The notes below the pieces were generated by a model that was not told where the DNA came from, ran no database searches, and saw nothing but the letters and a program-made list of their open reading frames with translations. A program made the position numbers and the translations under genes. Below, piece by piece: positions 1-64,000 of a stretch of DNA of 64,000 bases. Every line of letters begins with the position of its first letter. The first letter of the stretch is position 1. The stretch is from Streptomyces sp. CB01373 (GTDB taxonomy: Bacteria; Actinomycetota; Actinomycetes; Streptomycetales; Streptomycetaceae): positions 310,001 through 374,000 of the forward strand of contig NZ_NNBK01000002.1 in NCBI RefSeq assembly GCF_002803075.1, written 5' to 3'.

Positions 1-444
1 CAGATGCTCGGCGAGCAGGGCCGGCGTCGACTCGATCACCCGGAACATGCGCAGATACAGCTCCACGGGCACGACGCTCCCCACGGCGTCGCTGATCGTG
101 TCCCAGCCCTCCAGCAGGCTCCGGCGCAGCGCCTCCAGCGGAGCCTCCCCGGGCGGCCGGGCGCGCAGCGAGTCGACGAAGTGCGCCTCCACCATCTCCT
201 GCACGGCGAAGGCGGCCTCCTCCTTGCCCGGGAAGTAGCGGAAGAAGGTGCGCTGGGAGACGTCGACGGCCTCGGCGATCTCGTCGACCGTCGTCCGTTC
301 GTACCCCTGGGCGGTGAACAGTTCCAGCGCCGCCCGCAGCAGTGCGTCGCGGGTGCGCCGCTTCTTGCGTTCGCGCAGTCCCGGCCGTGCCGCCGTCCGT
401 GACAGCGTCCGTGGCGCCGTCCCGGCGGTCCCCGCCGTCTCCAT
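1..444 (-). CDS. TetR/AcrR family regulator (3' end outside window)
   Basis: DNA-binding repressor, probably of the divergent efflux pump at 587. Read from ATG at 444, the protein has a short disordered leader, then a typical TetR helix-turn-helix: RDALLRAALELFTAQGYERT followed by VDEIAEAVDVSQRTFFRYFP around residues 31-70, and then the variable ligand domain. The frame is open to base 1, so the last third is missing. The YFPGKEEA end of the HTH is canonical. The longer overlapping frame starting at 524 is out of register and has an arginine-rich shadow composition. The ligand cannot be inferred. Confidence 0.88.
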   Translation of the reverse strand, partial: METAGTAGTAPRTLSRTAARPGLRERKKRRTRDALLRAALELFTAQGYERTTVDEIAEAVDVSQRTFFRYFPGKEEAAFAVQEMVEAHFVDSLRARPPGEAPLEALRRSLLEGWDTISDAVGSVVPVELYLRMFRVIESTPALLAEHL

Positions 445-518
445 GGACCTCTCCGGACCTCTTTCCCGCACCGCTTCCCCGAACGCGAACCGTTTCCCCT
501 GATCAGACTATAGGGGAG

Positions 519-586
519 TGACACGTCAGTTACCGACTTGTGAATTGGTTTGTCGTTTGTCAGTGACTGTCATTAGCCTCGAATGT
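519..586. promoter_or_regulatory. divergent promoter region with candidate TetR operators
   Basis: The intergenic region between the TetR gene and the MFS pump holds two short inverted repeats of the same half-site: TGACACGTCA at 519-528 and TGACTGTCA at 564-572. A further TGTCA copy overlaps at 558-562. Such repeated TGAC/GTCA half-sites between a regulator and its divergent target are what a TetR operator would look like. This is inference; no promoter hexamers are convincing. Confidence 0.35.
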
Positions 587-2206
587 ATGACTAGTCAGAC
601 CACCATCGACACGACGGGGCCGGGGGACGGCGCCTCTGCGGGCCTGCCGGACCCCATGCCCGCCAAGGGGCTGCGAGGGCACCCGTGGGTCACCCTGATC
701 ACCGTCGCCGTAGGGGTCATGATGGTGGCCCTCGACGGCACCATCGTGGCCATCGCCAACCCCGTGATCGGCAGGGAGCTGCACGCGACCCTCGCCGATG
801 TGCAGTGGATCACCAACGCCTACTTCCTCGCCCTCGCGGTCTCCCTGATCACCGCGGGCAAGCTGGGTGACCGCTTCGGGCACCGGCAGACCTTCCTCAT
901 CGGTGTGACCGGCTTCGCCGCCGCCTCGGGCGCCATCGGCCTGTCGGACACCATCGCCATGGTCATCATCTTCCGGGTCTTCCAGGGCCTGTTCGGCGCG
1001 CTGCTGATGCCGGCCGCGCTCGGCCTGCTGCGGGCCACCTTCCCGGCCGAGAAGCTCAACATGGCCATCGGCATCTGGGGCATGGTCATCGGTGCCTCCA
1101 CCGCAGGCGGCCCGATCCTCGGCGGTGTGCTCGTCGAGCACGTCAACTGGCAGTCGGTGTTCTTCATCAACGTGCCCGTCGGCGCCCTCGCCCTGGTCCT
1201 GGGCCTGCTGATCCTGCTCGACCACCGCGCCGAGAACGCGCCGCGCTCCTTCGACATCCTCGGCATCGTCCTGCTCTCCGGAGCGATGTTCTGCCTGGTG
1301 TGGGCCCTGATCAAGGCTCCGGCCTGGGGCTGGGGCGACGGCACGACGTGGACGTTCATCGCCGCGTCCGTGCTCGGCTTCGCCGCCTTCGCCTTCTGGG
1401 AGACCAGGGTGAAGGAGCCGCTGATCCCGCTGGCGCTGTTCCGCTCGGTCCCGCTGTCCGCGGGCGTGGTGCTCATGGTCCTGATGGCCATCGCGTTCAT
1501 GGGCGGCCTGTTCTTCGTGACCTTCTACCTCCAGAACGTCCATGGGATGAGCCCGATCGAGGCGGGCACGCACCTCCTCCCGCTCACCGGCATGATGATC
1601 GTCGGCTCCCCGCTCGCGGGATTCATGATCACCAAGGTGGGCCCGCGCATTCCGCTGGCGGGCGGCATGGCGGCCACCGCGCTCGCCATGTACGGCATGT
1701 CCACGCTTGAGACGGGCACGAGCGGCCTCACCATGTCACTCTGGTTCGCCCTGCTGGGCCTCGGCCTCGCCCCGGTCATGGTCGGCGCCACCGAGGTCAT
1801 CGTCGGCAACGCGCCCCTGGAGCTGTCCGGTGTGGCCGGCGGTCTCCAGCAGTCCGCCATGCAGATCGGCGGCAGCCTCGGTACGGCCGTGCTGGGCGCG
1901 GTGATGGCCTCCAAGGTCAACAGCGACCTGGCCGGCAACTGGAAGGACGCGGGGCTCCCGCCGCTCACCCACACCCAGCTCGACCAGGCCTCCGAGGCGG
2001 TCCAGTTCGGCGCGGCGCCGGTGCCGGAGGGTACGCCCGAGGCGATCGCCACGAAGATCACCTCCGTCGCGCACGAGACGTTCATCTCCGGGATGAGCCT
2101 CGCCTCCCTCGTGGCCGCCGGGATCGCGGCCGTGGCCGTCCTGGTGGCTCTGTTCACCAAGCGCGGGGAGAACGCGGAAGCGGGCGCGGGCGTCGGCCAC
2201 ATCTGA
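587..2206 (+). CDS. MFS drug efflux transporter, DHA2 (14-TM) family
   Basis: Proton-driven multidrug exporter of the EmrB/QacA type, 539 aa. Signature segments are visible: LDGTIVAIANPVI in TM1 (motif D1), GKLGDRFGHRQTFLIG (motif A, loop 2-3) and GWGMVIGAS-type motif C with GGPILGGVL in TM5. About 14 hydrophobic segments fit the DHA2 class. I chose ATG 587 (MTSQTTIDT), because the open frame back to 518 encodes non-conserved residues and covers the candidate operators. It is divergent from the TetR gene, the usual arrangement for a substrate-induced pump. The substrate is unknown. Confidence 0.9.
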   Translation: MTSQTTIDTTGPGDGASAGLPDPMPAKGLRGHPWVTLITVAVGVMMVALDGTIVAIANPVIGRELHATLADVQWITNAYFLALAVSLITAGKLGDRFGHRQTFLIGVTGFAAASGAIGLSDTIAMVIIFRVFQGLFGALLMPAALGLLRATFPAEKLNMAIGIWGMVIGASTAGGPILGGVLVEHVNWQSVFFINVPVGALALVLGLLILLDHRAENAPRSFDILGIVLLSGAMFCLVWALIKAPAWGWGDGTTWTFIAASVLGFAAFAFWETRVKEPLIPLALFRSVPLSAGVVLMVLMAIAFMGGLFFVTFYLQNVHGMSPIEAGTHLLPLTGMMIVGSPLAGFMITKVGPRIPLAGGMAATALAMYGMSTLETGTSGLTMSLWFALLGLGLAPVMVGATEVIVGNAPLELSGVAGGLQQSAMQIGGSLGTAVLGAVMASKVNSDLAGNWKDAGLPPLTHTQLDQASEAVQFGAAPVPEGTPEAIATKITSVAHETFISGMSLASLVAAGIAAVAVLVALFTKRGENAEAGAGVGHI

Positions 2207-2445
2207 CGGCGCCCCAAATCGGCGGAGTTCGCCCGTCAGGGTGACTCCGCCGAAGATCCCTCGCCTCCGGTGCATACCGCGGGTGACAGTGGGTCAAGTC
2301 CTCCGCAGGGGACGGGGGAGAAGCGGCCGGCGCGCGCTGCCGGAGGGGGGCAGCGCGCGGGCGGCTTCGGCGGCCGGAACCGGGGTACCCGCACCTACGA
2401 AACCCAGAGGAACTCCAACTCGACAGATTTCCAAGGGAGTTGATG

Positions 2446-2790
2446 ATGGCGGGCTTCGGAGGCGGAACGCGCGGGTACCCCCGTTCACGCGGCCGGACGG
2501 GGCAGCGATGGGGGTCCCCCCTGCTCAAGCGAAGCCGGGAGCTTGGGGGACGGCCGGACCGCGCGACACTCGGGATCATCGGGACCATCTGCGCGGTCGC
2601 CGGTTTCTTCGCGCTGGGGATCGTCCTCGGCCCGGCGGCGGTCGTCTGCGGCTGGCTCGCGATGGGCCGCACCTGGGCGGGCGACCGCTCGCTCCCGGCC
2701 CTGGTCGCCGTGGTCCTGGGCGCCATCGACACCCTCCTGGCCGTCGTCTGGCTGGCCGGAGCGGCAACGCCGGGCGGCGGCCTGTTCTGA
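2446..2790 (+). CDS. small membrane protein, DUF4190-like
   Basis: Protein of 114 aa with two hydrophobic helices near residues 46-68 and 80-102 (LGIIGTICAVAGFFALGIVL and LVAVVLGAIDTLLAVVWLAG), the usual two-TM layout of DUF4190 proteins. AAGGGAG at 2433-2439 places the start at ATG 2446; ATG 2443 and TTG 2440 are in frame but too close. The N-terminal third is low-complexity and contains a REP-like stem-loop repeat at 2511-2550, so it looks acquired rather than conserved. Function unknown. Confidence 0.6.
   Translation: MAGFGGGTRGYPRSRGRTGQRWGSPLLKRSRELGGRPDRATLGIIGTICAVAGFFALGIVLGPAAVVCGWLAMGRTWAGDRSLPALVAVVLGAIDTLLAVVWLAGAATPGGGLF
2511..2550. repeat. REP-like palindromic repeat inside a coding region
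   Basis: Imperfect palindrome: TCCCCC at 2515-2520 pairs with GGGGGA at 2545-2550, and GCTC at 2523-2526 pairs with GAGC at 2539-2542, around a GAAGCC loop. It resembles short GC-rich palindromic units I know as dispersed in Streptomyces genomes. Here it is read through in frame as part of the DUF4190-like protein. Confidence 0.5.
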
Positions 2791-2822
2791 CACCGGACAA
2801 GAGTTCTGGCACCGGACAAGAG
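2785..2822. repeat. 19-bp tandem duplication spanning a stop codon
   Basis: Two adjacent 19-bp copies (2785-2803 and 2804-2822) share TTCTG-CACCGGACAAGAG and differ only at base 6 (A versus G). The TGA stop of the small membrane protein (2788-2790) lies in copy 1; the matching triplet in copy 2 is TGG. Confidence 0.75.
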
Positions 2823-2849
2823 GGCGGCGGACCGATGGTCCGCCGCCCT
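2821..2849. terminator. bidirectional hairpin between convergent genes
   Basis: Perfect 13-bp stem AGGGCGGCGGACC with a GAT loop and its exact complement. It sits between the 3' ends of the DUF4190-like gene (+) and aceE (-), so it can stop both transcripts. There is no T-tract, as is usual in Streptomyces. Confidence 0.75.
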
Positions 2850-2872
2850 CTCGCGGCTTCAGGAGCGTCTCC

Positions 2873-5620
<2,748 letters not shown>

Positions 5621-6033
5621 GCTGTTCCTTACCTGTCAGAGGGCTGACATGTCTGCGGCGAATCTGGGTTCGTTCTGTTGGTTTCCTGTGTTCCTGTAGG
5701 TTTGTCTGACTGTGTCTGCGCCGTTCCCCATCGTGTACCTCGCACGAGCCGCACGTCATCTCTACCGCGGGGTAACCGACGGCTCTCTCCGGCAACCCCT
5801 GCCCGGAGGTGTGCTCCCGAACACGCGAACCGGACAGAACGGTGTGGTGTGTGTCACCGCTGATCGCGATACCGTGTCAGAAGTTGCGGCGACACAGCCG
5901 GGATCGTCACCGTTTCGGCGGTCTGAACCGCCGGGTACTTGCGCGATCCGGCCCGCCCGTGTGGACTACGGCCAATGCTTCGCGCATGCGCGTGGCTGAA
6001 GACCTAAATCGCAACATCATCAGGAGGCAACCC
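5621..6033. other. 413-bp divergent intergenic region, no gene seen
   Basis: Lies between aceE (-) and the DUF3052 gene (+) and must hold both promoters. An 8-bp palindrome GACATGTC is at 5647-5654 within the aceE leader. Short open frames here have no ribosome site and no recognisable protein. I could not place -35/-10 boxes with confidence. Confidence 0.5.
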
Positions 6034-6471
6034 GTGAGCGCGACCGCGGACCACGCGGAGGAGCGGACCAGCCCAGCCGCCAGGTTGGGATTCCAGCCCG
6101 GGCAGGTGGTCCAGGAGATCGGCTACGACGACGACGTAGACCAGGACCTCCGCGAGGCCATCGAGGAAGCGATCGGCAGCGAACTCGTGGACGAGGACTA
6201 CGACGACGTGGCCGACGCCGTGGTGCTGTGGTTCCGCGACGACGACGGCGACCTTACGGATGTGCTGGTGGACGCCACCACGTACATCGAGGAGGGTGGC
6301 GCGATCCTGCTCTTCACGCCGAAGACGGGCCGTGCCGGGTACGTGGAGCCGAGTGACATCTCGGAAGCCGCGACCACGGCGGGGCTGTCGGCGAGCAAGA
6401 GCGTCAGTGTCGGCAAGGACTGGAGCGGCAGCCGCCTCGCGACGCCCAAGGCAGCCAAGCCGAAGAAGTAG
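6034..6471 (+). CDS. DUF3052 family protein
   Basis: Small acidic cytoplasmic protein of 145 aa. AGGAGG at 6022-6027 sets GTG 6034 as start. The core (GFQPGQVVQEIGYDDDVDQDLREAIEEAIGS and DVADAVVLWFRDDDGDLTDVL) is characteristic of DUF3052, an actinobacterial family often found beside aceE. The tail is lysine/alanine-rich (TPKAAKPKK). The biochemical role is not established to my knowledge. A perfect terminator follows, so it is probably monocistronic. Confidence 0.85.
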   Translation: MSATADHAEERTSPAARLGFQPGQVVQEIGYDDDVDQDLREAIEEAIGSELVDEDYDDVADAVVLWFRDDDGDLTDVLVDATTYIEEGGAILLFTPKTGRAGYVEPSDISEAATTAGLSASKSVSVGKDWSGSRLATPKAAKPKK

Positions 6472-6489
6472 CTCCACTTCGTCCCCGGA

Positions 6490-6527
6490 CCGACGGACGG
6501 GCCGACTTGTGTCGGCCCGTCCGTCGG
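6490..6527 (+). terminator. terminator after DUF3052 gene
   Basis: Perfect 17-bp stem (6490-6506 with 6511-6527) and a TTGT loop, 18 bp after the stop codon. Confidence 0.85.
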
Positions 6528-6590
6528 CCTGCGGTGATCACTGCGTAGGGTGGCATCACCCGAACAGGCCCACCGAAGGGAAGCAGGACG

Positions 6591-7049
6591 ATGGCGATCC
6601 AGGTCGGCGACAAGGCGCCCGACTTCGAACTCAAGGACAACCACGGCCGGACCGTGCGGCTGTCCGACTTCCGTGGCGAGAAGAACGTGGTGCTGCTCTT
6701 CTACCCGTTCGCCTTCACCGGTGTGTGCACCGGCGAGCTGTGCGCCCTGCGCGACAACCTGCCGAAGTTCGTCAACGACGACACCCAGCTGCTCGCCGTC
6801 TCCAACGACTCCATCCCCACCCTGCGCGTCTTCGGCGAGCAGGAGGGCCTGGAGTACCCGCTGCTGAGCGATTTCTGGCCGCACGGCAACACTTCGCGCG
6901 CCTACGGCGTCTTCGACGAGGGCAAGGGCTGCGCGGTGCGCGGCACCTTCATCATCGACAAGGAGGGCGTCGTGCGCTGGACGGTCGTCAACGGCCTGCC
7001 GGACGCGCGCGACCTGAACGACTACGTGAAGGCGCTCGACACCCTGTGA
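6591..7049 (+). CDS. peroxiredoxin (AhpE/Bcp-like)
   Basis: Thioredoxin-fold peroxidase that reduces hydrogen peroxide and organic peroxides, 152 aa. The peroxidatic site PxxxTxxC is PFAFTGVC, giving Pro39, Thr43 and Cys46. A second cysteine, Cys51, lies five residues on, as in Bcp-type (atypical 2-Cys) enzymes, while the overall sequence ([20 protein letters not shown]) resembles mycobacterial AhpE. The start is ATG 6591 preceded by GAAGGGAAG. It lies between terminator 6490-6527 and the Ter cluster; a shared stress role is inference. Confidence 0.93.
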
Positions 7050-7185
7050 CCCGGTGCCCCCGACACCGGTGATTCTTCGGCTCCAGGGCCTGCGTGGCGC
7101 GGGAACCCGTCACTAGGATCGAGTCGTTGATCCCATATCCGATGCACGACGGGGCTCCCCGCCCCAGGACACCAATGGAGGACTC

Positions 7186-7761
7186 GTGGGAGTCAGCCTC
7201 AGCAAGGGCGGCAACGTATCGCTGACGAAGGAGGCCCCGGGCCTGACCGCGGTCCTCGTCGGCCTGGGCTGGGACGCCCGCACCACGACCGGCAGCGACT
7301 TCGACCTCGACGCCAGCGCGCTGCTGCTGAACAACTCCGGCAAGGTGGTCAGCGACCAGCACTTCGTCTTCTTCAACAACCTCAAGAGCCCCGACGGCTC
7401 GGTGGAGCACACCGGTGACAACCTCACCGGCGAGGGCGAGGGCGACGACGAGACGATCAAGGTCAACCTGGCCGGCGTCCCGGCCGACGTCGACAAGATC
7501 GTCTTCCCGGTCTCGATCTACGACGCCGAGAACCGTCAGCAGTCCTTCGGTCAGGTGCGCAACGCGTACATCCGCGTGGTGAACCAGGCCGGCGGCCAGG
7601 AGATCGCGCGGTACGACCTCAGCGAGGACGCCTCGACCGAGACGGCCATGGTCTTCGGCGAGCTGTACCGGCACGGCGCCGAGTGGAAGTTCCGCGCCAT
7701 CGGCCAGGGCTACGCCTCGGGCCTGCGCGGCATCGCGCAGGACTTCGGCGTGAACGTCTGA
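7186..7761 (+). CDS. TerD family protein (1)
   Basis: Calcium-binding stress protein of the TerD fold, 191 aa, start GTG 7186 after TGGAGGA. It has the full signature: [18 protein letters not shown] at the N-terminus, [10 protein letters not shown], the acidic Ca-binding run [15 protein letters not shown], and the C-terminal [20 protein letters not shown]. TerD proteins are linked to tellurite, phage and membrane stress; the molecular function is unsettled. It is closely related to the protein encoded at 7876, indicating tandem duplication. Confidence 0.95.
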
Positions 7762-7796
7762 GCCAAGGTCCGCCCGGCTTCGACCAATCCCGACCC

Positions 7797-7830
7797 GTCC
7801 GGCGCCGCGCGTTTCAGCGCGGCGCCGGAC
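7797..7830 (+). terminator. hairpin between the two terD genes
   Basis: Perfect 14-bp stem with a GTTTCA loop, in the 114-bp gap between the TerD genes. It probably terminates or attenuates the upstream transcript so the two copies can be expressed at different levels. Confidence 0.75.
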
Positions 7831-7875
7831 GCGCAGGACAACCAGACAGGCACCACCTCGGGGAGGACCAGCATC

Positions 7876-8454
7876 ATGGGCGTCACGCTCGCCAAGGGAG
7901 GCAACGTCTCCCTCTCGAAGGCCGCACCGAACCTGACCAACGTCATGGTCGGACTCGGCTGGGAGGAGCGCTCCACCACCGGAGCCCCCTTCGACCTCGA
8001 CGCCAGCGCGCTGCTGTGCACCGGCGCCAACCGGGTGCTGGGCGACGAGTGGTTCGTGTTCTACAACCAGCTCACGAGCCCGGACGGCTCCGTGGAGCAC
8101 ACCGGCGACAACCTCACCGGCGAGGGCGAGGGCGACGACGAGACGATCCTGGTGGACCTCACCCGAGTGCCCTCGCAGTGCGAGAAGATCGTCTTCCCGG
8201 TCTCCATCCACATGGCCGACGAGCGCGGACAGACCTTCGGGCAGGTCTCGGACGCCTACATCCGCGTGCTCAACCAGGCCGACGGCACGGAACTCGCCCG
8301 TTACGACCTGAGCGAGGACGCCAGCACGGAAACCGCGATGATCTTCGGCGAGCTCTACCGCTACCGGGGCGAATGGAAGTTCCGCGCGGTGGGCCAGGGG
8401 TACGCGTCCGGGCTGCGCGGAATCGCCCTAGACTTCGGGGTCAACGTTTCGTAA
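7876..8454 (+). CDS. TerD family protein (2)
   Basis: Paralogue of the preceding gene, 192 aa, start ATG 7876. [25 protein letters not shown] and ETAMIFGELYRYRGEWKFRA are retained, so both calcium sites look intact. The variable loop near residues 50-60 differs (CTGANRVLGDEWFVFYNQL). The TerC-like gene follows 51 bp later, suggesting co-transcription. Confidence 0.95.
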   Translation: MGVTLAKGGNVSLSKAAPNLTNVMVGLGWEERSTTGAPFDLDASALLCTGANRVLGDEWFVFYNQLTSPDGSVEHTGDNLTGEGEGDDETILVDLTRVPSQCEKIVFPVSIHMADERGQTFGQVSDAYIRVLNQADGTELARYDLSEDASTETAMIFGELYRYRGEWKFRAVGQGYASGLRGIALDFGVNVS

Positions 8455-8505
8455 AGCCAAGTGCGGCGCGGGGGAGACCCGTACCGGATACGGATTGGGT
8501 AGCCA

Positions 8506-9657
8506 GTGCTCCTGAAAACCTTCGGCTGGTCGTTCGCGGTGACCGCGGTCGGCCTTGCCGCGGCGGTCTTGTACGGGGGGTGGACCGCCTTCGGAATCGT
8601 GGCGATCCTGTCGATCCTCGAGATCTCGCTGTCCTTCGACAACGCGGTGGTCAACGCCGGAATCCTGAAGAAGATGAATGCCTTCTGGCAGAAGATCTTC
8701 CTCACGGTCGGCGTACTCGTCGCGGTCTTCGGCATGCGGCTGGTCTTCCCCGTCGTCATCGTCGCCATCAGCGCCAAGATGGGCCCTGTCGAGGCCGTCG
8801 ACCTCGCGCTCAACAACAAGGACCACTACCAGCAGCTGGTCACGGACGCCCACCCCGCGATCGCCGCGTTCGGTGGCATGTTCCTGCTGATGATCTTCCT
8901 CGACTTCATCTTCGAGGACCGGGACATCAAGTGGCTGCCCTGGATCGAGCGGCCGCTCGCCAAGCTCGGCAGGATCGACATGCTGTCGGTCTGCATCGCC
9001 CTGGCCGTGCTGCTCATCACCGCCTTCACCTTCGCCACCCACGCCCACCAGCACGGCGGCGCGCACGTCGACAAGGCGCAGACGGTACTGATCTCCGGCA
9101 TCGCCGGTCTGATCACCTACATGGTCGTCGGCGGACTCTCCGGCTACTTCGAGGACAAGCTCGAGGAGGACGAGGAACGCGAGCACGAGGAGGAGGAAGA
9201 GGCCGCGCGCACCGGCAGGAAGCGTTCGGCCGTCGCCCTGGCCGGCAAGGCCGCGTTCTTCATGTTCCTCTACCTCGAGGTGCTCGACGCGTCCTTCTCC
9301 TTCGACGGCGTGATCGGCGCCTTCGCCATCACCAACGACATCGTCCTGATGGCCCTCGGCCTCGGCATCGGCGCCATGTACGTCCGTTCACTCACGGTCT
9401 ACCTGGTCCGCCAGGGCACCCTCGACGACTACGTCTACCTGGAGCACGGCGCGCACTACGCGATCGGCGCGCTGGCCGTGATCCTCATGGTCACCATCCA
9501 GTACCAGATCAACGAGGTGATCACCGGCCTGGTCGGCGTGGTCCTCATCGCCTGGTCCTTCTGGTCCTCGGTGCGCCGCAACCGCGCCCTGGCGGCGGCC
9601 GAGGGAAGCCCGGCGGGCACGGCGGACACCCAGAGCGAGGTCTCCTCAGGGGTGTGA
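8506..9657 (+). CDS. TerC-superfamily integral membrane protein (DUF475)
   Basis: Polytopic membrane protein of 383 aa. The two conserved acidic TM motifs of the TerC superfamily are visible: EISLSFDNAVVNAGIL near residue 40 and EVLDASFSFDGVIGAFAITN near 260. A charged cytoplasmic loop (EDKLEEDEEREHEEEEEAA) splits the halves. GTG 8506 is the likely start; the ribosome site is weak. TerC proteins are thought to anchor TerD-type proteins at the membrane and some relatives move metal ions. Position directly after two terD genes fits this. Confidence 0.9.
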   Translation: MLLKTFGWSFAVTAVGLAAAVLYGGWTAFGIVAILSILEISLSFDNAVVNAGILKKMNAFWQKIFLTVGVLVAVFGMRLVFPVVIVAISAKMGPVEAVDLALNNKDHYQQLVTDAHPAIAAFGGMFLLMIFLDFIFEDRDIKWLPWIERPLAKLGRIDMLSVCIALAVLLITAFTFATHAHQHGGAHVDKAQTVLISGIAGLITYMVVGGLSGYFEDKLEEDEEREHEEEEEAARTGRKRSAVALAGKAAFFMFLYLEVLDASFSFDGVIGAFAITNDIVLMALGLGIGAMYVRSLTVYLVRQGTLDDYVYLEHGAHYAIGALAVILMVTIQYQINEVITGLVGVVLIAWSFWSSVRRNRALAAAEGSPAGTADTQSEVSSGV

Positions 9658-9687
9658 CACCCCTCCGGGGGAGGGAACGCTTCTGTG

Positions 9688-9737
9688 CGGGGCGGCCGCC
9701 GGGAACCGGGTCGAACCGGTCCTCCGGGGCCGCCCCG
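9688..9737 (+). terminator. long GC-rich hairpin after terC-like gene
   Basis: CGGGGCGGC at 9688-9696 pairs with GCCGCCCCG at 9729-9737, with a further ACCGG/CCGGT stem inside. It separates the TerC-like gene from the TerA-like gene 43 bp later. Confidence 0.65.
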
Positions 9738-9779
9738 TCGCGTGGGTCCGGTGTGTGTGAACTGGGGGCGGAAAGGGAC

Positions 9780-10517
9780 ATGGGCTTCTTCGACGGTCTG
9801 CTGGGAGGGCGCGCGGCCGACTTCGACTCGGGCAGCGCCTCGACCAACGCGATCGAACTGACCAAACGGCACCACCATGTGTCGCTGACCAAGCAGGGCG
9901 CGGCCACCGGCCATCTGCGCGTCAACCTGGCCTGGCGGATGCGCACCTCCGACCTCGGCGGTCCGACCCGGGACAGCCTGCTGCGGCACCCGCTCAGGGC
10001 GCTCAAGCCGCCGCAGGTGATCGGGCACAGCCAGAGCATGGTCAACGTCGACCTCGACCTCGGCTGCATGTACGAGCTGTCCGACGGCACCAAGGGCGTC
10101 GTACAGCCCCTCGGCGGCTTCCTCGGCGACGTCAACGCACCGCCGTACGTCAAACTCAGCGGCGACGACCGGTTCGGGTCCGCGTCCGGCGAGACCATGT
10201 ACATCAACCTCGACCACCGGGACCAGATCAAACGGCTGCTGGTCTTCGTGTACATCTACGACCAGACTCCGGCCTTCGACCGCACCCACGCGATCGTCAC
10301 GATGTACCCGAGCAACGGCCCGCGCATCGAGATCGGCCTCGACGAACGCCACCCGCAGGCACGCTCGTGCGCGGTGGTCCTGATCGAGAACGTCAAGGAC
10401 GAACTGATCGTCCGCCGCGAGGTCAAGTTCGTCTACGGCTTCCAGTCGGAACTGGACCGCCTGTACGGCTGGGGCCTTCAGTGGGGCCGTGGCTACAAGT
10501 CCAAGGCCGACCGGTAG
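9780..10517 (+). CDS. TerA-like / TerD-fold tellurium-resistance protein
   Basis: 245 aa from ATG 9780, preceded by GAAAGGGA. The open frame extends far upstream but those residues are a shadow of the terD/terC genes. Residues 24-60 (IELTKRHHHVSLTKQG..LRVNLAWRMR) carry the TerD-fold strand pattern, and DLDLGCMYELSDG replaces the FDLDASALL motif. The C-terminus is rich in aromatic residues (DRLYGWGLQWGRGYKSK). It resembles TerA/TerF-type paralogues; the exact subfamily is uncertain. Convergent with the next gene, 21 bp apart. Confidence 0.8.
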   Translation: MGFFDGLLGGRAADFDSGSASTNAIELTKRHHHVSLTKQGAATGHLRVNLAWRMRTSDLGGPTRDSLLRHPLRALKPPQVIGHSQSMVNVDLDLGCMYELSDGTKGVVQPLGGFLGDVNAPPYVKLSGDDRFGSASGETMYINLDHRDQIKRLLVFVYIYDQTPAFDRTHAIVTMYPSNGPRIEIGLDERHPQARSCAVVLIENVKDELIVRREVKFVYGFQSELDRLYGWGLQWGRGYKSKADR

Positions 10518-10538
10518 CGCACCCCGCCCCGGGCCGCC

Positions 10539-11333
10539 CTACTGCCCGATGAACTGCGGCCCCTGCGGCGGCAGCCGGAACTCCGGGTCGGGTGCGGCCG
10601 CCACCGGCGGGGGATACCCGTACCCCGACGGGGCCGTGACCGCCGGCGGCTGCTGCGGGTAGCCGTACGCGGGCTGCGGATAGCCGTAGGCCGGCTGCGG
10701 ATACCCGTACGCCGGCTGAGCCGGCACCGGCGCGGGCTGCTCCGGCGGCAGCGGCTGCGCGGCGGCGGGAGTCGCGCCCTGCGCCTCCTCCGACTCGTCC
10801 ACCGAGATGCCGAAGTCCGTGGCGAGGCCCTTCAGACCGTTGGAGTAGCCTTCGCCGAGCGCGCGGAACTTCCAGCCCTCGCCCCGCCGGTACAGCTCAC
10901 CGCAGATCAGCGCGGTCTCCTGGCCGGTCTCGGGTGTGATGTCGAAGTAGGCAAGCGCCTCCTGCCCGGTGGCCGCCGCGTCGTACAGCAGGATGCGCAG
11001 CCCCTGTACGGCGTCGAAGGCGACGCCGTCCGCCGAGGCGACCAGCAGGATCCGGCCCACCTCGGGATCGAGCCCGGCGAGATCCGCCTGGACCGTGTCC
11101 GTCAGACCGTCGGCGACCCGCTTCTTGCCCAGCCGCCAGACCGTCCCGGACGGATGCCGCGGCTGGTTGTAGAAGACGAAGTCCTCGTCGGAGCGCACAC
11201 GGCCGCCGGGCCCCAGGAGCAGCGCCGAGGCGTCGACGTCCGGGATCCCCTGCCCGGGTGTCCAGCGCACCACGGCCCGTACTGTGGCGGCGTCCAGCGG
11301 GACGTTCGACCCCTTCAGCATCGCGTGCGTCAT
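10539..11333 (-). CDS. TerD family protein with proline/tyrosine-rich repeat tail
   Basis: 264 aa. Residues 1-175 are a TerD domain ([40 protein letters not shown]) but the acidic calcium loop of the other copies is absent (replaced by [16 protein letters not shown]), so metal binding may be altered. Residues about 190-264 are a low-complexity tail with three PQPAYGY units and further PAYGYP/GYGYP variants. Tails of this kind in Streptomyces often mediate self-association. It is divergent from the biosynthetic operon starting at 11505. Confidence 0.88.
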
Positions 11334-11414
11334 GCGGTCATCCTGCCTTCTCCGTCCTGATCACGACAACGCGGGGCGTCGACGCGGCGGGGTTACCTGA
11401 AATTCATGCCCCGC

Positions 11415-11444
11415 GGGAACCTCGGACATGGATTCGTACGTACT
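11415..11444 (+). promoter_or_regulatory. candidate ECF-sigma promoter for the aldolase operon
   Basis: GGGAAC at 11415-11420 and CGTACT at 11439-11444, 18 bp apart, resemble the GGAAC / CGTC-type boxes of Streptomyces extracytoplasmic-function sigma factors. They lie 60-90 bp before ATG 11505. Assignment is tentative. Confidence 0.3.
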
Positions 11445-11504
11445 ATTACCGGCCACCTTTTGCCAGTCTTCGCAGGCCGCTCGATGCGCCACGGGGGGAG
11501 TTTC

Positions 11505-12683
11505 ATGCGTCATTTCGGGCATCTCGCCACCGAGTTGCGGCAGCGCCTGTTCCACCGGGAGCCGTGCGAGTTCACCGCCGACTCCCCGGCCCGGACGCTC
11601 TCCGCCGCCCTCGGCGCCACGCTGTACAGCCCGGCCACCCGGCCGAGCCTCGCCGCCGACATCGTCAAGCAGGCGGGCCGCGGCGTGGTCTCGATGGTGC
11701 TGTGCCTGGAGGACTCGATCGACGACGCCGAGGTGGAGGACGGCGAGGAGAACCTGGTCCGGCAGTTCACCGAACTGGCCTCGCTGACGCGGACGCCCGG
11801 CGCCGTGGAGCCCCCGCTGCTGTTCATCCGGGTGCGCGCCCCCCAGCAGATACCCGACCTGGTACGGCGCCTCGGGCCCGCGGTGCGGCTGCTGTCCGGG
11901 TTCGTGCTGCCGAAGTTCACCGGGGAGCGGGGCATCCCGTTCCTGGAGGCGGTGGAGGCCGCCGAGACGGAGAGCGGACGGCGCCTGTTCGCCATGCCGG
12001 TCCTCGAATCGCCCGAACTGCTCTACCGCGAGTCGCGGGTGGAGACCCTGGAGGGGATCTTCCGCGCGGTCGACAAGCACCGCGACCGAGTGCTCGCGCT
12101 GCGCCTCGGCGTGACGGACTTCTGCTCGTCGTACGGGCTGCGCAGGGCCCCCGACATGACGGCCTACGACCTCCAGGTCGTCGCCTCCGTGATCGCCGAC
12201 GTGGTGAACATGCTGGGACGCGCCGACGGCACCGGGTTCACGGTGACCGGACCGGTGTGGGAGTACTTCCGGGTGCAGGAGCGCATGTTCAAGCCACAGT
12301 TGCGGCAGAGCCCCTTCATGGAGGTGCAGGCGGTCGAACTGCGCGCGAAGCTGATCGAGCACGCGATGGACGGACTGCTGCGGGAGATCTCCCTGGACCA
12401 GGCCAACGGACTGCTCGGCAAGACCTGCATCCACCCCTCCCACGTCCTGCCCGTGCACGCGCTGTCCGTGGTCAGCCACGAGGAGTTCAGCGACGCGGCG
12501 GACATCCTGCGGCCCGAGCGGGGCGGCGGGGGCGTGCTGAGGTCGGCGTACACGAACAAGATGAACGAGGTGAAGCCGCACCGCGCGTGGGCCGAGCGGA
12601 CCCTGCTGCGCGCCGAGGTCTTCGGCGTGGCGCGGGAGGACGTCGGCTTCGTGGAGCTGCTGGCTGCCGCGGTCTCCGACTGA
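11505..12683 (+). CDS. HpcH/HpaI aldolase / citrate lyase beta-like protein
   Basis: TIM-barrel lyase of the CitE/HpcH superfamily, 392 aa. The strand ends carry the expected acidic ligands (SMVLCLEDSIDDAEVEDGEE), the FVLPKF strand with its lysine, and AMPVLESPELLYRES. GGGGGGAG at 11493-11500 favours ATG 11505 (MRHFGHLATEL) over the open frame from 11406. It is the first gene of a three-gene operon with the phosphoribosyltransferase and HAD genes. In published comparative genomics of Ter systems this trio is predicted to make a nucleoside-like metabolite; the substrate is unknown. Confidence 0.88.
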   Translation: MRHFGHLATELRQRLFHREPCEFTADSPARTLSAALGATLYSPATRPSLAADIVKQAGRGVVSMVLCLEDSIDDAEVEDGEENLVRQFTELASLTRTPGAVEPPLLFIRVRAPQQIPDLVRRLGPAVRLLSGFVLPKFTGERGIPFLEAVEAAETESGRRLFAMPVLESPELLYRESRVETLEGIFRAVDKHRDRVLALRLGVTDFCSSYGLRRAPDMTAYDLQVVASVIADVVNMLGRADGTGFTVTGPVWEYFRVQERMFKPQLRQSPFMEVQAVELRAKLIEHAMDGLLREISLDQANGLLGKTCIHPSHVLPVHALSVVSHEEFSDAADILRPERGGGGVLRSAYTNKMNEVKPHRAWAERTLLRAEVFGVAREDVGFVELLAAAVSD

Positions 12684-12720
12684 CCGCACCGCATCACCGC
12701 CGAGGGCACACAAGGAAGGC

Positions 12721-15309
12721 ATGAACAAGCCAGTGAACGACGGGCTCTGGTCCGGCACCTGGGTCGCCGAGCGGCTCGGTGTCGAACTCGTGGGCGACCA
12801 CCGGCTGACGGGCCTCCTGGGTCTCGCGCTGCGCCGCAATCCCAAGCGGGCGCACCTGCTCGTGTCCAACGTGCTCGGGAAGCACGTGCCGCAGTCGCCC
12901 TCGGTCGTGTACGGCCACGGGTTCGCCCTGGGCCGCCGGGTCCGGAACCTGCTGGGCACCGACCAGTCCGACCGGGCGGTCGTCCTCGGCTACGCGGAGA
13001 CCGCGACGGGCCTCGGGCACGCGGTCGCGGACGGCCTGGGCGCCGCGCCGTATCTGCACTCCACGCGCCGCCCGGTGCCCGGCATCGACCCCGCCGGCGG
13101 CTTCGAGGAGTCCCACTCGCACGCCACGTCCCACCTCCTGCTGCCCGAGGACCCCGCCCTGCTGGCCTCCGACGGCCCGCTGGTCCTGGTGGACGACGAG
13201 TTCTCCACCGGCAACACGGTCCTGAACACCATCCGCGCCCTCCACACCCGCCACCCGCGAAAGCGCTACGTCGTGGTCGCCCTGATCGACATGCGGGCCC
13301 CCGCCGACGTGGACCGCCTACGGCAGTTCGCCGACCGGATGGACACCCAGGTCTCCCTGATCACCACGGCCTCCGGCACACTGCGCCTCCCGGCGGACGT
13401 CCTGGAGAGAGGCCAGGCCCTCGTCGCCGAGCACGAACGGGCCCAGCAGACCGAGCAGCACACGCCGCACTCGGTCGCGTCCGACGCCTCGGAGGGGGCG
13501 GAGGGGTCTGCCGTGCCGGAGCGCGGGCCCGGTGAGGTGCCGGGCGGCCAGCGGCAGTGGCCGGCCGGGCGGGTGCGGCGGGTCGAGCTGCGGTGGCCGC
13601 GAAGGGTGCCGGACGGCGGGCGGCACGGGTTCACGCCGGCGCATCGGGAGCGGCTTGAGCGGGCACTGCCCGCCATGGCCGCACGGATCGCCGAGGCACT
13701 GCCGCGGAACGCGCGGCAGGTACTGGTGCTCGGCTGCGAAGAACTGATGTACGCGCCGCTGCGGCTGGCGCGGGAGCTGGAGCAGGTCGTGGAGGCCGAG
13801 GTGCGGTACTCCACCACCACCCGCTCGCCCGTACTGGCCGTCGACGACCCCGGTTACGCGATCCGCACCCGGCTGGTCTTCCCGGCCCACGACGACCCGG
13901 CCGACGGTCCCGGCGAGCGCTACGCCTACAACGTCGCCGGCGGCGGCTTCGACGCCGTGGTCGCCGTCGTCGACTCCGCTGCCGACACCCCCGAACTGCA
14001 CGCGCCCGACGGCCTGCTGGCCCGGCTCGCGGAGCACACCCCGCACGTCCTGTTCGCGGTCGTGCCCTCGTACCTCCCCGTGCCCCCGCACGCCCCCGAA
14101 AGGTCCCCGATGCTGCCCGAGCCCCTCCGCGGCCCCGCCTTCTCCTCGTACGCGCCGGACGAGGTCGGCTGGCTGCTCCAGGACCTCTCGGACGTGACGC
14201 TGGAGGCACCGACGGAGGAGCGCGAGGAGGCCATCCAGAGCGGCGGCGCGCACTACGCCGAGTCGCTGCCGGTGGAGTACCAGCCCAGCGAGCAGTACCA
14301 GGAGCTGTTCCACACGGCCCTGACGGCCTCCGCCGCGCGCATCGCCCGGGCCGTCGGCGTGGTCACCGAGACGATCCTCGCCGAAGTCCCCCTGCGCCGG
14401 AAGAGCCCGGCCGGGACGGACGAGACCCCCGGCGCCGGCCCCGTGCTCGTCTCGCTCGCCCGCGCCGGTACCCCCGTCGGCGTACTGATGCGTCGCTGGG
14501 CCCGGTTCCGGCACGGCCGGGACCTGCCGCACTACGCCGTGTCGATCGTGCGCGGCCGCGGCATCGACACCAACGCGCTGCGCTGGCTCGCCGCCCGCCA
14601 CGACCCCCGCGACGTCGTCTTCGTCGACGGCTGGACCGGGAAGGGCGCCATCACCCGCGAACTGGCCCAGGCGATCGAGGAGTTCGAGGAGCGCGAAGGG
14701 ATCACCGGCTTCGACCCGGAGATCGCCGTGCTCGCCGACCCCGGCTCGTGCGTGCGGACGTACGGCACCCGGGAGGACTTCCTCATACCCTCCGCCTGCC
14801 TCAACTCCACCGTCTCCGGCCTGATCTCGCGGACCGTGCTGCGCGCCGACCTGGTCGGCCGGCACGACTTCCACGGCGCGAAGTTCTACCGTGAACTGGC
14901 CGGCGCCGACGTCTCGAACGGCTTCCTCGACGCCGTCTCCCAGTGCTTCCACGAGGTCGCGGACGGCGTCGACGTCGCCGCCAAGGAACTGCTGACCACC
15001 GACCGCGCACCCACCTGGGAGGGCTGGGCGGCGGTCGAGCGCATCAGTGAGGAGTACGGCATCCACGACGTGAACCTGGTCAAGCCCGGCGTCGGGGAGA
15101 CCACCCGGGTACTGCTGCGCCGGGTGCCGTGGAGGATCCTGGCGCGGGCCGGAGCCGGCGCCGACCTGGACCACGTGCGGCTGCTCGCCGGGCAGCGCGG
15201 CGTCCCGGTCGAGGAGGTCGACGAACTTCCGTACAGCTGCGTGGGTTTGATCCACCCCCGGTACACGCGCGGGGCGACCGGCGCCGACGGCAGGACGGTG
15301 ACCCGCTGA
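12721..15309 (+). CDS. fused double phosphoribosyltransferase (PRTase-TRSP-StiP/PRTase_1-pelota)
   Basis: 862 aa, start ATG 12721 after AAGGAAGG. Four parts can be seen. Residues about 20-230 are a type I-like PRTase with the PRPP loop DDEFSTGNT at 158-166. A linker of about 230-285 is rich in Q/E/P. About 290-480 is a TRSP domain with the eponymous TTTRSP at 365-370. About 510-770 is a second PRTase-like (StiP/PRTase_1) domain with LVSLARAGTPVG and the loop FVDGWTGKG at 634-642. The last about 80 residues (VNLVKPGVGETTRVLLRR onwards) look like a pelota-type RNA-binding domain. In many bacteria the two PRTases are separate genes, so the fusion is notable. It should ribosylate an unknown base-like substrate. 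Confidence 0.82.
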   Translation: MNKPVNDGLWSGTWVAERLGVELVGDHRLTGLLGLALRRNPKRAHLLVSNVLGKHVPQSPSVVYGHGFALGRRVRNLLGTDQSDRAVVLGYAETATGLGHAVADGLGAAPYLHSTRRPVPGIDPAGGFEESHSHATSHLLLPEDPALLASDGPLVLVDDEFSTGNTVLNTIRALHTRHPRKRYVVVALIDMRAPADVDRLRQFADRMDTQVSLITTASGTLRLPADVLERGQALVAEHERAQQTEQHTPHSVASDASEGAEGSAVPERGPGEVPGGQRQWPAGRVRRVELRWPRRVPDGGRHGFTPAHRERLERALPAMAARIAEALPRNARQVLVLGCEELMYAPLRLARELEQVVEAEVRYSTTTRSPVLAVDDPGYAIRTRLVFPAHDDPADGPGERYAYNVAGGGFDAVVAVVDSAADTPELHAPDGLLARLAEHTPHVLFAVVPSYLPVPPHAPERSPMLPEPLRGPAFSSYAPDEVGWLLQDLSDVTLEAPTEEREEAIQSGGAHYAESLPVEYQPSEQYQELFHTALTASAARIARAVGVVTETILAEVPLRRKSPAGTDETPGAGPVLVSLARAGTPVGVLMRRWARFRHGRDLPHYAVSIVRGRGIDTNALRWLAARHDPRDVVFVDGWTGKGAITRELAQAIEEFEEREGITGFDPEIAVLADPGSCVRTYGTREDFLIPSACLNSTVSGLISRTVLRADLVGRHDFHGAKFYRELAGADVSNGFLDAVSQCFHEVADGVDVAAKELLTTDRAPTWEGWAAVERISEEYGIHDVNLVKPGVGETTRVLLRRVPWRILARAGAGADLDHVRLLAGQRGVPVEEVDELPYSCVGLIHPRYTRGATGADGRTVTR

Positions 15310-16121
15310 TGCCGGTCCTCGTGGCGAGCGATCTCGACCGTACGCTCATCTACTCCGCCGCCGCCCTGGCGCTCACCATGCCGGACGCACGGGCCCCGCG
15401 GCTGCTGTGCGTGGAGGTGCACGAGAGCAAGCCGCTGTCGTACCTGACCGAGACGGCAGCCGGGCTGCTCACCGATCTCGCCGACTCGGCGGTGTTCGTG
15501 CCCGCCACGACCCGCACCCGCAAGCAGTACCTGCGCATCAACCTGCCCGGCCCGGCGCCGACGTACGCCGTCTGCGCCAACGGCGGCCACCTGCTGGTGG
15601 ACGGCGTCTCGGACGGCGACTGGCACCGGCGGGTGACCACGCGGCTGGCCGACGAGTGCGCGTCGCTCGCGGAGGTCCAGGAGCATCTGCTGCGCACCGC
15701 CGACCCCGTCTGGGTGCGCAAGCAGCGCGTCGCCGAGGACCTGTTCGCCTACCTCGTGGTGGAGCGCGAACTCCTGCCCGACGACTGGGTGAGGGAACTG
15801 ACCGTGTGGGCGGCCGGGCGCGGCTGGACGGTCTCCCTGCAGGGCCGCAAGCTCTACGCCGTCCCCAAGCCGCTGACCAAGAGCGCCGCCGTCCGCGAGG
15901 TCGCCCGCCGCACCGGCGCCGACCTCGTCCTCGGCGCCGGCGACTCGCTGCTGGACGCCGACCTGCTGCACGCCGTGGACCGCGGCTGGCGGCCCGGACA
16001 CGGTGAACTGGCCGACTCCGGCTGGACGGCACCCGGCATCGCCGCACTGCCCGAGCGCGGAGTGCTCGCCGGGGAGCGGATCGTGCGGGAGTTCCTCAAG
16101 GCGGCCCGGGCACCCCGTTAG
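15309..16121 (+). CDS. HAD-superfamily phosphatase (Ter-associated)
   Basis: 270 aa, ATG 15309 overlapping the previous stop by one base (TGATG), so translationally coupled. The HAD nucleophile motif is ASDLDRTL (Asp8, Asp10), a lysine lies in KPLTKSAAV near 195 and the last motif is GAGDSLLDADLL near 215. It is probably a Cof/SPP-like sugar- or nucleotide-phosphate phosphatase removing a phosphate from the product of the two upstream enzymes. Specificity is inferred only from the operon. Confidence 0.88.
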   Translation: MPVLVASDLDRTLIYSAAALALTMPDARAPRLLCVEVHESKPLSYLTETAAGLLTDLADSAVFVPATTRTRKQYLRINLPGPAPTYAVCANGGHLLVDGVSDGDWHRRVTTRLADECASLAEVQEHLLRTADPVWVRKQRVAEDLFAYLVVERELLPDDWVRELTVWAAGRGWTVSLQGRKLYAVPKPLTKSAAVREVARRTGADLVLGAGDSLLDADLLHAVDRGWRPGHGELADSGWTAPGIAALPERGVLAGERIVREFLKAARAPR

Positions 16122-16189
16122 GGACGCGAGCCGCCGTCGATGTCAGCCGGCCGGCCGTCAGCCGGTCGGGATGCCAGCCGGTTGGTGCG

Positions 16190-16411
16190 TCAGCCGCAGC
16201 AGCCTCCGCCGCAGCACCCGCCGCCGCCCGAGCCGGACCGCGGCGCGGGTGCCGGGGCGGCCGCGGAGCCGCCCACCGCGACCGTGGACAGCAGCTTGAC
16301 CGTGTCGTCGTGTCCGGCGGGGCAGCTGGCCGGGGCGGACGACTCCGCCATGGGACGACTCAGTTCGAAGGTGTCGCCGCAGCTCCGGCAGCGGTACTCG
16401 TAGCGAGGCAT
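16190..16411 (-). CDS. FmdB family zinc-ribbon protein
   Basis: 73 aa. The N-terminus MPRYEYRCRSCGDTFE is the FmdB zinc ribbon (Cys8, Cys11). The second knuckle has CPAGH, so Cys30 is present but the usual fourth Cys is His34. The tail is alanine/proline-rich and ends in GGGGCCGGGCCG with four extra cysteines. The family is called regulatory but its role is not defined. Confidence 0.88.
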   Translation of the reverse strand: MPRYEYRCRSCGDTFELSRPMAESSAPASCPAGHDDTVKLLSTVAVGGSAAAPAPAPRSGSGGGGCCGGGCCG

Positions 16412-16631
16412 GCGCCCAGATTAACGGGCGTGACCGGACACACAGCCCTCCGTGTTTCTTATGTCTTGGTTTCTGTCCAGTTCTTGTGCGGAGAATTGGA
16501 AAAGACGGCTGATAATTTTGTAGCGCCGCGAGGGCCGCGTGGTGGCTGCGAACAAAGGGGAGAGCAGCCGCAGTTGCGGTGAAGGTGTCGACCCGCGCGA
16601 GCACCACGAAAGTGCGGAGGAGGACACAGTT

Positions 16632-19043
16632 GTGACGGAGGCAGGGCGGGGGGAAGGTCTTCCGGAGGAAGACCGCCGGTCCGACGGGCGCCGCGTCGAG
16701 GCCGGACAGCCGGAGCAGTCGAAGACCGACCGGCCGGTGCGTGCGGAGGAAACGATCCAGCTCAAGGTCGACGACCTGCGCCGGGCGGACGAGACCATGC
16801 AGCTGAAGGTCGACAGCCTCCGCGAGCGGCATACGAGCGCGCAACCGCACGAGACGATGCAGTTGCGCGCCTTCCAGCCCACGCCCCCGGACCCGTCCGA
16901 CCCCTCCGACACGTCGGAGCAGTCCGACCAGCCCGATGGGTCCGGCCCGTCCGAACCGTCCGACGGCCCGCCCCGGCGGCGCGCCGACCGCCGCAAGCCG
17001 CGCACGCGCACCCGCCCCGCGATTCCCCCGGCCCTGACCCGGCGCCTCGCCCCCCTCGTCGCGGTGGCCGCGCCGTACGCCCGCAGACTCAAACCCGTCT
17101 ACCCGCGCCCCGGCCGCACCGGCTGGCGCCGCTGGCTCCCCTCCTGGAGGCAATGGGCCGGCGCCACCGTCGCGGCCACGGGCCTGAGCGCCTTCCTGCT
17201 GGCCATCGCCTACGCCGCGACCGACATCCCGCAGAACCTGAACACCTACGCCACCCAGCAGGACAACGTCTACTTCTGGTCCGACGGCACCCCCATGGCC
17301 CGTACCGGCTGGGTGCAGCGCCAGGCGATGCCGCTGAAGGACATACCCGAGGACGTGCGCTGGGCCGTCCTCGCGGCCGAGAACGAGAGCTTCTACAGCG
17401 ACCCCGGCATCTCCTTCACCGGCCTCGGCCGGGCCGCGTGGCGCACCGTCGGCAAGGGCGACACCCAGGGCGGCTCCACCATCACCCAGCAGTACGTCAA
17501 GAACGTCTACCTCTCCCAGGACCAGTCCGTCAGCCGCAAGTTCACCGAGGCGATGATCTCGCTCAAGCTCGACAACCAGATGAGCAAGGACAAGATCCTG
17601 GAGGGCTACCTCAACACGAGCTGGTTCGGCCGCGGCACCTACGGCATCCAGCGCGCCGCCCAGGCCTACTACGGCAAGGACGTCGGCGACCTCAACGCCA
17701 GCGAGGCCGCCTTCCTCGCCTCCCTGCTCAAGGGCGCCGGGCTCTACGACCCCACCCTGAACGAGGCCAACCACCGCCGTGCCGTGGAGCGCTGGACCTG
17801 GACCCTCGACCGCATGGTCAAGATCGGCAAGCTGTCGAAGGCCGAACGCGCCACGTTCCGCACGTTCCCCGAGCCGCTGAAGCGCAACCCGCTCTACGAC
17901 ACCGGCCAGCAGACCGACTACCTGGTCGAACTGGCCTCGCAGTACGCCAAGAAGGCCGCGCACATCACCGACCAGGATTTCGACCTGGGCGGCTATCAGA
18001 TCTACACCACCTTCGACCGCAAGCGGGAAGGCGCCCTGACCGACGAGGTCACCAAGGCCCGCAAGAACGCGGGCAAGACCACCCCGGGTCCGGCGAAGAC
18101 CGTGCATTACGGTGCCGCCTCCGTGGCCGCCGACGGCCGCATCCTCGCCGTCTACGGCGGCCCCGACCACCGCACCCAGGGCTACAACGAGTCCAACGCC
18201 ACCACCGTCCCGGCCGGTTCGGCCTTCCTGCCGTTCGTCTACGCGGCCGGACTCGAACACGGCGTCATCAAGCAGCGCGACGAACCCAGGGAGCAGGTCA
18301 CCCCGCAGACCCTTTACGACGGCGACGACGACGTGCCTGTCACCACCCCCGAGGGCCCCTACTGGGACCGCAGCGGTAAGAAGGTGTCCGCCCACAACGA
18401 CGACCGGAAGTCCTGGGGGCGGATCAGCCTGCACCAGGCGCTCGCGAACTCCGTGAACACGCCCTTCATGCAACTCGGCATGGACACCGGCCTGGACAAG
18501 GTCAAGCAGACCGCCCAGGCGGCCGGACTGCTGCCCGCCAGCATGGGCCCGCAGGTGCCCGCGCTGTCCCTCGGCAGCTCCACCCCGAGCGCGATCCGGA
18601 TGGCCGGCGGCTACGCCACCTTCGCCGCCAAGGGCACGCACACCGAGCCGTACTCGGTGCGGCGGATCACCCGCAACGGCTCCTCCGTCCGGCTGGACAC
18701 CCCGGCCGCGAAGCGCGCGGTCGGCCGGGACGTGGCCGAGGCGGTCACCGAGGCGCTCGGCGAGTCCTTCCGCACCGCCCACCCGGCCGCGGGCACGGGG
18801 CCGGCGTCCGGCACGGCGGGGGAGGCGGCCACGGCCTCGGTGGCGGGCAAGGCCGGCGCCACCGAGGACGACACCGCCGCCTGGTACGTGGGCACCGTCA
18901 AGTCGGTGTCCACGGCGGTCGTCGTCTACCGCATGGATCTGGCCAAGAGTCTCGAACCGCTGCCACTGGAAGGAGTCGCCGGCACCCGGGCCGACAGCGT
19001 TCCCTACGGGATCTGGGCGGGTGCCGTGAACCCACCCGTCTGA
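16632..19043 (+). CDS. class A penicillin-binding protein with degenerate transpeptidase site
   Basis: 803 aa from GTG 16632 (GGAGGAGG at 16616-16623). Residues 1-150 are cytoplasmic and disordered, with three spaced (E/D)ET-(I/M)QLK/R units. A TM helix spans about 176-199. The GT51 glycosyltransferase is intact: Glu250 in AAENESFYSDPG, GGSTITQQ at 280-287, then RKFTEAMISLKLDNQMSKDKILEGYLN. The transpeptidase domain has lost key residues: SxxK is S530-AFL, KTG is K740-AG, and only SxN (S607-VN) is kept. Known chemistry therefore predicts glycan polymerisation without peptide cross-linking by this protein. Followed by two other secreted envelope genes. Confidence 0.9.
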   Translation: MTEAGRGEGLPEEDRRSDGRRVEAGQPEQSKTDRPVRAEETIQLKVDDLRRADETMQLKVDSLRERHTSAQPHETMQLRAFQPTPPDPSDPSDTSEQSDQPDGSGPSEPSDGPPRRRADRRKPRTRTRPAIPPALTRRLAPLVAVAAPYARRLKPVYPRPGRTGWRRWLPSWRQWAGATVAATGLSAFLLAIAYAATDIPQNLNTYATQQDNVYFWSDGTPMARTGWVQRQAMPLKDIPEDVRWAVLAAENESFYSDPGISFTGLGRAAWRTVGKGDTQGGSTITQQYVKNVYLSQDQSVSRKFTEAMISLKLDNQMSKDKILEGYLNTSWFGRGTYGIQRAAQAYYGKDVGDLNASEAAFLASLLKGAGLYDPTLNEANHRRAVERWTWTLDRMVKIGKLSKAERATFRTFPEPLKRNPLYDTGQQTDYLVELASQYAKKAAHITDQDFDLGGYQIYTTFDRKREGALTDEVTKARKNAGKTTPGPAKTVHYGAASVAADGRILAVYGGPDHRTQGYNESNATTVPAGSAFLPFVYAAGLEHGVIKQRDEPREQVTPQTLYDGDDDVPVTTPEGPYWDRSGKKVSAHNDDRKSWGRISLHQALANSVNTPFMQLGMDTGLDKVKQTAQAAGLLPASMGPQVPALSLGSSTPSAIRMAGGYATFAAKGTHTEPYSVRRITRNGSSVRLDTPAAKRAVGRDVAEAVTEALGESFRTAHPAAGTGPASGTAGEAATASVAGKAGATEDDTAAWYVGTVKSVSTAVVVYRMDLAKSLEPLPLEGVAGTRADSVPYGIWAGAVNPPV

Positions 19044-19101
19044 GCCCGGCGGCCCGGCCGCACCCGCTCCCACCACCCCCCTCGCAGATTGAGCCCCCCG
19101 C

Positions 19102-20406
19102 ATGAAGTCAAACGGCCGTCGGCGCAAGGCACGTGCACCTCGCCGCACCACCCGTCCCGAGTTCCTGACCCTGGCCGCCCTGCTGGTGGTCGCCTCCGTG
19201 GTGGCGGGCTTTCTGACGCTCACCCGTGCCGACTCGACCGCGCCGACCGCGTCCGCCGGGTCCAAGGGGGAAGAGGCCGGGCGCGGCCCCAAGAAAGCCG
19301 GTTCGCCGTCCGGCGCGGCCGCGGAGCCCGAGTGGGACGGCAAGGTGCGGGTGCTCGGTGACGGCTCCACCTCCTACACCGGCCCGCAGAAGGCCGAGTG
19401 GAAGCCGAAGCCGCTCGAACCCGGCGAGAAGCCGCCGCAGTTCGTGGTCTTCTCCTGGGACGGCGGCCTGGAGGGCGACGACCACCTGTTCTCGCACTAC
19501 CGGGAGCTGGCCAAGGAGTACGACGCCCACATGACCTTCTTCCTCACGGGCATCTACCTGCTGCCCAAGGCCAAGAAGGACATCTACCACCCGCCGCAGC
19601 ACTCGCCGGGGTCCGCCGCCATCGACTACGCCACCGTCGACCACATCCGCACCACCGTGGAGCAGCTCGGCAAGGCCTACGAGGAGGGCAACGAGATCGG
19701 CACCCACTTCAACGGCCACTTCTGCGGCGCGAAGGGCGGCGGCGACTGGAGCGTCGAGGAGTGGAAGAGCGAGATCGACCAGTTCTACGACTTCGCGGAG
19801 AAGTGGAAGACCAACTCCGGCCTCACCGACCTTCCGCCGCTGCCCTTCGACTTCCGCAAGGAGATCACCGGCGGACGCGCGCCCTGCCTGGAGGGACAGC
19901 CCAACCTGCTCAAGGCCATCAAGGACTACGGCTGGCGCTACGACGCCAGCTCGCCCGGCGACTTCCAGATCTGGCCGGCGAAGAAGGACGGCATCTGGGA
20001 CTTCCCGCTCCAGATGCTCCCCTACGAGGACGGCAAGTACCAGGGCCTGTCGATGGACTTCAACTTCCTCTACAACCAGTCCGACGGCGAGACCCAGGGC
20101 AACCCGGCCAGCTTCCCGCAGTGGGAGCAGCAGACCGTCGACGCCTACATGGCGGGATTCAACCGCGTCTACTACGGCAGCCGGGCGCCCCTGTTCATCG
20201 GCAACCACTTCGAGGACTGGAACGGCGGCATCTACATGAAGGCCATCGACCAGGTCGTCAAGAACACCTGCGTCAAGAAGGACGTCAAGTGCGTGTCGTT
20301 CAGGGAGCTCGCCGACTGGCTGGACGTGCAGAAACCGGAAACGCTGCAGCGGCTGCGCTCCCTGGACCCTGCCCAGTCGCCCGACTGGTCGTCCGTGGTC
20401 AACTGA
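19102..20406 (+). CDS. membrane-anchored polysaccharide deacetylase-like protein
   Basis: 434 aa with an N-terminal signal anchor (FLTLAALLVVASVVAGFLTL, residues 20-40). The domain from about 110 begins FVVFSWDGGLEG, aligning with the NodB TFDDG motif. A metal-type motif GTHFNGHFC follows near 205, in the position of NodB HxxxxH (here H-x3-H). RYDASSPGDFQIWP matches the motif-3 R and later strands. The sequence is divergent from classical NodB, so catalytic activity on glycan N-acetyl groups is plausible but not certain. It starts 58 bp after the PBP, probably the same transcript. Confidence 0.78.
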   Translation: MKSNGRRRKARAPRRTTRPEFLTLAALLVVASVVAGFLTLTRADSTAPTASAGSKGEEAGRGPKKAGSPSGAAAEPEWDGKVRVLGDGSTSYTGPQKAEWKPKPLEPGEKPPQFVVFSWDGGLEGDDHLFSHYRELAKEYDAHMTFFLTGIYLLPKAKKDIYHPPQHSPGSAAIDYATVDHIRTTVEQLGKAYEEGNEIGTHFNGHFCGAKGGGDWSVEEWKSEIDQFYDFAEKWKTNSGLTDLPPLPFDFRKEITGGRAPCLEGQPNLLKAIKDYGWRYDASSPGDFQIWPAKKDGIWDFPLQMLPYEDGKYQGLSMDFNFLYNQSDGETQGNPASFPQWEQQTVDAYMAGFNRVYYGSRAPLFIGNHFEDWNGGIYMKAIDQVVKNTCVKKDVKCVSFRELADWLDVQKPETLQRLRSLDPAQSPDWSSVVN

Positions 20407-20514
20407 ACCGCGTGACGGGAGAGTTCCGCTTGTGGCCCCCGCTACACAGCCTCTCCACACCGCATGCGAAGATGCCGTCGCCCGGTAGGTCTACCGGCAT
20501 AGAGGGGAACACCA

Positions 20515-21819
20515 TTGAAATCAAGGAAACTTAGCCGTAAGCGGCGTCGCGCCACCATAATCTCGGCGGCGGCCGCCTCCGTGGTCGCCGGCGTCGCGCT
20601 GGTGCCCAACTGGAGCGCGGGCGCGGCCGTCACCAACGACCCGACGGTGGACGCGGCCACCAAGGCCACCTTCCAGAAGCTGGCCGACGCGGTCTTCACC
20701 GACCGCACCCAGGCCCTGGTGGACGACGGCGCGGGCAGCAAGGGCCGCCACCACCGGAAGACCTCCGGCTTCTCCGGCAAGGTCCGCCTGTCCAGCACGC
20801 AGACGCGCCAGGAGAGCTCCGCCCTGGACCAACTGCGCGGCCGCAAGGCACGGCTCGCGAAGCTGGGCGAGAAGTACAGCGCCGGCAAGACCAGCGTGTC
20901 GCTGGACGCCACCCGGGTGCAGGGCCGCGACGCCAAGGTCGCCGTCACCGAGACCACGACCCTGACGTACCGGAAGGTCCGCGGCAACGAGCCGAAGACC
21001 ACCGGCTTCCAGGCCCGCCACGAACTGACGTTCAAGGCGGACCAGAAGGGCAACTGGCAGCTCACCGGCATCCGCGACACGGACGACGGCGTCGCCGTCA
21101 ACCAGATCGCCGAACCGTCCGTCGTCACGCCGCCCACCGCGAAGCCGTCGACCCCGGCTCCGACCGCGAAGGCGTCGACCAAGCCGCCCACCACGGCGCC
21201 GGCGACCCCGGCCCCGACCACCGCGGCCCCGGCGCCCTCCACCACGGCCCCGAGCGTCGCCGCCGACGGCAACCCGCCCGCGGCACCCCGCGCGGCCATC
21301 ACCGCGAACCCGCCCGCCGCAGCGAAGAACCTCACCGGCGGGGCCTACGACTACAAGGCCATGGCGGCGTACGCGACGAAGTACTGGAACAACTACAACC
21401 CCGAGTATCCCGACTTCAACGGGGCGGGGGCCGGCGGCGACTGCACCAACTTCGTCAGCCAGTCCCTCAAGGCGGGCGGCTGGAAGCACGAACCCGGCTA
21501 CACGTACGACTTCCACAAGTGGTTCGGCAACGCCGAGATCCAGTCCGACTCGTTCGTCGGCGTCAACGAGTTCTCCTGGTACGCCCTGTCCTCCAAGCGG
21601 GTCACCAGCCTCGCCAACGTCTACCAGATGGACGTCGGCGACGTGCTCCAGATGGACTTCAACCGGGACGGGTCCAAGGACCACACCATGATCGTCACGT
21701 CGCGCACCGCGCAGGGCGTGCCGTATCTGTCGTACCACTCCACCAACACCTACAACAGGTCGGTGGCGAGCATCATCGCCTCCTACCCGGACGCGTACTA
21801 CTACGCCTACCGCACCTGA
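20515..21819 (+). CDS. secreted protein with C-terminal amidase-like domain (Amidase_6)
   Basis: 434 aa, TTG start at 20515 after AGAGGGG. Residues 1-38 form a signal peptide (RKRRRATIISAAAASVVAGVA.. SAGAA). Residues 40-200 are a charged domain of unknown type. About 205-255 is a proline/threonine/alanine linker. About 270-434 is a putative amidase domain whose Cys nucleophile would be in GGDCTNFVSQSLKAGGW, with the general-base His in KDHTMIV near 388. A wall-peptide substrate is inferred. A 7-bp inverted repeat (CCGGTAG-GT-CTACCGG, 20482-20497) sits just before the ribosome site. Confidence 0.8.
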   Translation: MKSRKLSRKRRRATIISAAAASVVAGVALVPNWSAGAAVTNDPTVDAATKATFQKLADAVFTDRTQALVDDGAGSKGRHHRKTSGFSGKVRLSSTQTRQESSALDQLRGRKARLAKLGEKYSAGKTSVSLDATRVQGRDAKVAVTETTTLTYRKVRGNEPKTTGFQARHELTFKADQKGNWQLTGIRDTDDGVAVNQIAEPSVVTPPTAKPSTPAPTAKASTKPPTTAPATPAPTTAAPAPSTTAPSVAADGNPPAAPRAAITANPPAAAKNLTGGAYDYKAMAAYATKYWNNYNPEYPDFNGAGAGGDCTNFVSQSLKAGGWKHEPGYTYDFHKWFGNAEIQSDSFVGVNEFSWYALSSKRVTSLANVYQMDVGDVLQMDFNRDGSKDHTMIVTSRTAQGVPYLSYHSTNTYNRSVASIIASYPDAYYYAYRT

Positions 21820-21832
21820 TCGGTGAATCCCG

Positions 21833-21872
21833 GGAGCGGGGAGCGGGCCGTCAGCGGCCGGCTCCCCGCTCC
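21833..21872. terminator. bidirectional terminator
   Basis: Perfect 12-bp stem, GGAGCGGGGAGC at 21833-21844 with its complement at 21861-21872, between two convergent genes. The right arm lies inside the last codons of the minus-strand gene. Confidence 0.8.
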
Positions 21873-23260
21873 TCGCGGATCCGGGCCACCACCGCGGCCA
21901 CCGTCTGCCGCACCGCCTCGGTCTCCGTCAGGAAGTGCCAGTAGTCGGGATGGCGGCCCTCCAGCGTCGCCACCGCCCGCTCCAGCCGGCCCACCGAGTC
22001 GTCCAGCGGCCCGGCGTGCCGCGGATCCGGCGTCGTACGGCCCGACATGGCCAGCCGCTGCGCGTCCCGGATCGCGAACCGGGTCCGCTCGATCTCCGCC
22101 TGCGGATCCTTCTGCACCTCGTTCAGCCGCCGCAGCCGCTCCCCGGCGGCCGACACCGCCTCGTCCGTGGTGTTCAGCAACGCCCGTACCGTCGACAGCA
22201 GCGCCGTCGCGTCCGGCCAGCGCTGGGCGTCCCGCGCGGCCCGCGCCTCCCGGAGCTTCGCCTCCGCCTCCCGCACGCTCCCGGCGGCCTGCTCCGGCAC
22301 CTGCTGAAGGTCCTGCCAGCAGGCGACGGTGAACCGCCGCCGCAGCTCGCTGAGCACCGGCTCCACCTGACCGGCGCGCGTGCCCAGTGCCTGCGCCCGG
22401 GTGCGCAGCGACACCAGCCGGTGATCGATCTCGGCGGCCTGCTCCGGCAGCCGCACCGCCTCCGCCCGGATCGCCTCCGCCTCCCGCGCCACCCGCTCGG
22501 CGCGCTCCAGCGTCGGCTGCACACCGTGCTGTCCCGCGCCCTGGTTGAGCCTCGTCAGCTCGGGGGAGAGCGCGGCGAGCCGGGCGGCCAGGTCGTCCGC
22601 CCCGAGCCCGGACCCACGGGCGTCGTCCAGCGCGCCGGCGGCGGCGCTCAGGGCCTGCCGGGCGCGCTCCACCGCGGGTGCGACCCGGGCCAGTTGGGTC
22701 TCGGCCTTGCCGAGCAGCGGCCCGAGGCCACTGCCGAAACGGTCCAGCTCCCTCTTGACGCCCAGCAGTTCGTCCTTGGCCGCGGTCAGATCGACACGCG
22801 CCCGGGAGGCGACGGAGGCCTCCAGATCGTCGCGGTCCAGGTCCTGGGCGTCGACGGCCTGGATGTAACGCTGACTGACCTCGTCGATGCGCCGGCCGAG
22901 CGCCTCGAACTCGCCGACCGCGCGCCGGGCGTCCGGGGAGTCGTCGACCGCCGTGATCGTCTCGATCGAGATCCGCAGATCGCGCTGGGCGGTGTCCAGC
23001 TCGTAGAAGGCGGCCGCAGCGGCGTCCTTGGCGGCCTGCGCCTCGGCACGCTGGGTCTCGGCCCGCCCGCCGAACCAGCGCCGGGTGCCGCCGCCCGCGA
23101 AGGCGGCCGGCAGCGCGAGCAGGGCGAGCACGGGCAGGCCCATCAGCACGAGGACGTCACGGGCGGCCGTGGGGCGCGCCGGGCTCGGGCACGCGCTCCT
23201 GGGCCGGGGCCGTGCATACGGCGAGTGCGGCTGTGCGGGTGTCGCCGGTGTCGCCGTCAC
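21851..23260 (-). CDS. membrane-anchored coiled-coil protein, function unknown
   Basis: 469 aa, GTG 23260 after GGGAGAGGG. A proline-rich leader precedes a single hydrophobic helix (VLVLMGLPVLALLALPAAFAGG, about 36-57). The remaining 400 residues are almost entirely alpha-helical heptad-like sequence rich in Ala, Glu, Arg and Leu (coiled coil). No catalytic motif is seen. The type resembles extracytoplasmic or cytoplasmic scaffolds of actinobacteria; topology is uncertain. Confidence 0.8.
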   Translation of the reverse strand: MTATPATPAQPHSPYARPRPRSACPSPARPTAARDVLVLMGLPVLALLALPAAFAGGGTRRWFGGRAETQRAEAQAAKDAAAAAFYELDTAQRDLRISIETITAVDDSPDARRAVGEFEALGRRIDEVSQRYIQAVDAQDLDRDDLEASVASRARVDLTAAKDELLGVKRELDRFGSGLGPLLGKAETQLARVAPAVERARQALSAAAGALDDARGSGLGADDLAARLAALSPELTRLNQGAGQHGVQPTLERAERVAREAEAIRAEAVRLPEQAAEIDHRLVSLRTRAQALGTRAGQVEPVLSELRRRFTVACWQDLQQVPEQAAGSVREAEAKLREARAARDAQRWPDATALLSTVRALLNTTDEAVSAAGERLRRLNEVQKDPQAEIERTRFAIRDAQRLAMSGRTTPDPRHAGPLDDSVGRLERAVATLEGRHPDYWHFLTETEAVRQTVAAVVARIREERGAGR

Positions 23261-23334
23261 ATCCCTCTCCCGTGCTGTGGTCCGCCATACGTGTGGTCAT
23301 TCTCCCATTCGCGGCGGACGAACACACGGGCCGG

Positions 23335-24105
23335 TCAGCCGGCCGTACGAACTGTGATGCTTCCGTCGCCGGTGGTCGCGGACACCACGTGGGAACTGGC
23401 GTCGTCCCGGGGCACGTCGACGTTCACCGAGCCGTCGCCGGTCTTCGTCGTCACCCGGTATGGGGCGCGCGGGACCGTGATGCTGACGGAGCCGTCACCG
23501 GACCTGGTGTCCACCAGGTCCGGTACGGTGCCCAGCTCCAGGTGGACCTCGCCGTCGCCGGTGGTGGCCCGTACCCGGAGCGAGGAGACCTCCGCCCGTA
23601 CGGATCCGTCGCCGGAGCGCAGCTCCAGGGGCCCGGTGGAGTCGGTGACGTGCACGGAGCCGTCGCCGGTACGGATGCTCAGGGCGTCCTCGAACCCGCG
23701 CGCCCGCACACTGCCGTCACGGTCCTCGACCTTCACGGCGATCCCGCGCGGGACCTCGATCCGGTGCTTGGCCGAGCAGTCGGCGACGAACCCCGAGCAT
23801 TTCAGCCGCAGCACCAGCCGGTCGTCCTTCATGGACCACGTCACCCTCGGATCGTCCCCGATCAGCACGGACCCGCTGAACCAGCGGGTCACCTCCACGG
23901 CCCCCGCCTTCGCCTGACCGCCGGAGACGATCTCCAGCGCCGAGTCGTCCGAGTCGACGGTCAGGGTGTCTCCGCGCAGGGCGAACGAGCGCCGCTCGGG
24001 ACTGCTGTCGTCCTCGGCGGAGCCCCCGCAGGCCGTGGCCGTGGCGACGAGCACGACGACGGCACCGGCGGCTGCGGCGACACGGGCGGGTATGGAACGG
24101 GACAT
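23335..24105 (-). CDS. lipoprotein with DUF4097-type beta-strand repeats
   Basis: 256 aa, ATG 24105 after GGGGGAG. The lipobox ATATACGG gives a lipidated Cys at 26. From residue 110 the protein is a series of short strands each marked by (T/S)GDGS or similar (RTGDGSVHV, RSGDGSVRA, TTGDGEVHL, RSGDGSVSI, KTGDGSVNV, TTGDGSITV). This is a right-handed beta-solenoid-like pattern typical of DUF4097 adhesin-like proteins. Surface exposed; ligand unknown. Confidence 0.85.
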   Translation of the reverse strand: MSRSIPARVAAAAGAVVVLVATATACGGSAEDDSSPERRSFALRGDTLTVDSDDSALEIVSGGQAKAGAVEVTRWFSGSVLIGDDPRVTWSMKDDRLVLRLKCSGFVADCSAKHRIEVPRGIAVKVEDRDGSVRARGFEDALSIRTGDGSVHVTDSTGPLELRSGDGSVRAEVSSLRVRATTGDGEVHLELGTVPDLVDTRSGDGSVSITVPRAPYRVTTKTGDGSVNVDVPRDDASSHVVSATTGDGSITVRTAG

Positions 24106-24248
24106 GACGGTCTCCCCCTGATGACGTACGGCGAACCCGAACGGCTCTGAGGAGATCGTAGAAAGAACCCCCGCCCCGGAGAATCCGGCGCGCTACCGGA
24201 TGGGGGGTGGGGTAAACCCCCGCAGCCACCGGGTCCGTTGACACGACG

Positions 24249-24290
24249 AGGGCCCAGCCTCCCCGGGTGTCACCCGTGGACCTGGGCCCT
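24249..24290 (-). terminator. branched hairpin downstream of tRNA-Val
   Basis: AGGGCCCAG at 24249-24257 pairs perfectly with CTGGGCCCT at 24282-24290, and an inner CGGGTG/CACCCG stem forms at 24264-24276. It lies 33 bp beyond the tRNA 3' end and would end its transcript. Confidence 0.7.
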
Positions 24291-24322
24291 GTCAGTGCAT
24301 TACGGCCATGTGCCGCAAACGG

Positions 24323-24394
<72 letters not shown>

Positions 24395-24445
24395 GGACGA
24401 GTCGACAGCCTACCTTGCCGGGGGACCTGTCCCGCAAACCCGTTT

Positions 24446-24808
24446 TCAGGCGGTGGAGGGAGGGGCCTCGCCGTCGGGCTCCGGGGGCTCGTGGGTGTGT
24501 TTCAGGTGGCTTCGGGCGGTGACGCCGTCCGGGCCGGGCAGGTCCGACCAGTAGCGATGGGTGCTGACGAACACCGCGAGTTCGTGCTCGCGGCGGCGGA
24601 GCTTTTCGACCGCGGCCTGTTCGTCGGGCGTCCAGCCCGGTGAGGCCGGGCGCTCCACCTTGCGCCAGCCGCCGTCGTCGCTGAACCCGTCCAGCGGCTC
24701 GACCGACCAGGGCAGCCGCTTGAGCAGGGCGGCCAGCTCGGCCCGGACCTGGTGCAGTTCCTCCTGACCGGCGAGGAGGTCACTCGGAAAGTCGTAGCGC
24801 GTACCCAC
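24446..24808 (-). CDS. hypothetical cytoplasmic protein
   Basis: 120 aa from GTG 24808 (VGTRYDFPSDLLAGQEELHQ). It is helical and charged, with a central WSVEPLDGFSDDGGWRKVERPASPGWTPDEQ and an acidic/proline tail. The frame is open to 25108 but those residues have shadow composition. A TACCAT box ends about 10 bp before GTG 24808 and there is no ribosome site, so the mRNA may be leaderless. Family not recognised. Confidence 0.65.
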   Translation of the reverse strand: MGTRYDFPSDLLAGQEELHQVRAELAALLKRLPWSVEPLDGFSDDGGWRKVERPASPGWTPDEQAAVEKLRRREHELAVFVSTHRYWSDLPGPDGVTARSHLKHTHEPPEPDGEAPPSTA

Positions 24809-24935
24809 GGTTGCAATGGTACGCCTGTTCGAATTTGGGGCGCGAGTGCAATCGGGTGGGTTCATGCGTTCGAGGGCGCCTCGGGGGTGCCGGGGCGCTT
24901 GCGCGGCGTGCGCGGGGCGTGCTGACACTGGGGGC

Positions 24936-25166
24936 ATGTGCCGGAGTATCAAGACATTGCGCCCGCCCGCGTTGCCCGAGGAGGCGACCGAGGAGGAGAT
25001 CCGGGCGGCCGCGTTGCAGTTCGTGCGGAAGGTCTCGGGGTTCCGGGCCCCGGCCGCGCACAACCAGGAGGTCTTCGACCAGGCGGTCGACGCGATCGCG
25101 CAGGCCACGGAGGAGTTGCTGGCGGGCCTGGAAGTGCGGGGGCGGGTGGCGCGTGGGGCCGGGTGA
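24936..25166 (+). CDS. DUF2277 family protein
   Basis: 76 aa from ATG 24936. MCRSIKTLRPP at the start and ALQFVRKVSGFRAPAAHNQEVFDQAVDAI are hallmark DUF2277 sequence. It is a small helical cytoplasmic protein of unknown function. The invariant N-terminal MCR-IKTLR motif supports this start over the upstream frame from 24816. Confidence 0.9.
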   Translation: MCRSIKTLRPPALPEEATEEEIRAAALQFVRKVSGFRAPAAHNQEVFDQAVDAIAQATEELLAGLEVRGRVARGAG

Positions 25167-25307
25167 CGGGCCGGGGTGGCCGGGGGCGGCTGCGGATCCG
25201 TGGCGCCTGCGGGTGGCCGGGGACGCTGGGGCGGCGGTTGGACGGCGGCCGGTTGGCGGGGGGCTGGTAGGGCGGCCGCTGGGTGCGGTCGGGAGAGGTC
25301 GGCTGCT

Positions 25308-25334
25308 GCCGCGTGCCGCGTGCCGCGTGCCGCG
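25308..25334. repeat. 7-bp tandem repeat (GCCGCGT)n
   Basis: Almost four copies of GCCGCGT lie in the 221-bp non-coding gap between the DUF2277 and DedA genes. Simple slippage repeat. Confidence 0.7.
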
Positions 25335-25387
25335 CCCAGGTGGGGTTGGGCGGCGGGTGTCGGGGGTGGTGCCTGGTGGGGGACTTT

Positions 25388-26023
25388 TTACGGTGCCTCG
25401 GCCGGTTTCGGGGCGCGGCGCATCAGGTAGACCGCTCCCGCGCCCGCCGCGAAGAGTGCCGCCACCGATACGCAGGTCGCGAGCCAGGCTGCGCCGAGCC
25501 AGCGGGTGCCGAAGTAGCCGAGGGCCACGCTGTAGGTCGCCCAGGACAGGCCGGCCAGCGCCGACCAGGGCAGGAACTCCCGGACCCGGCGGTGTGCGGC
25601 GCCGGCGCTGAAGGAGACCACCGAGCGGCCGGCCGGGGCGAAGCGGGCGAGGATCACCAGTGCGCCGCCGCCGCGGGACAGGGCCGTGCCGAGTCGTTCC
25701 TGGGCCCTGCTCAGCCGCCGGGAGCGGGAGATCGCACGGTCCAGGCGCTCGCCGCCGTGCCGGGCCAGACGGTAGGCGACGAGGTCACCCAGTACGGACG
25801 CCGTAGCCGCGCAGAGGGTCAGGGCCAGGATGTCGGGCACGTTCTGCGGGACGTGACCGGTCGCTGCTCCCGTGCCCGCGGCCGCCGCCGTGGCGGCCGT
25901 CACTATCAGCACGCCGCTGGGCAGGACCGGCAAAAACACGTCCAGCAGTACGGACGCGGCCACCATGACGTAGATCCATGGAGTGCCGGTGAGCGCCCCC
26001 ACCCTCGCCACACTCTCCAGCAC
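25388..26023 (-). CDS. DedA family (SNARE-associated / VTT) membrane protein
   Basis: 211 aa, GTG 26023 preceded by GGGGGAG. Several TM helices are present. The family motif is visible as the GDLVAYRLARHGGERL loop and FAPAGRSVVSFSAGAAHRRVREFLPWSALAG, where the F-R-P/A...G pattern is typical of DedA. Members act in lipid (undecaprenyl or phosphatidylethanolamine) flipping and proton-motive-force homeostasis. The specific substrate is not predictable. Confidence 0.88.
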   Translation of the reverse strand: MLESVARVGALTGTPWIYVMVAASVLLDVFLPVLPSGVLIVTAATAAAAGTGAATGHVPQNVPDILALTLCAATASVLGDLVAYRLARHGGERLDRAISRSRRLSRAQERLGTALSRGGGALVILARFAPAGRSVVSFSAGAAHRRVREFLPWSALAGLSWATYSVALGYFGTRWLGAAWLATCVSVAALFAAGAGAVYLMRRAPKPAEAP

Positions 26024-26177
26024 CGAGAACTCCCCCCGTCACCCCCGTGAACCGCGGACCGTGCCGCGGTGTCGCGCGGGAGCGGCAAGGAGCGGCCTGT
26101 GAAACCTATACAGCGTACGCCGGAAGTGTGACAGAAGTTTCACTGGGGGTGTATGTGGTTGCGGGGTTGGTTTCACG

Positions 26178-26214
26178 GCCTCCGCCGCCGAGCGCAGTGC
26201 GCGGCGACGGAGGC
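26178..26214 (-). terminator. hairpin after the secreted nuclease gene
   Basis: GCCTCCGCCGCC at 26178-26189 pairs with GGCGACGGAGGC at 26203-26214 with one mismatch. It is just past the minus-strand stop at 26234. Confidence 0.6.
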
Positions 26215-26233
26215 GGGTGGGGAGAGCCGAGGG

Positions 26234-26887
26234 TCAGCAGGCGGCGAGGTAGTTCTGGAGCGCGGTCTTCTCGGCCGTGTCGACGGAGAGGTCGTAGTAG
26301 TACTTCACCTGCACCCAGGCGCGGACGTAGGTGCAGCGGTACGACGTCTGGGTCGGCATCCACTGCGCCGGGTCCTTGTCGCCCTTGGACCGGTTGGAGC
26401 TGGCCGACACCGCGATCAGCTGGGGGCGGGTCAGGTCGTTGGCGAACGCCTGGCGCTGGGCGGTGGTCCACTTGCTCGCGCCGGAGTCCCAGGCCTCGGA
26501 GAGCGGCACCAGGTGGTCGATGTCGAGGCTGGAGGAGACGGTGAAGGTGACGCCGTCGTACGCGGAGTACCAGGAGCCGCTGGTGGAGGCGCAGTTGGCG
26601 TCGGTGACGACGTTCGAGCCGTCCCGCACGAGGACCGTCTCGCGGGTGTCGCACTTTCCGCTGATGGTGATCCAGTGCGGGAAGAGGGCGCGGTCGTAGC
26701 CGGTGTGGTTCGGTGTCGCGACGGTGAGCGAGGCGAGGTAGGTGCGGGCGGTGGCCGCGCTGATCGGGGTGGGGAGGGCCGCGGAGGCGGTCGGGCCGTT
26801 CAACAGGCCTATGGAGGCGATGAGTCCGGTGATCGCCGCGACTATGCTGAGCCGTTGACGCGCGTAGAGCTTGAACCTGCGGGACAT
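26234..26887 (-). CDS. secreted HNH-type nuclease (DUF1524/GmrSD-like)
   Basis: 217 aa from ATG 26887 (AAGGGAG ribosome site). A signal peptide ends around ASAALP, residue 36. The nuclease core is SSSLDIDHLVPLSEAWDSGASKW near 125, where the His is the general base, followed by NDLTRPQLIAVSASSNRSKGDKDPAQWMP. This D-x-D-H-x-V-P-L..N-x-x-K-G-D pattern is characteristic of secreted Streptomyces HNH/DUF1524 endonucleases. Cysteine pairs fit an extracellular disulfide-bonded enzyme. A role in extracellular DNA degradation is inferred. Confidence 0.9.
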   Translation of the reverse strand: MSRRFKLYARQRLSIVAAITGLIASIGLLNGPTASAALPTPISAATARTYLASLTVATPNHTGYDRALFPHWITISGKCDTRETVLVRDGSNVVTDANCASTSGSWYSAYDGVTFTVSSSLDIDHLVPLSEAWDSGASKWTTAQRQAFANDLTRPQLIAVSASSNRSKGDKDPAQWMPTQTSYRCTYVRAWVQVKYYYDLSVDTAEKTALQNYLAAC

Positions 26888-27098
26888 GCTGACTCCCTTG
26901 GGGGTGAGGGGCGTTGGGTTCGAGCAGGGGGGCGAGGGAATGCTCGCCGCGCAGTGTTGCGAGCAGGTGAGTGTGCGGTGAGAAGTTAGTGACGCGTGCA
27001 TGACACAGCAAGGGGTGTGACGGGACTTGCTGTCCGCTGTGATGTGGATCTCGGTGCGGGCCGGGGCGCACGGGTGGTCGCGTACGATGGGTGACGCG

Positions 27099-27201
27099 GA
27101 AGGGGAGTAGCTCTTCGCCGGACCGTCGACATACTGCTCAGCTCTGCTGAGCCGGCGCCCGGAGGCGGGCCTCGTGAGCGAGGCCGGCCAGCGAGACCTT
27201 C
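27099..27201 (+). promoter_or_regulatory. yybP-ykoY (manganese) riboswitch
   Basis: The 5' conserved strand GAAGGGGAGTAGC (27099-27111) and the 3' strand CCAGCGAGACCTTC (27188-27201) match the yybP-ykoY consensus, with P1 formed by GAAGG/CCTTC. The internal arms CTCAGC/GCTGAG and GGCCTCG-type stems fit P2-P4. The family senses Mn2+. It lies in the leader of the GDT1-type exporter gene, a known class of target. A TACGAT box at 27083-27088 could be the -10 element. Confidence 0.88.
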
Positions 27202-27321
27202 GGTGAGCAGTGCACGCCCGTGCCGTACGGCAGGGGTGAACCCGTGTGCTGCCCTGCCGAGGCGTCTTGTCGCATCAGTCACAGCACTCTCGGCGGGGTG
27301 GCCCCGACCGATTGAGGAACA

Positions 27322-27900
27322 GTGATCACCTTCAGCGTCCTGGCGCTCGTCTTCGGCGTCGTCTTCCTCGCGGAGCTGCCGGACAAGACGGCACTCGCGG
27401 GGCTCGTCCTCGGTACGCGCTACCGGGCCTCGTACGTCTTCGCCGGTGTCGCCGCCGCGTTTCTGCTGCACGTGGTGCTGGCCGTGGCGGCCGGCAGCGT
27501 GCTGACGCTGCTGCCGCAGCGGATCGTGCACGCGCTGACGGGTGTGCTGTTCCTCGGCGGCGCGGCCATGCTGCTGCTGAAGAAGGGGGACGGCGAGGAG
27601 GAGGTCCGGCGGCCCGAGGACCAGTCCTTCTGGAAGGTCGCGGGGACGGGATTCATGCTGATCCTGGTCGCGGAGTTCGGTGACCTCACGCAGATCATGA
27701 CGGCGAACCTCGCGGCTCGTTACGACGATCCGCTGTCGGTCGGAGTGGGGGCGGTGCTGGCGCTGTGGGGGGTGGCGGGCCTGGGGATCGTGGGGGGCAA
27801 GGCGTTGATGCGGAGGGTCCCGCTTGCCTTGATCACCAAGGTGGCGGCGTTGCTGATGGTGGGGTTGGGCGTGTGGGGCCTGTGGGAAGCGGTGGCGTGA
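27322..27900 (+). CDS. TMEM165/GDT1 (UPF0016) family Mn2+/Ca2+ exporter
   Basis: 192 aa, GTG 27322 after TTGAGGAAC. Six TM helices in two halves, each with the family signature E-x-G/P-D-(K/L)-(T/S): FLAELPDKTALAGL near residue 20 and LVAEFGDLTQIMTAN near 115. These acidic motifs bind the cation. A manganese riboswitch in the leader supports Mn2+ export. A cytoplasmic acidic loop (KKGDGEEEVRRPEDQ) separates the halves. Confidence 0.93.
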   Translation: MITFSVLALVFGVVFLAELPDKTALAGLVLGTRYRASYVFAGVAAAFLLHVVLAVAAGSVLTLLPQRIVHALTGVLFLGGAAMLLLKKGDGEEEVRRPEDQSFWKVAGTGFMLILVAEFGDLTQIMTANLAARYDDPLSVGVGAVLALWGVAGLGIVGGKALMRRVPLALITKVAALLMVGLGVWGLWEAVA

Positions 27901-27969
27901 GCGGTTGGGTTCGCGTCCCGGCCTCGCCCGCCCACCCGCCCGTCTCGGTGGGATGAGGGGTCCCGGCCC

Positions 27970-27985
27970 CGGGGCTTCGGCCCCG
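27970..27985 (+). terminator. small TTCG hairpin after the Mn exporter
   Basis: CGGGGC-TTCG-GCCCCG, a 6-bp stem closed by a stable tetraloop, about 70 bp after the stop. Confidence 0.45.
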
Positions 27986-28095
27986 CTCCGCGTCGGAGGC
28001 GTGGTGGCGGGATGCCGGGATGTTTTGTACCGTGGGGAAACAAAGTGGCTCCCGTCCGCTTTCCCTGACCGGTGGACGGGGCCGCCTTGTTCTTC

Positions 28096-28117
28096 GGGGG
28101 CGTGCTCCCACGCCCCC
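28096..28117 (+). terminator. hairpin in the leader of the HAD gene
   Basis: Perfect 9-bp stem GGGGGCGTG/CACGCCCCC with a CTCC loop, 25 bp before ATG 28143. It may be a terminator of upstream transcription or an attenuator of the HAD gene. Confidence 0.5.
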
Positions 28118-28142
28118 CTTCGCTGTGTCTTGGAGTTTGCCG

Positions 28143-28802
28143 ATGACGGCCACCGCCGTGTTCACCGCCCGCGCCCTCCTGCTGGACATGGACGGCACCC
28201 TCGTCAATTCCGATGCCGTCGTCGAGCGGATCTGGCGTCGCTGGGCCGACCGGCACGGGCTGGACGGCGACGAGGTGATGAAGGTCGTCCACGGTCGTCA
28301 GGGGCACGCCTCGATGGCGCTGCTGCTGCCGGACCGGCCCGTGGAGCGGAACCTCGCCGAGAACGCGCGCATGCTCGCCGAGGAGACCTCGGACATGGAC
28401 GGCGTGATCCCGATCCCCGGGGCGGCGGAATTCCTCGCGGGGCTGCGGGGCGTGCCGCACGCCCTCGTCACCTCCGCCGACGTGGCCCTTTCCACGGCCC
28501 GGATGGCCGCCGCGGGCCTGTCCCTGCCCGACGTCCGTGTCACCGCCGAGTCCGTCGGGGCGAGCAAGCCGGACCCCGAGGGCTTCCTCAAGGGCGCCGC
28601 CGAACTGGGAGTCGCGCCCGCCGACTGCGTGGTCTTCGAGGACTCCGGAGCCGGGATCGCGGCCGGCCGCGCCGCGGGCATGCGGGTGATCGGTGTCGGT
28701 CCACGCGCCGGGTTCCACCGGCCGGACGCCGTCGTGCGGGACCTGACCCAGGTGCGGGTCGAGGCCCTCGGCGACGGGGGCGTCCGGCTGCACGTCGCCT
28801 AG
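28143..28802 (+). CDS. HAD-IA phosphatase (beta-phosphoglucomutase / sugar-phosphatase-like)
   Basis: 219 aa from ATG 28143 (TTGGAG 28130-28135); the frame upstream to 28020 crosses the leader hairpin. Motif I is LLLDMDGTLVNSD (nucleophile Asp), motif II is ALVTSAD, the motif III Lys is in GASKPDPEGF, and motif IV is VVFEDSGAGIAAG. This is a typical sugar-phosphatase pattern (YfbT/GPH-like). Its TAG stop lies within the end of the adjacent inverted-repeat element. Confidence 0.92.
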   Translation: MTATAVFTARALLLDMDGTLVNSDAVVERIWRRWADRHGLDGDEVMKVVHGRQGHASMALLLPDRPVERNLAENARMLAEETSDMDGVIPIPGAAEFLAGLRGVPHALVTSADVALSTARMAAAGLSLPDVRVTAESVGASKPDPEGFLKGAAELGVAPADCVVFEDSGAGIAAGRAAGMRVIGVGPRAGFHRPDAVVRDLTQVRVEALGDGGVRLHVA

Positions 28803-28966
28803 TGCTGCGACCGGAAAGGTTCACCGGCTCGCGGCGTCCGGCACGGCACCTCGCGGCGTTGTCGCATCACCCGAGTACATCCAGTACGCGGGCGATGCTC
28901 CGCCTTGCGATGTACCGCACCGGACGCCGCGAGCTTTCCGGCAAACCTTTCCGGTCACAGCACTAG
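28799..28966. repeat. 168-bp imperfect inverted-repeat element (MITE-like)
   Basis: CTAGTGCTG at 28799 is mirrored by CAGCACTAG ending at 28966. The arms continue as GACCGGAAAGGTT / AACCTTTCCGGTC and CTCGCGGCGTCCGG / CCGGACGCCGCGAG. The centre folds on its own: GCATC-CCCG-GTAC pairs with GTAC-CGGG-GATGC at about 28872-28906. Flanking CTAG could be a target duplication, although CTAG is self-palindromic. There is no coding capacity. I recall similar sequences in other Streptomyces. Confidence 0.7.
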
Positions 28967-28998
28967 CCGCGCCGCCGCCGGGGCGCCCCTCCCTCGGC

Positions 28999-30588
28999 TC
29001 AGGGGGCCTTCGTCTCCGACTCCAGGCGCGCCCTCGTCGCCGGTCCGTACACCCCGGGTTCGTCGCCGCTGATGCCGCGGGTCCACTGGTACGTGCGTAC
29101 GGACTTCTCCAGCCTGTGGCCGAAGAAACCGTCGGCCTTCCCCGGGAACAGGAACAACTGGCCCAGTCGTAGCTGGAGTTCGGTCACACCGGCGCCCTGG
29201 TCGCCGCGGCGCAGCACCGGGGCCGGGGCCGCCGGGGCGCTTTCGCGCAAGGCCGTCGCCGTCTCCGTCGGCCCGCCCGGCTCCGGATCCGGGGCGGGAG
29301 CGTTCTCCGCCTCCGATCCGGACGGCGACGGCTCCGCCGTCCCCGGCGCCGAGGCGGACGCGGACGGCGAGACGTCCGCGCCGGGCGTCGGCGACTCGCC
29401 CGTCGACGCGTCGACGGACGGCGTGTACGACGGCACGGCGGCCGTCGACGCGGACGCCGTGGGCGTCTCCACCCACGCGTCCGGGACGCTCTCCCGTACC
29501 TGACGGGAGGCGTGGTCCCGTTCCGGTGACTCGTAGGAGAACAGCCCGCTCGTGAACCCCGCCCCCGCCACGACGGTGACCACAGCCGCGCCTGCGGCGA
29601 CCACGACGGCGGGGCGGGTGCGCCGGCCGCCACGGCGGGTGCCCGCCCGGCCCGGCCGGCCCGCTGGGTCTCCGGAGCCCTCAGCGCCGGCGGCCGAGTT
29701 CCATGTGGCAGCCCGGTCCTCCGCCGTGGCCGTGTCGAACATGCTCACGTCGGCCGCGCTCGGTTCACCCGGCGGCGGTGCGAACAGGCCGGTCGCGGGT
29801 GGGGTGGTGCGGGCCGGCGGCTGTGCGGGGATGGCCCGTATCGCCATCGTGGACTCCGCGAGGGTGCCCTGTTGTCCCGTCGAGGACTGAGCCGAAGTGC
29901 CCTGCCGGCCCGGAGCGGACCCGGTGGGGTCGCCCTTCTGCGCCGTCCGCGCATCAGCGGGAGCGGCCCCTCGTGCCGACGCCGCCTCGGCGGGGAGGGT
30001 GCGCAGCACCATCGTGGAGTCGGTGTTGGGGGAGGAGGGCTGCGGCTCCTGCCCGGCGGCCCCGGCGGCGTCGGCCGTACCGGCGGCTCCGGAGGTCATG
30101 GTGCCTTCGGTGGCCCCGGAAGTCCCGTCGGCTTCGGCGGGCCTGGTGGCTGCGAGCGCTTGGGCGGCCCTGCCGTCTCCGTTGTCTCCGGCGGCCCCGC
30201 CTGCTCCTGCGGTTGCGGCGGCGCCCGCGGCGCCAAGGGCTTCAGCGACCCCGGCGGCTCCGGCGACCCCGCCATGCCCGGCGCCCTCCGCCGAGCCGCC
30301 CTCGGCCGAAGCATCGCTCCCCGCGGAAGCGTCCGGTGAAGTACCGCCCCCCGCCGGAGTAACCCCTGTCAGGACATCCCCCGCCGTGCCCTTCGGCGCC
30401 GGTGGCTCCCCGATGTCCACGTACGGCCGTATCCGTAGTGGATTGAAGTCCTCCGCCGCCGCGGCCTCGGCCGTCCGGGTGTTGCGGAGAGCGTCGGCCG
30501 CCCGGCTTCCGCAGGCGCATGACGGGGTGTTGTCCAAGCCCCGAGGCACCCCGCACTCGGGGCAGGCATGCCCCTTCCGCTCTTCCAC
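28999..30588 (-). CDS. membrane protein with N-terminal zinc ribbon and C-terminal peptidoglycan-binding domain
   Basis: 529 aa from GTG 30588 (GGGAGGGG 30597-30604). Residues 1-25 hold a zinc ribbon (CPECG..CACG). About 40-310 is low-complexity Ala/Gly/Thr/Pro sequence with several STM(V/A)(L/I)R(T/A)(L/I)PA units. A TM helix follows (VVVAAGAAVVTVVAGAGF), then a Ser/Pro/Ala extracytoplasmic stalk. The last about 70 residues are a PG_binding_1 domain (LRRGDQGAGVTELQLRLGQL.. GVYGPATRARLE). The topology suggests a cytoplasmic sensor or scaffold linked through the membrane to the wall. Confidence 0.83.
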   Translation of the reverse strand: MEERKGHACPECGVPRGLDNTPSCACGSRAADALRNTRTAEAAAAEDFNPLRIRPYVDIGEPPAPKGTAGDVLTGVTPAGGGTSPDASAGSDASAEGGSAEGAGHGGVAGAAGVAEALGAAGAAATAGAGGAAGDNGDGRAAQALAATRPAEADGTSGATEGTMTSGAAGTADAAGAAGQEPQPSSPNTDSTMVLRTLPAEAASARGAAPADARTAQKGDPTGSAPGRQGTSAQSSTGQQGTLAESTMAIRAIPAQPPARTTPPATGLFAPPPGEPSAADVSMFDTATAEDRAATWNSAAGAEGSGDPAGRPGRAGTRRGGRRTRPAVVVAAGAAVVTVVAGAGFTSGLFSYESPERDHASRQVRESVPDAWVETPTASASTAAVPSYTPSVDASTGESPTPGADVSPSASASAPGTAEPSPSGSEAENAPAPDPEPGGPTETATALRESAPAAPAPVLRRGDQGAGVTELQLRLGQLFLFPGKADGFFGHRLEKSVRTYQWTRGISGDEPGVYGPATRARLESETKAP

Positions 30589-30714
30589 GCGTCGGTCCCC
30601 TCCCGTACGAACTCCAAGGATTATGCAGATCCTCCACACACCTTCTCCCCCAAGGGCCCCCGGAATGGCGGCGTCCGGGAGGACTCAACAGGCCATAACC
30701 GGACACACCGATGA

Positions 30715-33060
<2,346 letters not shown>

Positions 33061-33063
33061 GCC

Positions 33064-33564
33064 TCAGACGAGGGACTTGCCGAACCAGTGCTCCGCGTAC
33101 GGGTCCTCGTTGTGCGGGGCGGTCTCCGTGTAGCCGAGCCGGGTGTACAGGGCGCGGGCCTCCACGAGGTCGCTGCGGGTGTCGAGGATCATCCGGCGGG
33201 CGCCCAGCGCGCGGGCGGCGTCCTCGGCGGCGGTGACCAGGAGGGCGGCGCCGCCCCTGCCGCGCATCTCCTGGCGCAGGAACACCCGGGTGAGTTCGGC
33301 CCGTTCCGCGTCCAGCAGCCGTACGCCCGCGGTGCCGGCCGGGCTGCCGTCGTACCGTGCGAGGATCAACTGACCGGTGGGCGGGGAGAGTTCCGCACCC
33401 GCGTGGGCGGCGATCTCCCGTTCCAGCTCGGCGGGGTCGGTGCGGTGTCCCTCGTGCAGCAGGTACCAGCGGTCGCTGACCTCCGTGTAGTACGCACGCC
33501 ACAGTGCGGCGGCCGCGGGGGAGTCGACGGGTTCCGGGGCGATGGTCCAGGTCACGACCGACAT
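33064..33564 (-). CDS. GNAT family N-acetyltransferase
   Basis: 166 aa. The acetyl-CoA motif A is LTRVFLRQEMRGRGGAALLVTAAEDAARALG (R-x-x-G-x-G/A near residue 100). Motif B is ILDTRSDLVEARALYTRLGYTET. Acetyl acceptor unknown. Its stop is 3 bp from the stop of the convergent MFS gene. Confidence 0.9.
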   Translation of the reverse strand: MSVVTWTIAPEPVDSPAAAALWRAYYTEVSDRWYLLHEGHRTDPAELEREIAAHAGAELSPPTGQLILARYDGSPAGTAGVRLLDAERAELTRVFLRQEMRGRGGAALLVTAAEDAARALGARRMILDTRSDLVEARALYTRLGYTETAPHNEDPYAEHWFGKSLV

Positions 33565-33622
33565 TGTGGGGACGCGGCGGGGGACGGGCGCAACCGGTTA
33601 AGCACGCACCGGACAGAGAACT

Positions 33623-33694
33623 CGGCCGTTCGGGCCCACTCGGCCACCCGGGCCCACCCAGCCGTCCGGGCCCACTTCGCCGCCAGGGTCTACC
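33623..33694. repeat. 18-bp imperfect tandem repeat, four units
   Basis: Units of the form CGGCCGTTCGGGCCCACT begin at 33623, 33641, 33659 and 33677; the last is diverged. They sit in the non-coding gap and reach the TAG stop of the DUF1992 gene. Confidence 0.75.
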
Positions 33695-34094
33695 CGGCCG
33701 CCGCGCGCCGCGTCCGCCACTCCTGGACGACCTCCTCGACGTCGTACCGCTTCAGGCCCAGCGGCGGGCCCGGCGGCGGCTTCAGCATCATGTCGAGGAT
33801 CTTGGTGTTGATGTCCGCGATGACGGCGCGGACGATCCGCTCCGAGGGTGCCGCGAGCGCCGCCGCGAGCGCGTCCTCGGCCTGCTTGCGCAGCGCGAGC
33901 GTCGGTGGCAGGCAGGACAGGCCCTCGCGGGCCATCTTCCGCTTGACCCACCACAGCTCGTCGTACGTCATGTCGTCCGGCAGCGGCTCGCCCGCGCCCG
34001 GCAAGCGGTCGAACTCGCCGCGCCGCTGCGCGTCACGGATCTGCTTGTCGACCCAGGACTCGAACGGAACACCGGGTGGCTTTCGCTCGGTCAT
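33690..34094 (-). CDS. DUF1992 (DnaJC28-like) protein
   Basis: 134 aa. PFESWVDKQIRDAQRRGEFDRLPGAGEPL is the hallmark of the DUF1992 / DnaJ-homologue subfamily C member 28 conserved domain. The C-terminal half is a helical domain. No J domain is present. Function unknown in bacteria. Confidence 0.9.
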   Translation of the reverse strand: MTERKPPGVPFESWVDKQIRDAQRRGEFDRLPGAGEPLPDDMTYDELWWVKRKMAREGLSCLPPTLALRKQAEDALAAALAAPSERIVRAVIADINTKILDMMLKPPPGPPLGLKRYDVEEVVQEWRTRRAAAG

Positions 34095-34194
34095 GAGCCC
34101 ATTGTGCCGGACGTGGCCCCGCCTGGCGTTTTATCATTCGGCGGCGGTCAGGCAATCCGGCCACCGCGCGAAAGACGCCACAGGGAGAACCGAC

Positions 34195-34587
34195 GTGCTC
34201 GAACTGACCATGGCCTCCGTCTCCGGGACGGACGCGGGTGCCACGGCCGGGATGCTCATGGCCGACGCTCCCAGCGAGCCGGGTGCCGCGCTGCGGGTGG
34301 GCCGGGACCCGGCCGTCTGCCGCCTCGTGACGCCCGACGACTGGCTGTTCGTATCCCGCGTCCATCTGGAGTTCCTGTGTGCGGCCGACGGGACCTGGCA
34401 GGTCACCTGGCTGCGCGGCTCCCAGCCGGACCCCTCCTCCGAGGTCCGGCTGACCCTCGGTGAGTCCACCCAGCCGCTCGCCTACGGCGGGACCGTCGCG
34501 CTGCCCCGGGGCGGCTCCGGCGAGATCGTCGTGCAGGACCGCACGAGTCCGCGCAGCGTCAACGTCGGGTTCTTCCACGAGGTATGA
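34195..34587 (+). CDS. FHA-domain protein (small)
   Basis: 130 aa, GTG 34195 after AGGGAG. The FHA phosphothreonine-binding signature is LRVGRDPAVCRLVTPDDWLFVSRVHLEF: G-R at the first loop and S-R-x-H about 18 residues later, followed by beta strands ending PRSVNVGFFHEV. It consists of the FHA domain alone. It would read Ser/Thr-kinase signalling; no kinase is adjacent. Confidence 0.78.
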   Translation: MLELTMASVSGTDAGATAGMLMADAPSEPGAALRVGRDPAVCRLVTPDDWLFVSRVHLEFLCAADGTWQVTWLRGSQPDPSSEVRLTLGESTQPLAYGGTVALPRGGSGEIVVQDRTSPRSVNVGFFHEV

Positions 34588-34638
34588 GCACCGCCCGGGT
34601 GACGGCGGCGGAGCGGCGGCCCCGGCCGTTCGCTCCCG

Positions 34639-35310
34639 CTACTCCAGCACTCGCGCCAGCGCGAAGCCGTCGTGGCCCTTGCTGCCGACCGTCTGGATCG
34701 CCGTGCCGTCCAGCCTGGGATGCTCGGCGATGAGTTCGAGGGCGGCCCGGGTGCCGAGCACGCTCGGGTCGGTGCTGGTGGGGTCGGTGACGTGGCCGCC
34801 GCGTACGACGTTGTCCAGGACGATCAGGCTGCCGGTGCGGGTCAGGCGCAGGGCCCACTCCACGTAGTGCCGGTTGTTGGCCTTGTCGGCGTCGACGAAG
34901 ACCAGGTCGAAGGGCGGAGGGTTCTCGTCGGCGAGCTGGGGCAGCGACTCCAGGGCGGGACCCACCCGCACCTCGGCGACCCGGTCCAGGCCGGCGCGCG
35001 CGATGTTGCGGCGGGCCACGTCGGCGTGGCGGGGGTCGTACTCCAGGGAGATCAGCCGTCCGTCGGCGGGCAGCGCGCGGGCCAGCCAGATGGTGCTGTA
35101 GCCGCCGAGCGTGCCGATCTCCAGGATGGCGCGGGCGCCCTGGACCTGGGCGAGGAGGTGCAGCAGCTTGCCCTGGTTCGCGGTGACGTTGATGTGCGGC
35201 AGGCCCTCCGCGTCGCTGTCGCGCACCGTGGCCTGAAGGGTTTCGTCCTCCGGGGACAGCAGAGTGGTGAAGTAGTCGTCCACGTCGTCCCACAGCTGCG
35301 AGTGGCTCAT
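34639..35310 (-). CDS. SAM-dependent O-methyltransferase (family 3, catechol/CCoA-like)
   Basis: 223 aa. The SAM motif I is AILEIGTLGGYSTIWLARAL near residue 62. ISLEYDPRHADVARRNIARAG is motif II. DLVFVDADKANNRHYVEWAL and LIVLDNVVRGGHVTDP carry the metal ligands (Asp in VDADK, Asp-Asn in LDNV) of the divalent-metal-dependent O-methyltransferases. Acceptor unknown. The gene is single. Confidence 0.93.
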   Translation of the reverse strand: MSHSQLWDDVDDYFTTLLSPEDETLQATVRDSDAEGLPHINVTANQGKLLHLLAQVQGARAILEIGTLGGYSTIWLARALPADGRLISLEYDPRHADVARRNIARAGLDRVAEVRVGPALESLPQLADENPPPFDLVFVDADKANNRHYVEWALRLTRTGSLIVLDNVVRGGHVTDPTSTDPSVLGTRAALELIAEHPRLDGTAIQTVGSKGHDGFALARVLE

Positions 35311-35411
35311 GCACCGGGCCTTTCGTATGTCTAGTTAGATTCTCTAAGTAGCTGCGCTAACGAATATAGCCGGGTGCGGAGGCGCTGTCAGGCAATGACG
35401 AGCAGGGGTGT

Positions 35412-36773
35412 TCACGCCTCCACCGACGGCGCCGAGCCCGGCAGCGGACGGCCTGCCGACTCCGCCATGAACCAGACCGCCGCGCCGCCGATCAGCGAGG
35501 CCGCCATCATGTAGTAGGCGGGCATCATCAGGTTGCCGGTCGCGCCGATCAGGGCGGTGACCACCAGCGGGGTCGTCCCGCCGAACAGTGAGACGGAGAT
35601 GTTGAAGCCGATCGACAGCGAGCCGTAGCGGACCCGGGTCGGGAACAGCGCCGGCAGGGCGGACGGCATCGCGGCCGTGAAGCAGACCAGGAGCAGGCCC
35701 AGGGCGGCCATGCCGAGGCCCACCGTCGCCAGGCTGCCCTGGCGGATCAGCAGCAGCGCCGGGACCGACAGGAACAGGAAGCCCGCGCAGCCGGCGGCGA
35801 TCACCGGGCGGCGTCCGACGCGGTCGGTCAGCGCTCCGGCGAACGGCTGGACGATCATCATCAGGGCCATCACGCAGAGGACGACGAGCAGTCCGTGCGT
35901 CTCGTCGTACTTGAGCACGCTGGTCAGATAGCTCGGCATGTACGACAGCAGCATGTAGTCGGTGACGTTGAAGACCAGCACCAGGCCCACGCACAGCAGC
36001 AGCGCCTTCCACTGGCCGGCGATCATCTCGCGCAGCGGCACCTTCGGGCGTGACTCGCACTTCTCGGCCTCCGCCGCGAACGCCGGGGTCTCCTCCAGGC
36101 GCATCCGCAGATAGAGGCCGATGATGCCCATGGGGCCCGCGATCAGGAACGGGATCCGCCAGCCCCAGGAGGTCATCTGGTCCGAGGACAGCAGGGCCGT
36201 CATCAGGGTGACCAGGCCCGCGCCGCCGATGTAACCGGCCAGGGTGCCGAACTCCAGCCAGCTGCCGAGGAAGCCGCGCCGCTTGTCCGGGGCGAACTCG
36301 GCGATGAAGGTGGACGCCCCCGCGTACTCGCCGCCGGTGGAGAAACCCTGCACCAGCCGGGCCGCGAGCAGCAGCAGCGGCGCCCCGACGCCGATCGTCG
36401 CGTAGGACGGGATCAGCCCGATGGCGAAGGTGCCCACGGCCATCATGATCATGGTGAAGGCCAGCACCTTCTGGCGGCCGATCCGGTCGCCCAGCGGGCC
36501 GAAGACCATGCCGCCGAGCGGGCGTACCAGGAAGGCCGCGGCGAAGGCGCCGAACGTGGAGAGCAACTGCGTCGTCGGGTTGCCCGAGGGGAAGAAGACC
36601 TTGCCCAGCGTCACCGCGATGTAGCTGTAGACACCGAAGTCGAACCACTCCATGGCGTTGCCCAGCGCGGCGGCCCTCACAGCGCGCCGGACGAGTACCG
36701 GGTCGGTGACGGTGGTGTGGCGGCTCTTGGTGAGAGAGACGGACCGGGGTGCGGTGACGGTGACAGCTGACAA
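35412..36773 (-). CDS. MFS transporter of the ProP proline/betaine type
   Basis: 453 aa from TTG 36773. It aligns by eye with E. coli ProP along its length: ALGNAMEWFDFGVYSYIAVTLGKVFF (TM1), LGDRIGRQKVLAFTMIMMAVGTFAIGLIPSYATIG, and VQGFSTGGEYAGASTFIAEFAPDKRRGFLGSW. The proton-coupled symporter imports proline, glycine betaine or related solutes. The osmosensory C-terminal coiled coil of E. coli ProP is missing. The start is uncertain: the frame is open to 36929, with ATG 36878 also possible, but TTG 36773 gives the N-terminus length expected from ProP. Confidence 0.88.
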   Translation of the reverse strand: MSAVTVTAPRSVSLTKSRHTTVTDPVLVRRAVRAAALGNAMEWFDFGVYSYIAVTLGKVFFPSGNPTTQLLSTFGAFAAAFLVRPLGGMVFGPLGDRIGRQKVLAFTMIMMAVGTFAIGLIPSYATIGVGAPLLLLAARLVQGFSTGGEYAGASTFIAEFAPDKRRGFLGSWLEFGTLAGYIGGAGLVTLMTALLSSDQMTSWGWRIPFLIAGPMGIIGLYLRMRLEETPAFAAEAEKCESRPKVPLREMIAGQWKALLLCVGLVLVFNVTDYMLLSYMPSYLTSVLKYDETHGLLVVLCVMALMMIVQPFAGALTDRVGRRPVIAAGCAGFLFLSVPALLLIRQGSLATVGLGMAALGLLLVCFTAAMPSALPALFPTRVRYGSLSIGFNISVSLFGGTTPLVVTALIGATGNLMMPAYYMMAASLIGGAAVWFMAESAGRPLPGSAPSVEA

Positions 36774-37189
36774 GGCTTCGCTCGCCTGCCTTTCGACGGG
36801 GACAGGGACCCGGCCCGTGCGGCGGCGCTGACGCGAGGGCCGGATGCGGCCCACCTGGGCAGGCCGAAAATCGACCATACGGCTGTTGATGTCCGTTACA
36901 CACCGTACGCACGTCGGTGCATAGTGCACCTAAATGTGGGCTGTCCAGGCACTTGGTCCCCGCACGGACCGTGATCGGCCGCTCCGCACTGTGATCCTTG
37001 TCGCGCCCGGCCGGGGGAACCGAACCCCCCGCGGACTATCGTCATCCTGACAAAAGGCGAGCGGACGACAGGTGAATCGGGGGTAGCCGCGTCCCTCTCC
37101 GGGGGAGGTGCGAGCCTCTCGGAGACGGCGAGAAGGAGTTCCCGGCGCGGGAAGAGCGCGGGACGTACGGGGCGGGAGGCCGAGGGGGC
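36774..37189. other. divergent intergenic region with a perfect 15-bp palindrome
   Basis: Lies between the ProP-like gene (-) and the GT87-PAP2 gene (+). GGTGCA-TAG-TGCACC at 36916-36930 is a perfect inverted repeat and overlaps a possible -10 (CACTAT on the minus strand, with TGGACA upstream). It could be an operator of the ProP-like gene. The rest shows no gene I can support. Confidence 0.45.
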
Positions 37190-39223
37190 GTGGCGAATGC
37201 GGAGCACGGTGGGGGACCGGCGGCGGCGTTCGGAGCGGCGGCGGACCCGGCCGCGGCGCGCCTGCACGCGACCCGCCTGGGTCTGTGGCTGATCGCCGCG
37301 ATCCTCGCGATACGTCAGGTGGCCGCCGTCCTCACCACCCCGCGCGGCAGCCGGCTCACCGACCTGGAGACCTGGGCCGGACCGAACGGCGTCCTGCACG
37401 TCAAGGGGTCGCTGTACGAGTCGACGCAGTTCACCGGCACCCCCTTCGGCGGCCTGGTGCTCAAGCCGCTGACCAGGGCCGCCGAGCAGGCCCTCGGCTG
37501 GGGGTGGACCTTCGGCACGCTGCTGCTCGTGGCCGCCCTCGGGCTGGTCGCCGCCCGCGCCCTGCCCGAGCCGGTCGGCCGCCGCACCTCCCTGCTGGCC
37601 GCCCCCGTCGCGATCAGCCTGCTCATGCTGTCGCTGCCGGTGCGCAACACGCTCTGGCTCGGCCAGACCAGCATCATCCCCGTCCTGCTCGTCCTGCTCG
37701 GCTGCTTCGTCGTACGCGGACAGCGGGCCGGCGGCGCGCTGATCGGCCTCGCGGCCGCGCTCCAGCCCGCCGTGCTCCTCTTCGCGCCCCTGCTGTGGTT
37801 CACCCGGCGCCGGCAGGCCGCCGTCTCCACCGCCGTCACGTTCGCCGCGTGCACCGCGCTCGCCTGGGCCGCGATGGCGCACGACTCCTACACCTACTGG
37901 GTGCACCACATGGCGGGCGTGGGTCTCGGCGGCCGCGCCGACGCCCCCGCCAACCAGTCCCTGCACGGCGCCCTGCTCCGGCTCGGCCTGACCGGCCCGC
38001 TGGAGGTGGGCCTGTTCCTGCTGCTGGGCGCGTCGGTCGCCGTGCTCGGCCTGCGCCGGGCCGTGCGCTACGCCCGCGACGGCCAGCTCCTGCTCGCCGT
38101 CGCGATCACCGGCTGCGCGGCGATAGCGGTGTCGCCCACCACCTGGCAGCACCAGCTGCTGTGGGTGCTGCTCGCGATCGTCGGCCGGGTCGGCCGCCGC
38201 GCCTCGGACCGGTACGTCTGGCCGGTCGCGGTCATCCTCGTCATGACCCTGCCGGCGACGATGATGCTGCCGCACATGGCGGTCCTGTACCCACTGCGGG
38301 ACAACATCGTCCTGCTGGCCGCCCTCGCCACCGCGACGGCCGTGCCGTTCCTCTCCCGCGCCTCGGAGCACTACGCCTCACCCGTCCCCACGCAGTACGC
38401 GCCGCCGGTTGCGGCCCGCTTCCGGCGGGTCCCCCTGCTGCCCTTCCTGCGCCGGGTCCTCAGCCGCCCGAACCTGCTCCTCGAACTGCTCCTCATACGC
38501 GTCACCTACGCCGCCTACCAGCAGGTCCGCCTCGCGGCGACCGGCGGCACCATCTCCGGCGGCCGGGCCCGCGCCGAGCGGCACGGCGACGAGATCCTCT
38601 CCATCGAGCGCTTCCTGCACATCGACATCGAGCACGCGGTCAACCACGCCGTGGTGAAGATCGACTGGCTGCGGAACTTCTTCGACTTCTACTACGAGTC
38701 CTTCCACTTCGTCGTCCCGCTGACGGTCCTCGGCGTCCTGTACTGGCGCCGCCCGGTCGACTACCGCTGGGCCCGCGCGGCCCTCGGATTCGCCACGCTC
38801 CTCGCCCTCGTCGGCTTCTGGCTCTACCCCCTGGCCCCGCCCCGCCTGATGCCGGACCTCGGCATCATCGACACGGTCCACGGCGTCCAGGACTTCTCCC
38901 AGCCGGACTACGGCACCCTGACGGCCCTGACCAACCAGTACGCGGCGATGCCGTCCCTGCACTTCGGCTGGTCGCTGTGGTGCGGCGTGGTCATCGCGGT
39001 CGTCGCCCCGAAGTGGTGGATGAAGGCCCTGGGCCTCCTCCACCCCTTCTTCACGGTCTCGGCCATCGTCGCCACCGGCAACCACTGGGTGCTGGACGCG
39101 GTGGGCGGCGCCATCGTCGTCGGCGCGGGCTTCGGACTGACGTACCTGCTGTCCGGCCCGCGCGCGGCCGCCGAGCCCGCCGCACCGGAGACACGACCGG
39201 CACCCGAACTCGCCACCCGCTGA
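37190..39223 (+). CDS. bifunctional GT87 glycosyltransferase - PAP2 phosphatase membrane protein
   Basis: 677 aa, GTG 37190 after GAGGGGG. Residues about 25-395 are a polytopic GT-C enzyme of the GT87 type (mannosyltransferase using polyprenyl-phosphate sugar); DLETWAGPNGVLHVKGSLYES resembles the catalytic first loop with its Asp-Glu pair. Residues about 420-660 are a PAP2-type phosphatase: FWLYPLAPPRLMPD, then AMPSLHFGWSLW and ATGNHWVLDAVGGA supply the PSxH and H-x3-D motifs. The fusion suggests one protein recycling or trimming a lipid-linked intermediate of its own reaction. Confidence 0.87.
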   Translation: MANAEHGGGPAAAFGAAADPAAARLHATRLGLWLIAAILAIRQVAAVLTTPRGSRLTDLETWAGPNGVLHVKGSLYESTQFTGTPFGGLVLKPLTRAAEQALGWGWTFGTLLLVAALGLVAARALPEPVGRRTSLLAAPVAISLLMLSLPVRNTLWLGQTSIIPVLLVLLGCFVVRGQRAGGALIGLAAALQPAVLLFAPLLWFTRRRQAAVSTAVTFAACTALAWAAMAHDSYTYWVHHMAGVGLGGRADAPANQSLHGALLRLGLTGPLEVGLFLLLGASVAVLGLRRAVRYARDGQLLLAVAITGCAAIAVSPTTWQHQLLWVLLAIVGRVGRRASDRYVWPVAVILVMTLPATMMLPHMAVLYPLRDNIVLLAALATATAVPFLSRASEHYASPVPTQYAPPVAARFRRVPLLPFLRRVLSRPNLLLELLLIRVTYAAYQQVRLAATGGTISGGRARAERHGDEILSIERFLHIDIEHAVNHAVVKIDWLRNFFDFYYESFHFVVPLTVLGVLYWRRPVDYRWARAALGFATLLALVGFWLYPLAPPRLMPDLGIIDTVHGVQDFSQPDYGTLTALTNQYAAMPSLHFGWSLWCGVVIAVVAPKWWMKALGLLHPFFTVSAIVATGNHWVLDAVGGAIVVGAGFGLTYLLSGPRAAAEPAAPETRPAPELATR

Positions 39224-39314
39224 CCCGGGTTCGGCGGGCAGGTCTGGACTGATGCCGGAACGTCCACCATGCTGACGCATACATGACAGCCGCGGTCACT
39301 CGGGACGGTCAACC

Positions 39315-41228
39315 ATGCGTCGATTCCTGGGCCGGGCCGGCCTGACCGCCGTGCTCCTGCTGGCGCCCCTGGCGCCCGTCGCTTCCGCGGCCGCCGTGGG
39401 GAAGGAGGCCGCGGCGGCCTCCGCAACCGCCGCGGACTGGACGCCGCCGCTCAGCACGCGAGGCCGCTGGATCGTCGACGCGAACGGGAACCGCTTCAAG
39501 CTGCGGTCGGGCAACTGGCACGGAGCCAGCGGCACATGGAACGGCTCCGGGAGCACCGAGGACGACGCCAACCACCACGCGGGCGAGAACTCCGGCCGCG
39601 TCCCGCTGGGACTGGACCGGGCCCCCATGGCCGAGATCGTCTCCGGCTTCCGGGAGATCGGGATCAACAGCATCCGGCTGCCCTTCTCCAACGAGATGAT
39701 CCACGACGACCGACCCGTCACGGACCGCGCCGTCGCGGCCAACCCCTCGCTGCGCGGAAGGACACCGCTCCAGGTGTACGACGCGGTGGTGCGCGGACTC
39801 ACCGACGCCGGACTCGCCGTGATCCTCAACAACCACACCAACACGACGCGTTGGTGCTGTGGAGTCGACGGAAACGAACGCTGGAACGCGAGCCGGTCCA
39901 CCGAGGCCTGGGAGAACGACTGGCTGTTCATGGCCCGCCGCTACCAGGACAACAAACGCGTCGTCGGCGCCGACCTCTACAACGAGGTGCGCCGCAGCGT
40001 CTGGGACGACCCCAACTGGGGCCTCGGCGACGACCACGACTGGTTCGCCGCCTCGCAGCACGTCGCCGACCGCATCCTCACGGAGGCCGACCCCGACCTC
40101 CTGATCATCGTCGAGGGCATCAACTGGACCGGCATCCCCGTCGACGGCTTCGCGCACGGGCGCCCCACCCTGGAACCCGTACGCCGCCTCTCCCACACGC
40201 TCGTCGACTCCGGCAAGCTCGTCTACTCGGCCCACTTCTACGACTACACGGGCCCGAACCACAGCGGCGCCACCGGGCTCGGCGAGACCAGTGACCCCCG
40301 CTACCGCGACCTCGGCCCCGCCGAACTGACCGACGTGGTGAGCCGCCAGGCGCTCTACGTGGCCGCCGAGCAGGACCAGCACTTCACCGCCCCGGTCTGG
40401 ATCAGCGAGTTCGGCGTCGGCGGCCGCGAGGAGACCGGCGCCGCACCGCGCGCCTGGTTCGAGAACTTCGTCGACGACCTCATCCGCGCCGACGCCGACT
40501 TCGCGTACTGGCCGCTCGTCGGCTGGCACGAGAACCGCAAGGGCAACGGCTGGGCCCTGCTGCACTGGGACTCGGCCGGCCACCGCATGGGCGTCTACGA
40601 CGGCGACGACTGGCGGGCCGGCGCCTGGACCCGGCTCGTCCGGGCCCAGGGACGCACCGGCCCCGTCGCCCCCGTGGCCGACTGGTCGATGCTCAGCCCC
40701 GACCACGGCGACTTCGTCGCCTCCCGGCGGATGCGGGCCCTGCCCGACTGGAACCCCGGCGCCCGCAAGGCGGCCTGCCCCGACGGGCAGCGCCTCCTCG
40801 GCCTCAGCCACACCGGCAACCGCGGCCTGTGCGCGGACGTGTCCACCGGCCCCCTGGCGAACCCGGCCGGCGCCCACGAGGTCGTCGCCGACGAGCGCCA
40901 TGTCGCCCCGGGCCAGGACTGGGCCAGTGGCTACACCAAACTCCAGTGCGCCGACGGCCAGTTCCTCACCGGCTACAGCGTCCGCGGCGCCGCCGTCTCC
41001 GCCGCCCTGTGCACCGCGGCCCCGGCCGGAGCACTCGGCACGGGCGGCCGGACCGTCTGGTTCGACCGGAGCGACAACAGGGGCGCGTCCCCCCAGGGCG
41101 GCGACTTCGCCTACGGCCACTACAAGGGACAGTGCGCGAACGACGAGTACCTGGCCGGAATCGCCTGCACGGGCCGGCTGGGCTCCAGCCGGACCCCGGA
41201 CGCCCTCTACTGCCGGAAGCTGGGCTGA
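39315..41228 (+). CDS. secreted glycoside hydrolase family 5 enzyme with extra C-terminal domain
   Basis: 637 aa. A signal peptide ends near residue 26 (VASAAAVG). The (beta/alpha)8 catalytic domain spans about 45-450. The acid/base is Glu224 in DLYNEVRR, the nucleophile is Glu365 in WISEFGVGG, and NNHTNT and HFYDY carry further GH5 residues. The last about 150 residues hold six or more cysteines (KAACPDGQRLLGLS, LQCADGQFLTGYSV, GQCANDEYLAGIACTG) in three similar C-x-D/N-x-(Q/E)-(F/Y/R)-L units. This is an unassigned repeat domain, perhaps carbohydrate-binding. Beta-glucan/cellulose-like substrate inferred. Confidence 0.9.
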   Translation: MRRFLGRAGLTAVLLLAPLAPVASAAAVGKEAAAASATAADWTPPLSTRGRWIVDANGNRFKLRSGNWHGASGTWNGSGSTEDDANHHAGENSGRVPLGLDRAPMAEIVSGFREIGINSIRLPFSNEMIHDDRPVTDRAVAANPSLRGRTPLQVYDAVVRGLTDAGLAVILNNHTNTTRWCCGVDGNERWNASRSTEAWENDWLFMARRYQDNKRVVGADLYNEVRRSVWDDPNWGLGDDHDWFAASQHVADRILTEADPDLLIIVEGINWTGIPVDGFAHGRPTLEPVRRLSHTLVDSGKLVYSAHFYDYTGPNHSGATGLGETSDPRYRDLGPAELTDVVSRQALYVAAEQDQHFTAPVWISEFGVGGREETGAAPRAWFENFVDDLIRADADFAYWPLVGWHENRKGNGWALLHWDSAGHRMGVYDGDDWRAGAWTRLVRAQGRTGPVAPVADWSMLSPDHGDFVASRRMRALPDWNPGARKAACPDGQRLLGLSHTGNRGLCADVSTGPLANPAGAHEVVADERHVAPGQDWASGYTKLQCADGQFLTGYSVRGAAVSAALCTAAPAGALGTGGRTVWFDRSDNRGASPQGGDFAYGHYKGQCANDEYLAGIACTGRLGSSRTPDALYCRKLG

Positions 41229-41238
41229 GGGCGATCGC

Positions 41239-41883
41239 TCACGCCGAGGCCAGGAAGCGCAGTACCGCCAGCACCCGGCGGTGGTCGCCGTCGGCCGGGG
41301 ACAGGTCGAGCTTGGTGAAGATGCTGTTGATGTGCTTGGCCACCGCGCTGTCCCCGACCACCAGGGCCTCGGCGATACCCGCGTTGGATCGGCCCTCCGC
41401 CATCAGACCGAGGACCTCGCGCTCCCTGGGCGTGAGCCGGTCGAGCGGGTCGCTGCGGCGGCGCAGCAGAAGCTGGGAGACCACCTCCGGGTCGAGCGCG
41501 GTGCCCCCGGCAGCCACCCGACGCAGCGCCGCGACGAACTCCTCGACGTCGGAGACCCGCTCCTTGAGCAGGTAGCCGATCCCGCGGTTGTGGTCGGCGA
41601 TCAGGTCCGCCGCGTAGCGCTCCTCCACGTACTGGGAGAGCAGCAGCACCGCCACGTCGGGCCACTGCCGGCGGATCACCAGCGCCGCCCGTACACCCTC
41701 GTCGGTGAAGCCGGGCGGCATCCGGACATCGACGACCACCATGCCGGGCCGGTGCTCCTCCACCGCCGCCAGCAGCGCCTCGGCATCGCCCACCGCCGCC
41801 GTCACTTCGAAGCCGGCTGCCTCCACCACCTTGACCAGGCCGATCCGGAGCAGGACCGAGTCCTCGGCGATCACGGCGCGCAC
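41239..41883 (-). CDS. NarL/LuxR-family response regulator
   Basis: 214 aa. Receiver domain with acidic pocket Glu7/Asp8 and phosphoacceptor Asp52 (MVVVDVRMP). A lysine (LLKERVSD) closes it near 107. The LuxR helix-turn-helix is LTPREREVLGLMAEGRSNAGIAEAL then AVAKHINSIFTKLDL. It overlaps the kinase gene by 13 bp, so the two form a coupled two-component system. Signal and regulon unknown. Confidence 0.95.
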   Translation of the reverse strand: MRAVIAEDSVLLRIGLVKVVEAAGFEVTAAVGDAEALLAAVEEHRPGMVVVDVRMPPGFTDEGVRAALVIRRQWPDVAVLLLSQYVEERYAADLIADHNRGIGYLLKERVSDVEEFVAALRRVAAGGTALDPEVVSQLLLRRRSDPLDRLTPREREVLGLMAEGRSNAGIAEALVVGDSAVAKHINSIFTKLDLSPADGDHRRVLAVLRFLASA

Positions 41884-43145
41884 GGCAACTCCACGGTGAC
41901 GGTGGTGGGCCCCCCGACAGGGCTGTCGACCGAGAAGGTACCGTCCACCGACCCGGCCCGCTTGGCCAGTCCGCTCAGACCCGTGCCCCGCCCGCTGTCG
42001 GCGCCGCCGGGACCGTCGTCCACGACGACCACCCGCAGCACGTCGTCCCGCCGGTGGACGCGGACCTCGGCCCCGGTGGCGCCCTCCGCGTGCCTGGCGA
42101 CATTGGCCAGCGCCTCCGAGACGACGAAGTAGGCCACGGCCTCCACGGTCGGCGAGGGGCGTTCCGGCAGGTCGACCGTGAGCCGCACCGACACCGGGGA
42201 GCGGGCCGCGATGCCCGAGAGCGCGGCGTCAAGACCGCGGTCCTCGAGGACGGCGGGGTGCAGACCGCGGACCAGGGTGCGCAGCTCGGAGATGGCCTCC
42301 TTGGCCTCCCGGTGGGCCTCGTCGATGACCTGGCGGGCCTCCTCGGGCAGGTCGGGGAGAGTGGCCCGGGCCAGGCCCAGGTTGAGGGCGAGGGAGACCA
42401 GCCGCTGCTGGGCGCCGTCGTGCAGGTCGCGCTCGATGCGGCGGCGCTCGGCGTCGGCGGCGTCCACCACCCCGGCCCGCTTCTCGGTGAGGTCGTCGAC
42501 CCGCAGTTGCAGCCGTTCGGCACGGCTGGGGCCGAGCAACCACAGCGCGGCCCGCGTGTCCGTGCGTACGGCGGCCCCGGTGAGCCAGCAGGCGAGGAGC
42601 AGCAGCAGAGCGCCCACCAGGGAGAAGAGGGCGATCTCGAACAGGGTGCCCCCCTTGATGCGTGCCTCCGGCGGCACCAGCCATATCCACAGCATGACCG
42701 TGCCGAGCCCGGTGCCCACAATCCAGCAGAGCAGGGCCAGCACGGTGCCCACGGAGGCCCAAGGGCCCGCCAGCAGGTGGTAACCGACCATCCGCCACGT
42801 CGCCGCGGACCGCAGCCAGGCCATGACCGCCTGCGGACTGCGGCGCCGCACGGCGGGCGGCGCGGAGATCCGTATCCCCAGCCGCGTCCGGAATCTCTTC
42901 CGCTGCGCCCTGGACAGTGCGCCGCTCATCAGCGCCACCACGAGCACCGGGACGAAGAGGGCGGCCTGGATCTCGACGAGGCTGACCGGCACGAACAGCA
43001 GCCACGGCTCCGCCAGCACCAGCAGACCGACGAGGTGCAGCGGTATCCCGGCCACAGCGAACGCGGTGTTCGCCCGCAGCTCGGCGGCCCGCCGGGCGAC
43101 GGCGGCCCGGCCGGGCGAAGGCCGCGGTGCGGCGGTGAGAGGCAT
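41871..43145 (-). CDS. NarL-type sensor histidine kinase (HisKA_3)
   Basis: 424 aa from ATG 43145. Two pairs of TM helices (about 35-75 and 125-195) carry the sensor part with almost no extracellular loop. The dimerisation/phosphoacceptor helix is RRRIERDLHDGAQQRLVSLA with His242. The HATPase domain shows N-box ALANVARHA and G-boxes DDGPGGAD and GRGTGLSGLAKRAG. There is no ribosome site before ATG; a TACCGT box six bases upstream suggests a leaderless mRNA. The longer frame to 43634 overlaps the divergent gene and looks like shadow. Confidence 0.92.
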   Translation of the reverse strand: MPLTAAPRPSPGRAAVARRAAELRANTAFAVAGIPLHLVGLLVLAEPWLLFVPVSLVEIQAALFVPVLVVALMSGALSRAQRKRFRTRLGIRISAPPAVRRRSPQAVMAWLRSAATWRMVGYHLLAGPWASVGTVLALLCWIVGTGLGTVMLWIWLVPPEARIKGGTLFEIALFSLVGALLLLLACWLTGAAVRTDTRAALWLLGPSRAERLQLRVDDLTEKRAGVVDAADAERRRIERDLHDGAQQRLVSLALNLGLARATLPDLPEEARQVIDEAHREAKEAISELRTLVRGLHPAVLEDRGLDAALSGIAARSPVSVRLTVDLPERPSPTVEAVAYFVVSEALANVARHAEGATGAEVRVHRRDDVLRVVVVDDGPGGADSGRGTGLSGLAKRAGSVDGTFSVDSPVGGPTTVTVELPCAP

Positions 43146-43320
43146 GGCCACACGGTATGCGGCCGGTGGTTCCAGGGGCCATGGAGCCTGTGGGAGGGCC
43201 GGAGGTGAACCTGGCTTCACCCCCGGTTCGGAAAGAGACGCTACCGACGGCGGTGCCCGGAGCGGACAGGGTTGGTGGCGGGATCCGGCGCCGGGCCGGA
43301 GCGGAGAGGGGAACAGGACG

Positions 43321-43749
43321 GTGGCCTCCATGGAGCTGCGCGGCGGGGTGGACCACGGGCCGGGGGAGCCCGGCCGGCGCCAGCGGTGGGCGAGCGCGGC
43401 CCTGGTGGTGGCCGGCCTGGCGCTGCTCCCGTGGCTGCTGGTGCTGGCGGGGTGCCTGCCCGGCGGTTCCGGGCCGGTGCGGTGGACCACGGCGTGGGTG
43501 GGGCTGGACGCGCTGGAGTCACTGGGGCTGGTGGTGACGGGGCTGCTCCTGGCCCGGAGGGACGCCCGCCGCTGCGTCACCGCCGCGGCGACCGCGACGC
43601 TGCTGGTGGCGGACGCCTGGTTCGACACGACCACGGCCTCGGCGGGCGAGGCGGCAGCCGCCCTGGCGATGGCCTTCTGCGCGGAGCTGCCGCTGGCGGC
43701 GGTGTGCGCCCTGGTCGCCTGCCGAGCCCTGCCCGGGCGGACCCGGTGA
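43321..43749 (+). CDS. small four-TM membrane protein, unknown
   Basis: 142 aa from GTG 43321 (ATG 43330 also possible; AGG-rich site upstream). Four hydrophobic helices: ALVVAGLALLPWLLVLAGC, TTAWVGLDALESLGLVVTGLLL, CVTAAATATLLVADAWF and ALAMAFCAELPLAAVCALVAC. It is divergent from the sensor kinase and could be its target, but nothing in the sequence names a function. Confidence 0.7.
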   Translation: MASMELRGGVDHGPGEPGRRQRWASAALVVAGLALLPWLLVLAGCLPGGSGPVRWTTAWVGLDALESLGLVVTGLLLARRDARRCVTAAATATLLVADAWFDTTTASAGEAAAALAMAFCAELPLAAVCALVACRALPGRTR

Positions 43750-43755
43750 AGCTCC

Positions 43756-44172
43756 TCACGGCGGGAGTGTCCCAGCGCCCACGCACTCGAACCACACGGT
43801 CTTTCCGGCCCCTCCGCGCGGCTCCACGCCCCACTTGTCGGTCACCGCGTCGACCAGCAGCAGTCCCCGTCCGCCCTCCGCCTCCGGCGACAAGTCCAAG
43901 GGCACGGCGGGCAGTTGCGGCGACCCGTCCGTCACCTCCACACGGACTCCGCCCGTCTGCCGCAGCACCAGCAGCGTGCAGCGCCGGTCCGGGACATGCC
44001 GTACGACGTTGGCGACTATACGGAGGGCTACGGCAGCGGGCATCCGAGCGCCAATCCGGAAACCGTCACGGACTGTTCGCTCCGTTACGATCACCTCCAG
44101 GCCGCCGCGCTTTCGCTCAGGGATTCGGCGGAGCTGATCCGGCACGTGATGCAGGAGCGTTATGGGGAGCAA
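43756..44172 (-). pseudogene. HATPase (RsbW-like) gene, apparently 5'-truncated
   Basis: The C-terminal about 95 residues are a good RsbW/anti-sigma-type HATPase: RIVANVVRHVPDRRC (N-box), VEVTDGSPQLP (G1), GRGLLLVDAVTDKWGV (G2) and GKTVWFECV. In front, the expected first helix and strand are replaced by residues (TTG 44172 onwards, HHVPDQLRRIPERKRGG) that are the antisense of a coding tail of an XRE-family gene on the other strand. Start codons in this segment are poor. I infer a deletion that joined two divergent genes. It could still be translated from ATG 44043 or so as a fragment. Confidence 0.55.
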
Positions 44173-44202
44173 CGTGGTGCCGACGAAGATCCAGTGGCGT
44201 AA
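44059..44202 (+). pseudogene. C-terminal remnant of an XRE/DUF5753-type regulator
   Basis: The plus-strand frame ending at 44202 reads ETVTDCSLRYDHLQAAALSL then RDSAELIRHVMQERYGEQ, which matches the typical end of Scr1-type XRE regulators (LRxxALSPxxSxxLI). In Streptomyces that gene usually directly precedes and overlaps a DUF397 gene, exactly as here. The N-terminal HTH and most of the sensor domain are absent, so this is a remnant. Confidence 0.55.
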
Positions 44203-44440
44203 GTCCAGCTACAGCGGCGACCAGGGCGGATCCTGCGTCGAATGTGCGCCGCTCGGCGCCCTGGCCTGGCGCAAGTCGTCGTACAGCGGAGATCAGGGCG
44301 GAGATTGCCTCGAGATCGCCGAAACGCCGGAGGCAACCGTGGCCGTACGGGACTCCAAGACTCCCGCCGGCCCGGTGCTCACCCTCGCGTCCGCCGCCTT
44401 CACCGACTTCGTGTCGTGGGCGGCTGCGGATGCCGGCTGA
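44162..44440 (+). CDS. DUF397 protein with duplicated N-terminal motif
   Basis: 92 aa, ATG 44162 after AGGAG (GTG 44174/44177 also possible). DUF397 core: WRKSSYSGDQGGDCLEIAE then VAVRDSKTPAGPVLTLASAAFTDFV. The motif WRKSSYSGDQGG occurs twice, at about residues 12-23 and 36-47, so the first third is a partial tandem duplication. These small proteins work as partners (probable antitoxin-like or anti-regulator) of the adjacent XRE regulator, which is broken here. Confidence 0.88.
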   Translation: MGSNVVPTKIQWRKSSYSGDQGGSCVECAPLGALAWRKSSYSGDQGGDCLEIAETPEATVAVRDSKTPAGPVLTLASAAFTDFVSWAAADAG

Positions 44441-44443
44441 TCG

Positions 44444-44986
44444 TCAGCCGGCGACCGGCGGGACCTGCCCGTTCCACTGGTGGCTGCGCTGCTCGTTCTC
44501 CACGGCCTCGTAGATCAGGCCCTGGAGGCCCTCCGGGTCCGAGACGTGCTTCAGTTCGAGCATTCCGTGCTCCGAGGCGGACTGGACGGTCAGCGTCCCC
44601 TCGTGCAGGATGCGCTCCCACAGCGTGGCGCGGAACTCGACGTCGTTGACGCGGGCCAGCGGGATGCTGTGCCCGGTCTTCGTCAGGAAGCCGGTGCGCA
44701 CGGAGACCCGCTTCGTCGTGACGATGTAGACGGTGCTGCGCCAGATCAGCAGCGGCCGCAGCCAGAACCAGACGGAGATGACCACCGCCACGCCCAGCAC
44801 CACGTAACGGACGACGGTGCCCCAGTCCTTGTCGGACGGAATCACCCACGCCAGCGCGCCCGCCACGGCCCAGACGAGGACGAGCACGACGAACTCGCCC
44901 ACCATCTGCGTCCAGTGCTGGCGGGTCGCATGTATCAGTTCCTCGTCATCGGCCAGATGACGGTGCACGTTCACCATGGGCGGCAT
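44444..44986 (-). CDS. PH-domain (bPH2/DUF304) membrane protein
   Basis: 180 aa from ATG 44986 (177 from ATG 44977, which has an AGG nine bases upstream). Two TM helices (FVVLVLVWAVAGALAWVI, VVRYVVLGVAVVISVWFWL) precede a bacterial PH domain: STVYIVTTKRVSVRTGFLTKTGHSIPLARVNDVEFRA.. GTLTVQSASEHGMLELKHVSDP. This is the YdbS/YdbT-type layout. Role probably in membrane stress; unknown in detail. Confidence 0.87.
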   Translation of the reverse strand: MPPMVNVHRHLADDEELIHATRQHWTQMVGEFVVLVLVWAVAGALAWVIPSDKDWGTVVRYVVLGVAVVISVWFWLRPLLIWRSTVYIVTTKRVSVRTGFLTKTGHSIPLARVNDVEFRATLWERILHEGTLTVQSASEHGMLELKHVSDPEGLQGLIYEAVENEQRSHQWNGQVPPVAG

Positions 44987-45108
44987 CCTGGCACATTCGC
45001 TGGTTGGCGAGTACAGCCCCCGAGTTCGCACTTTCGCATCCGACCCACCGGTCACAGAGAGATCCAGTAACGTAACACTGCGTACCCTGCTCTAGTCGAG
45101 GAAGTTTT

Positions 45109-45669
45109 ATGCCCCCGCTACCTGCCTTCGACCCCTTCACGGATTGCCCTCCCCCGGGCAGGTTTCCGCTGACGTGGGACGAGGTGGAAACGGAGCTGGT
45201 GAAGGCGGAGCGTTTCTCGGACTCCGTGACCCGTCACGGCCTCATCCAGGAGCTGCGACATCACTTCGCCCTGGTCGAGATCGCCGCCGCGACGGTGGGT
45301 CGGCTCTGGCTTGCCGGAAGCTTCGCCAGCGGCAAACTGGACCCCGAGGACATCGATGTCACGTACCTCATACCGTCAGAGGCGTACGTTCGGGCGACCG
45401 AGGATCCTGAGGTCGTTGACGACCTGGACAATCTGGGTACGAAGGACTGGTGTGTGCGGCATGGTATGCGTGTGGACGCGTATGTGCTGCGCCTCCCTGA
45501 GACGACCGACTTCCACGCCCTCGGGCTGACCGGCGCCATGGCGCCGGGCGACCATAAGGTGTTCGAGGGGCTCGGGGTCTGGGACGAGATCTGGCAGCGC
45601 TGCCGGAGCGGACAGAGCGGCATTCCTTATGGAGTCCGGCGACGAGGCTATGTGGAGGTACTGCTGTGA
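45109..45669 (+). CDS. nucleotidyltransferase-fold protein (DUF6932-like)
   Basis: 186 aa. The minimal nucleotidyltransferase pattern is visible: LAGSFASGKLDPEDIDVTY, with Gly70-Ser71 and Asp81-x-Asp83 as the metal dyad; a third carboxylate could be Asp in MRVDAYVLRL near 125. The N-terminal LTWDEVETELV resembles DUF6932 members found in mobile and defence loci. Overlaps the next gene by four bases (GTGA). Codon use is less G/C-ending than in the neighbours. Possible toxin or modifier of RNA or protein; inference only. Confidence 0.7.
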   Translation: MPPLPAFDPFTDCPPPGRFPLTWDEVETELVKAERFSDSVTRHGLIQELRHHFALVEIAAATVGRLWLAGSFASGKLDPEDIDVTYLIPSEAYVRATEDPEVVDDLDNLGTKDWCVRHGMRVDAYVLRLPETTDFHALGLTGAMAPGDHKVFEGLGVWDEIWQRCRSGQSGIPYGVRRRGYVEVLL

Positions 45670-46655
45670 ACGCGCCGCAGAACCTGCCCGACCCTTCGGA
45701 CAAGGATGCTCTGAGGGCCTGGCTGCGAGCCAACCGGGGCAAGGCCCCCGGCCATGACCCGGTGCGGTCTCCCGACGAGCTGGCATCGGCCCAGCGGCTC
45801 AAGCTGCTGAAGGCTGTGGGTCTCGGGACAGGTGACACCGAGGCAGGTCACGAGCGGCGTTCACTTCGGCTGGCGCTGACCGGGACACCAGTCAAGGAGC
45901 ACAGCGTCGAGTCGTCCGTGCTTGGCCAGTGGCTGGTCTCCTTTCAGGACACTGTGTCGACTGTCGCCCACGCCCTGGACGAGAGCCGCCCGACGCACGA
46001 GTACGGCCCGATCCCTAACGCGGTCCGCAAGGCTACGCGCCTCTATGCGACGGCGACTTTCCCCTCCTCGTACGGCTTGGTCCTGGAGGAAGCGCCGGCC
46101 GACGAGAGTGAGTTGCCCCTGCCTGACGTGGCCTCGGCGGAGTCCTTGCTGGACCGCGCGATGTGGACTGTTCTTGATCTCACCGACAGGGCGGGAGCGG
46201 GTCCGGGCGCCGTCGACGCGGTGATTGCCGCCGCTCTTCCGTTGGGCAGCCGCGTCTTCAGCCGGCTTGCCGACCTGACGGAGGTACTGGCGGACTCCGG
46301 TGTGGACATCAGCCTGACCTGGAGTTCGCCCTACAGTGGCGTGCGCGCGTCGCGACTCGGGGCGAGGAGTGCCCAGCAGTGCAGGGACGCGCTGCGGGCA
46401 GTCCAGCCCGAGGAGAGTGAGGAACAGTTGACGGGCAGGCTCGTCGGTGGCAGCAAGCTGCGCGGGACCGTCGAGATCGAAACGGTGGACCGGGGTGTGA
46501 TCACGGCTCGCGTGGACCATGAGGTCACCAGCTTGCTGAGCGCCTATGCGAACCGTCAGATCACCGCCGAGGTCCTCGTGTCGACGGTTCGCTCACCGCA
46601 TGGGCGGGAGCATCACAGCTATGCGGTGCGGCGCCTCGGACTGAGTGAGCACTGA
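45666..46655 (+). CDS. unknown protein, partner of the nucleotidyltransferase-like gene
   Basis: 329 aa, GTG 45666 overlapping the previous stop, so the two are translationally coupled. Charged N-terminus (SDKDALRAWLRANRGKAPGHDPV), a helical middle (SSVLGQWLVSFQDTVSTVAHAL), and a C-terminal strand-rich segment (GGSKLRGTVEIETVDRGVITARVDHEVTSLL). No known motif recognised. Codon use shows many A/T-ending codons, as in its partner. Together they look like a horizontally acquired two-gene module. Confidence 0.7.
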   Translation: MNAPQNLPDPSDKDALRAWLRANRGKAPGHDPVRSPDELASAQRLKLLKAVGLGTGDTEAGHERRSLRLALTGTPVKEHSVESSVLGQWLVSFQDTVSTVAHALDESRPTHEYGPIPNAVRKATRLYATATFPSSYGLVLEEAPADESELPLPDVASAESLLDRAMWTVLDLTDRAGAGPGAVDAVIAAALPLGSRVFSRLADLTEVLADSGVDISLTWSSPYSGVRASRLGARSAQQCRDALRAVQPEESEEQLTGRLVGGSKLRGTVEIETVDRGVITARVDHEVTSLLSAYANRQITAEVLVSTVRSPHGREHHSYAVRRLGLSEH

Positions 46656-46708
46656 CTGGCAGCTTCTCTCGGGGGCGCTGTGTGCGCTCTCTGCGATCCG
46701 ATCCGCGG

Positions 46709-47425
46709 TCAGCGTGCGCGCTCGTCGATCAGGGCGGCCAGGCCGTCCAGGATGCGCTGCAGGCCGAATTCCCACGCCTGATCCTGCTCGTCGGACTGGG
46801 CCGCTGACGCGAGTGCCCCGGTGAGCGCGGGAAATCGCTCGCCGTGGGACTGCATCAAATAGCCGAGAAACGTGCCCAGTTGGGCCTCGGGGCCGCCTGC
46901 GGGGCCTGCCGCACGGGCCTGCTGGGAGATGCCGCGTACGTGACCCACCAGCAGGACGGCCGCGTCCATCCGCTCGGCGCCGCTCAGCCCCGTGTCCTCC
47001 AGGGCCGAAACGGCGTGCTCCAGCCAGGACAGCTCCGCGGGTCCCGGGATCCGCGGCCCGACGGTGGTGTCCAGTACCCAGGGGTGCCGGCTGAAGGCGG
47101 TGAGCAGCTGGCGGGCCCATTCCTCCAGCTGCTCTCGCCAGCCGTCGGGTCGCGCCTTCGCCGGCGGGCAAGGACCGATCGCGGTCTCGACCATCAGGGC
47201 GACCAGCTCCGCCTTGCCGGGCACGTAGCGGTACAACGCCATCTTGGTCACGCCCAGTTGTGCGGCGACCCGCTGCATGGACACCTCGGCCAGCCCCTCC
47301 GAGCCGGCGATCTCGGTCCCGGCCCGCGCGATGCGGTCAAGGTCGAGTTTCGGTCGGGGGCCCCGCGCGGGCTTGGGGTGCGGACCCCACAGCAGCCGCA
47401 CCATCTCGGCCTGTTCGCCACCCAT
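46709..47425 (-). CDS. TetR family repressor
   Basis: 238 aa from ATG 47425 (AAGGGG eight bases upstream). The HTH is near residues 40-70: VSMQRVAAQLGVTKMALYRYVPGK. The C-terminal domain resembles the TetR_C group of tetracycline-like repressors (PGPAELSWLEHAVSALEDTGLSGAERMDAAVLLVGHVRG). It is divergent from the FAD monooxygenase, and two palindromic operators lie between them. Confidence 0.93.
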   Translation of the reverse strand: MGGEQAEMVRLLWGPHPKPARGPRPKLDLDRIARAGTEIAGSEGLAEVSMQRVAAQLGVTKMALYRYVPGKAELVALMVETAIGPCPPAKARPDGWREQLEEWARQLLTAFSRHPWVLDTTVGPRIPGPAELSWLEHAVSALEDTGLSGAERMDAAVLLVGHVRGISQQARAAGPAGGPEAQLGTFLGYLMQSHGERFPALTGALASAAQSDEQDQAWEFGLQRILDGLAALIDERAR

Positions 47426-47464
47426 GTCCGCCGCCCCTTCTGCTCCAGCCTTGCCGATCCAACT

Positions 47465-47505
47465 GTGTCCAAGGTACACAGTAATTATTAGTGTCCATTG
47501 GACAC
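47465..47505. promoter_or_regulatory. two TetR operators in a divergent promoter
   Basis: GTGTCCAAGGTACAC (47465-47479) and GTGTCCATTGGACAC (47491-47505) share GTGTCCA--G-ACAC and are palindromic; the second is perfect (7+1+7). Centres are 26 bp apart and flank TAATTATTA, the likely -10 region. This is a textbook arrangement for autoregulated TetR control of the monooxygenase. Confidence 0.75.
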
Positions 47506-47527
47506 AGTTTTGGGGGTGGAGGAATCC

Positions 47528-48718
47528 ATGAACAGGAACGTCCTTGTCTCCGGCGCGAGCATCGCCGGCCCGGCGCTGGCCTACTGGCTGGGGCACCACG
47601 GCTTCAGGCCCACCGTCGTCGAACTGGCCCCGGCCCTGCGCCAGGGCGGCCATGCCGTCGACTTCCGTGGTGAAACGCACCTGACCGTGCTGGAGCGCAT
47701 GGGCCTGATCACCGAACTACGGGGTGTCCAGACCGGCGGCAGCCCGATGCGATTCGTCGACGAACTCGGCCGGACACTGCTGCGTCTGCCGGCCGAGTTC
47801 GCGGGCGGCGAGATCGAGGTACTCCGCGGGGACCTGGCCCGAGTGCTGTACGAACGCAGCCTCCCCTGCGCCGAGTACATCTTCGGCGACTCGATCACCG
47901 GTCTCACCGAGACGTCCTCCGGTGTGCGAGTCGACTTCCAGCACGGCGCCTCGCGTGACTTCGACCTGGTCATCGGCGCGGACGGACTGCACTCCAACGT
48001 CCGGCGCCTCGCCTTCGGCCCGGAGGAGAACCATGTGAGTCACCTCGGCTACTACGCCGCCACCTGGCCGCTGCCCAACGTGCTGGGGCTGGGGAAGGGA
48101 TCGATCGGCTACAACGTCCCGGGCCGGTTCGCCTCGGTCGGCGCCGACCCCCGGGACCCGGCCCGGGCAGGAGCGTTCTTCGTGTTCGCCGCACCCGAGT
48201 TGTCGTACCACCGCCGCGACCCCGAACAGCAGAAGCGTCTGATCGCCGACGCGTTCTCCGGCCTGGGCTGGGAGGTGCCCCGTCTTCTCGGCACCCTGGA
48301 CCAGGCTCCCGACCTGTATTTCGACTCGATCAGCCGGGCGGACGTGGGCACTTGGTCCACAGGGCGAGTGTGCCTCGTCGGGGACGCCGCCTGCGGGGCC
48401 ACCATCGGCGGCATGGGCACGGGAACCGCGGTGGTCGCCGCCTACGTGCTGGCCGGCGAACTCGCGCGAGCCCAGGGCGACCACCGGGTGGCCTTCGCCC
48501 GGTACGAGAGCAGGCTCCACAAGTACGCCAGGGGTTGCCAGTCAGGCGGTGAGCGCACCGGGAAGTTCCTCGCGCCCGGCACCGCCGCCGGCATACGGCT
48601 GCGCAACGCCGTGTTGTCCCGCCCCTTGTTCCTGAACGTAATGCTCAGGCTTGGGCAGAAGGTCAGCAGCGTGGCCCTGCCCGACTATCCGACGGGCTCC
48701 AGCCACGTCAGCCGGTGA
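47528..48718 (+). CDS. FAD-dependent monooxygenase (PHBH fold)
   Basis: 396 aa from ATG 47528 after GGAGGA. Rossmann motif VLVSGASIAGPALAYWLGHHG at the start, the DG motif VIGADGLHSNVRRLAFG near 155, and the GD motif VCLVGDAACGATIGGMGTG near 290. Resembles TetX-like/aromatic hydroxylases. Under the adjacent TetR, it probably modifies or inactivates a small aromatic inducer. Substrate unknown. Confidence 0.93.
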   Translation: MNRNVLVSGASIAGPALAYWLGHHGFRPTVVELAPALRQGGHAVDFRGETHLTVLERMGLITELRGVQTGGSPMRFVDELGRTLLRLPAEFAGGEIEVLRGDLARVLYERSLPCAEYIFGDSITGLTETSSGVRVDFQHGASRDFDLVIGADGLHSNVRRLAFGPEENHVSHLGYYAATWPLPNVLGLGKGSIGYNVPGRFASVGADPRDPARAGAFFVFAAPELSYHRRDPEQQKRLIADAFSGLGWEVPRLLGTLDQAPDLYFDSISRADVGTWSTGRVCLVGDAACGATIGGMGTGTAVVAAYVLAGELARAQGDHRVAFARYESRLHKYARGCQSGGERTGKFLAPGTAAGIRLRNAVLSRPLFLNVMLRLGQKVSSVALPDYPTGSSHVSR

Positions 48719-48746
48719 CCCGGCCGCCGGTAGGGCACTGGGGGCG

Positions 48747-49430
48747 TCATTCGCGTCCCGACGTCACCGCGGCCAGGATGCCTGCCATGGCCGCCGCGAT
48801 CAGCAGGGGGATGCCCAGGTCGTGGTGGACGACCAGCCAGGCGCCGAGGACGGCGCCGGCCAGCATCGCGATCACGGAGGCCGTGCGGCGCGGGGAGCGG
48901 CGGCCGGTGCCGCCGCCGGCCCTGGAGTCGGCGGCGAGACCCGTCAGGGTCCTGGTCAGGACGGTGGTCGTCAGGTCGGGCACGTTCAGCTTGATGACCG
49001 TCGCGTTGCGCAGGCCCATCGCGAAGGCGGTCAGGGCGATGACGGAGTACACCATGGCCTCCGTGCCCGGCGAGGCGAAGGCCACCACGGCCGACGCCGC
49101 GACCAGGACGGCCTCTGCGGCGAGGGTCACCCTGGCCCAGGTGCGGCGCGAGCCGCTGCCGTAGCGCACTGCGACCCGGCCGCCGACCGCGGCGCCCACC
49201 AGGAAGCACACCAGGGAGGTGGCGGTGTGCGGCACCGAGAAGCCCGGTGCCCCGGCGGCGGCGAAGCCGAGCACGACCACGTTGCCGGTCATGTTGGCGG
49301 TGAAGACGTGCCCGAGCCCGAGGTAGCTGACCGCGTCGATCAGTCCGCTGACCACGGTCAGTCCCAGCAGCACCGCCACCAGGCGCAGCCCGCGTGCCTC
49401 GGGGTCGTCCGGGGGCGGGTCCGTCGTCAT
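48747..49430 (-). CDS. DUF1275 (YoaK) family membrane protein
   Basis: 227 aa from ATG 49430. About six TM helices. Family segments: GLIDAVSYLGLGHVFTANMTGNVVVLGFA at the N-terminus and MGLRNATVIKLNVPDLTTTVLTRTLTGL in the middle. Function unknown; the GHVFTANMTGN motif is diagnostic. Confidence 0.92.
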   Translation of the reverse strand: MTTDPPPDDPEARGLRLVAVLLGLTVVSGLIDAVSYLGLGHVFTANMTGNVVVLGFAAAGAPGFSVPHTATSLVCFLVGAAVGGRVAVRYGSGSRRTWARVTLAAEAVLVAASAVVAFASPGTEAMVYSVIALTAFAMGLRNATVIKLNVPDLTTTVLTRTLTGLAADSRAGGGTGRRSPRRTASVIAMLAGAVLGAWLVVHHDLGIPLLIAAAMAGILAAVTSGRE

Positions 49431-49545
49431 GGGGTCAGGAAAGCAGAACGGAGGGGGAGGTTGCGGCCGGACACGGCGGAGGCGGCGGCCCGGGGGATCG
49501 GGGGCCGCCCCCTCCATGGGTGCCGTGAGACGGCTCGGGGCCGGC

Positions 49546-49965
49546 TCAGTACCAGCCGTGGGCCCGCCAGAATTTCCAGGCGCCGGCCGGGCTGCCGTAG
49601 CGGGACTTCATGTACTTCAGGCCCCACTTGATCTGCGTCTTGGGGTTGGTCCGCCAGTCGGCGCCCGCCGAGGACATCTTGGACGCGGGCAGCGCCTGGA
49701 CCAGGCCGTAGGCACCGGAGGAGGCGTTGGTGGCGTGCGGGTTCCAGCCGCTCTCCCGCTCGACGATCTTGCTGAACGCGTGGAACTGCGCGGCGTCCGG
49801 GATCATCTGGCGCGCGGCCGCCTTGGCGTAGGCGGCGGAGTGCCGCGGGGCCGCGTGGGCGGGGGCCGAGGTGAGGGCCAGGGCGGCGGCGGTGGCGGCG
49901 GCCACGGCGGTGGTGGTGAGGGCCTTCGTCGGGGTGGCGGTGGCGCGGAGGGCGGAGACGGTCAT
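49546..49965 (-). CDS. secreted lytic transglycosylase-like protein
   Basis: 139 aa. A signal peptide ends ..APAHAAP (about residue 39). The SLT-like domain has catalytic Glu in FSKIVERESGWNPHATNASSGAYGLVQALP and ends WGLKYMKSRYGSPAGAWKFWRAHGWY. This is the short Streptomyces type (aggregation-promoting-factor-like fold). It cuts glycan strands in the wall; growth or spore role inferred. Confidence 0.88.
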   Translation of the reverse strand: MTVSALRATATPTKALTTTAVAAATAAALALTSAPAHAAPRHSAAYAKAAARQMIPDAAQFHAFSKIVERESGWNPHATNASSGAYGLVQALPASKMSSAGADWRTNPKTQIKWGLKYMKSRYGSPAGAWKFWRAHGWY

Positions 49966-50284
49966 GGATCACCTCTCACGTCGGGGACAGGGAATCGCGG
50001 GCTGCCGCGCACCACGGAGTGTGGGGCGGGGCGTGCCCTCGGCTCAGCCCGCCCGGTGCGGGCCGGGCGGAGCCTGGCGACGCCGTACAGAAAAGCAGGC
50101 GGGAACTCCGCCCGCAAACACCCCCTTTTGCTGGTTTCCGCCGCTTTTATGGTGCTCCGTATGGGTGTGAGCGGGCCCTCAACGCGCAGGTCAGGGCCGT
50201 GAACGCGCATATGTGCCAGACCGGGCGGGCAACGGCCCGGACTCGTGGGCGACCCAGCTCATGCGGGCGGTCCCGCCGGGCGTG
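49966..50284. other. 319-bp leader/intergenic region, no gene or known riboswitch seen
   Basis: Upstream of the transglycosylase-like gene (-) and downstream of the ECF operon (-). GC-rich short inverted repeats occur (GCGGG..CCCGC around 50094-50114). I looked for the c-di-AMP riboswitch often found before Streptomyces wall hydrolases and did not find its conserved core. Confidence 0.5.
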
Positions 50285-51172
50285 TCACGGCGAGGGTGCG
50301 TCGAAGGTGACCGGGGCCTCGAAGGCGGCCCGGCGGGTGGCCCGGCGCAGCGCCCGCAGGACGGCGTGGCCGAGGACGAGGGTCAGGACCACGGTGACCG
50401 AGGCCCGGCCCAGGTCCCAGCCGAGCGAGGTGGCCAGGCAGTACGCCACGAACCGGGCCAGGTTGGCGGCGATGTCCGCGTGCGGGTCGAATGCGATGGA
50501 GGAGGCGAGGGTGCCCATGAAGGGCCAGCCCGCGAGGTTCATGACGGTGCCGTAGGCGAAGGCGGCCAGAAAGCCGTAGAGCGCGAGCAGCAGCAGTTCC
50601 GCGCGTCCGCGCAGCCGGTCGGGGCCCGGCAGCAGACCCGCGCCCATGGTGAACCAGCCCATGGCGAGCATCTGGAACGGCATCCACGGGCCCACCCCGC
50701 CGGTGAGCAGCGCGGAGGCGAACATCGTCACCGAGCCGAGGACGAACCCGAAGCCCGGCCCGAGCACCCGCCCGCTCAGCACCATGAGGAAGAACATGGG
50801 CTCGATTCCGGCCGTCCCGGCCCCGATCGGGCGCAGCGCGGCCCCGGTCGCGGCCAGCACGCCGAGCATGGCGACGGCCTTCGGGCCGAGGCCGGACTCG
50901 GAGATGGTCGCGGTGACGACGGCGACGAGCAGCACGAGCAGGCCCGCGAACAGCCAGGGCGCGTCCTGCGCGTGCGCGCTGAGCTGTGAGGCGGGCGGGG
51001 CGAGGAACGGCCAGCCGAACGCGGCCACACCGACCGCGCTGACCAGGGCGAGCGCGGCGAGGGACCGGGGGCCGAGCCGGACGGCCCGCACCCGGGGACG
51101 GGACGTCGCGCCGGCCGGGCGTACCTTCTCCTCGGCGGGACGGGTCTTCGCGTCGGCAGGGCGGGCCGTCAT
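50285..51172 (-). CDS. ECF transporter S component (probable cobalamin)
   Basis: Substrate-binding membrane subunit, 295 aa from ATG 51172, which overlaps the upstream ATPase stop (ATGA). After a charged N-terminus of about 35 residues come about seven TM helices, including PIGAGTAGIEPMFFLMVLSGRVLGPGFGFVLG and MNLAGWPFMGTLASSIAF, typical of S components of the CbrT/ThiW-like kind. It is the last gene of the B12-riboswitch operon, so cobalamin is the predicted ligand. Confidence 0.82.
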   Translation of the reverse strand: MTARPADAKTRPAEEKVRPAGATSRPRVRAVRLGPRSLAALALVSAVGVAAFGWPFLAPPASQLSAHAQDAPWLFAGLLVLLVAVVTATISESGLGPKAVAMLGVLAATGAALRPIGAGTAGIEPMFFLMVLSGRVLGPGFGFVLGSVTMFASALLTGGVGPWMPFQMLAMGWFTMGAGLLPGPDRLRGRAELLLLALYGFLAAFAYGTVMNLAGWPFMGTLASSIAFDPHADIAANLARFVAYCLATSLGWDLGRASVTVVLTLVLGHAVLRALRRATRRAAFEAPVTFDAPSP

Positions 51173-52866
51173 GCCAGCGCCTCGCGGACCTGGGTGGCGG
51201 TGAGCCACCGCTGCGGGGCGAGGATCTTGGTGACCTGCGGGGCGAAGGAGGGTGAGGACACCACCACTTCGGCCGTCGGACCGTCGGCGATCACCTCGCC
51301 CTCGGCGAGCAGCACGACCCGGTGGGCGAGTTCGGCGGCCAGTTCGACGTCGTGCGTGGCGAGCACGATGGCGTGTCCCTCGGCGGCGAGCGCGCGCAGC
51401 AGGGCGACCAGTCGGGTCTTGGCACCGTAGTCGAGGCCGCGGGTCGGCTCGTCGAGCAGCAGCAGGGGCGGGCGGGCGGCGAGCACGACGGCGAGCGCGA
51501 GCGCGAGGCGCTGGCCCTCCGACAGGTCGCGGGGGTGGGTGTCGTCGCCGACGCCCGGCAGCAGTTCGCGGACCAGGTCCCGGCAGGTGCCGGGCGCGGC
51601 CTGCGCGTCCTGGTCGGCGGCCGCGCACTCGGCGGCGACCGTGTCGGCGTACAGCAGGTCGCGCGGCTCCTGCGGGACGAGCCCGACCCGGCGCACCAGT
51701 TCGCGGGGCGTGGTGCGGTGCGGGACGGCGCCGCCGACCCGTACCCGCCCGGCGGACGGCTGGACCAGGCCGACGAGCGAGCCGAGCAGCGTGGACTTCC
51801 CGGCGCCGTTGCGGCCCATGAGGGCGACGGTCTCGCCGGGTGCGAAGGACAGGTCGACGTTCCGCAGGGCCTGGACACCCGCGCGCCGGACGCCGAGGGA
51901 GTGGACCTCGGCCACGGGCGCGCCCGCCGGGACGGGCTCGGCGGCGGGGGCGCGGCGCAGCCGCCACCGGGGCGCCGGACGGGGGTCCGGACGGGGTGCG
52001 CGGAACGGGAGCGCTGCCGCCGGTGCCGTCCCGGAGCGTGCGGGCTCCCGGCCGTCAAGGCGTTGCCGCAGGTCCGTGGCCCGGCGGCGGGCGTCGCGGA
52101 CGGTGAGCGGCAGCGGGGACCAGCCCGCGAGGCGGCCCAGGTCCACCACCGGCGGATACACCGGGGAGACGGCCATGACGTCCGCGGGGGGCCCGAGCAG
52201 CGGGGCGGCGCCCGGGGCGGGCAGCAGGACGACCTGGTCGGCGTACTGGACGACCCGCTCCAGGCGGTGCTCGGCCATGAGGACCGTCGTGCCGAGGTCG
52301 TGCACGAGCCGCTGGAGGACGGCGAGGACCTCCTCGGCGGCGGCCGGGTCGAGCGCCGAGGTCGGCTCGTCCAGGACGAGGACCTTCGGGTGCGGGGTGA
52401 GGACCGAGCCGATCGCGACCCGCTGCTGCTGGCCGCCGGACAGGGTGGCGATGGCGCGGTCGCGCAGGCCGGCCAGGCCCAGCAGGTCCAGGGTCTCCTC
52501 CACGCGCCGCCGCATCACGTCCGGGGCCAGGCCCAGCGACTCCATGCCGTAGGCGAGTTCGTCCTCCACGGTGTCCGTGACGAAGTGCGACAGCGGGTCC
52601 TGCCCGACGGTGCCGACGACGTCGGCGAGTTCGCGCGGCTTGTGGGTGCGGGTGTCCCGGCCGGCCACGGTGACCCGGCCGCGCAGGGTGCCGCCGGTGA
52701 AGTGCGGCACCAGTCCGCTGACCGCGCCCAGCACGGTGGACTTGCCGACGCCCGACGGGCCGACGAGGAGGACGAGTTCACCCTCGGGCACCTCGAAGTC
52801 GACGCCGCGGACCGTGGGTTCCGCCGCTCCGTCGTAGGTGACGGAGACATCCTCGAAGCGGATCAC
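51169..52866 (-). CDS. ECF transporter ATPase, fused A and A' domains
   Basis: 565 aa from GTG 52866 (AAGGAG six bases upstream). Two ABC domains in tandem. The first has Walker A GPSGVGKST, signature LSGGQQQR and Walker B VLVLDEPTSALD. The second has GRNGAGKST, LSEGQRLALALAVVLAARPPLLLLDEPTRGLD and the H-loop ATHD. A Pro/Arg linker (about 275-335) separates them. Energises the S/T pair. Overlaps its neighbours by four bases on both sides. Confidence 0.93.
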   Translation of the reverse strand: MIRFEDVSVTYDGAAEPTVRGVDFEVPEGELVLLVGPSGVGKSTVLGAVSGLVPHFTGGTLRGRVTVAGRDTRTHKPRELADVVGTVGQDPLSHFVTDTVEDELAYGMESLGLAPDVMRRRVEETLDLLGLAGLRDRAIATLSGGQQQRVAIGSVLTPHPKVLVLDEPTSALDPAAAEEVLAVLQRLVHDLGTTVLMAEHRLERVVQYADQVVLLPAPGAAPLLGPPADVMAVSPVYPPVVDLGRLAGWSPLPLTVRDARRRATDLRQRLDGREPARSGTAPAAALPFRAPRPDPRPAPRWRLRRAPAAEPVPAGAPVAEVHSLGVRRAGVQALRNVDLSFAPGETVALMGRNGAGKSTLLGSLVGLVQPSAGRVRVGGAVPHRTTPRELVRRVGLVPQEPRDLLYADTVAAECAAADQDAQAAPGTCRDLVRELLPGVGDDTHPRDLSEGQRLALALAVVLAARPPLLLLDEPTRGLDYGAKTRLVALLRALAAEGHAIVLATHDVELAAELAHRVVLLAEGEVIADGPTAEVVVSSPSFAPQVTKILAPQRWLTATQVREALA

Positions 52867-53999
52867 GACGGCTCCTTGGGGGCGGGACTCGCGGGTGCGG
52901 CGAACGCGGGGGCCAGACCGAGGAGTACGGCGGCGGCGGGCCACAGGGGAAGAGTGGGCGCGACGAGCGGGACCACGCCCGGGTGCAGGGCCTGGGGATC
53001 GCGGGCGGCGGCGAGCGCCAGCAGGGCCGCGACCAGCGCGCCCGACCCCGCGACCAGGCAGGAGCGCGGGTTCCAGGAGTCCGGGCGGTAGCGGGTGCGC
53101 GGGGAGCGGCGCCCGCCGAGCCACAGTCCGGCCAGGGCGGCGGCGACCCCGGTGAGCAGCACCGGCAGTCCGTAGGTGCCGCCCTCGGCGGTGAGCAGCC
53201 CGTACGTCCCGGCGCAGACGCCGAGCAGGCCGCCGAGCGTGAGCACGGCGGTGGTACGGCGGACCGCGGGCGCGACCTCGGCCGTACGGCCGTAGCCGCG
53301 GGCGTCCATCGCGGCGGCGAGCGCGACGGAACGCTCCAACGCACCCTCAAGGACCGGCAGTCCGACCTGCACCAGGCCGCGGACGCCCCGGTCGGGACGG
53401 CCCCGCAGCCGGCGCGCGGCCCGCAGACGCCGGCCGTCGGCGACCAGGTGCGGGGCGAAGGTGAGCGCGACGACGACGGCGACCCCGGTCTCGTACAGGG
53501 CGCCGGGCAGGGACTTGAGCAGCCGGGCGGGCGCGGCGAGGGCGTTCGCGGCGCCCACGCAGACCAGCAGCGTGGCCAGCTTCAGCCCGTCGTACAGGGC
53601 GAAGACGACCGCCTCGGCCGTGACCCGGCCGCCCAGGCGGATGCCCTGCGCCCAGTGCGGCAGCGGGACTTCGGGCAGGGAGACGAGCACGTGCGAGCCG
53701 GGGATGGGCGAGCCGAGCACGACGGCGAAGACCAGGCGGATGACGAGGACGGCGAGGGCGAGCCTGACGAATGCGGTGTAGGACCGCGCGGAGGGCGTGT
53801 TGGGGCGGCAGCTCACGACGACGTAGCCGGAGACAGCCAGCAGCAGGCCGAGCAGCAGGGGGTTGGTGGTGCGGGTGGCCGCGGTGCCCAGGGCCAGGGC
53901 CCACAGCCACCAGGCGCCCGCGTGGACACCGGCGGAGCCGCGGGCGGGTGCGCCGCCGGCGCGGCCCGCCCGTCCGCGGCTCCGCACGGCGTCACGCAT
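52863..53999 (-). CDS. ECF transporter T component (CbiQ-like)
   Basis: 378 aa from ATG 53999, overlapping the upstream gene by eight bases. TM helices plus the coupling helices that dock on the ATPases: RSVALAAAMDARGYGR holds the conserved A-R-G motif of EcfT. The C-terminal extra TM helices (RTTAVLTLGGLLGVCAGTYGLL, VLLTGVAAALAGLWLGG) lengthen it over the usual about 265 aa. Confidence 0.9.
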   Translation of the reverse strand: MRDAVRSRGRAGRAGGAPARGSAGVHAGAWWLWALALGTAATRTTNPLLLGLLLAVSGYVVVSCRPNTPSARSYTAFVRLALAVLVIRLVFAVVLGSPIPGSHVLVSLPEVPLPHWAQGIRLGGRVTAEAVVFALYDGLKLATLLVCVGAANALAAPARLLKSLPGALYETGVAVVVALTFAPHLVADGRRLRAARRLRGRPDRGVRGLVQVGLPVLEGALERSVALAAAMDARGYGRTAEVAPAVRRTTAVLTLGGLLGVCAGTYGLLTAEGGTYGLPVLLTGVAAALAGLWLGGRRSPRTRYRPDSWNPRSCLVAGSGALVAALLALAAARDPQALHPGVVPLVAPTLPLWPAAAVLLGLAPAFAAPASPAPKEPS

Positions 54000-54633
54000 C
54001 CCTGCGCCGCCGCGCCTGCCAGATGCCTGCCGCGGCCAGTACGACCACCGCGGCACCGCCCGCGAGGAGGCCCACCGAGGGGCCCTCGTGCGGCTCGTCC
54101 TTGGCCGGCTGCTCCGTCTTGCCGGCCGCCACCTGCTCGCCGCAGCCCTTCTGCGGGTAGCCGGCGATGGCACACAGCAGGGCGTTGGTGTCGTACCGCA
54201 GCGGTTTCGCGACGGCCGCGAGGGCCTCGGCGGTGGTCGCGTCGGACGGCACCCGGGCGCACTCCGTGCGCGGCGCCGGCGGGGTCTCGCCCGCCGGGGC
54301 GTCCGCCTGGACGCCGAAGTCGAGGACGAGCGCCACCCGCTTGCTGCCCTTCTCGGCGGGCGTCTTCGCGCAGATGGCCGCGAAGTCGGCCGTCGCGCGC
54401 GGCTTGCTCGCGTCCTGGGAGTCCTCGCTCACCGCGAAGCGCAGGCCCTGCACGTCGCCGTCGGAGGGACGCGCCGTCGACGGGCCCTCGGTGGCGTACA
54501 CCCACTTCCCGCCGTCGCGGTCCCAGAAGGACCAGTACCGGTAGCCGGTGGCCTGGGCCTGGCCGGCGCCGGCCACCAGCAGGAGCGCGGCGGCGAGCAG
54601 CGGTGCGCACAGCGCCCGGAGCCGGCGGGTCAC
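53992..54633 (-). CDS. SCO2322-family secreted protein, transcobalamin-C-like beta domain, membrane anchored
   Basis: 213 aa from GTG 54633, four-base overlap (GTGA) with the upstream gene. A signal peptide ends GQAQATG. GYRYWSFWDRDGGKWVYATEGP.. SDGDVQGLRFAVS resembles the DUF4430 / transcobalamin-like C-terminal domain (Y-W-x-F..W). A C-terminal TM helix (GLLAGGAAVVVLAAAGIW) and RRRR tail anchor it outside the cell. Two cysteine pairs could be disulfides. With the upstream toroid protein it would be a split corrinoid-binding receptor. The DUF4430 likeness is by eye. Confidence 0.78.
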   Translation of the reverse strand: MTRRLRALCAPLLAAALLLVAGAGQAQATGYRYWSFWDRDGGKWVYATEGPSTARPSDGDVQGLRFAVSEDSQDASKPRATADFAAICAKTPAEKGSKRVALVLDFGVQADAPAGETPPAPRTECARVPSDATTAEALAAVAKPLRYDTNALLCAIAGYPQKGCGEQVAAGKTEQPAKDEPHEGPSVGLLAGGAAVVVLAAAGIWQARRRRDA

Positions 54634-55853
54634 GACTGTCCCTGCTTCTTCCGGCCGCTCAGCAGGAACCCGATGCCGACGCCCGCGACGGCGAAGACGC
54701 CGATGGTCCACCAGAGGCCGAAGGGGGAGTCGCTCTTCGCGGAGTCCGTGGCGTCCTTGCCCTCGGCGGCCTGGGGAGCCGGTCCGGTTGCGTTGAGCCG
54801 CTGGATCAGGTCGACACCGCCGAAGTCACGCGGGTCGGTGCCGGCCGCGCGGGCCGCGAAGACCAGCTGGGCGTAGGCGGCGGGACCGCTCTGCTTCGCC
54901 CACGCCTCGGAGTTCTTCTCCAGCCACTTCAACGGCTTCTGCGCCTGCGCGGATCCGCCCTGCACGGCGAGGGCGACGACCGTGTCGGCGGTGTTGCCGA
55001 AGTCGGGCTGGTCGGTGGCGCCGGGGAAGGAGGAGGTGAGGTGACCGTCCTTGGCGACGGCCTGCGCGAGGTACGAGGCGCCGTTGGCCGCGGCCCGGTC
55101 GGGGCTGGGCTTGCCGGAGTCCTCGCAACGGGCCGCGCCGCCCGCGTCCTTGCCCTTGCCGCCGGCCTCGGGGGCCAGGCCCTGCCCGAGCGCGGCGACG
55201 ACGGCGGCCGCCGTGGCGTCGGCGTTGGCGTCGAGCTTGCCCTTCTTGTCAGGCTGGAAGGCGAAGGCGCCGGCTCCGTCACCCGAGCACGGCAGGGCCA
55301 AGGCGAGCAGAGCGTCGTAGGGGGACTTGCCGTCCTTGACGACGCTCTCCGGCTTCTGTCCGGCCGCGGCGAGCGCGCCGATCACGACCGAGGTCGAGTT
55401 GGCGTCGCTGGACCCGCCGGGCATGTATCCCCAGCCGCCGTCCTTGTTCTGCACGGACTTCAGCCAGGACACCGCCTTGCCGGCCGCCGTGTCGTGGCCG
55501 CCGAGCGCGGCGAGGGCCTGCACGGCGGCGGCGGTGCTGTTGGTGTCGGCCATCACCTTGGCGTCGCAGGCCTTGCCCGGCTCGGCGCGGTAGGCCGCGA
55601 AGGAGCCGTCGGCGCACTGCTGTCCGGCCAGCCAGTCCACGCCCTTGGCGGCGGGCCGCACGCCGACGGTGTGCTGTGCGAGCAGCGCGAGGGACTGCCG
55701 CCACACGCCGTCGTACTGGGGGTCGGTCGTGCCGTAGAGCCCTGCCGGAAGGGCCGGCGAGGACGGGGCGGCGGACGTGTCAGCGACGGCGGGGGCCGCG
55801 CTGCCGATCACGACGGCGGCGGCCAGGGCCGCGGCGCTGCGGCGGAAGTTCAT
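54630..55853 (-). CDS. secreted, membrane-anchored alpha-toroid protein (intrinsic-factor-like)
   Basis: 407 aa from ATG 55853. A signal peptide ends ..APAVADT. The body consists of prenyltransferase/squalene-oxidase type helical repeats, each with (W/Y)L-x-x-x-Q-x-x-DG-x-(W/F): WLAGQQCADGSFAAY, WLKSVQNKDGGWGYM and YLAQAVAKDGHLTSSF. These build an alpha/alpha toroid like the N-terminal domain of intrinsic factor and transcobalamin. A stalk and TM helix (FGLWWTIGVFAVAGVGIGFLL) with KK/R tail follow. First gene of the operon, just after the cobalamin riboswitch. Confidence 0.85.
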   Translation of the reverse strand: MNFRRSAAALAAAVVIGSAAPAVADTSAAPSSPALPAGLYGTTDPQYDGVWRQSLALLAQHTVGVRPAAKGVDWLAGQQCADGSFAAYRAEPGKACDAKVMADTNSTAAAVQALAALGGHDTAAGKAVSWLKSVQNKDGGWGYMPGGSSDANSTSVVIGALAAAGQKPESVVKDGKSPYDALLALALPCSGDGAGAFAFQPDKKGKLDANADATAAAVVAALGQGLAPEAGGKGKDAGGAARCEDSGKPSPDRAAANGASYLAQAVAKDGHLTSSFPGATDQPDFGNTADTVVALAVQGGSAQAQKPLKWLEKNSEAWAKQSGPAAYAQLVFAARAAGTDPRDFGGVDLIQRLNATGPAPQAAEGKDATDSAKSDSPFGLWWTIGVFAVAGVGIGFLLSGRKKQGQS

Positions 55854-55959
55854 GATCGGCGGGTGCCTCTCCCTGTGGGGAGCCGGACAGCACGGGACAC
55901 CCCGGCGGCTCGGCTCCGTATACCTCGACGGTGCGATGCGCCGGCGGATCCGCCGAGCA

Positions 55960-56089
55960 CATGAGCCGGTCACATTCCGCCCGGGGCATTCCGGCTCGCC
56001 GCCCTCGCGGGCGGTTCACGGCTGCGGGTCAGCGCCGGATTTCCACCGGCTTCCCCCCGAACGGGTGTGATGACGACCCGGTCACTCTA
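55960..56089 (-). promoter_or_regulatory. cobalamin (B12) riboswitch and promoter
   Basis: Minus strand carries the B12-box: GGGAAGCCGGTGGAAATCCG, then GCGCTGACCCGCAGCCGTGA and the later conserved GAGCCGGAATGCC. A possible promoter is TCGGGG, 17 bp, TAGAGT (-10 at 56084-56089), which starts the RNA at the aptamer. Downstream, CCGGCTC (55963-55969) can pair with GAGCCGG of the aptamer (55991-55997) as a switch helix, and a 14-nt palindrome lies at 55942-55955. High B12 should shut off the transport operon. Confidence 0.88.
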
Positions 56090-56257
56090 CCGGCCGACCG
56101 AAAAGGCCCCGAGGGGTGGCCGAAACCGGTCTTCGCCCGGCCCGCGAGGAACCTAAAAAATCTTCGAATTGGGGGGTTCCATCCGGTGCATACGGATTTA
56201 TCCTGGAGGTGGCCTACGAGGCGAGTGAGGGAGTTCGACCGGAGTAGCCGACTTTGG

Positions 56258-56385
56258 CGAGACGCTACGGCATCCGCTGGGGCCGACGTCGACGGTCGGG
56301 CTGAGAGGCCGGAGGGTAGCAGTCGGACCCGAAGGCGACCCCCATTACCTGATCCGGGCAATACCGGCGAAGGGAACCCGTCTCG
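56258..56385 (+). promoter_or_regulatory. TPP riboswitch (thi-box), apparently orphan
   Basis: Plus strand has both TPP hallmarks: GGGCTGAGA near 56298-56306 and ACCTGATCCGGGCAATACCG followed by GCGAAGGGAA up to 56376. CGAGACG (56258-56264) pairs with CGTCTCG (56379-56385) as P1. The next sense start is not a gene: the 3' end of the minus-strand regulator begins seven bases later. It is thus a riboswitch without an evident target. Confidence 0.82.
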
Positions 56386-56391
56386 TAGGTT

Positions 56392-57015
56392 CTATTCATG
56401 CCCCGCGTCAGGCGTGGTCAGGTCGATCAGCCGGCACGCCGTCTCTATGTCGGTCTTCGCCTGGGCGAGGGAGGCGCGGCCCGAGAGCCAGGTGATCAGG
56501 GCCGACAGCCAGGTGTGCTCGATCACGCGGATCGCCGAGAGCTGCTCGGCGGTGGGCTCCCGAAGTCCCATGGCGTCCAGGATGATCGCCGTGGTCTGCC
56601 GGGAGACCTGGTCGACCTCCGGGCTCACGCTGCGGTCCGCGAAGGTCAGCGCGCGGACCATCGCGTCCGCGAGGTGGGGATCGCGCTGGAGGGCGCCGAA
56701 GGCGCGCATCAGGGTCTCCGCCACCCGCTCACCGGCGCTCTCCCCGGCCGGCGGCTTCTTGCGCAGCGTGCCGTGCAGCCGCTCCAACTGGTCCTGCATC
56801 GTGGCGACCAGCAGGTGCACCTTGGACGGGAAGTACCGGTACAGCGTGCCCAGCGCCACCTGCGAGGACTCCGCGACCTCCCGCATCTGCACGGCGTCGA
56901 AGCCGCCCCGGGCGGCCAGTTGGGCGCTCGCGCGCAGGATGCGGCGGCGGCGGGCCTCCTGCCGCTCGGTGAGGGGCGGTGAGGCCGGCCGGGAGGTACT
57001 GGCTCGCGCAGGCAT
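56392..57015 (-). CDS. TetR family regulator, KstR-like
   Basis: 207 aa from ATG 57015. The DNA-binding domain GGFDAVQMREVAESSQVALG and TLYRYFPSKVHLLVATM closely resembles mycobacterial KstR (VQMRAVADRADVAVGTLYRYFPSKVHLLVSAL); EVDQV and EHTWLSALITWLSGRAS match its ligand domain. KstR controls sterol/lipid catabolism in mycobacteria; here it more likely controls the divergent GT4 operon, since a KstR-type operator lies between. Ligand unknown. Confidence 0.9.
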   Translation of the reverse strand: MPARASTSRPASPPLTERQEARRRRILRASAQLAARGGFDAVQMREVAESSQVALGTLYRYFPSKVHLLVATMQDQLERLHGTLRKKPPAGESAGERVAETLMRAFGALQRDPHLADAMVRALTFADRSVSPEVDQVSRQTTAIILDAMGLREPTAEQLSAIRVIEHTWLSALITWLSGRASLAQAKTDIETACRLIDLTTPDAGHE

Positions 57016-57155
57016 GGGTCCCGTTCCGTGACGGTCGGTGGGGGCAAGGGGGCGGACCGCGGGCAGTGGCGCGGGCCGTGGCACGAATCACCCGATCCGC
57101 TGCTCACCGCGTGGCTACCTGCCGGTAGATTCGGAACCTCCTGAACGATCAAGTC

Positions 57156-57169
57156 TGAAACTTGTTCTA
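57156..57169. promoter_or_regulatory. KstR-type operator
   Basis: TGAAACTTGTTCTA exactly fits the KstR consensus TNNAACNNGTTNNA known from mycobacteria. It sits in the divergent promoter between the KstR-like gene and the glycosyltransferase gene, 54 bp before GTG 57224. Confidence 0.78.
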
Positions 57170-57223
57170 GATTAGCGTCCCGGCGTAATGTCGCGGGACA
57201 GTGCAGCCAGAAGGGGGCCCGGA

Positions 57224-58642
57224 GTGACCGCTGAGCCCAGTCAGGCGGGGTCCCCGGCGGACCTGGCCGCGGACGGCGAGCGACCGCTCGGTATAGCGCT
57301 CCTCACCTACAAGGGAAACCCGTTCTGCGGCGGCCAGGGCGTCTACGTACGCCACCTCTCGCGCGAACTGGCCCGACTCGGCCACCGGGTCGAGGTGATC
57401 GCCGCCCAGCCGTACCCCGTCCTCGACACGCTCGCCGACATCGCGGGCGACGGCCACGACGACCGGCTGCGCCTGACCGAACTGCCGAGCCTGGACCTCT
57501 ACCGCCAGCCGGACCCCTTCCGCACCCCCGCGCGCGACGAGTACCGCGACTGGATCGACGCGCTGGAGGTCGCCACCATGTGGACCGGCGGCTTCCCCGA
57601 GCCGCTGACCTTCTCGCTGCGCGCCCGCCGCCATCTGCGCGCCCGGCGCGGCGAGTTCGACATCGTCCACGACAACCAGACCCTGGGATACGGGCTGTTG
57701 GGGGACATCGGCGCGCCTCTGGTCACCACCATCCACCACCCCATCACCGTGGACCGGCGGTTGGAGCTGGACGCCGCCGAGGGATGGCAGCGGCGCTGGT
57801 CCCTGCGGCGCTGGTACGCCTTCACCCGCATGCAGAAGCGCGTCGCGCGCAGGCTGCCCTCCGTGCTCACCGTCTCCGGCACCTCCCGCCAGGAGATCGT
57901 CGACCACCTCGGGGTGCGCCAGGACCGCGTCCACGTCGTGCACATCGGCGCCGACACCGACCTGTTCTCACCCGATCCGGCCGTGCGGCAGGTGCCCGGC
58001 CGGATCGTGACCACCTCCAGCGCGGACGTGCCCCTCAAGGGGCTGGTGTTCCTCATCGAGGCGCTGGCGAAGGCGCGCACCGAACACCCCGCCGCGCACC
58101 TCGTCGTCGTCGGCAAACGGCCCGAGCGGGGCCCGGTCGCGCAGGCCGTCGCACGCCACGGCCTCGAAGACGCCGTCGAGTTCGTCAAGGGCATCTCGGA
58201 CGCCGAACTGGTCGACCTGGTCCGCTCCGCCGAGGTCGCGTGCGTGCCGTCGCTGTACGAGGGCTTCTCCCTGCCGGCCGCCGAGGCCATGGCCACGGGC
58301 ACCCCGCTGGTCGCCACGACCGGGGGCGCCGTCCCCGAGGTCGCGGGACGCGACGGCGAGACGTGTCTCGCGGTGCCGCCGGGCGACGCCGGGGCGCTGG
58401 CCGTGGCGCTCGGCCGGCTGCTGGGAGACCCGGAGCTGCGTCTCCGGCTGGGCCGGGCCGGGCGCGAGCGGGTCCTGCGGCACTTCACCTGGGCCCGCGC
58501 CGCCGAGGGGACCGTGGCCCGGTACCGCGAGGCCCTCGCCCGCTCCCGCGCGGACAGCCCCGCAGCGGCCGCCGCCCCCGCGGGAACCGGCCCCACCACG
58601 ACCGACGCCGACCTCAACCGCGAAAGCAGGGCCACGTGCTGA
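57224..58642 (+). CDS. GT4-family glycosyltransferase
   Basis: 472 aa from GTG 57224 (AAGGGGG six bases upstream); ATG 57188 is open but has no ribosome site. GT-B fold: N-terminal ALLTYKGNPFCGGQGVYVRHLSRELARLGHRVEVI, and C-terminal nucleotide-sugar site LVVVGKRPERGP, then VPSLYEGFSLPAAEAMATGT with the E-x7-E pair. It ends in an Ala/Pro/Ser tail. First of three overlapping genes; acceptor perhaps a lipid or polyketide-like molecule. Confidence 0.92.
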   Translation: MTAEPSQAGSPADLAADGERPLGIALLTYKGNPFCGGQGVYVRHLSRELARLGHRVEVIAAQPYPVLDTLADIAGDGHDDRLRLTELPSLDLYRQPDPFRTPARDEYRDWIDALEVATMWTGGFPEPLTFSLRARRHLRARRGEFDIVHDNQTLGYGLLGDIGAPLVTTIHHPITVDRRLELDAAEGWQRRWSLRRWYAFTRMQKRVARRLPSVLTVSGTSRQEIVDHLGVRQDRVHVVHIGADTDLFSPDPAVRQVPGRIVTTSSADVPLKGLVFLIEALAKARTEHPAAHLVVVGKRPERGPVAQAVARHGLEDAVEFVKGISDAELVDLVRSAEVACVPSLYEGFSLPAAEAMATGTPLVATTGGAVPEVAGRDGETCLAVPPGDAGALAVALGRLLGDPELRLRLGRAGRERVLRHFTWARAAEGTVARYREALARSRADSPAAAAAPAGTGPTTTDADLNRESRATC

Positions 58643-59388
58643 CCGTCGACTTCTCCCGGTTCCCGCTCGCCCCGGGCGACCGCGTGCTGGACCTCGGCTG
58701 CGGCGCCGGCCGGCACGCGTTCGAGTGCTACCGGCGCGGGGCCCGGGTCGTGGCGCTGGACCGCAACGGCGAGGAGATCCGCGAGGTCGCCAAGTGGTTC
58801 GCGGCGATGAAGGAGGCCGGGGAGGCGCCGGAAGGGGCGACCGCGACCGCCATGGAGGGCGACGCGCTGGCGCTGCCCTTCCCCGACGATTCCTTCGACG
58901 TCGTCATCATCTCCGAGGTGATGGAGCACATCCCCGACGACAAGGGCGTCCTCGCCGAGATGGTCCGGGTGCTCCGGCCCGGCGGGCGGATCGCGGTCAC
59001 CGTGCCGCGCTACGGCCCCGAGAAGGTCTGCTGGGCCCTGTCCGACGCCTACCACGAGGTGGAGGGCGGCCACATCCGCATCTACCGGGCCCACGAACTC
59101 CTCGCCAGAATGCGCGAGGCGGGCCTCAAGCCCTACGGCACCCACCACGCGCACGCGCTGCACTCGCCGTACTGGTGGCTGAAGTGCGCCTTCGGCGTCG
59201 ACAACGACCAGGTCCTGCCGGTGCGCGCCTACCACAAGCTGCTGGTCTGGGACATCATGAAGAAGCCGCTGGCCACCCGGATGGCAGAGCAGGCGCTGAA
59301 CCCGCTCATCGGCAAGAGCTTCGTGGCGTACGCGACCAAGCCGCACCTGCCCGCCACGGCCGGGCGCGCCGAGGCGGACGCCACGTGA
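58636..59388 (+). CDS. class I SAM-dependent methyltransferase
   Basis: 250 aa from GTG 58636, seven-base overlap with the glycosyltransferase gene. Motif I VLDLGCGAGRHAFECYRRGA; acidic RVVALDRN; motif VVIISEVMEHIPDDKGVLAEMVRVLRPGGRIAVTVPR (Methyltransf_11 type). The C-terminal half has aromatic residues (HALHSPYWWLKCAFGVDND). Probably acts on the same product as its neighbours. Confidence 0.93.
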   Translation: MLTVDFSRFPLAPGDRVLDLGCGAGRHAFECYRRGARVVALDRNGEEIREVAKWFAAMKEAGEAPEGATATAMEGDALALPFPDDSFDVVIISEVMEHIPDDKGVLAEMVRVLRPGGRIAVTVPRYGPEKVCWALSDAYHEVEGGHIRIYRAHELLARMREAGLKPYGTHHAHALHSPYWWLKCAFGVDNDQVLPVRAYHKLLVWDIMKKPLATRMAEQALNPLIGKSFVAYATKPHLPATAGRAEADAT

Positions 59389-60458
59389 CGACTCCCCGGA
59401 CAGAACACCTCGTCCTGCCCGGGGTCCTCACCGCCGGGCAGGCCGCCGCGACCGTACGCGGCATACTCGCCGCCCAGCGGCCGGACGGCGCGATCCCCTG
59501 GTTCCGCGGGCACCACCTCGACCCGTGGGACCACGTCGAAGCGGCGATGGCCCTGGACGCGGCCGGCGAGCACGAGGCCGCCGAGCGCGCCTACGCCTGG
59601 CTCGCCCGCCACCAGCTCGACGACGGCTCCTGGTACGCGGCCTACGCGGACGGGGCGCACGACGACGTCACCGACCGCCGCCGGGAGACCAACTTCGTCG
59701 CCTACACGGCCGTAGGGGTCTGGCACCACTACCTCTCGACCGGCGACGACACCTTCCTGGACCGCATGTGGCCCGTCGTGTACGCCGCGATCGAGTTCGT
59801 GCTGCGCCTCCAGCAGCCCGGGGGGCAGATCGGCTGGAAGCGGGAGGACGACGGCACGGACACCGCGGACGCGCTGCTGACCGGGTGCTCCTCGGTCCAC
59901 CACGCGCTGTGCTGCGCGCTGGCCATCGCCGAGCAGCGTGAAGAACCCCAACCCGACTGGGAGTTGGCGGTCGGCGCGCTCCGCCACGCGATCCGCGCGC
60001 ACCCGGAGCGGTTTCTCGACAAGGACCGCTACTCCATGGACTGGTACTACCCGGTACTGGGCGGCGCGTTGACCGGCACGGAGGCCAAGGCGCGCATCGC
60101 GGCGGGCTGGGACCGCTTCGTGGTGCCCGGACTCGGGGTGCGCTGCGTCGTCCCCAACCCGTGGGTGACCGGCGGGGAATCGGCCGAACTCGCCCTGACG
60201 CTCTGGGCGGTGGGCGAGTCCGACCACGCCCTGTCCTTGCTCCAGTCCATCCAGCACCTGCGCGACGCGGACACCGGCCTGTACTGGACGGGCTACGTCT
60301 TCGAGGACGAGGCCGTCTGGCCCCGCGAACTGACCACGTGGACCGCCGGCTCCCTCCTCCTCGCCGTGGCCGCGCTCGGCGGCCACGAGGCCACCTGCAC
60401 GGTCTTCGCGGCGGGCGACCGCCTGCCGCGCGGCCTGGAGACGGACTGCTGCGGCTGA
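59385..60458 (+). CDS. alpha/alpha-toroid (prenyltransferase-like) protein
   Basis: 357 aa from GTG 59385, four-base overlap (GTGA). Helical repeats with WLARHQLDDGSWYAAYADG and related W..DG-x-W-like motifs; ILAAQRPDGAIPWFRGHHLDPWDHVEAAMAL, and VLGGALTG.. CVVPNPWVTGGESAELALTLWAVG resemble six-hairpin toroid enzymes. Cytoplasmic, no signal. Annotated in relatives as prenyltransferase, but no DXDD or Zn site is evident, so the reaction is uncertain. Confidence 0.78.
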   Translation: MTTPRTEHLVLPGVLTAGQAAATVRGILAAQRPDGAIPWFRGHHLDPWDHVEAAMALDAAGEHEAAERAYAWLARHQLDDGSWYAAYADGAHDDVTDRRRETNFVAYTAVGVWHHYLSTGDDTFLDRMWPVVYAAIEFVLRLQQPGGQIGWKREDDGTDTADALLTGCSSVHHALCCALAIAEQREEPQPDWELAVGALRHAIRAHPERFLDKDRYSMDWYYPVLGGALTGTEAKARIAAGWDRFVVPGLGVRCVVPNPWVTGGESAELALTLWAVGESDHALSLLQSIQHLRDADTGLYWTGYVFEDEAVWPRELTTWTAGSLLLAVAALGGHEATCTVFAAGDRLPRGLETDCCG

Positions 60459-60500
60459 CGCGGTCCTGCCCGCGTGCCGGCTCGGCCCGGTCCGCCGTCG

Positions 60501-60794
60501 TCAGTGCCGGTGCATCCGGTTGGCGACGGCGTGGCCGACGAAGAGGTAGACCACGGCGGCCAGTCCGTAGCCGGCGATCACGCGGGCCCAGGGCCTGTCG
60601 AAGGTGAAGAGGTCCCGGGACCAGCCGGCCAGCCAGTCGGCCGCGCCGTGCACGAACCGGACCAGTTCGTTGGCCCGGTTGGCGTCCAGCAGGTACATCA
60701 GTATCCACAGTCCGAGGATGACGGCCATGACGTCGGCGACCACCGCGATGACCGTACCAGCGGAGTTGGGACCCGTGCGATATCGAGGGGACAT
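60501..60794 (-). CDS. small membrane protein, unknown
   Basis: 97 aa from ATG 60794. Two TM helices (TVIAVVADVMAVILGLWILMYLL and VIAGYGLAAVVYLFVGHAVA) flank an amphipathic segment (ELVRFVHGAADWLAGWSRDLFTF). The upstream frame to 60899 is not protein-like. No family recognised. Confidence 0.7.
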   Translation of the reverse strand: MSPRYRTGPNSAGTVIAVVADVMAVILGLWILMYLLDANRANELVRFVHGAADWLAGWSRDLFTFDRPWARVIAGYGLAAVVYLFVGHAVANRMHRH

Positions 60795-60943
60795 GCTCTG
60801 CGTCTGCCCCCGAATCACGCCGGAAACCCGGTCCGCACACGGGGAGTGACCCGGAGGGTACCTCCGGTGCACTGTTTCGGCGCGGCCACCCGGGATCACA
60901 CGGACCCCCTAAGCACCGCGGCAACATGTTCCGGGAGGACACC

Positions 60944-61507
60944 GTGCCCGTACCGATACGGCGCCTCGCTCTGGCGCTGACGCTCTGCTGCGCCCTGCTC
61001 GCCGGTTCCACCGGGTGGGCGGGCGCCCAGAGCACTCCGCAACACAGTCCGACGGTCGCCGTGGCGGCGGCCACGCCCCGCCCCACCACACCCGCGCAGA
61101 GGCAGCACTTCGCCAAGACGCGGTTCGTGGCGAACGCGGCGCTCGCGGCCGGGGCCACCTACGAGTGGATCGTGAAACCGTACAAGCAGGGCAAGTTCAA
61201 GAAGGGCGCCCCCCACCGCAAGGGCACCTTCGTCAAGGCGGCCCTCGCGGGCGCCTTCACCTACAACCGGCTGAAGGCCGCCGTGCGCAACGCCAAGGGC
61301 GACCCCCTGCTGTCCAAGGCACTCGCCCCGATCAACTCGGCCATCAACGACCTGAAGGGCCTGCCCGCCAAGCTGCGCCACGGCGACACCTCGGCGGTCG
61401 GTGACTACAGCAACGTCATCAACAAGGTGAAGGGCGCCGGGAGCAGCGCGGGCGCGCCGGTCCACAACCAGATCCCGTCCCACAAGCAGCTCCTCCAGGG
61501 CTCCTAG
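60944..61507 (+). CDS. secreted protein, unknown
   Basis: 187 aa from GTG 60944 (GGGAGG 60933-60938). A signal peptide ends ..AGAQST. The mature part is basic and helical (FAKTRFVANAALAAGATYEWIVKPYKQGKFKKGAPHRKGTFVKAAL) with conserved-looking NRLKAAVRNAKGDPLLSKALAPINSAIN. No known domain. Followed by a strong terminator, so a single gene. Confidence 0.75.
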   Translation: MPVPIRRLALALTLCCALLAGSTGWAGAQSTPQHSPTVAVAAATPRPTTPAQRQHFAKTRFVANAALAAGATYEWIVKPYKQGKFKKGAPHRKGTFVKAALAGAFTYNRLKAAVRNAKGDPLLSKALAPINSAINDLKGLPAKLRHGDTSAVGDYSNVINKVKGAGSSAGAPVHNQIPSHKQLLQGS

Positions 61508-61568
61508 GAGCCGTCCCGCGCTTGTTCACCGACGGCCTGCCGGGGCAGGCCTCGCGCGCGGCACGGCA

Positions 61569-61600
61569 ACGGCCCCCCGCCCGTGAGGGCGAGGGGCCGT
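61569..61600. terminator. bidirectional hairpin
   Basis: ACGGCCCC (61569-61576) pairs with GGGGCCGT (61593-61600), continuing as CGCCC/GGGCG around a GTGA loop with one mismatch. Lies between convergent genes. Confidence 0.8.
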
Positions 61601-61622
61601 CGGGCTGGTCCGGCGGGCCGGG

Positions 61623-62378
61623 TCAGCCGCGCTGGATGTTGGAGGTGTCCTGGAGGACACCGCGGCGGCCGTCCTGCATCTCGGCCAGCAGGCCCGGACC
61701 GCGCTGCTCCACGGCCAGGTACCAAACGCCCGGCGCCAGTTCGGCGATCGGCGCGGGGGAGCCGTCCTCCGCGAACAGCGGACGCGGCGCCGGCACGGCG
61801 AACCAGAACGGCGAGAAGCCGGCCGCGGGCTGCGGGCTCTGCTGCGGCTGACCGCCGAACGGCCCGCCCTGCTGGGGCTGACCCTGCTGCGGCTGACCGC
61901 CGAACGGCTGCTGCGCGCCCGGGTAGCCGTACCCGTTCGGCGGCTGCGCGCCGTAGGGCTGCGGCGCGGCCGGTCCGGGGGCGGCCACCAGGGCGGCCTG
62001 GAGAGCCGGGACCAGCGGGGTGGCGACGGCGCCGACGGCCAGGACGAGGGCCGCGATGAAGCCGAGGATCAGGCCGGCGCCCGCGCTGTAGGCGTTCACC
62101 AGGCTCCAGAACATGATCCAGGCCACCAGGACCGTGAACGCCACTCCCACCGCGCCCAGGTCCAGGCCCGCCACCTTGCGGGGCTGCGGCAGACTCCGGT
62201 TGACGACGATCAGCGCGGCGCCGATCACCCCGCCCATGTAGACGCCGAAGCCCAGACCGAGGTTGTCCCAGGCATTGAGGGTGTAGCCCGAGCCGGTGTG
62301 GAGGAACGACGCGATGAACAGCAACACCGCTGCTCCGATCACCACGCCGTCGCCCCGAGTGAGGGAGCGGATATTCAC
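61623..62378 (-). CDS. membrane protein with Gly/Pro/Gln-rich linker (DUF5336-like)
   Basis: 251 aa, GTG 62378. Four TM helices in residues 10-130 (VVIGAAVLLFIASFLHTGS, GFGVYMGGVIGAALIVV, GVAFTVLVAWIMFWSLV, ILGFIAALVLAVGAVAT). A low-complexity PYGAQPPNGYGYPGAQQPFG linker follows. The C-terminal about 55 residues (FAVPAPRPLFAEDGSPAPIA.. VWYLAVEQRGPGLLAEMQDG) form a compact unit that would sense or bind something in the cytoplasm. Function unknown. Confidence 0.75.
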   Translation of the reverse strand: MNIRSLTRGDGVVIGAAVLLFIASFLHTGSGYTLNAWDNLGLGFGVYMGGVIGAALIVVNRSLPQPRKVAGLDLGAVGVAFTVLVAWIMFWSLVNAYSAGAGLILGFIAALVLAVGAVATPLVPALQAALVAAPGPAAPQPYGAQPPNGYGYPGAQQPFGGQPQQGQPQQGGPFGGQPQQSPQPAAGFSPFWFAVPAPRPLFAEDGSPAPIAELAPGVWYLAVEQRGPGLLAEMQDGRRGVLQDTSNIQRG

Positions 62379-62533
62379 GTCAGGTCCTTCTGGTTCGTCG
62401 TCTCGTCGGTGGAGGCGTCGCTGTCGCCGTCCCGCCGTCGGGCGGGGGTGCGAAAGCGCGGGGGTGGCACCTCATCGTACGGGTGACACTATCGCCCGTA
62501 CGGCCGCGATGTCCGCCGGGATGAGGGCCCTGA

Positions 62534-63520
62534 TCACGACCCGCGCAGGAAACTCACGATTCCCTCAGAGATCCCCTGGGCCGCCTTCTGCCGCCAGGCG
62601 CCGCTGGTGAGCGAGGCGGCGTCCTTGCTGTCGCGCATGTTGCCGCATTCGATGAACACCTTGGGAACCGTCGACAGATTGAGGCCGCCCAGGTCCTTCC
62701 GCGTGACGAGTCCGGTGCCGCCGCCGAGGTAGTTGGACGGCGCCTCGCCCGTGACCCGCACGAAGTTGCCCGCGATGCGCTCGCCCAGGTCGCGGGAGGC
62801 GGAGACGATCGGGCGGGTGTCGGCGGAGCCGGAGTGCACGGCCCCCGGCAGGATGACGTGGAAGCCGCGGTCGCCGGACGCCGCGCCGTCGGCGTGGATC
62901 GAGACGGCGGCATCCGCGTGCGCGTCGTTGCCGATCCGGGCGCGCTCGTCGACACACGGGCCCCAGGCCGGTGAATCGCCGTCGTGGGTCAGCTTCACGG
63001 TGGCGCCCTGCGCCTCGAGCAGCGCGCGCAGCCGGTGGGCCACGTCCAGCGTGAACCGGGCCTCGGAGTAACCGGCGTTCGTGGACGTGCCGGTGGTGTC
63101 GCACTCCTTGCGGTTGGTGCCGATGTCCACCTGGCGGTTGATCTCCGCCGTGTGCCGGAAGTTGCCCGGGTTGTGGCCCGGGTCGACGACCACGACCTTG
63201 CCCTTGAGCGGGCCGGAGGCGGCGGGCGCCGAGGGCTTCCGCGTGGGGGAGGAGCCGCCCCCCTTGTCGTCCTGTCCGGGGTACGAGGGCAGGAGCGGCC
63301 CCTCGGACCCCGAGGGGGAGCCGGACGCGGAGGCGGAGCCGGACGCCGACGGCGGGGCCGCCGTGTCCGAGCCTCCGGGGTCGCCCACCGCCTCGTACAC
63401 CAGCCAGCCCAGCAGGGCGCCGGGCACCAGTGCCGCGAGGGAGACGGTCAGCAGCCCCCGGCGCAGGCGGCCGGGGCGCTCGGGCTGCGGGACATCGAAG
63501 TCGGGGCCTTGGTACGACAC
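62534..63520 (-). CDS. N-acetylmuramoyl-L-alanine amidase (Amidase_3)
   Basis: 328 aa. Cytoplasmic N-terminus, a TM helix (LLTVSLAALVPGALLGWLVYEAV), a Ser/Pro/Gly stalk, then the catalytic domain from about residue 105. The zinc ligands are His in VVVDPGHNPG, Glu in AGYSEARFTLD and His in VSIHADG; the catalytic Glu is in VFIECGNMRD. It cleaves the lactyl-alanine bond of peptidoglycan and is tethered to the membrane. Confidence 0.93.
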   Translation of the reverse strand: MSYQGPDFDVPQPERPGRLRRGLLTVSLAALVPGALLGWLVYEAVGDPGGSDTAAPPSASGSASASGSPSGSEGPLLPSYPGQDDKGGGSSPTRKPSAPAASGPLKGKVVVVDPGHNPGNFRHTAEINRQVDIGTNRKECDTTGTSTNAGYSEARFTLDVAHRLRALLEAQGATVKLTHDGDSPAWGPCVDERARIGNDAHADAAVSIHADGAASGDRGFHVILPGAVHSGSADTRPIVSASRDLGERIAGNFVRVTGEAPSNYLGGGTGLVTRKDLGGLNLSTVPKVFIECGNMRDSKDAASLTSGAWRQKAAQGISEGIVSFLRGS

Positions 63521-63530
63521 GTCTGCGACT

Positions 63531-64000
<470 letters not shown>

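Follow-up and report, generated by a model that had tools for sequence, protein, structure and literature searches.

A conserved 184-nt RNA is encoded on the plus strand of the window (the whole 64,000-nt stretch of Streptomyces DNA that was analyzed); it contains a TPP-type aptamer and, judged by sequence alone, looks like a stand-alone small RNA gene transcribed from a promoter of its own. Our preferred reading, which we hold with about even confidence, is that this is a free-standing small RNA gene built on a TPP-type aptamer and not the leader of a neighbouring gene. Riboswitches are usually recognized from the gene that follows them; a TPP aptamer maintained by selection as an independent gene, with no shared cis target, would, if true, put a very old sensor to a new use and could tie cofactor supply to stress and dormancy in antibiotic producers. 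The features to which we refer throughout are as follows.

55984–56056, minus strand: cobalamin riboswitch, a separate feature that faces away (RF00174, 40.1 bits)
56177–56204, plus strand: predicted promoter, from aligned kstR-locus copies, with -35-like TTCCAT (56177–56182), a 16-bp spacer and -10 TATCCT (56199–56204)
56212–56395, plus strand: whole conserved RNA, 184 nt; 215.3 bits with family model R1, a score that includes the window as one of the 44 training rows
56212–56223, plus strand: 5′ strand of P1, GCCTACGAGGCG; double-sided changes in 8 of 12 P1 pairs (59 copies)
56229–56231, plus strand: 5′ strand of P2, partner 56339–56341; always paired, varying on one side only (weak evidence)
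56233–56301, plus strand: P3 (56233–56241 with 56293–56301) and its inserted extension (56242–56292); 5 of 9 P3 pairs with double-sided changes, 91.3% of cells paired
56256–56278, plus strand: hairpin in the P3 extension (56256–56265 with 56270–56278); 3 of 9 pairs with double-sided changes, 91.1% paired, 44 copies
56301–56306, plus strand: CUGAGA, TPP-type J3-2, invariant in 59 copies
56308–56336, plus strand: P3a arm (56308–56310 with 56334–56336, 56315–56317 with 56327–56329); 5 of 6 pairs with double-sided changes
56348–56373, plus strand: P4 (56348–56350 with 56371–56373) and P5 (56354–56357 with 56364–56367), the pyrophosphate-type arm, from sequence comparison
56379–56390, plus strand: 3′ strand of P1, CGTCTCGTAGGT, the partner in the aligned structure
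56391–56397, plus strand: pyrimidine-rich tail TCTATTC after P1, a possible (inferred) termination point
56392–57084, minus strand: ORF of a TetR-type (KstR-like) regulator, likely start near 57015 (PF00440 and PF17925)

Identity and Extent of the Element

The original prediction placed a TPP riboswitch at 56258–56385. A TPP-type aptamer is indeed present on the plus strand, as judged from an RF00059 match below the cut-off, the sequence hallmarks and covariation across the family, but the conserved unit is longer than predicted and spans 56212–56395. The RF00059 search proposed with that prediction gave a match at 56269–56392 with 37.3 bits (E 2.7e-5 at a relaxed threshold with 1.6 kb searched, 3.2e-5 when the whole genome was searched), yet this lies below the curated cut-off of 54.3 bits. 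It is for this reason unlisted in a gathering search of the window, which returned only a tRNA and the cobalamin riboswitch. Both TPP hallmarks occur in the window, CTGAGA at 56301–56306 and ACCTGATCCGG...AATACCGGCGAAGGGAA. The low score is probably due to an insertion of about 50 nt in P3 for which the Rfam model makes no provision, and the case illustrates how standard annotation misses aptamers with a large P3 insertion. RF00059 likewise gave nothing above the cut-off at 14 loci carrying distant copies of the RNA.

When the whole genome was searched with RF00059, the window element ranked third of four matches, the others being L001 (63.3 bits), L002 (50.9 bits) and L004 (24.4 bits). Reading the sequences by eye, with no database match involved, we take these three to precede thiO, transporter and thiC genes. 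The last of them (L004:1518–1666, from C5, ahead of the thiC-like gene) apparently also scores low on account of an insert, and at 24.4 bits it too would be missed by standard annotation.

Conserved Structure and Covariation

The alignment of kstR-locus relatives showed that the tail pairs on its 5′ side with GCCTACGRGRCG, located 46 nt upstream of the strand chosen originally, such that P1 comprises 12 bp (56212–56223 with 56379–56390). The 7-bp P1 first proposed, CGAGACG at 56258–56264 with approximately 56379–56385, had to be abandoned: 87.0% of its cells were paired, which equals the shuffled mean, no double-sided change occurred in 44 relatives, and its 5′ bases belong to the covarying hairpin within P3.

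We assessed the structure in two MAFFT alignments. In the first (44 copies), for which the structure was chosen after inspecting the same sequences, 97.6% of cells were paired across 45 pairs, compared to at most 50.2% for slid controls, and there were 28 double-sided changes versus 7.7 in shuffles, with none of 500 shuffles as high. In the second, aligned without structure and composed of 59 diverse copies that had been selected for keeping the core, 95.2% of cells were paired across 37 pairs and 95 double-sided changes were counted versus 21.8 in shuffles, again with 0 of 500 as high. Within the P1-P2-P3/P4-P5 plan, covariation is seen in P1, P3 and P3a; P2 changes on just one side, P4 is invariant, and one P5 pair varies on both sides in the 59 copies. 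Individual pairs are frequently open: pair 11 of P1 is unpaired in 35 of 59 copies, one P3 pair in 15 of 59, and one pair of the P3-extension hairpin in 25 of 44. The P3 extension, approximately 50 nt long, differs among genera.

For the 184-nt RNA the predicted folding energy is -83.0 kcal/mol (z -2.21, a value reached by 5 of 200 shuffles), and the shorter piece 56254–56390 has a z of -0.93 (34 of 200 as low). The minimum-energy fold contains P1, distal P3, the P3-extension hairpin, P4 and P5, and is without P2, proximal P3 and P3a; enforcing the conserved pairs gives -81.5 kcal/mol, a cost of 1.5 kcal/mol relative to the free fold.

CUGAGA and ACCUGA are invariant in the 59 diverse copies and loop 5 varies. 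The latter bears on whether the RNA might be a stand-alone RNA that senses a ligand other than TPP, or none, which we judge unlikely: loop 5 reads ACAAU or ACCAU in many copies where the Rfam consensus is UUAAU, and the P2-P3 junction has an A where the consensus has a U, but CUGAGA, ACCUGA and the GCG.AGG part are retained in nearly all 59 copies. It is most improbable that the element is a minus-strand feature, such as a terminator of kstR, or a DNA inverted repeat that merely resembles a TPP aptamer. P1 is an inverted repeat adjoining the kstR stop codon, as such a feature would be; however, its pairs 8 and 10 alternate between G-U and A-U (23 of 44 and 21 of 44 copies), which fits a plus-strand RNA only, as these pairs would be mismatches in a minus-strand RNA, and elsewhere the element lies beside unrelated genes.

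Predicted Promoter, 3′ End, and Proposed Mechanism

A TAnnnT -10 box occurs at a fixed distance ahead of P1 in 42 of 46 contexts, against a background of 0.3%, and this fixed placement makes the element look like a gene of its own. In the kstR-locus alignment, the conserved unit opens with the promoter and ends shortly past the tail, after which conservation fades. The tail is weakly U-rich, with a mean of 2.3 T in 6 positions over the 46 contexts. Past it, a TGC-like motif near +8 to +9 was seen in about half of the contexts; this TGC/TGCC-like motif, at +8 to +12 after P1 in many unrelated contexts, might mark a site of polymerase pausing or release.

On the preferred reading, the promoter box just before P1 would start transcription of the conserved RNA, whose TPP-type aptamer carries a long P3 extension particular to each lineage and is closed by the 12-bp P1. 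TPP would be bound as in ordinary TPP riboswitches, locking P1; P1 and the pyrimidine-rich tail would together form a terminator stem at which the transcript ends, at about 185 nt, and the yield or stability of the RNA may then follow TPP. The RNA itself would act, in trans rather than on the adjoining gene; it may do so through a protein partner, by storing TPP, or through targets that its P3 extension recognizes in particular lineages. In the 59-copy alignment, no single-stranded segment outside the aptamer is common to all copies, which makes one universal base-pairing target unlikely.

Distribution and Genomic Contexts

With the R1 covariance model, scores above 80 bits were obtained in 100 of 295 Streptomyces genomes, one copy each; the next match listed in Streptomyces scored 48 bits, in the range of ordinary TPP leaders. 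At E 1e-12, the RNA was found in 47 of 200 genomes of the family, representing 8 of 17 genera, and sampling at the level of the order gave matches at E 1e-10 in 65 of 197 genomes, including six from a second family (f3). The class sample gave 9 matches in 296 genomes: five in Streptomyces, three near 48 bits that are probably ordinary TPP leaders, and a single strong one outside the order (genome G799, 114 bits). In one genome of the sister genus g14 (G366), three copies lie within about 76 kb of each other (C1:133984, 193850, 209935), each no more than 210 kb from the end of a contig.

We considered and rejected carriage by phages and plasmids. There was no match among phage records and none in viral contigs, the latter searched with one exact pattern. 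The only plasmid match over most of the RNA was a copy (124 bits) on the 5.7-Mb linear replicon of Embleya sp. NBC_00888; three other matches of 31 bases covered the P4-P5 core only, and a search with a g14 query added one 41-base match in Nonomuraea.

Genomic contexts were compared for 80 loci plus nine more. Outside the kstR locus, the neighbours of the RNA change from clade to clade with no shared sense gene. Taking one representative per downstream gene family, with the window excluded, we obtained 46 contexts in which the downstream gene was convergent in 28, on the same strand in 17 and not called in 1. These counts are approximate given that the ORF calls are heuristic (codon-position G+C), and copies within one genus are non-independent. 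A TPP-dependent enzyme as a common neighbour was rejected, being absent from the ten neighbours scanned. In six Streptomyces loci (L117, L119, L153, L205, L209 and L211), the RNA is convergent to a gene of family c9 that by eye resembles a cysteine desulfurase.

These contexts weigh on two alternatives, both raised in outline with the original prediction. One is that the element is a relic, or a cis riboswitch that has lost its thiamine gene at this place. It is homologous to ordinary TPP leaders (L001 of the same genome scores 39.9 bits with R1), and in the 17 contexts with a same-strand downstream gene cis effects are possible; against this, the promoter, core and helices appear to be under selection across many genomes and places, and no thi gene was recognized in any of the contexts examined, in which part of the neighbours were annotated. 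We therefore consider a relic very improbable. The other is that the element gates a TPP-controlled antisense RNA over the regulator gene, with P1 serving as a TPP-dependent terminator and low TPP allowing read-through that would enter the kstR-like gene and continue in the direction of the glycosyltransferase beyond it. Such an arrangement is suggested by the pyrimidine-rich tail and kstR stop codon that come after P1 and by the convergent downstream gene in 28 of the 45 contexts having one. Nevertheless, 28 versus 17 is a weak excess, and the downstream sequence and gene vary by context, the kstR stop codon itself being from 0 nt to about 3.9 kb away (60 loci and the window). Since this RNA has unrelated neighbours at other loci, antisense control of kstR cannot be its general role; a local effect is possible, and the read-through reading as a whole is in our estimation somewhat unlikely.

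Loss of the Sensor Core

Of 99 kstR-locus taxa placed on a tree, 62 retain the core, 18 are scored by pattern as having lost it (P4-P5 lost or altered) and 19 are without the element. The tree was built quickly from two flanking proteins and has some weak branches; on it the core-lost label requires 7 changes, of which at least 5 are forced by well-supported branches, one of these being the doubtful label of L075, a locus that by the pattern has lost the core in P5 only. Copies without the core retain the promoter, P1 and the P3-extension hairpin. Repeated loss of the core with P1 and the promoter kept suggests that the rest of the RNA has a worth of its own. As part of the wider reading set out below, and with the same tentativeness, the sensor may be a module that several Streptomyces lineages deleted while the remaining RNA persisted.

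A Probable Stress Link in Some Lineages

A set of 17 loci, 16 from g14 genomes and one from Streptomyces (L129), was analyzed for shared neighbours. Usp was the commonest family (10 of 138 neighbour proteins), and baeRF, CBS, BON, cold-shock and S30AE_C ribosome-hibernation domains also occurred near these loci. A second set of ten loci, from f3 and three further genera, gave Usp in 5 of 76 neighbour proteins. Among 134 control proteins from 20 arbitrary 10-kb regions, drawn from g14 only and with none for f3, Usp is missing from the 25 families listed, which leaves room for it in one control protein at most. By tblastn with one USP query, matches were obtained at 8 of the 17 loci, 3 of 7 f3 loci and none of the 20 control loci. 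A USP-like neighbour was present at 1 of 17 loci from other genera, and at none of the 20 kstR-locus loci or the 27 other Streptomyces loci.

A DevR-like pattern with 9 or 10 of 10 letters was present at -43/-44 in 7 of the 17 loci and 4 of 7 f3 loci (background 0.55% per 75-mer). For the OsdR/DevR dormancy regulon, the OsdR consensus is given as AGGGCCGATCGGCCCT (Urem et al., 2016; PMC5069765). Sites of this type with at least 12 of 16 letters occurred at -44 in 9 of the 17 loci and at -45 in 3 of 7 f3 loci, and their overall density was 0.304 per kb in these loci versus 0.147 per kb in controls. A AGGGCCGATCGGCCCT-like box at -44/-45 together with universal-stress neighbours gives part of the g14 and f3 copies a likeness to that regulon, and these copies probably belong to an OsdR/DevR-type stress regulon. 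In contrast, the kstR-locus copies tested, the window included, have neither feature: an OsdR-type box was sought and not found in 16 kstR-locus copies, and the best site of the window copy has 7 of 10 letters in the wrong place, with no Usp neighbours. No box at 9 of 10 or better was found in 45 other non-kstR copies. The stress link is confined to some lineages, and these searches gave no sign of it at the window copy.

A wider reading, which we put forward only as possible from the sequence patterns above, is that the RNA belongs to a Streptomycetales family of TPP-sensing small RNAs that act in trans as a cofactor sensor for dormancy or stress, with OsdR/DevR control in some lineages and a modular sensor.

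Relation to Known Systems

The RNA shares with the TPP riboswitch (RF00059) the CUGAGA and ACCUGA...CCGGCG.AGG core and the P1-P2-P3 and P4-P5 plan. It differs in its long P3 insert, its 12-bp P1 placed at the predicted transcript start, a score under the Rfam cut-off and the lack of a thi gene in cis. The SreA and Rli55 RNAs of Listeria reportedly are trans-acting small RNAs derived from riboswitches, SreA being the terminated leader of a gene that it regulates in cis. In the window RNA, too, a riboswitch aptamer is embedded in a small RNA that may act at a distance from the site encoding it; unlike SreA, the window RNA has no shared cis gene, and its action in trans is our inference. The HMP-PP riboswitch is described as a "terminator-embedded aptamer" that controls a thiamin gene in cis (PMC6478431). 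It thus offers a parallel for a thiamin-pathway ligand and for an aptamer stem that doubles as a terminator, as proposed here, although the window element is of a different RNA class.

We found no published account of this RNA in the text of open-licence PMC papers; supplementary tables may contain an unnamed RNA-seq entry at this place. A re-annotation of S. lividans lists TPP riboswitches at two sites, ahead of genes for thiamine biosynthesis and transport (PMC8079986). TPP and thiamine are absent from the accessible main text of a comparison of sRNAs in three streptomycetes (PMC3765725), and the accessible portion of a survey of structured RNAs in 50 genomes reports different Streptomyces motifs and makes no mention of TPP (PMC11109978).

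The kstR Locus and Neighbours in the Window

As originally described, the element has no sense gene and points into the 3′ end of the TetR/KstR-like gene, the stop codon of which reaches 56392 and adjoins the end of P1. No thi gene that the element could control was found in the window by ORF and domain searches. The next plus-strand gene with a recognized domain is a glycosyltransferase from 57188, about 790 bp onward. Mechanical plus-strand ORFs span the regulator, their start and frame being unconserved in relatives, and a sense ORF right after P1 with GUAGGU as ribosome site was rejected on the same grounds (start codon and frame unconserved in 60 loci and the window).

The KstR-like locus of the window may correspond to SCO2319. 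SCO2319 is named as a possible S. coelicolor orthologue of Rv3574 (Kendall et al., 2007). Relatives of the TetR protein were found at 80 or more Streptomyces loci. The exact 3′ tail of the RNA is present at 60 of the 80 listed loci, including one cut by a contig end (L032) and one without a recognizable 5′ strand (L022); the family model adds two more (L016 and L038), and no copy of the RNA was found in the DNA available for the remaining 18 of the 80. Five loci (L025, L058, L035, L014 and L082) have approximately 1.2 to 3.8 kb of extra DNA between the RNA and kstR, which contains a TPR-like gene in L035 and a long ORF on the other strand in L025. The spot between the RNA and kstR seems, from these five loci, to be open to insertions.

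The conserved RNA starts 155 bp from the B12 riboswitch. This riboswitch does face away from the element, as had been pointed out, but the significance attached to two vitamin sensors lying back to back does not carry over to relatives: in 17 of 20 kstR-locus rows, a gene of family c0 lies upstream of the RNA in place of the B12 riboswitch, and one row (L206) resembles the window upstream. The arrangement is probably a local accident. On the minus strand at 50285–55973, the B12 riboswitch heads a gene set that comprises a toroid-repeat protein (weak SQHop/Prenyltrans matches), a CbiQ-like protein, a double ABC ATPase and an ECF S-component-like protein, which suggests a cobalamin-controlled ECF transporter.
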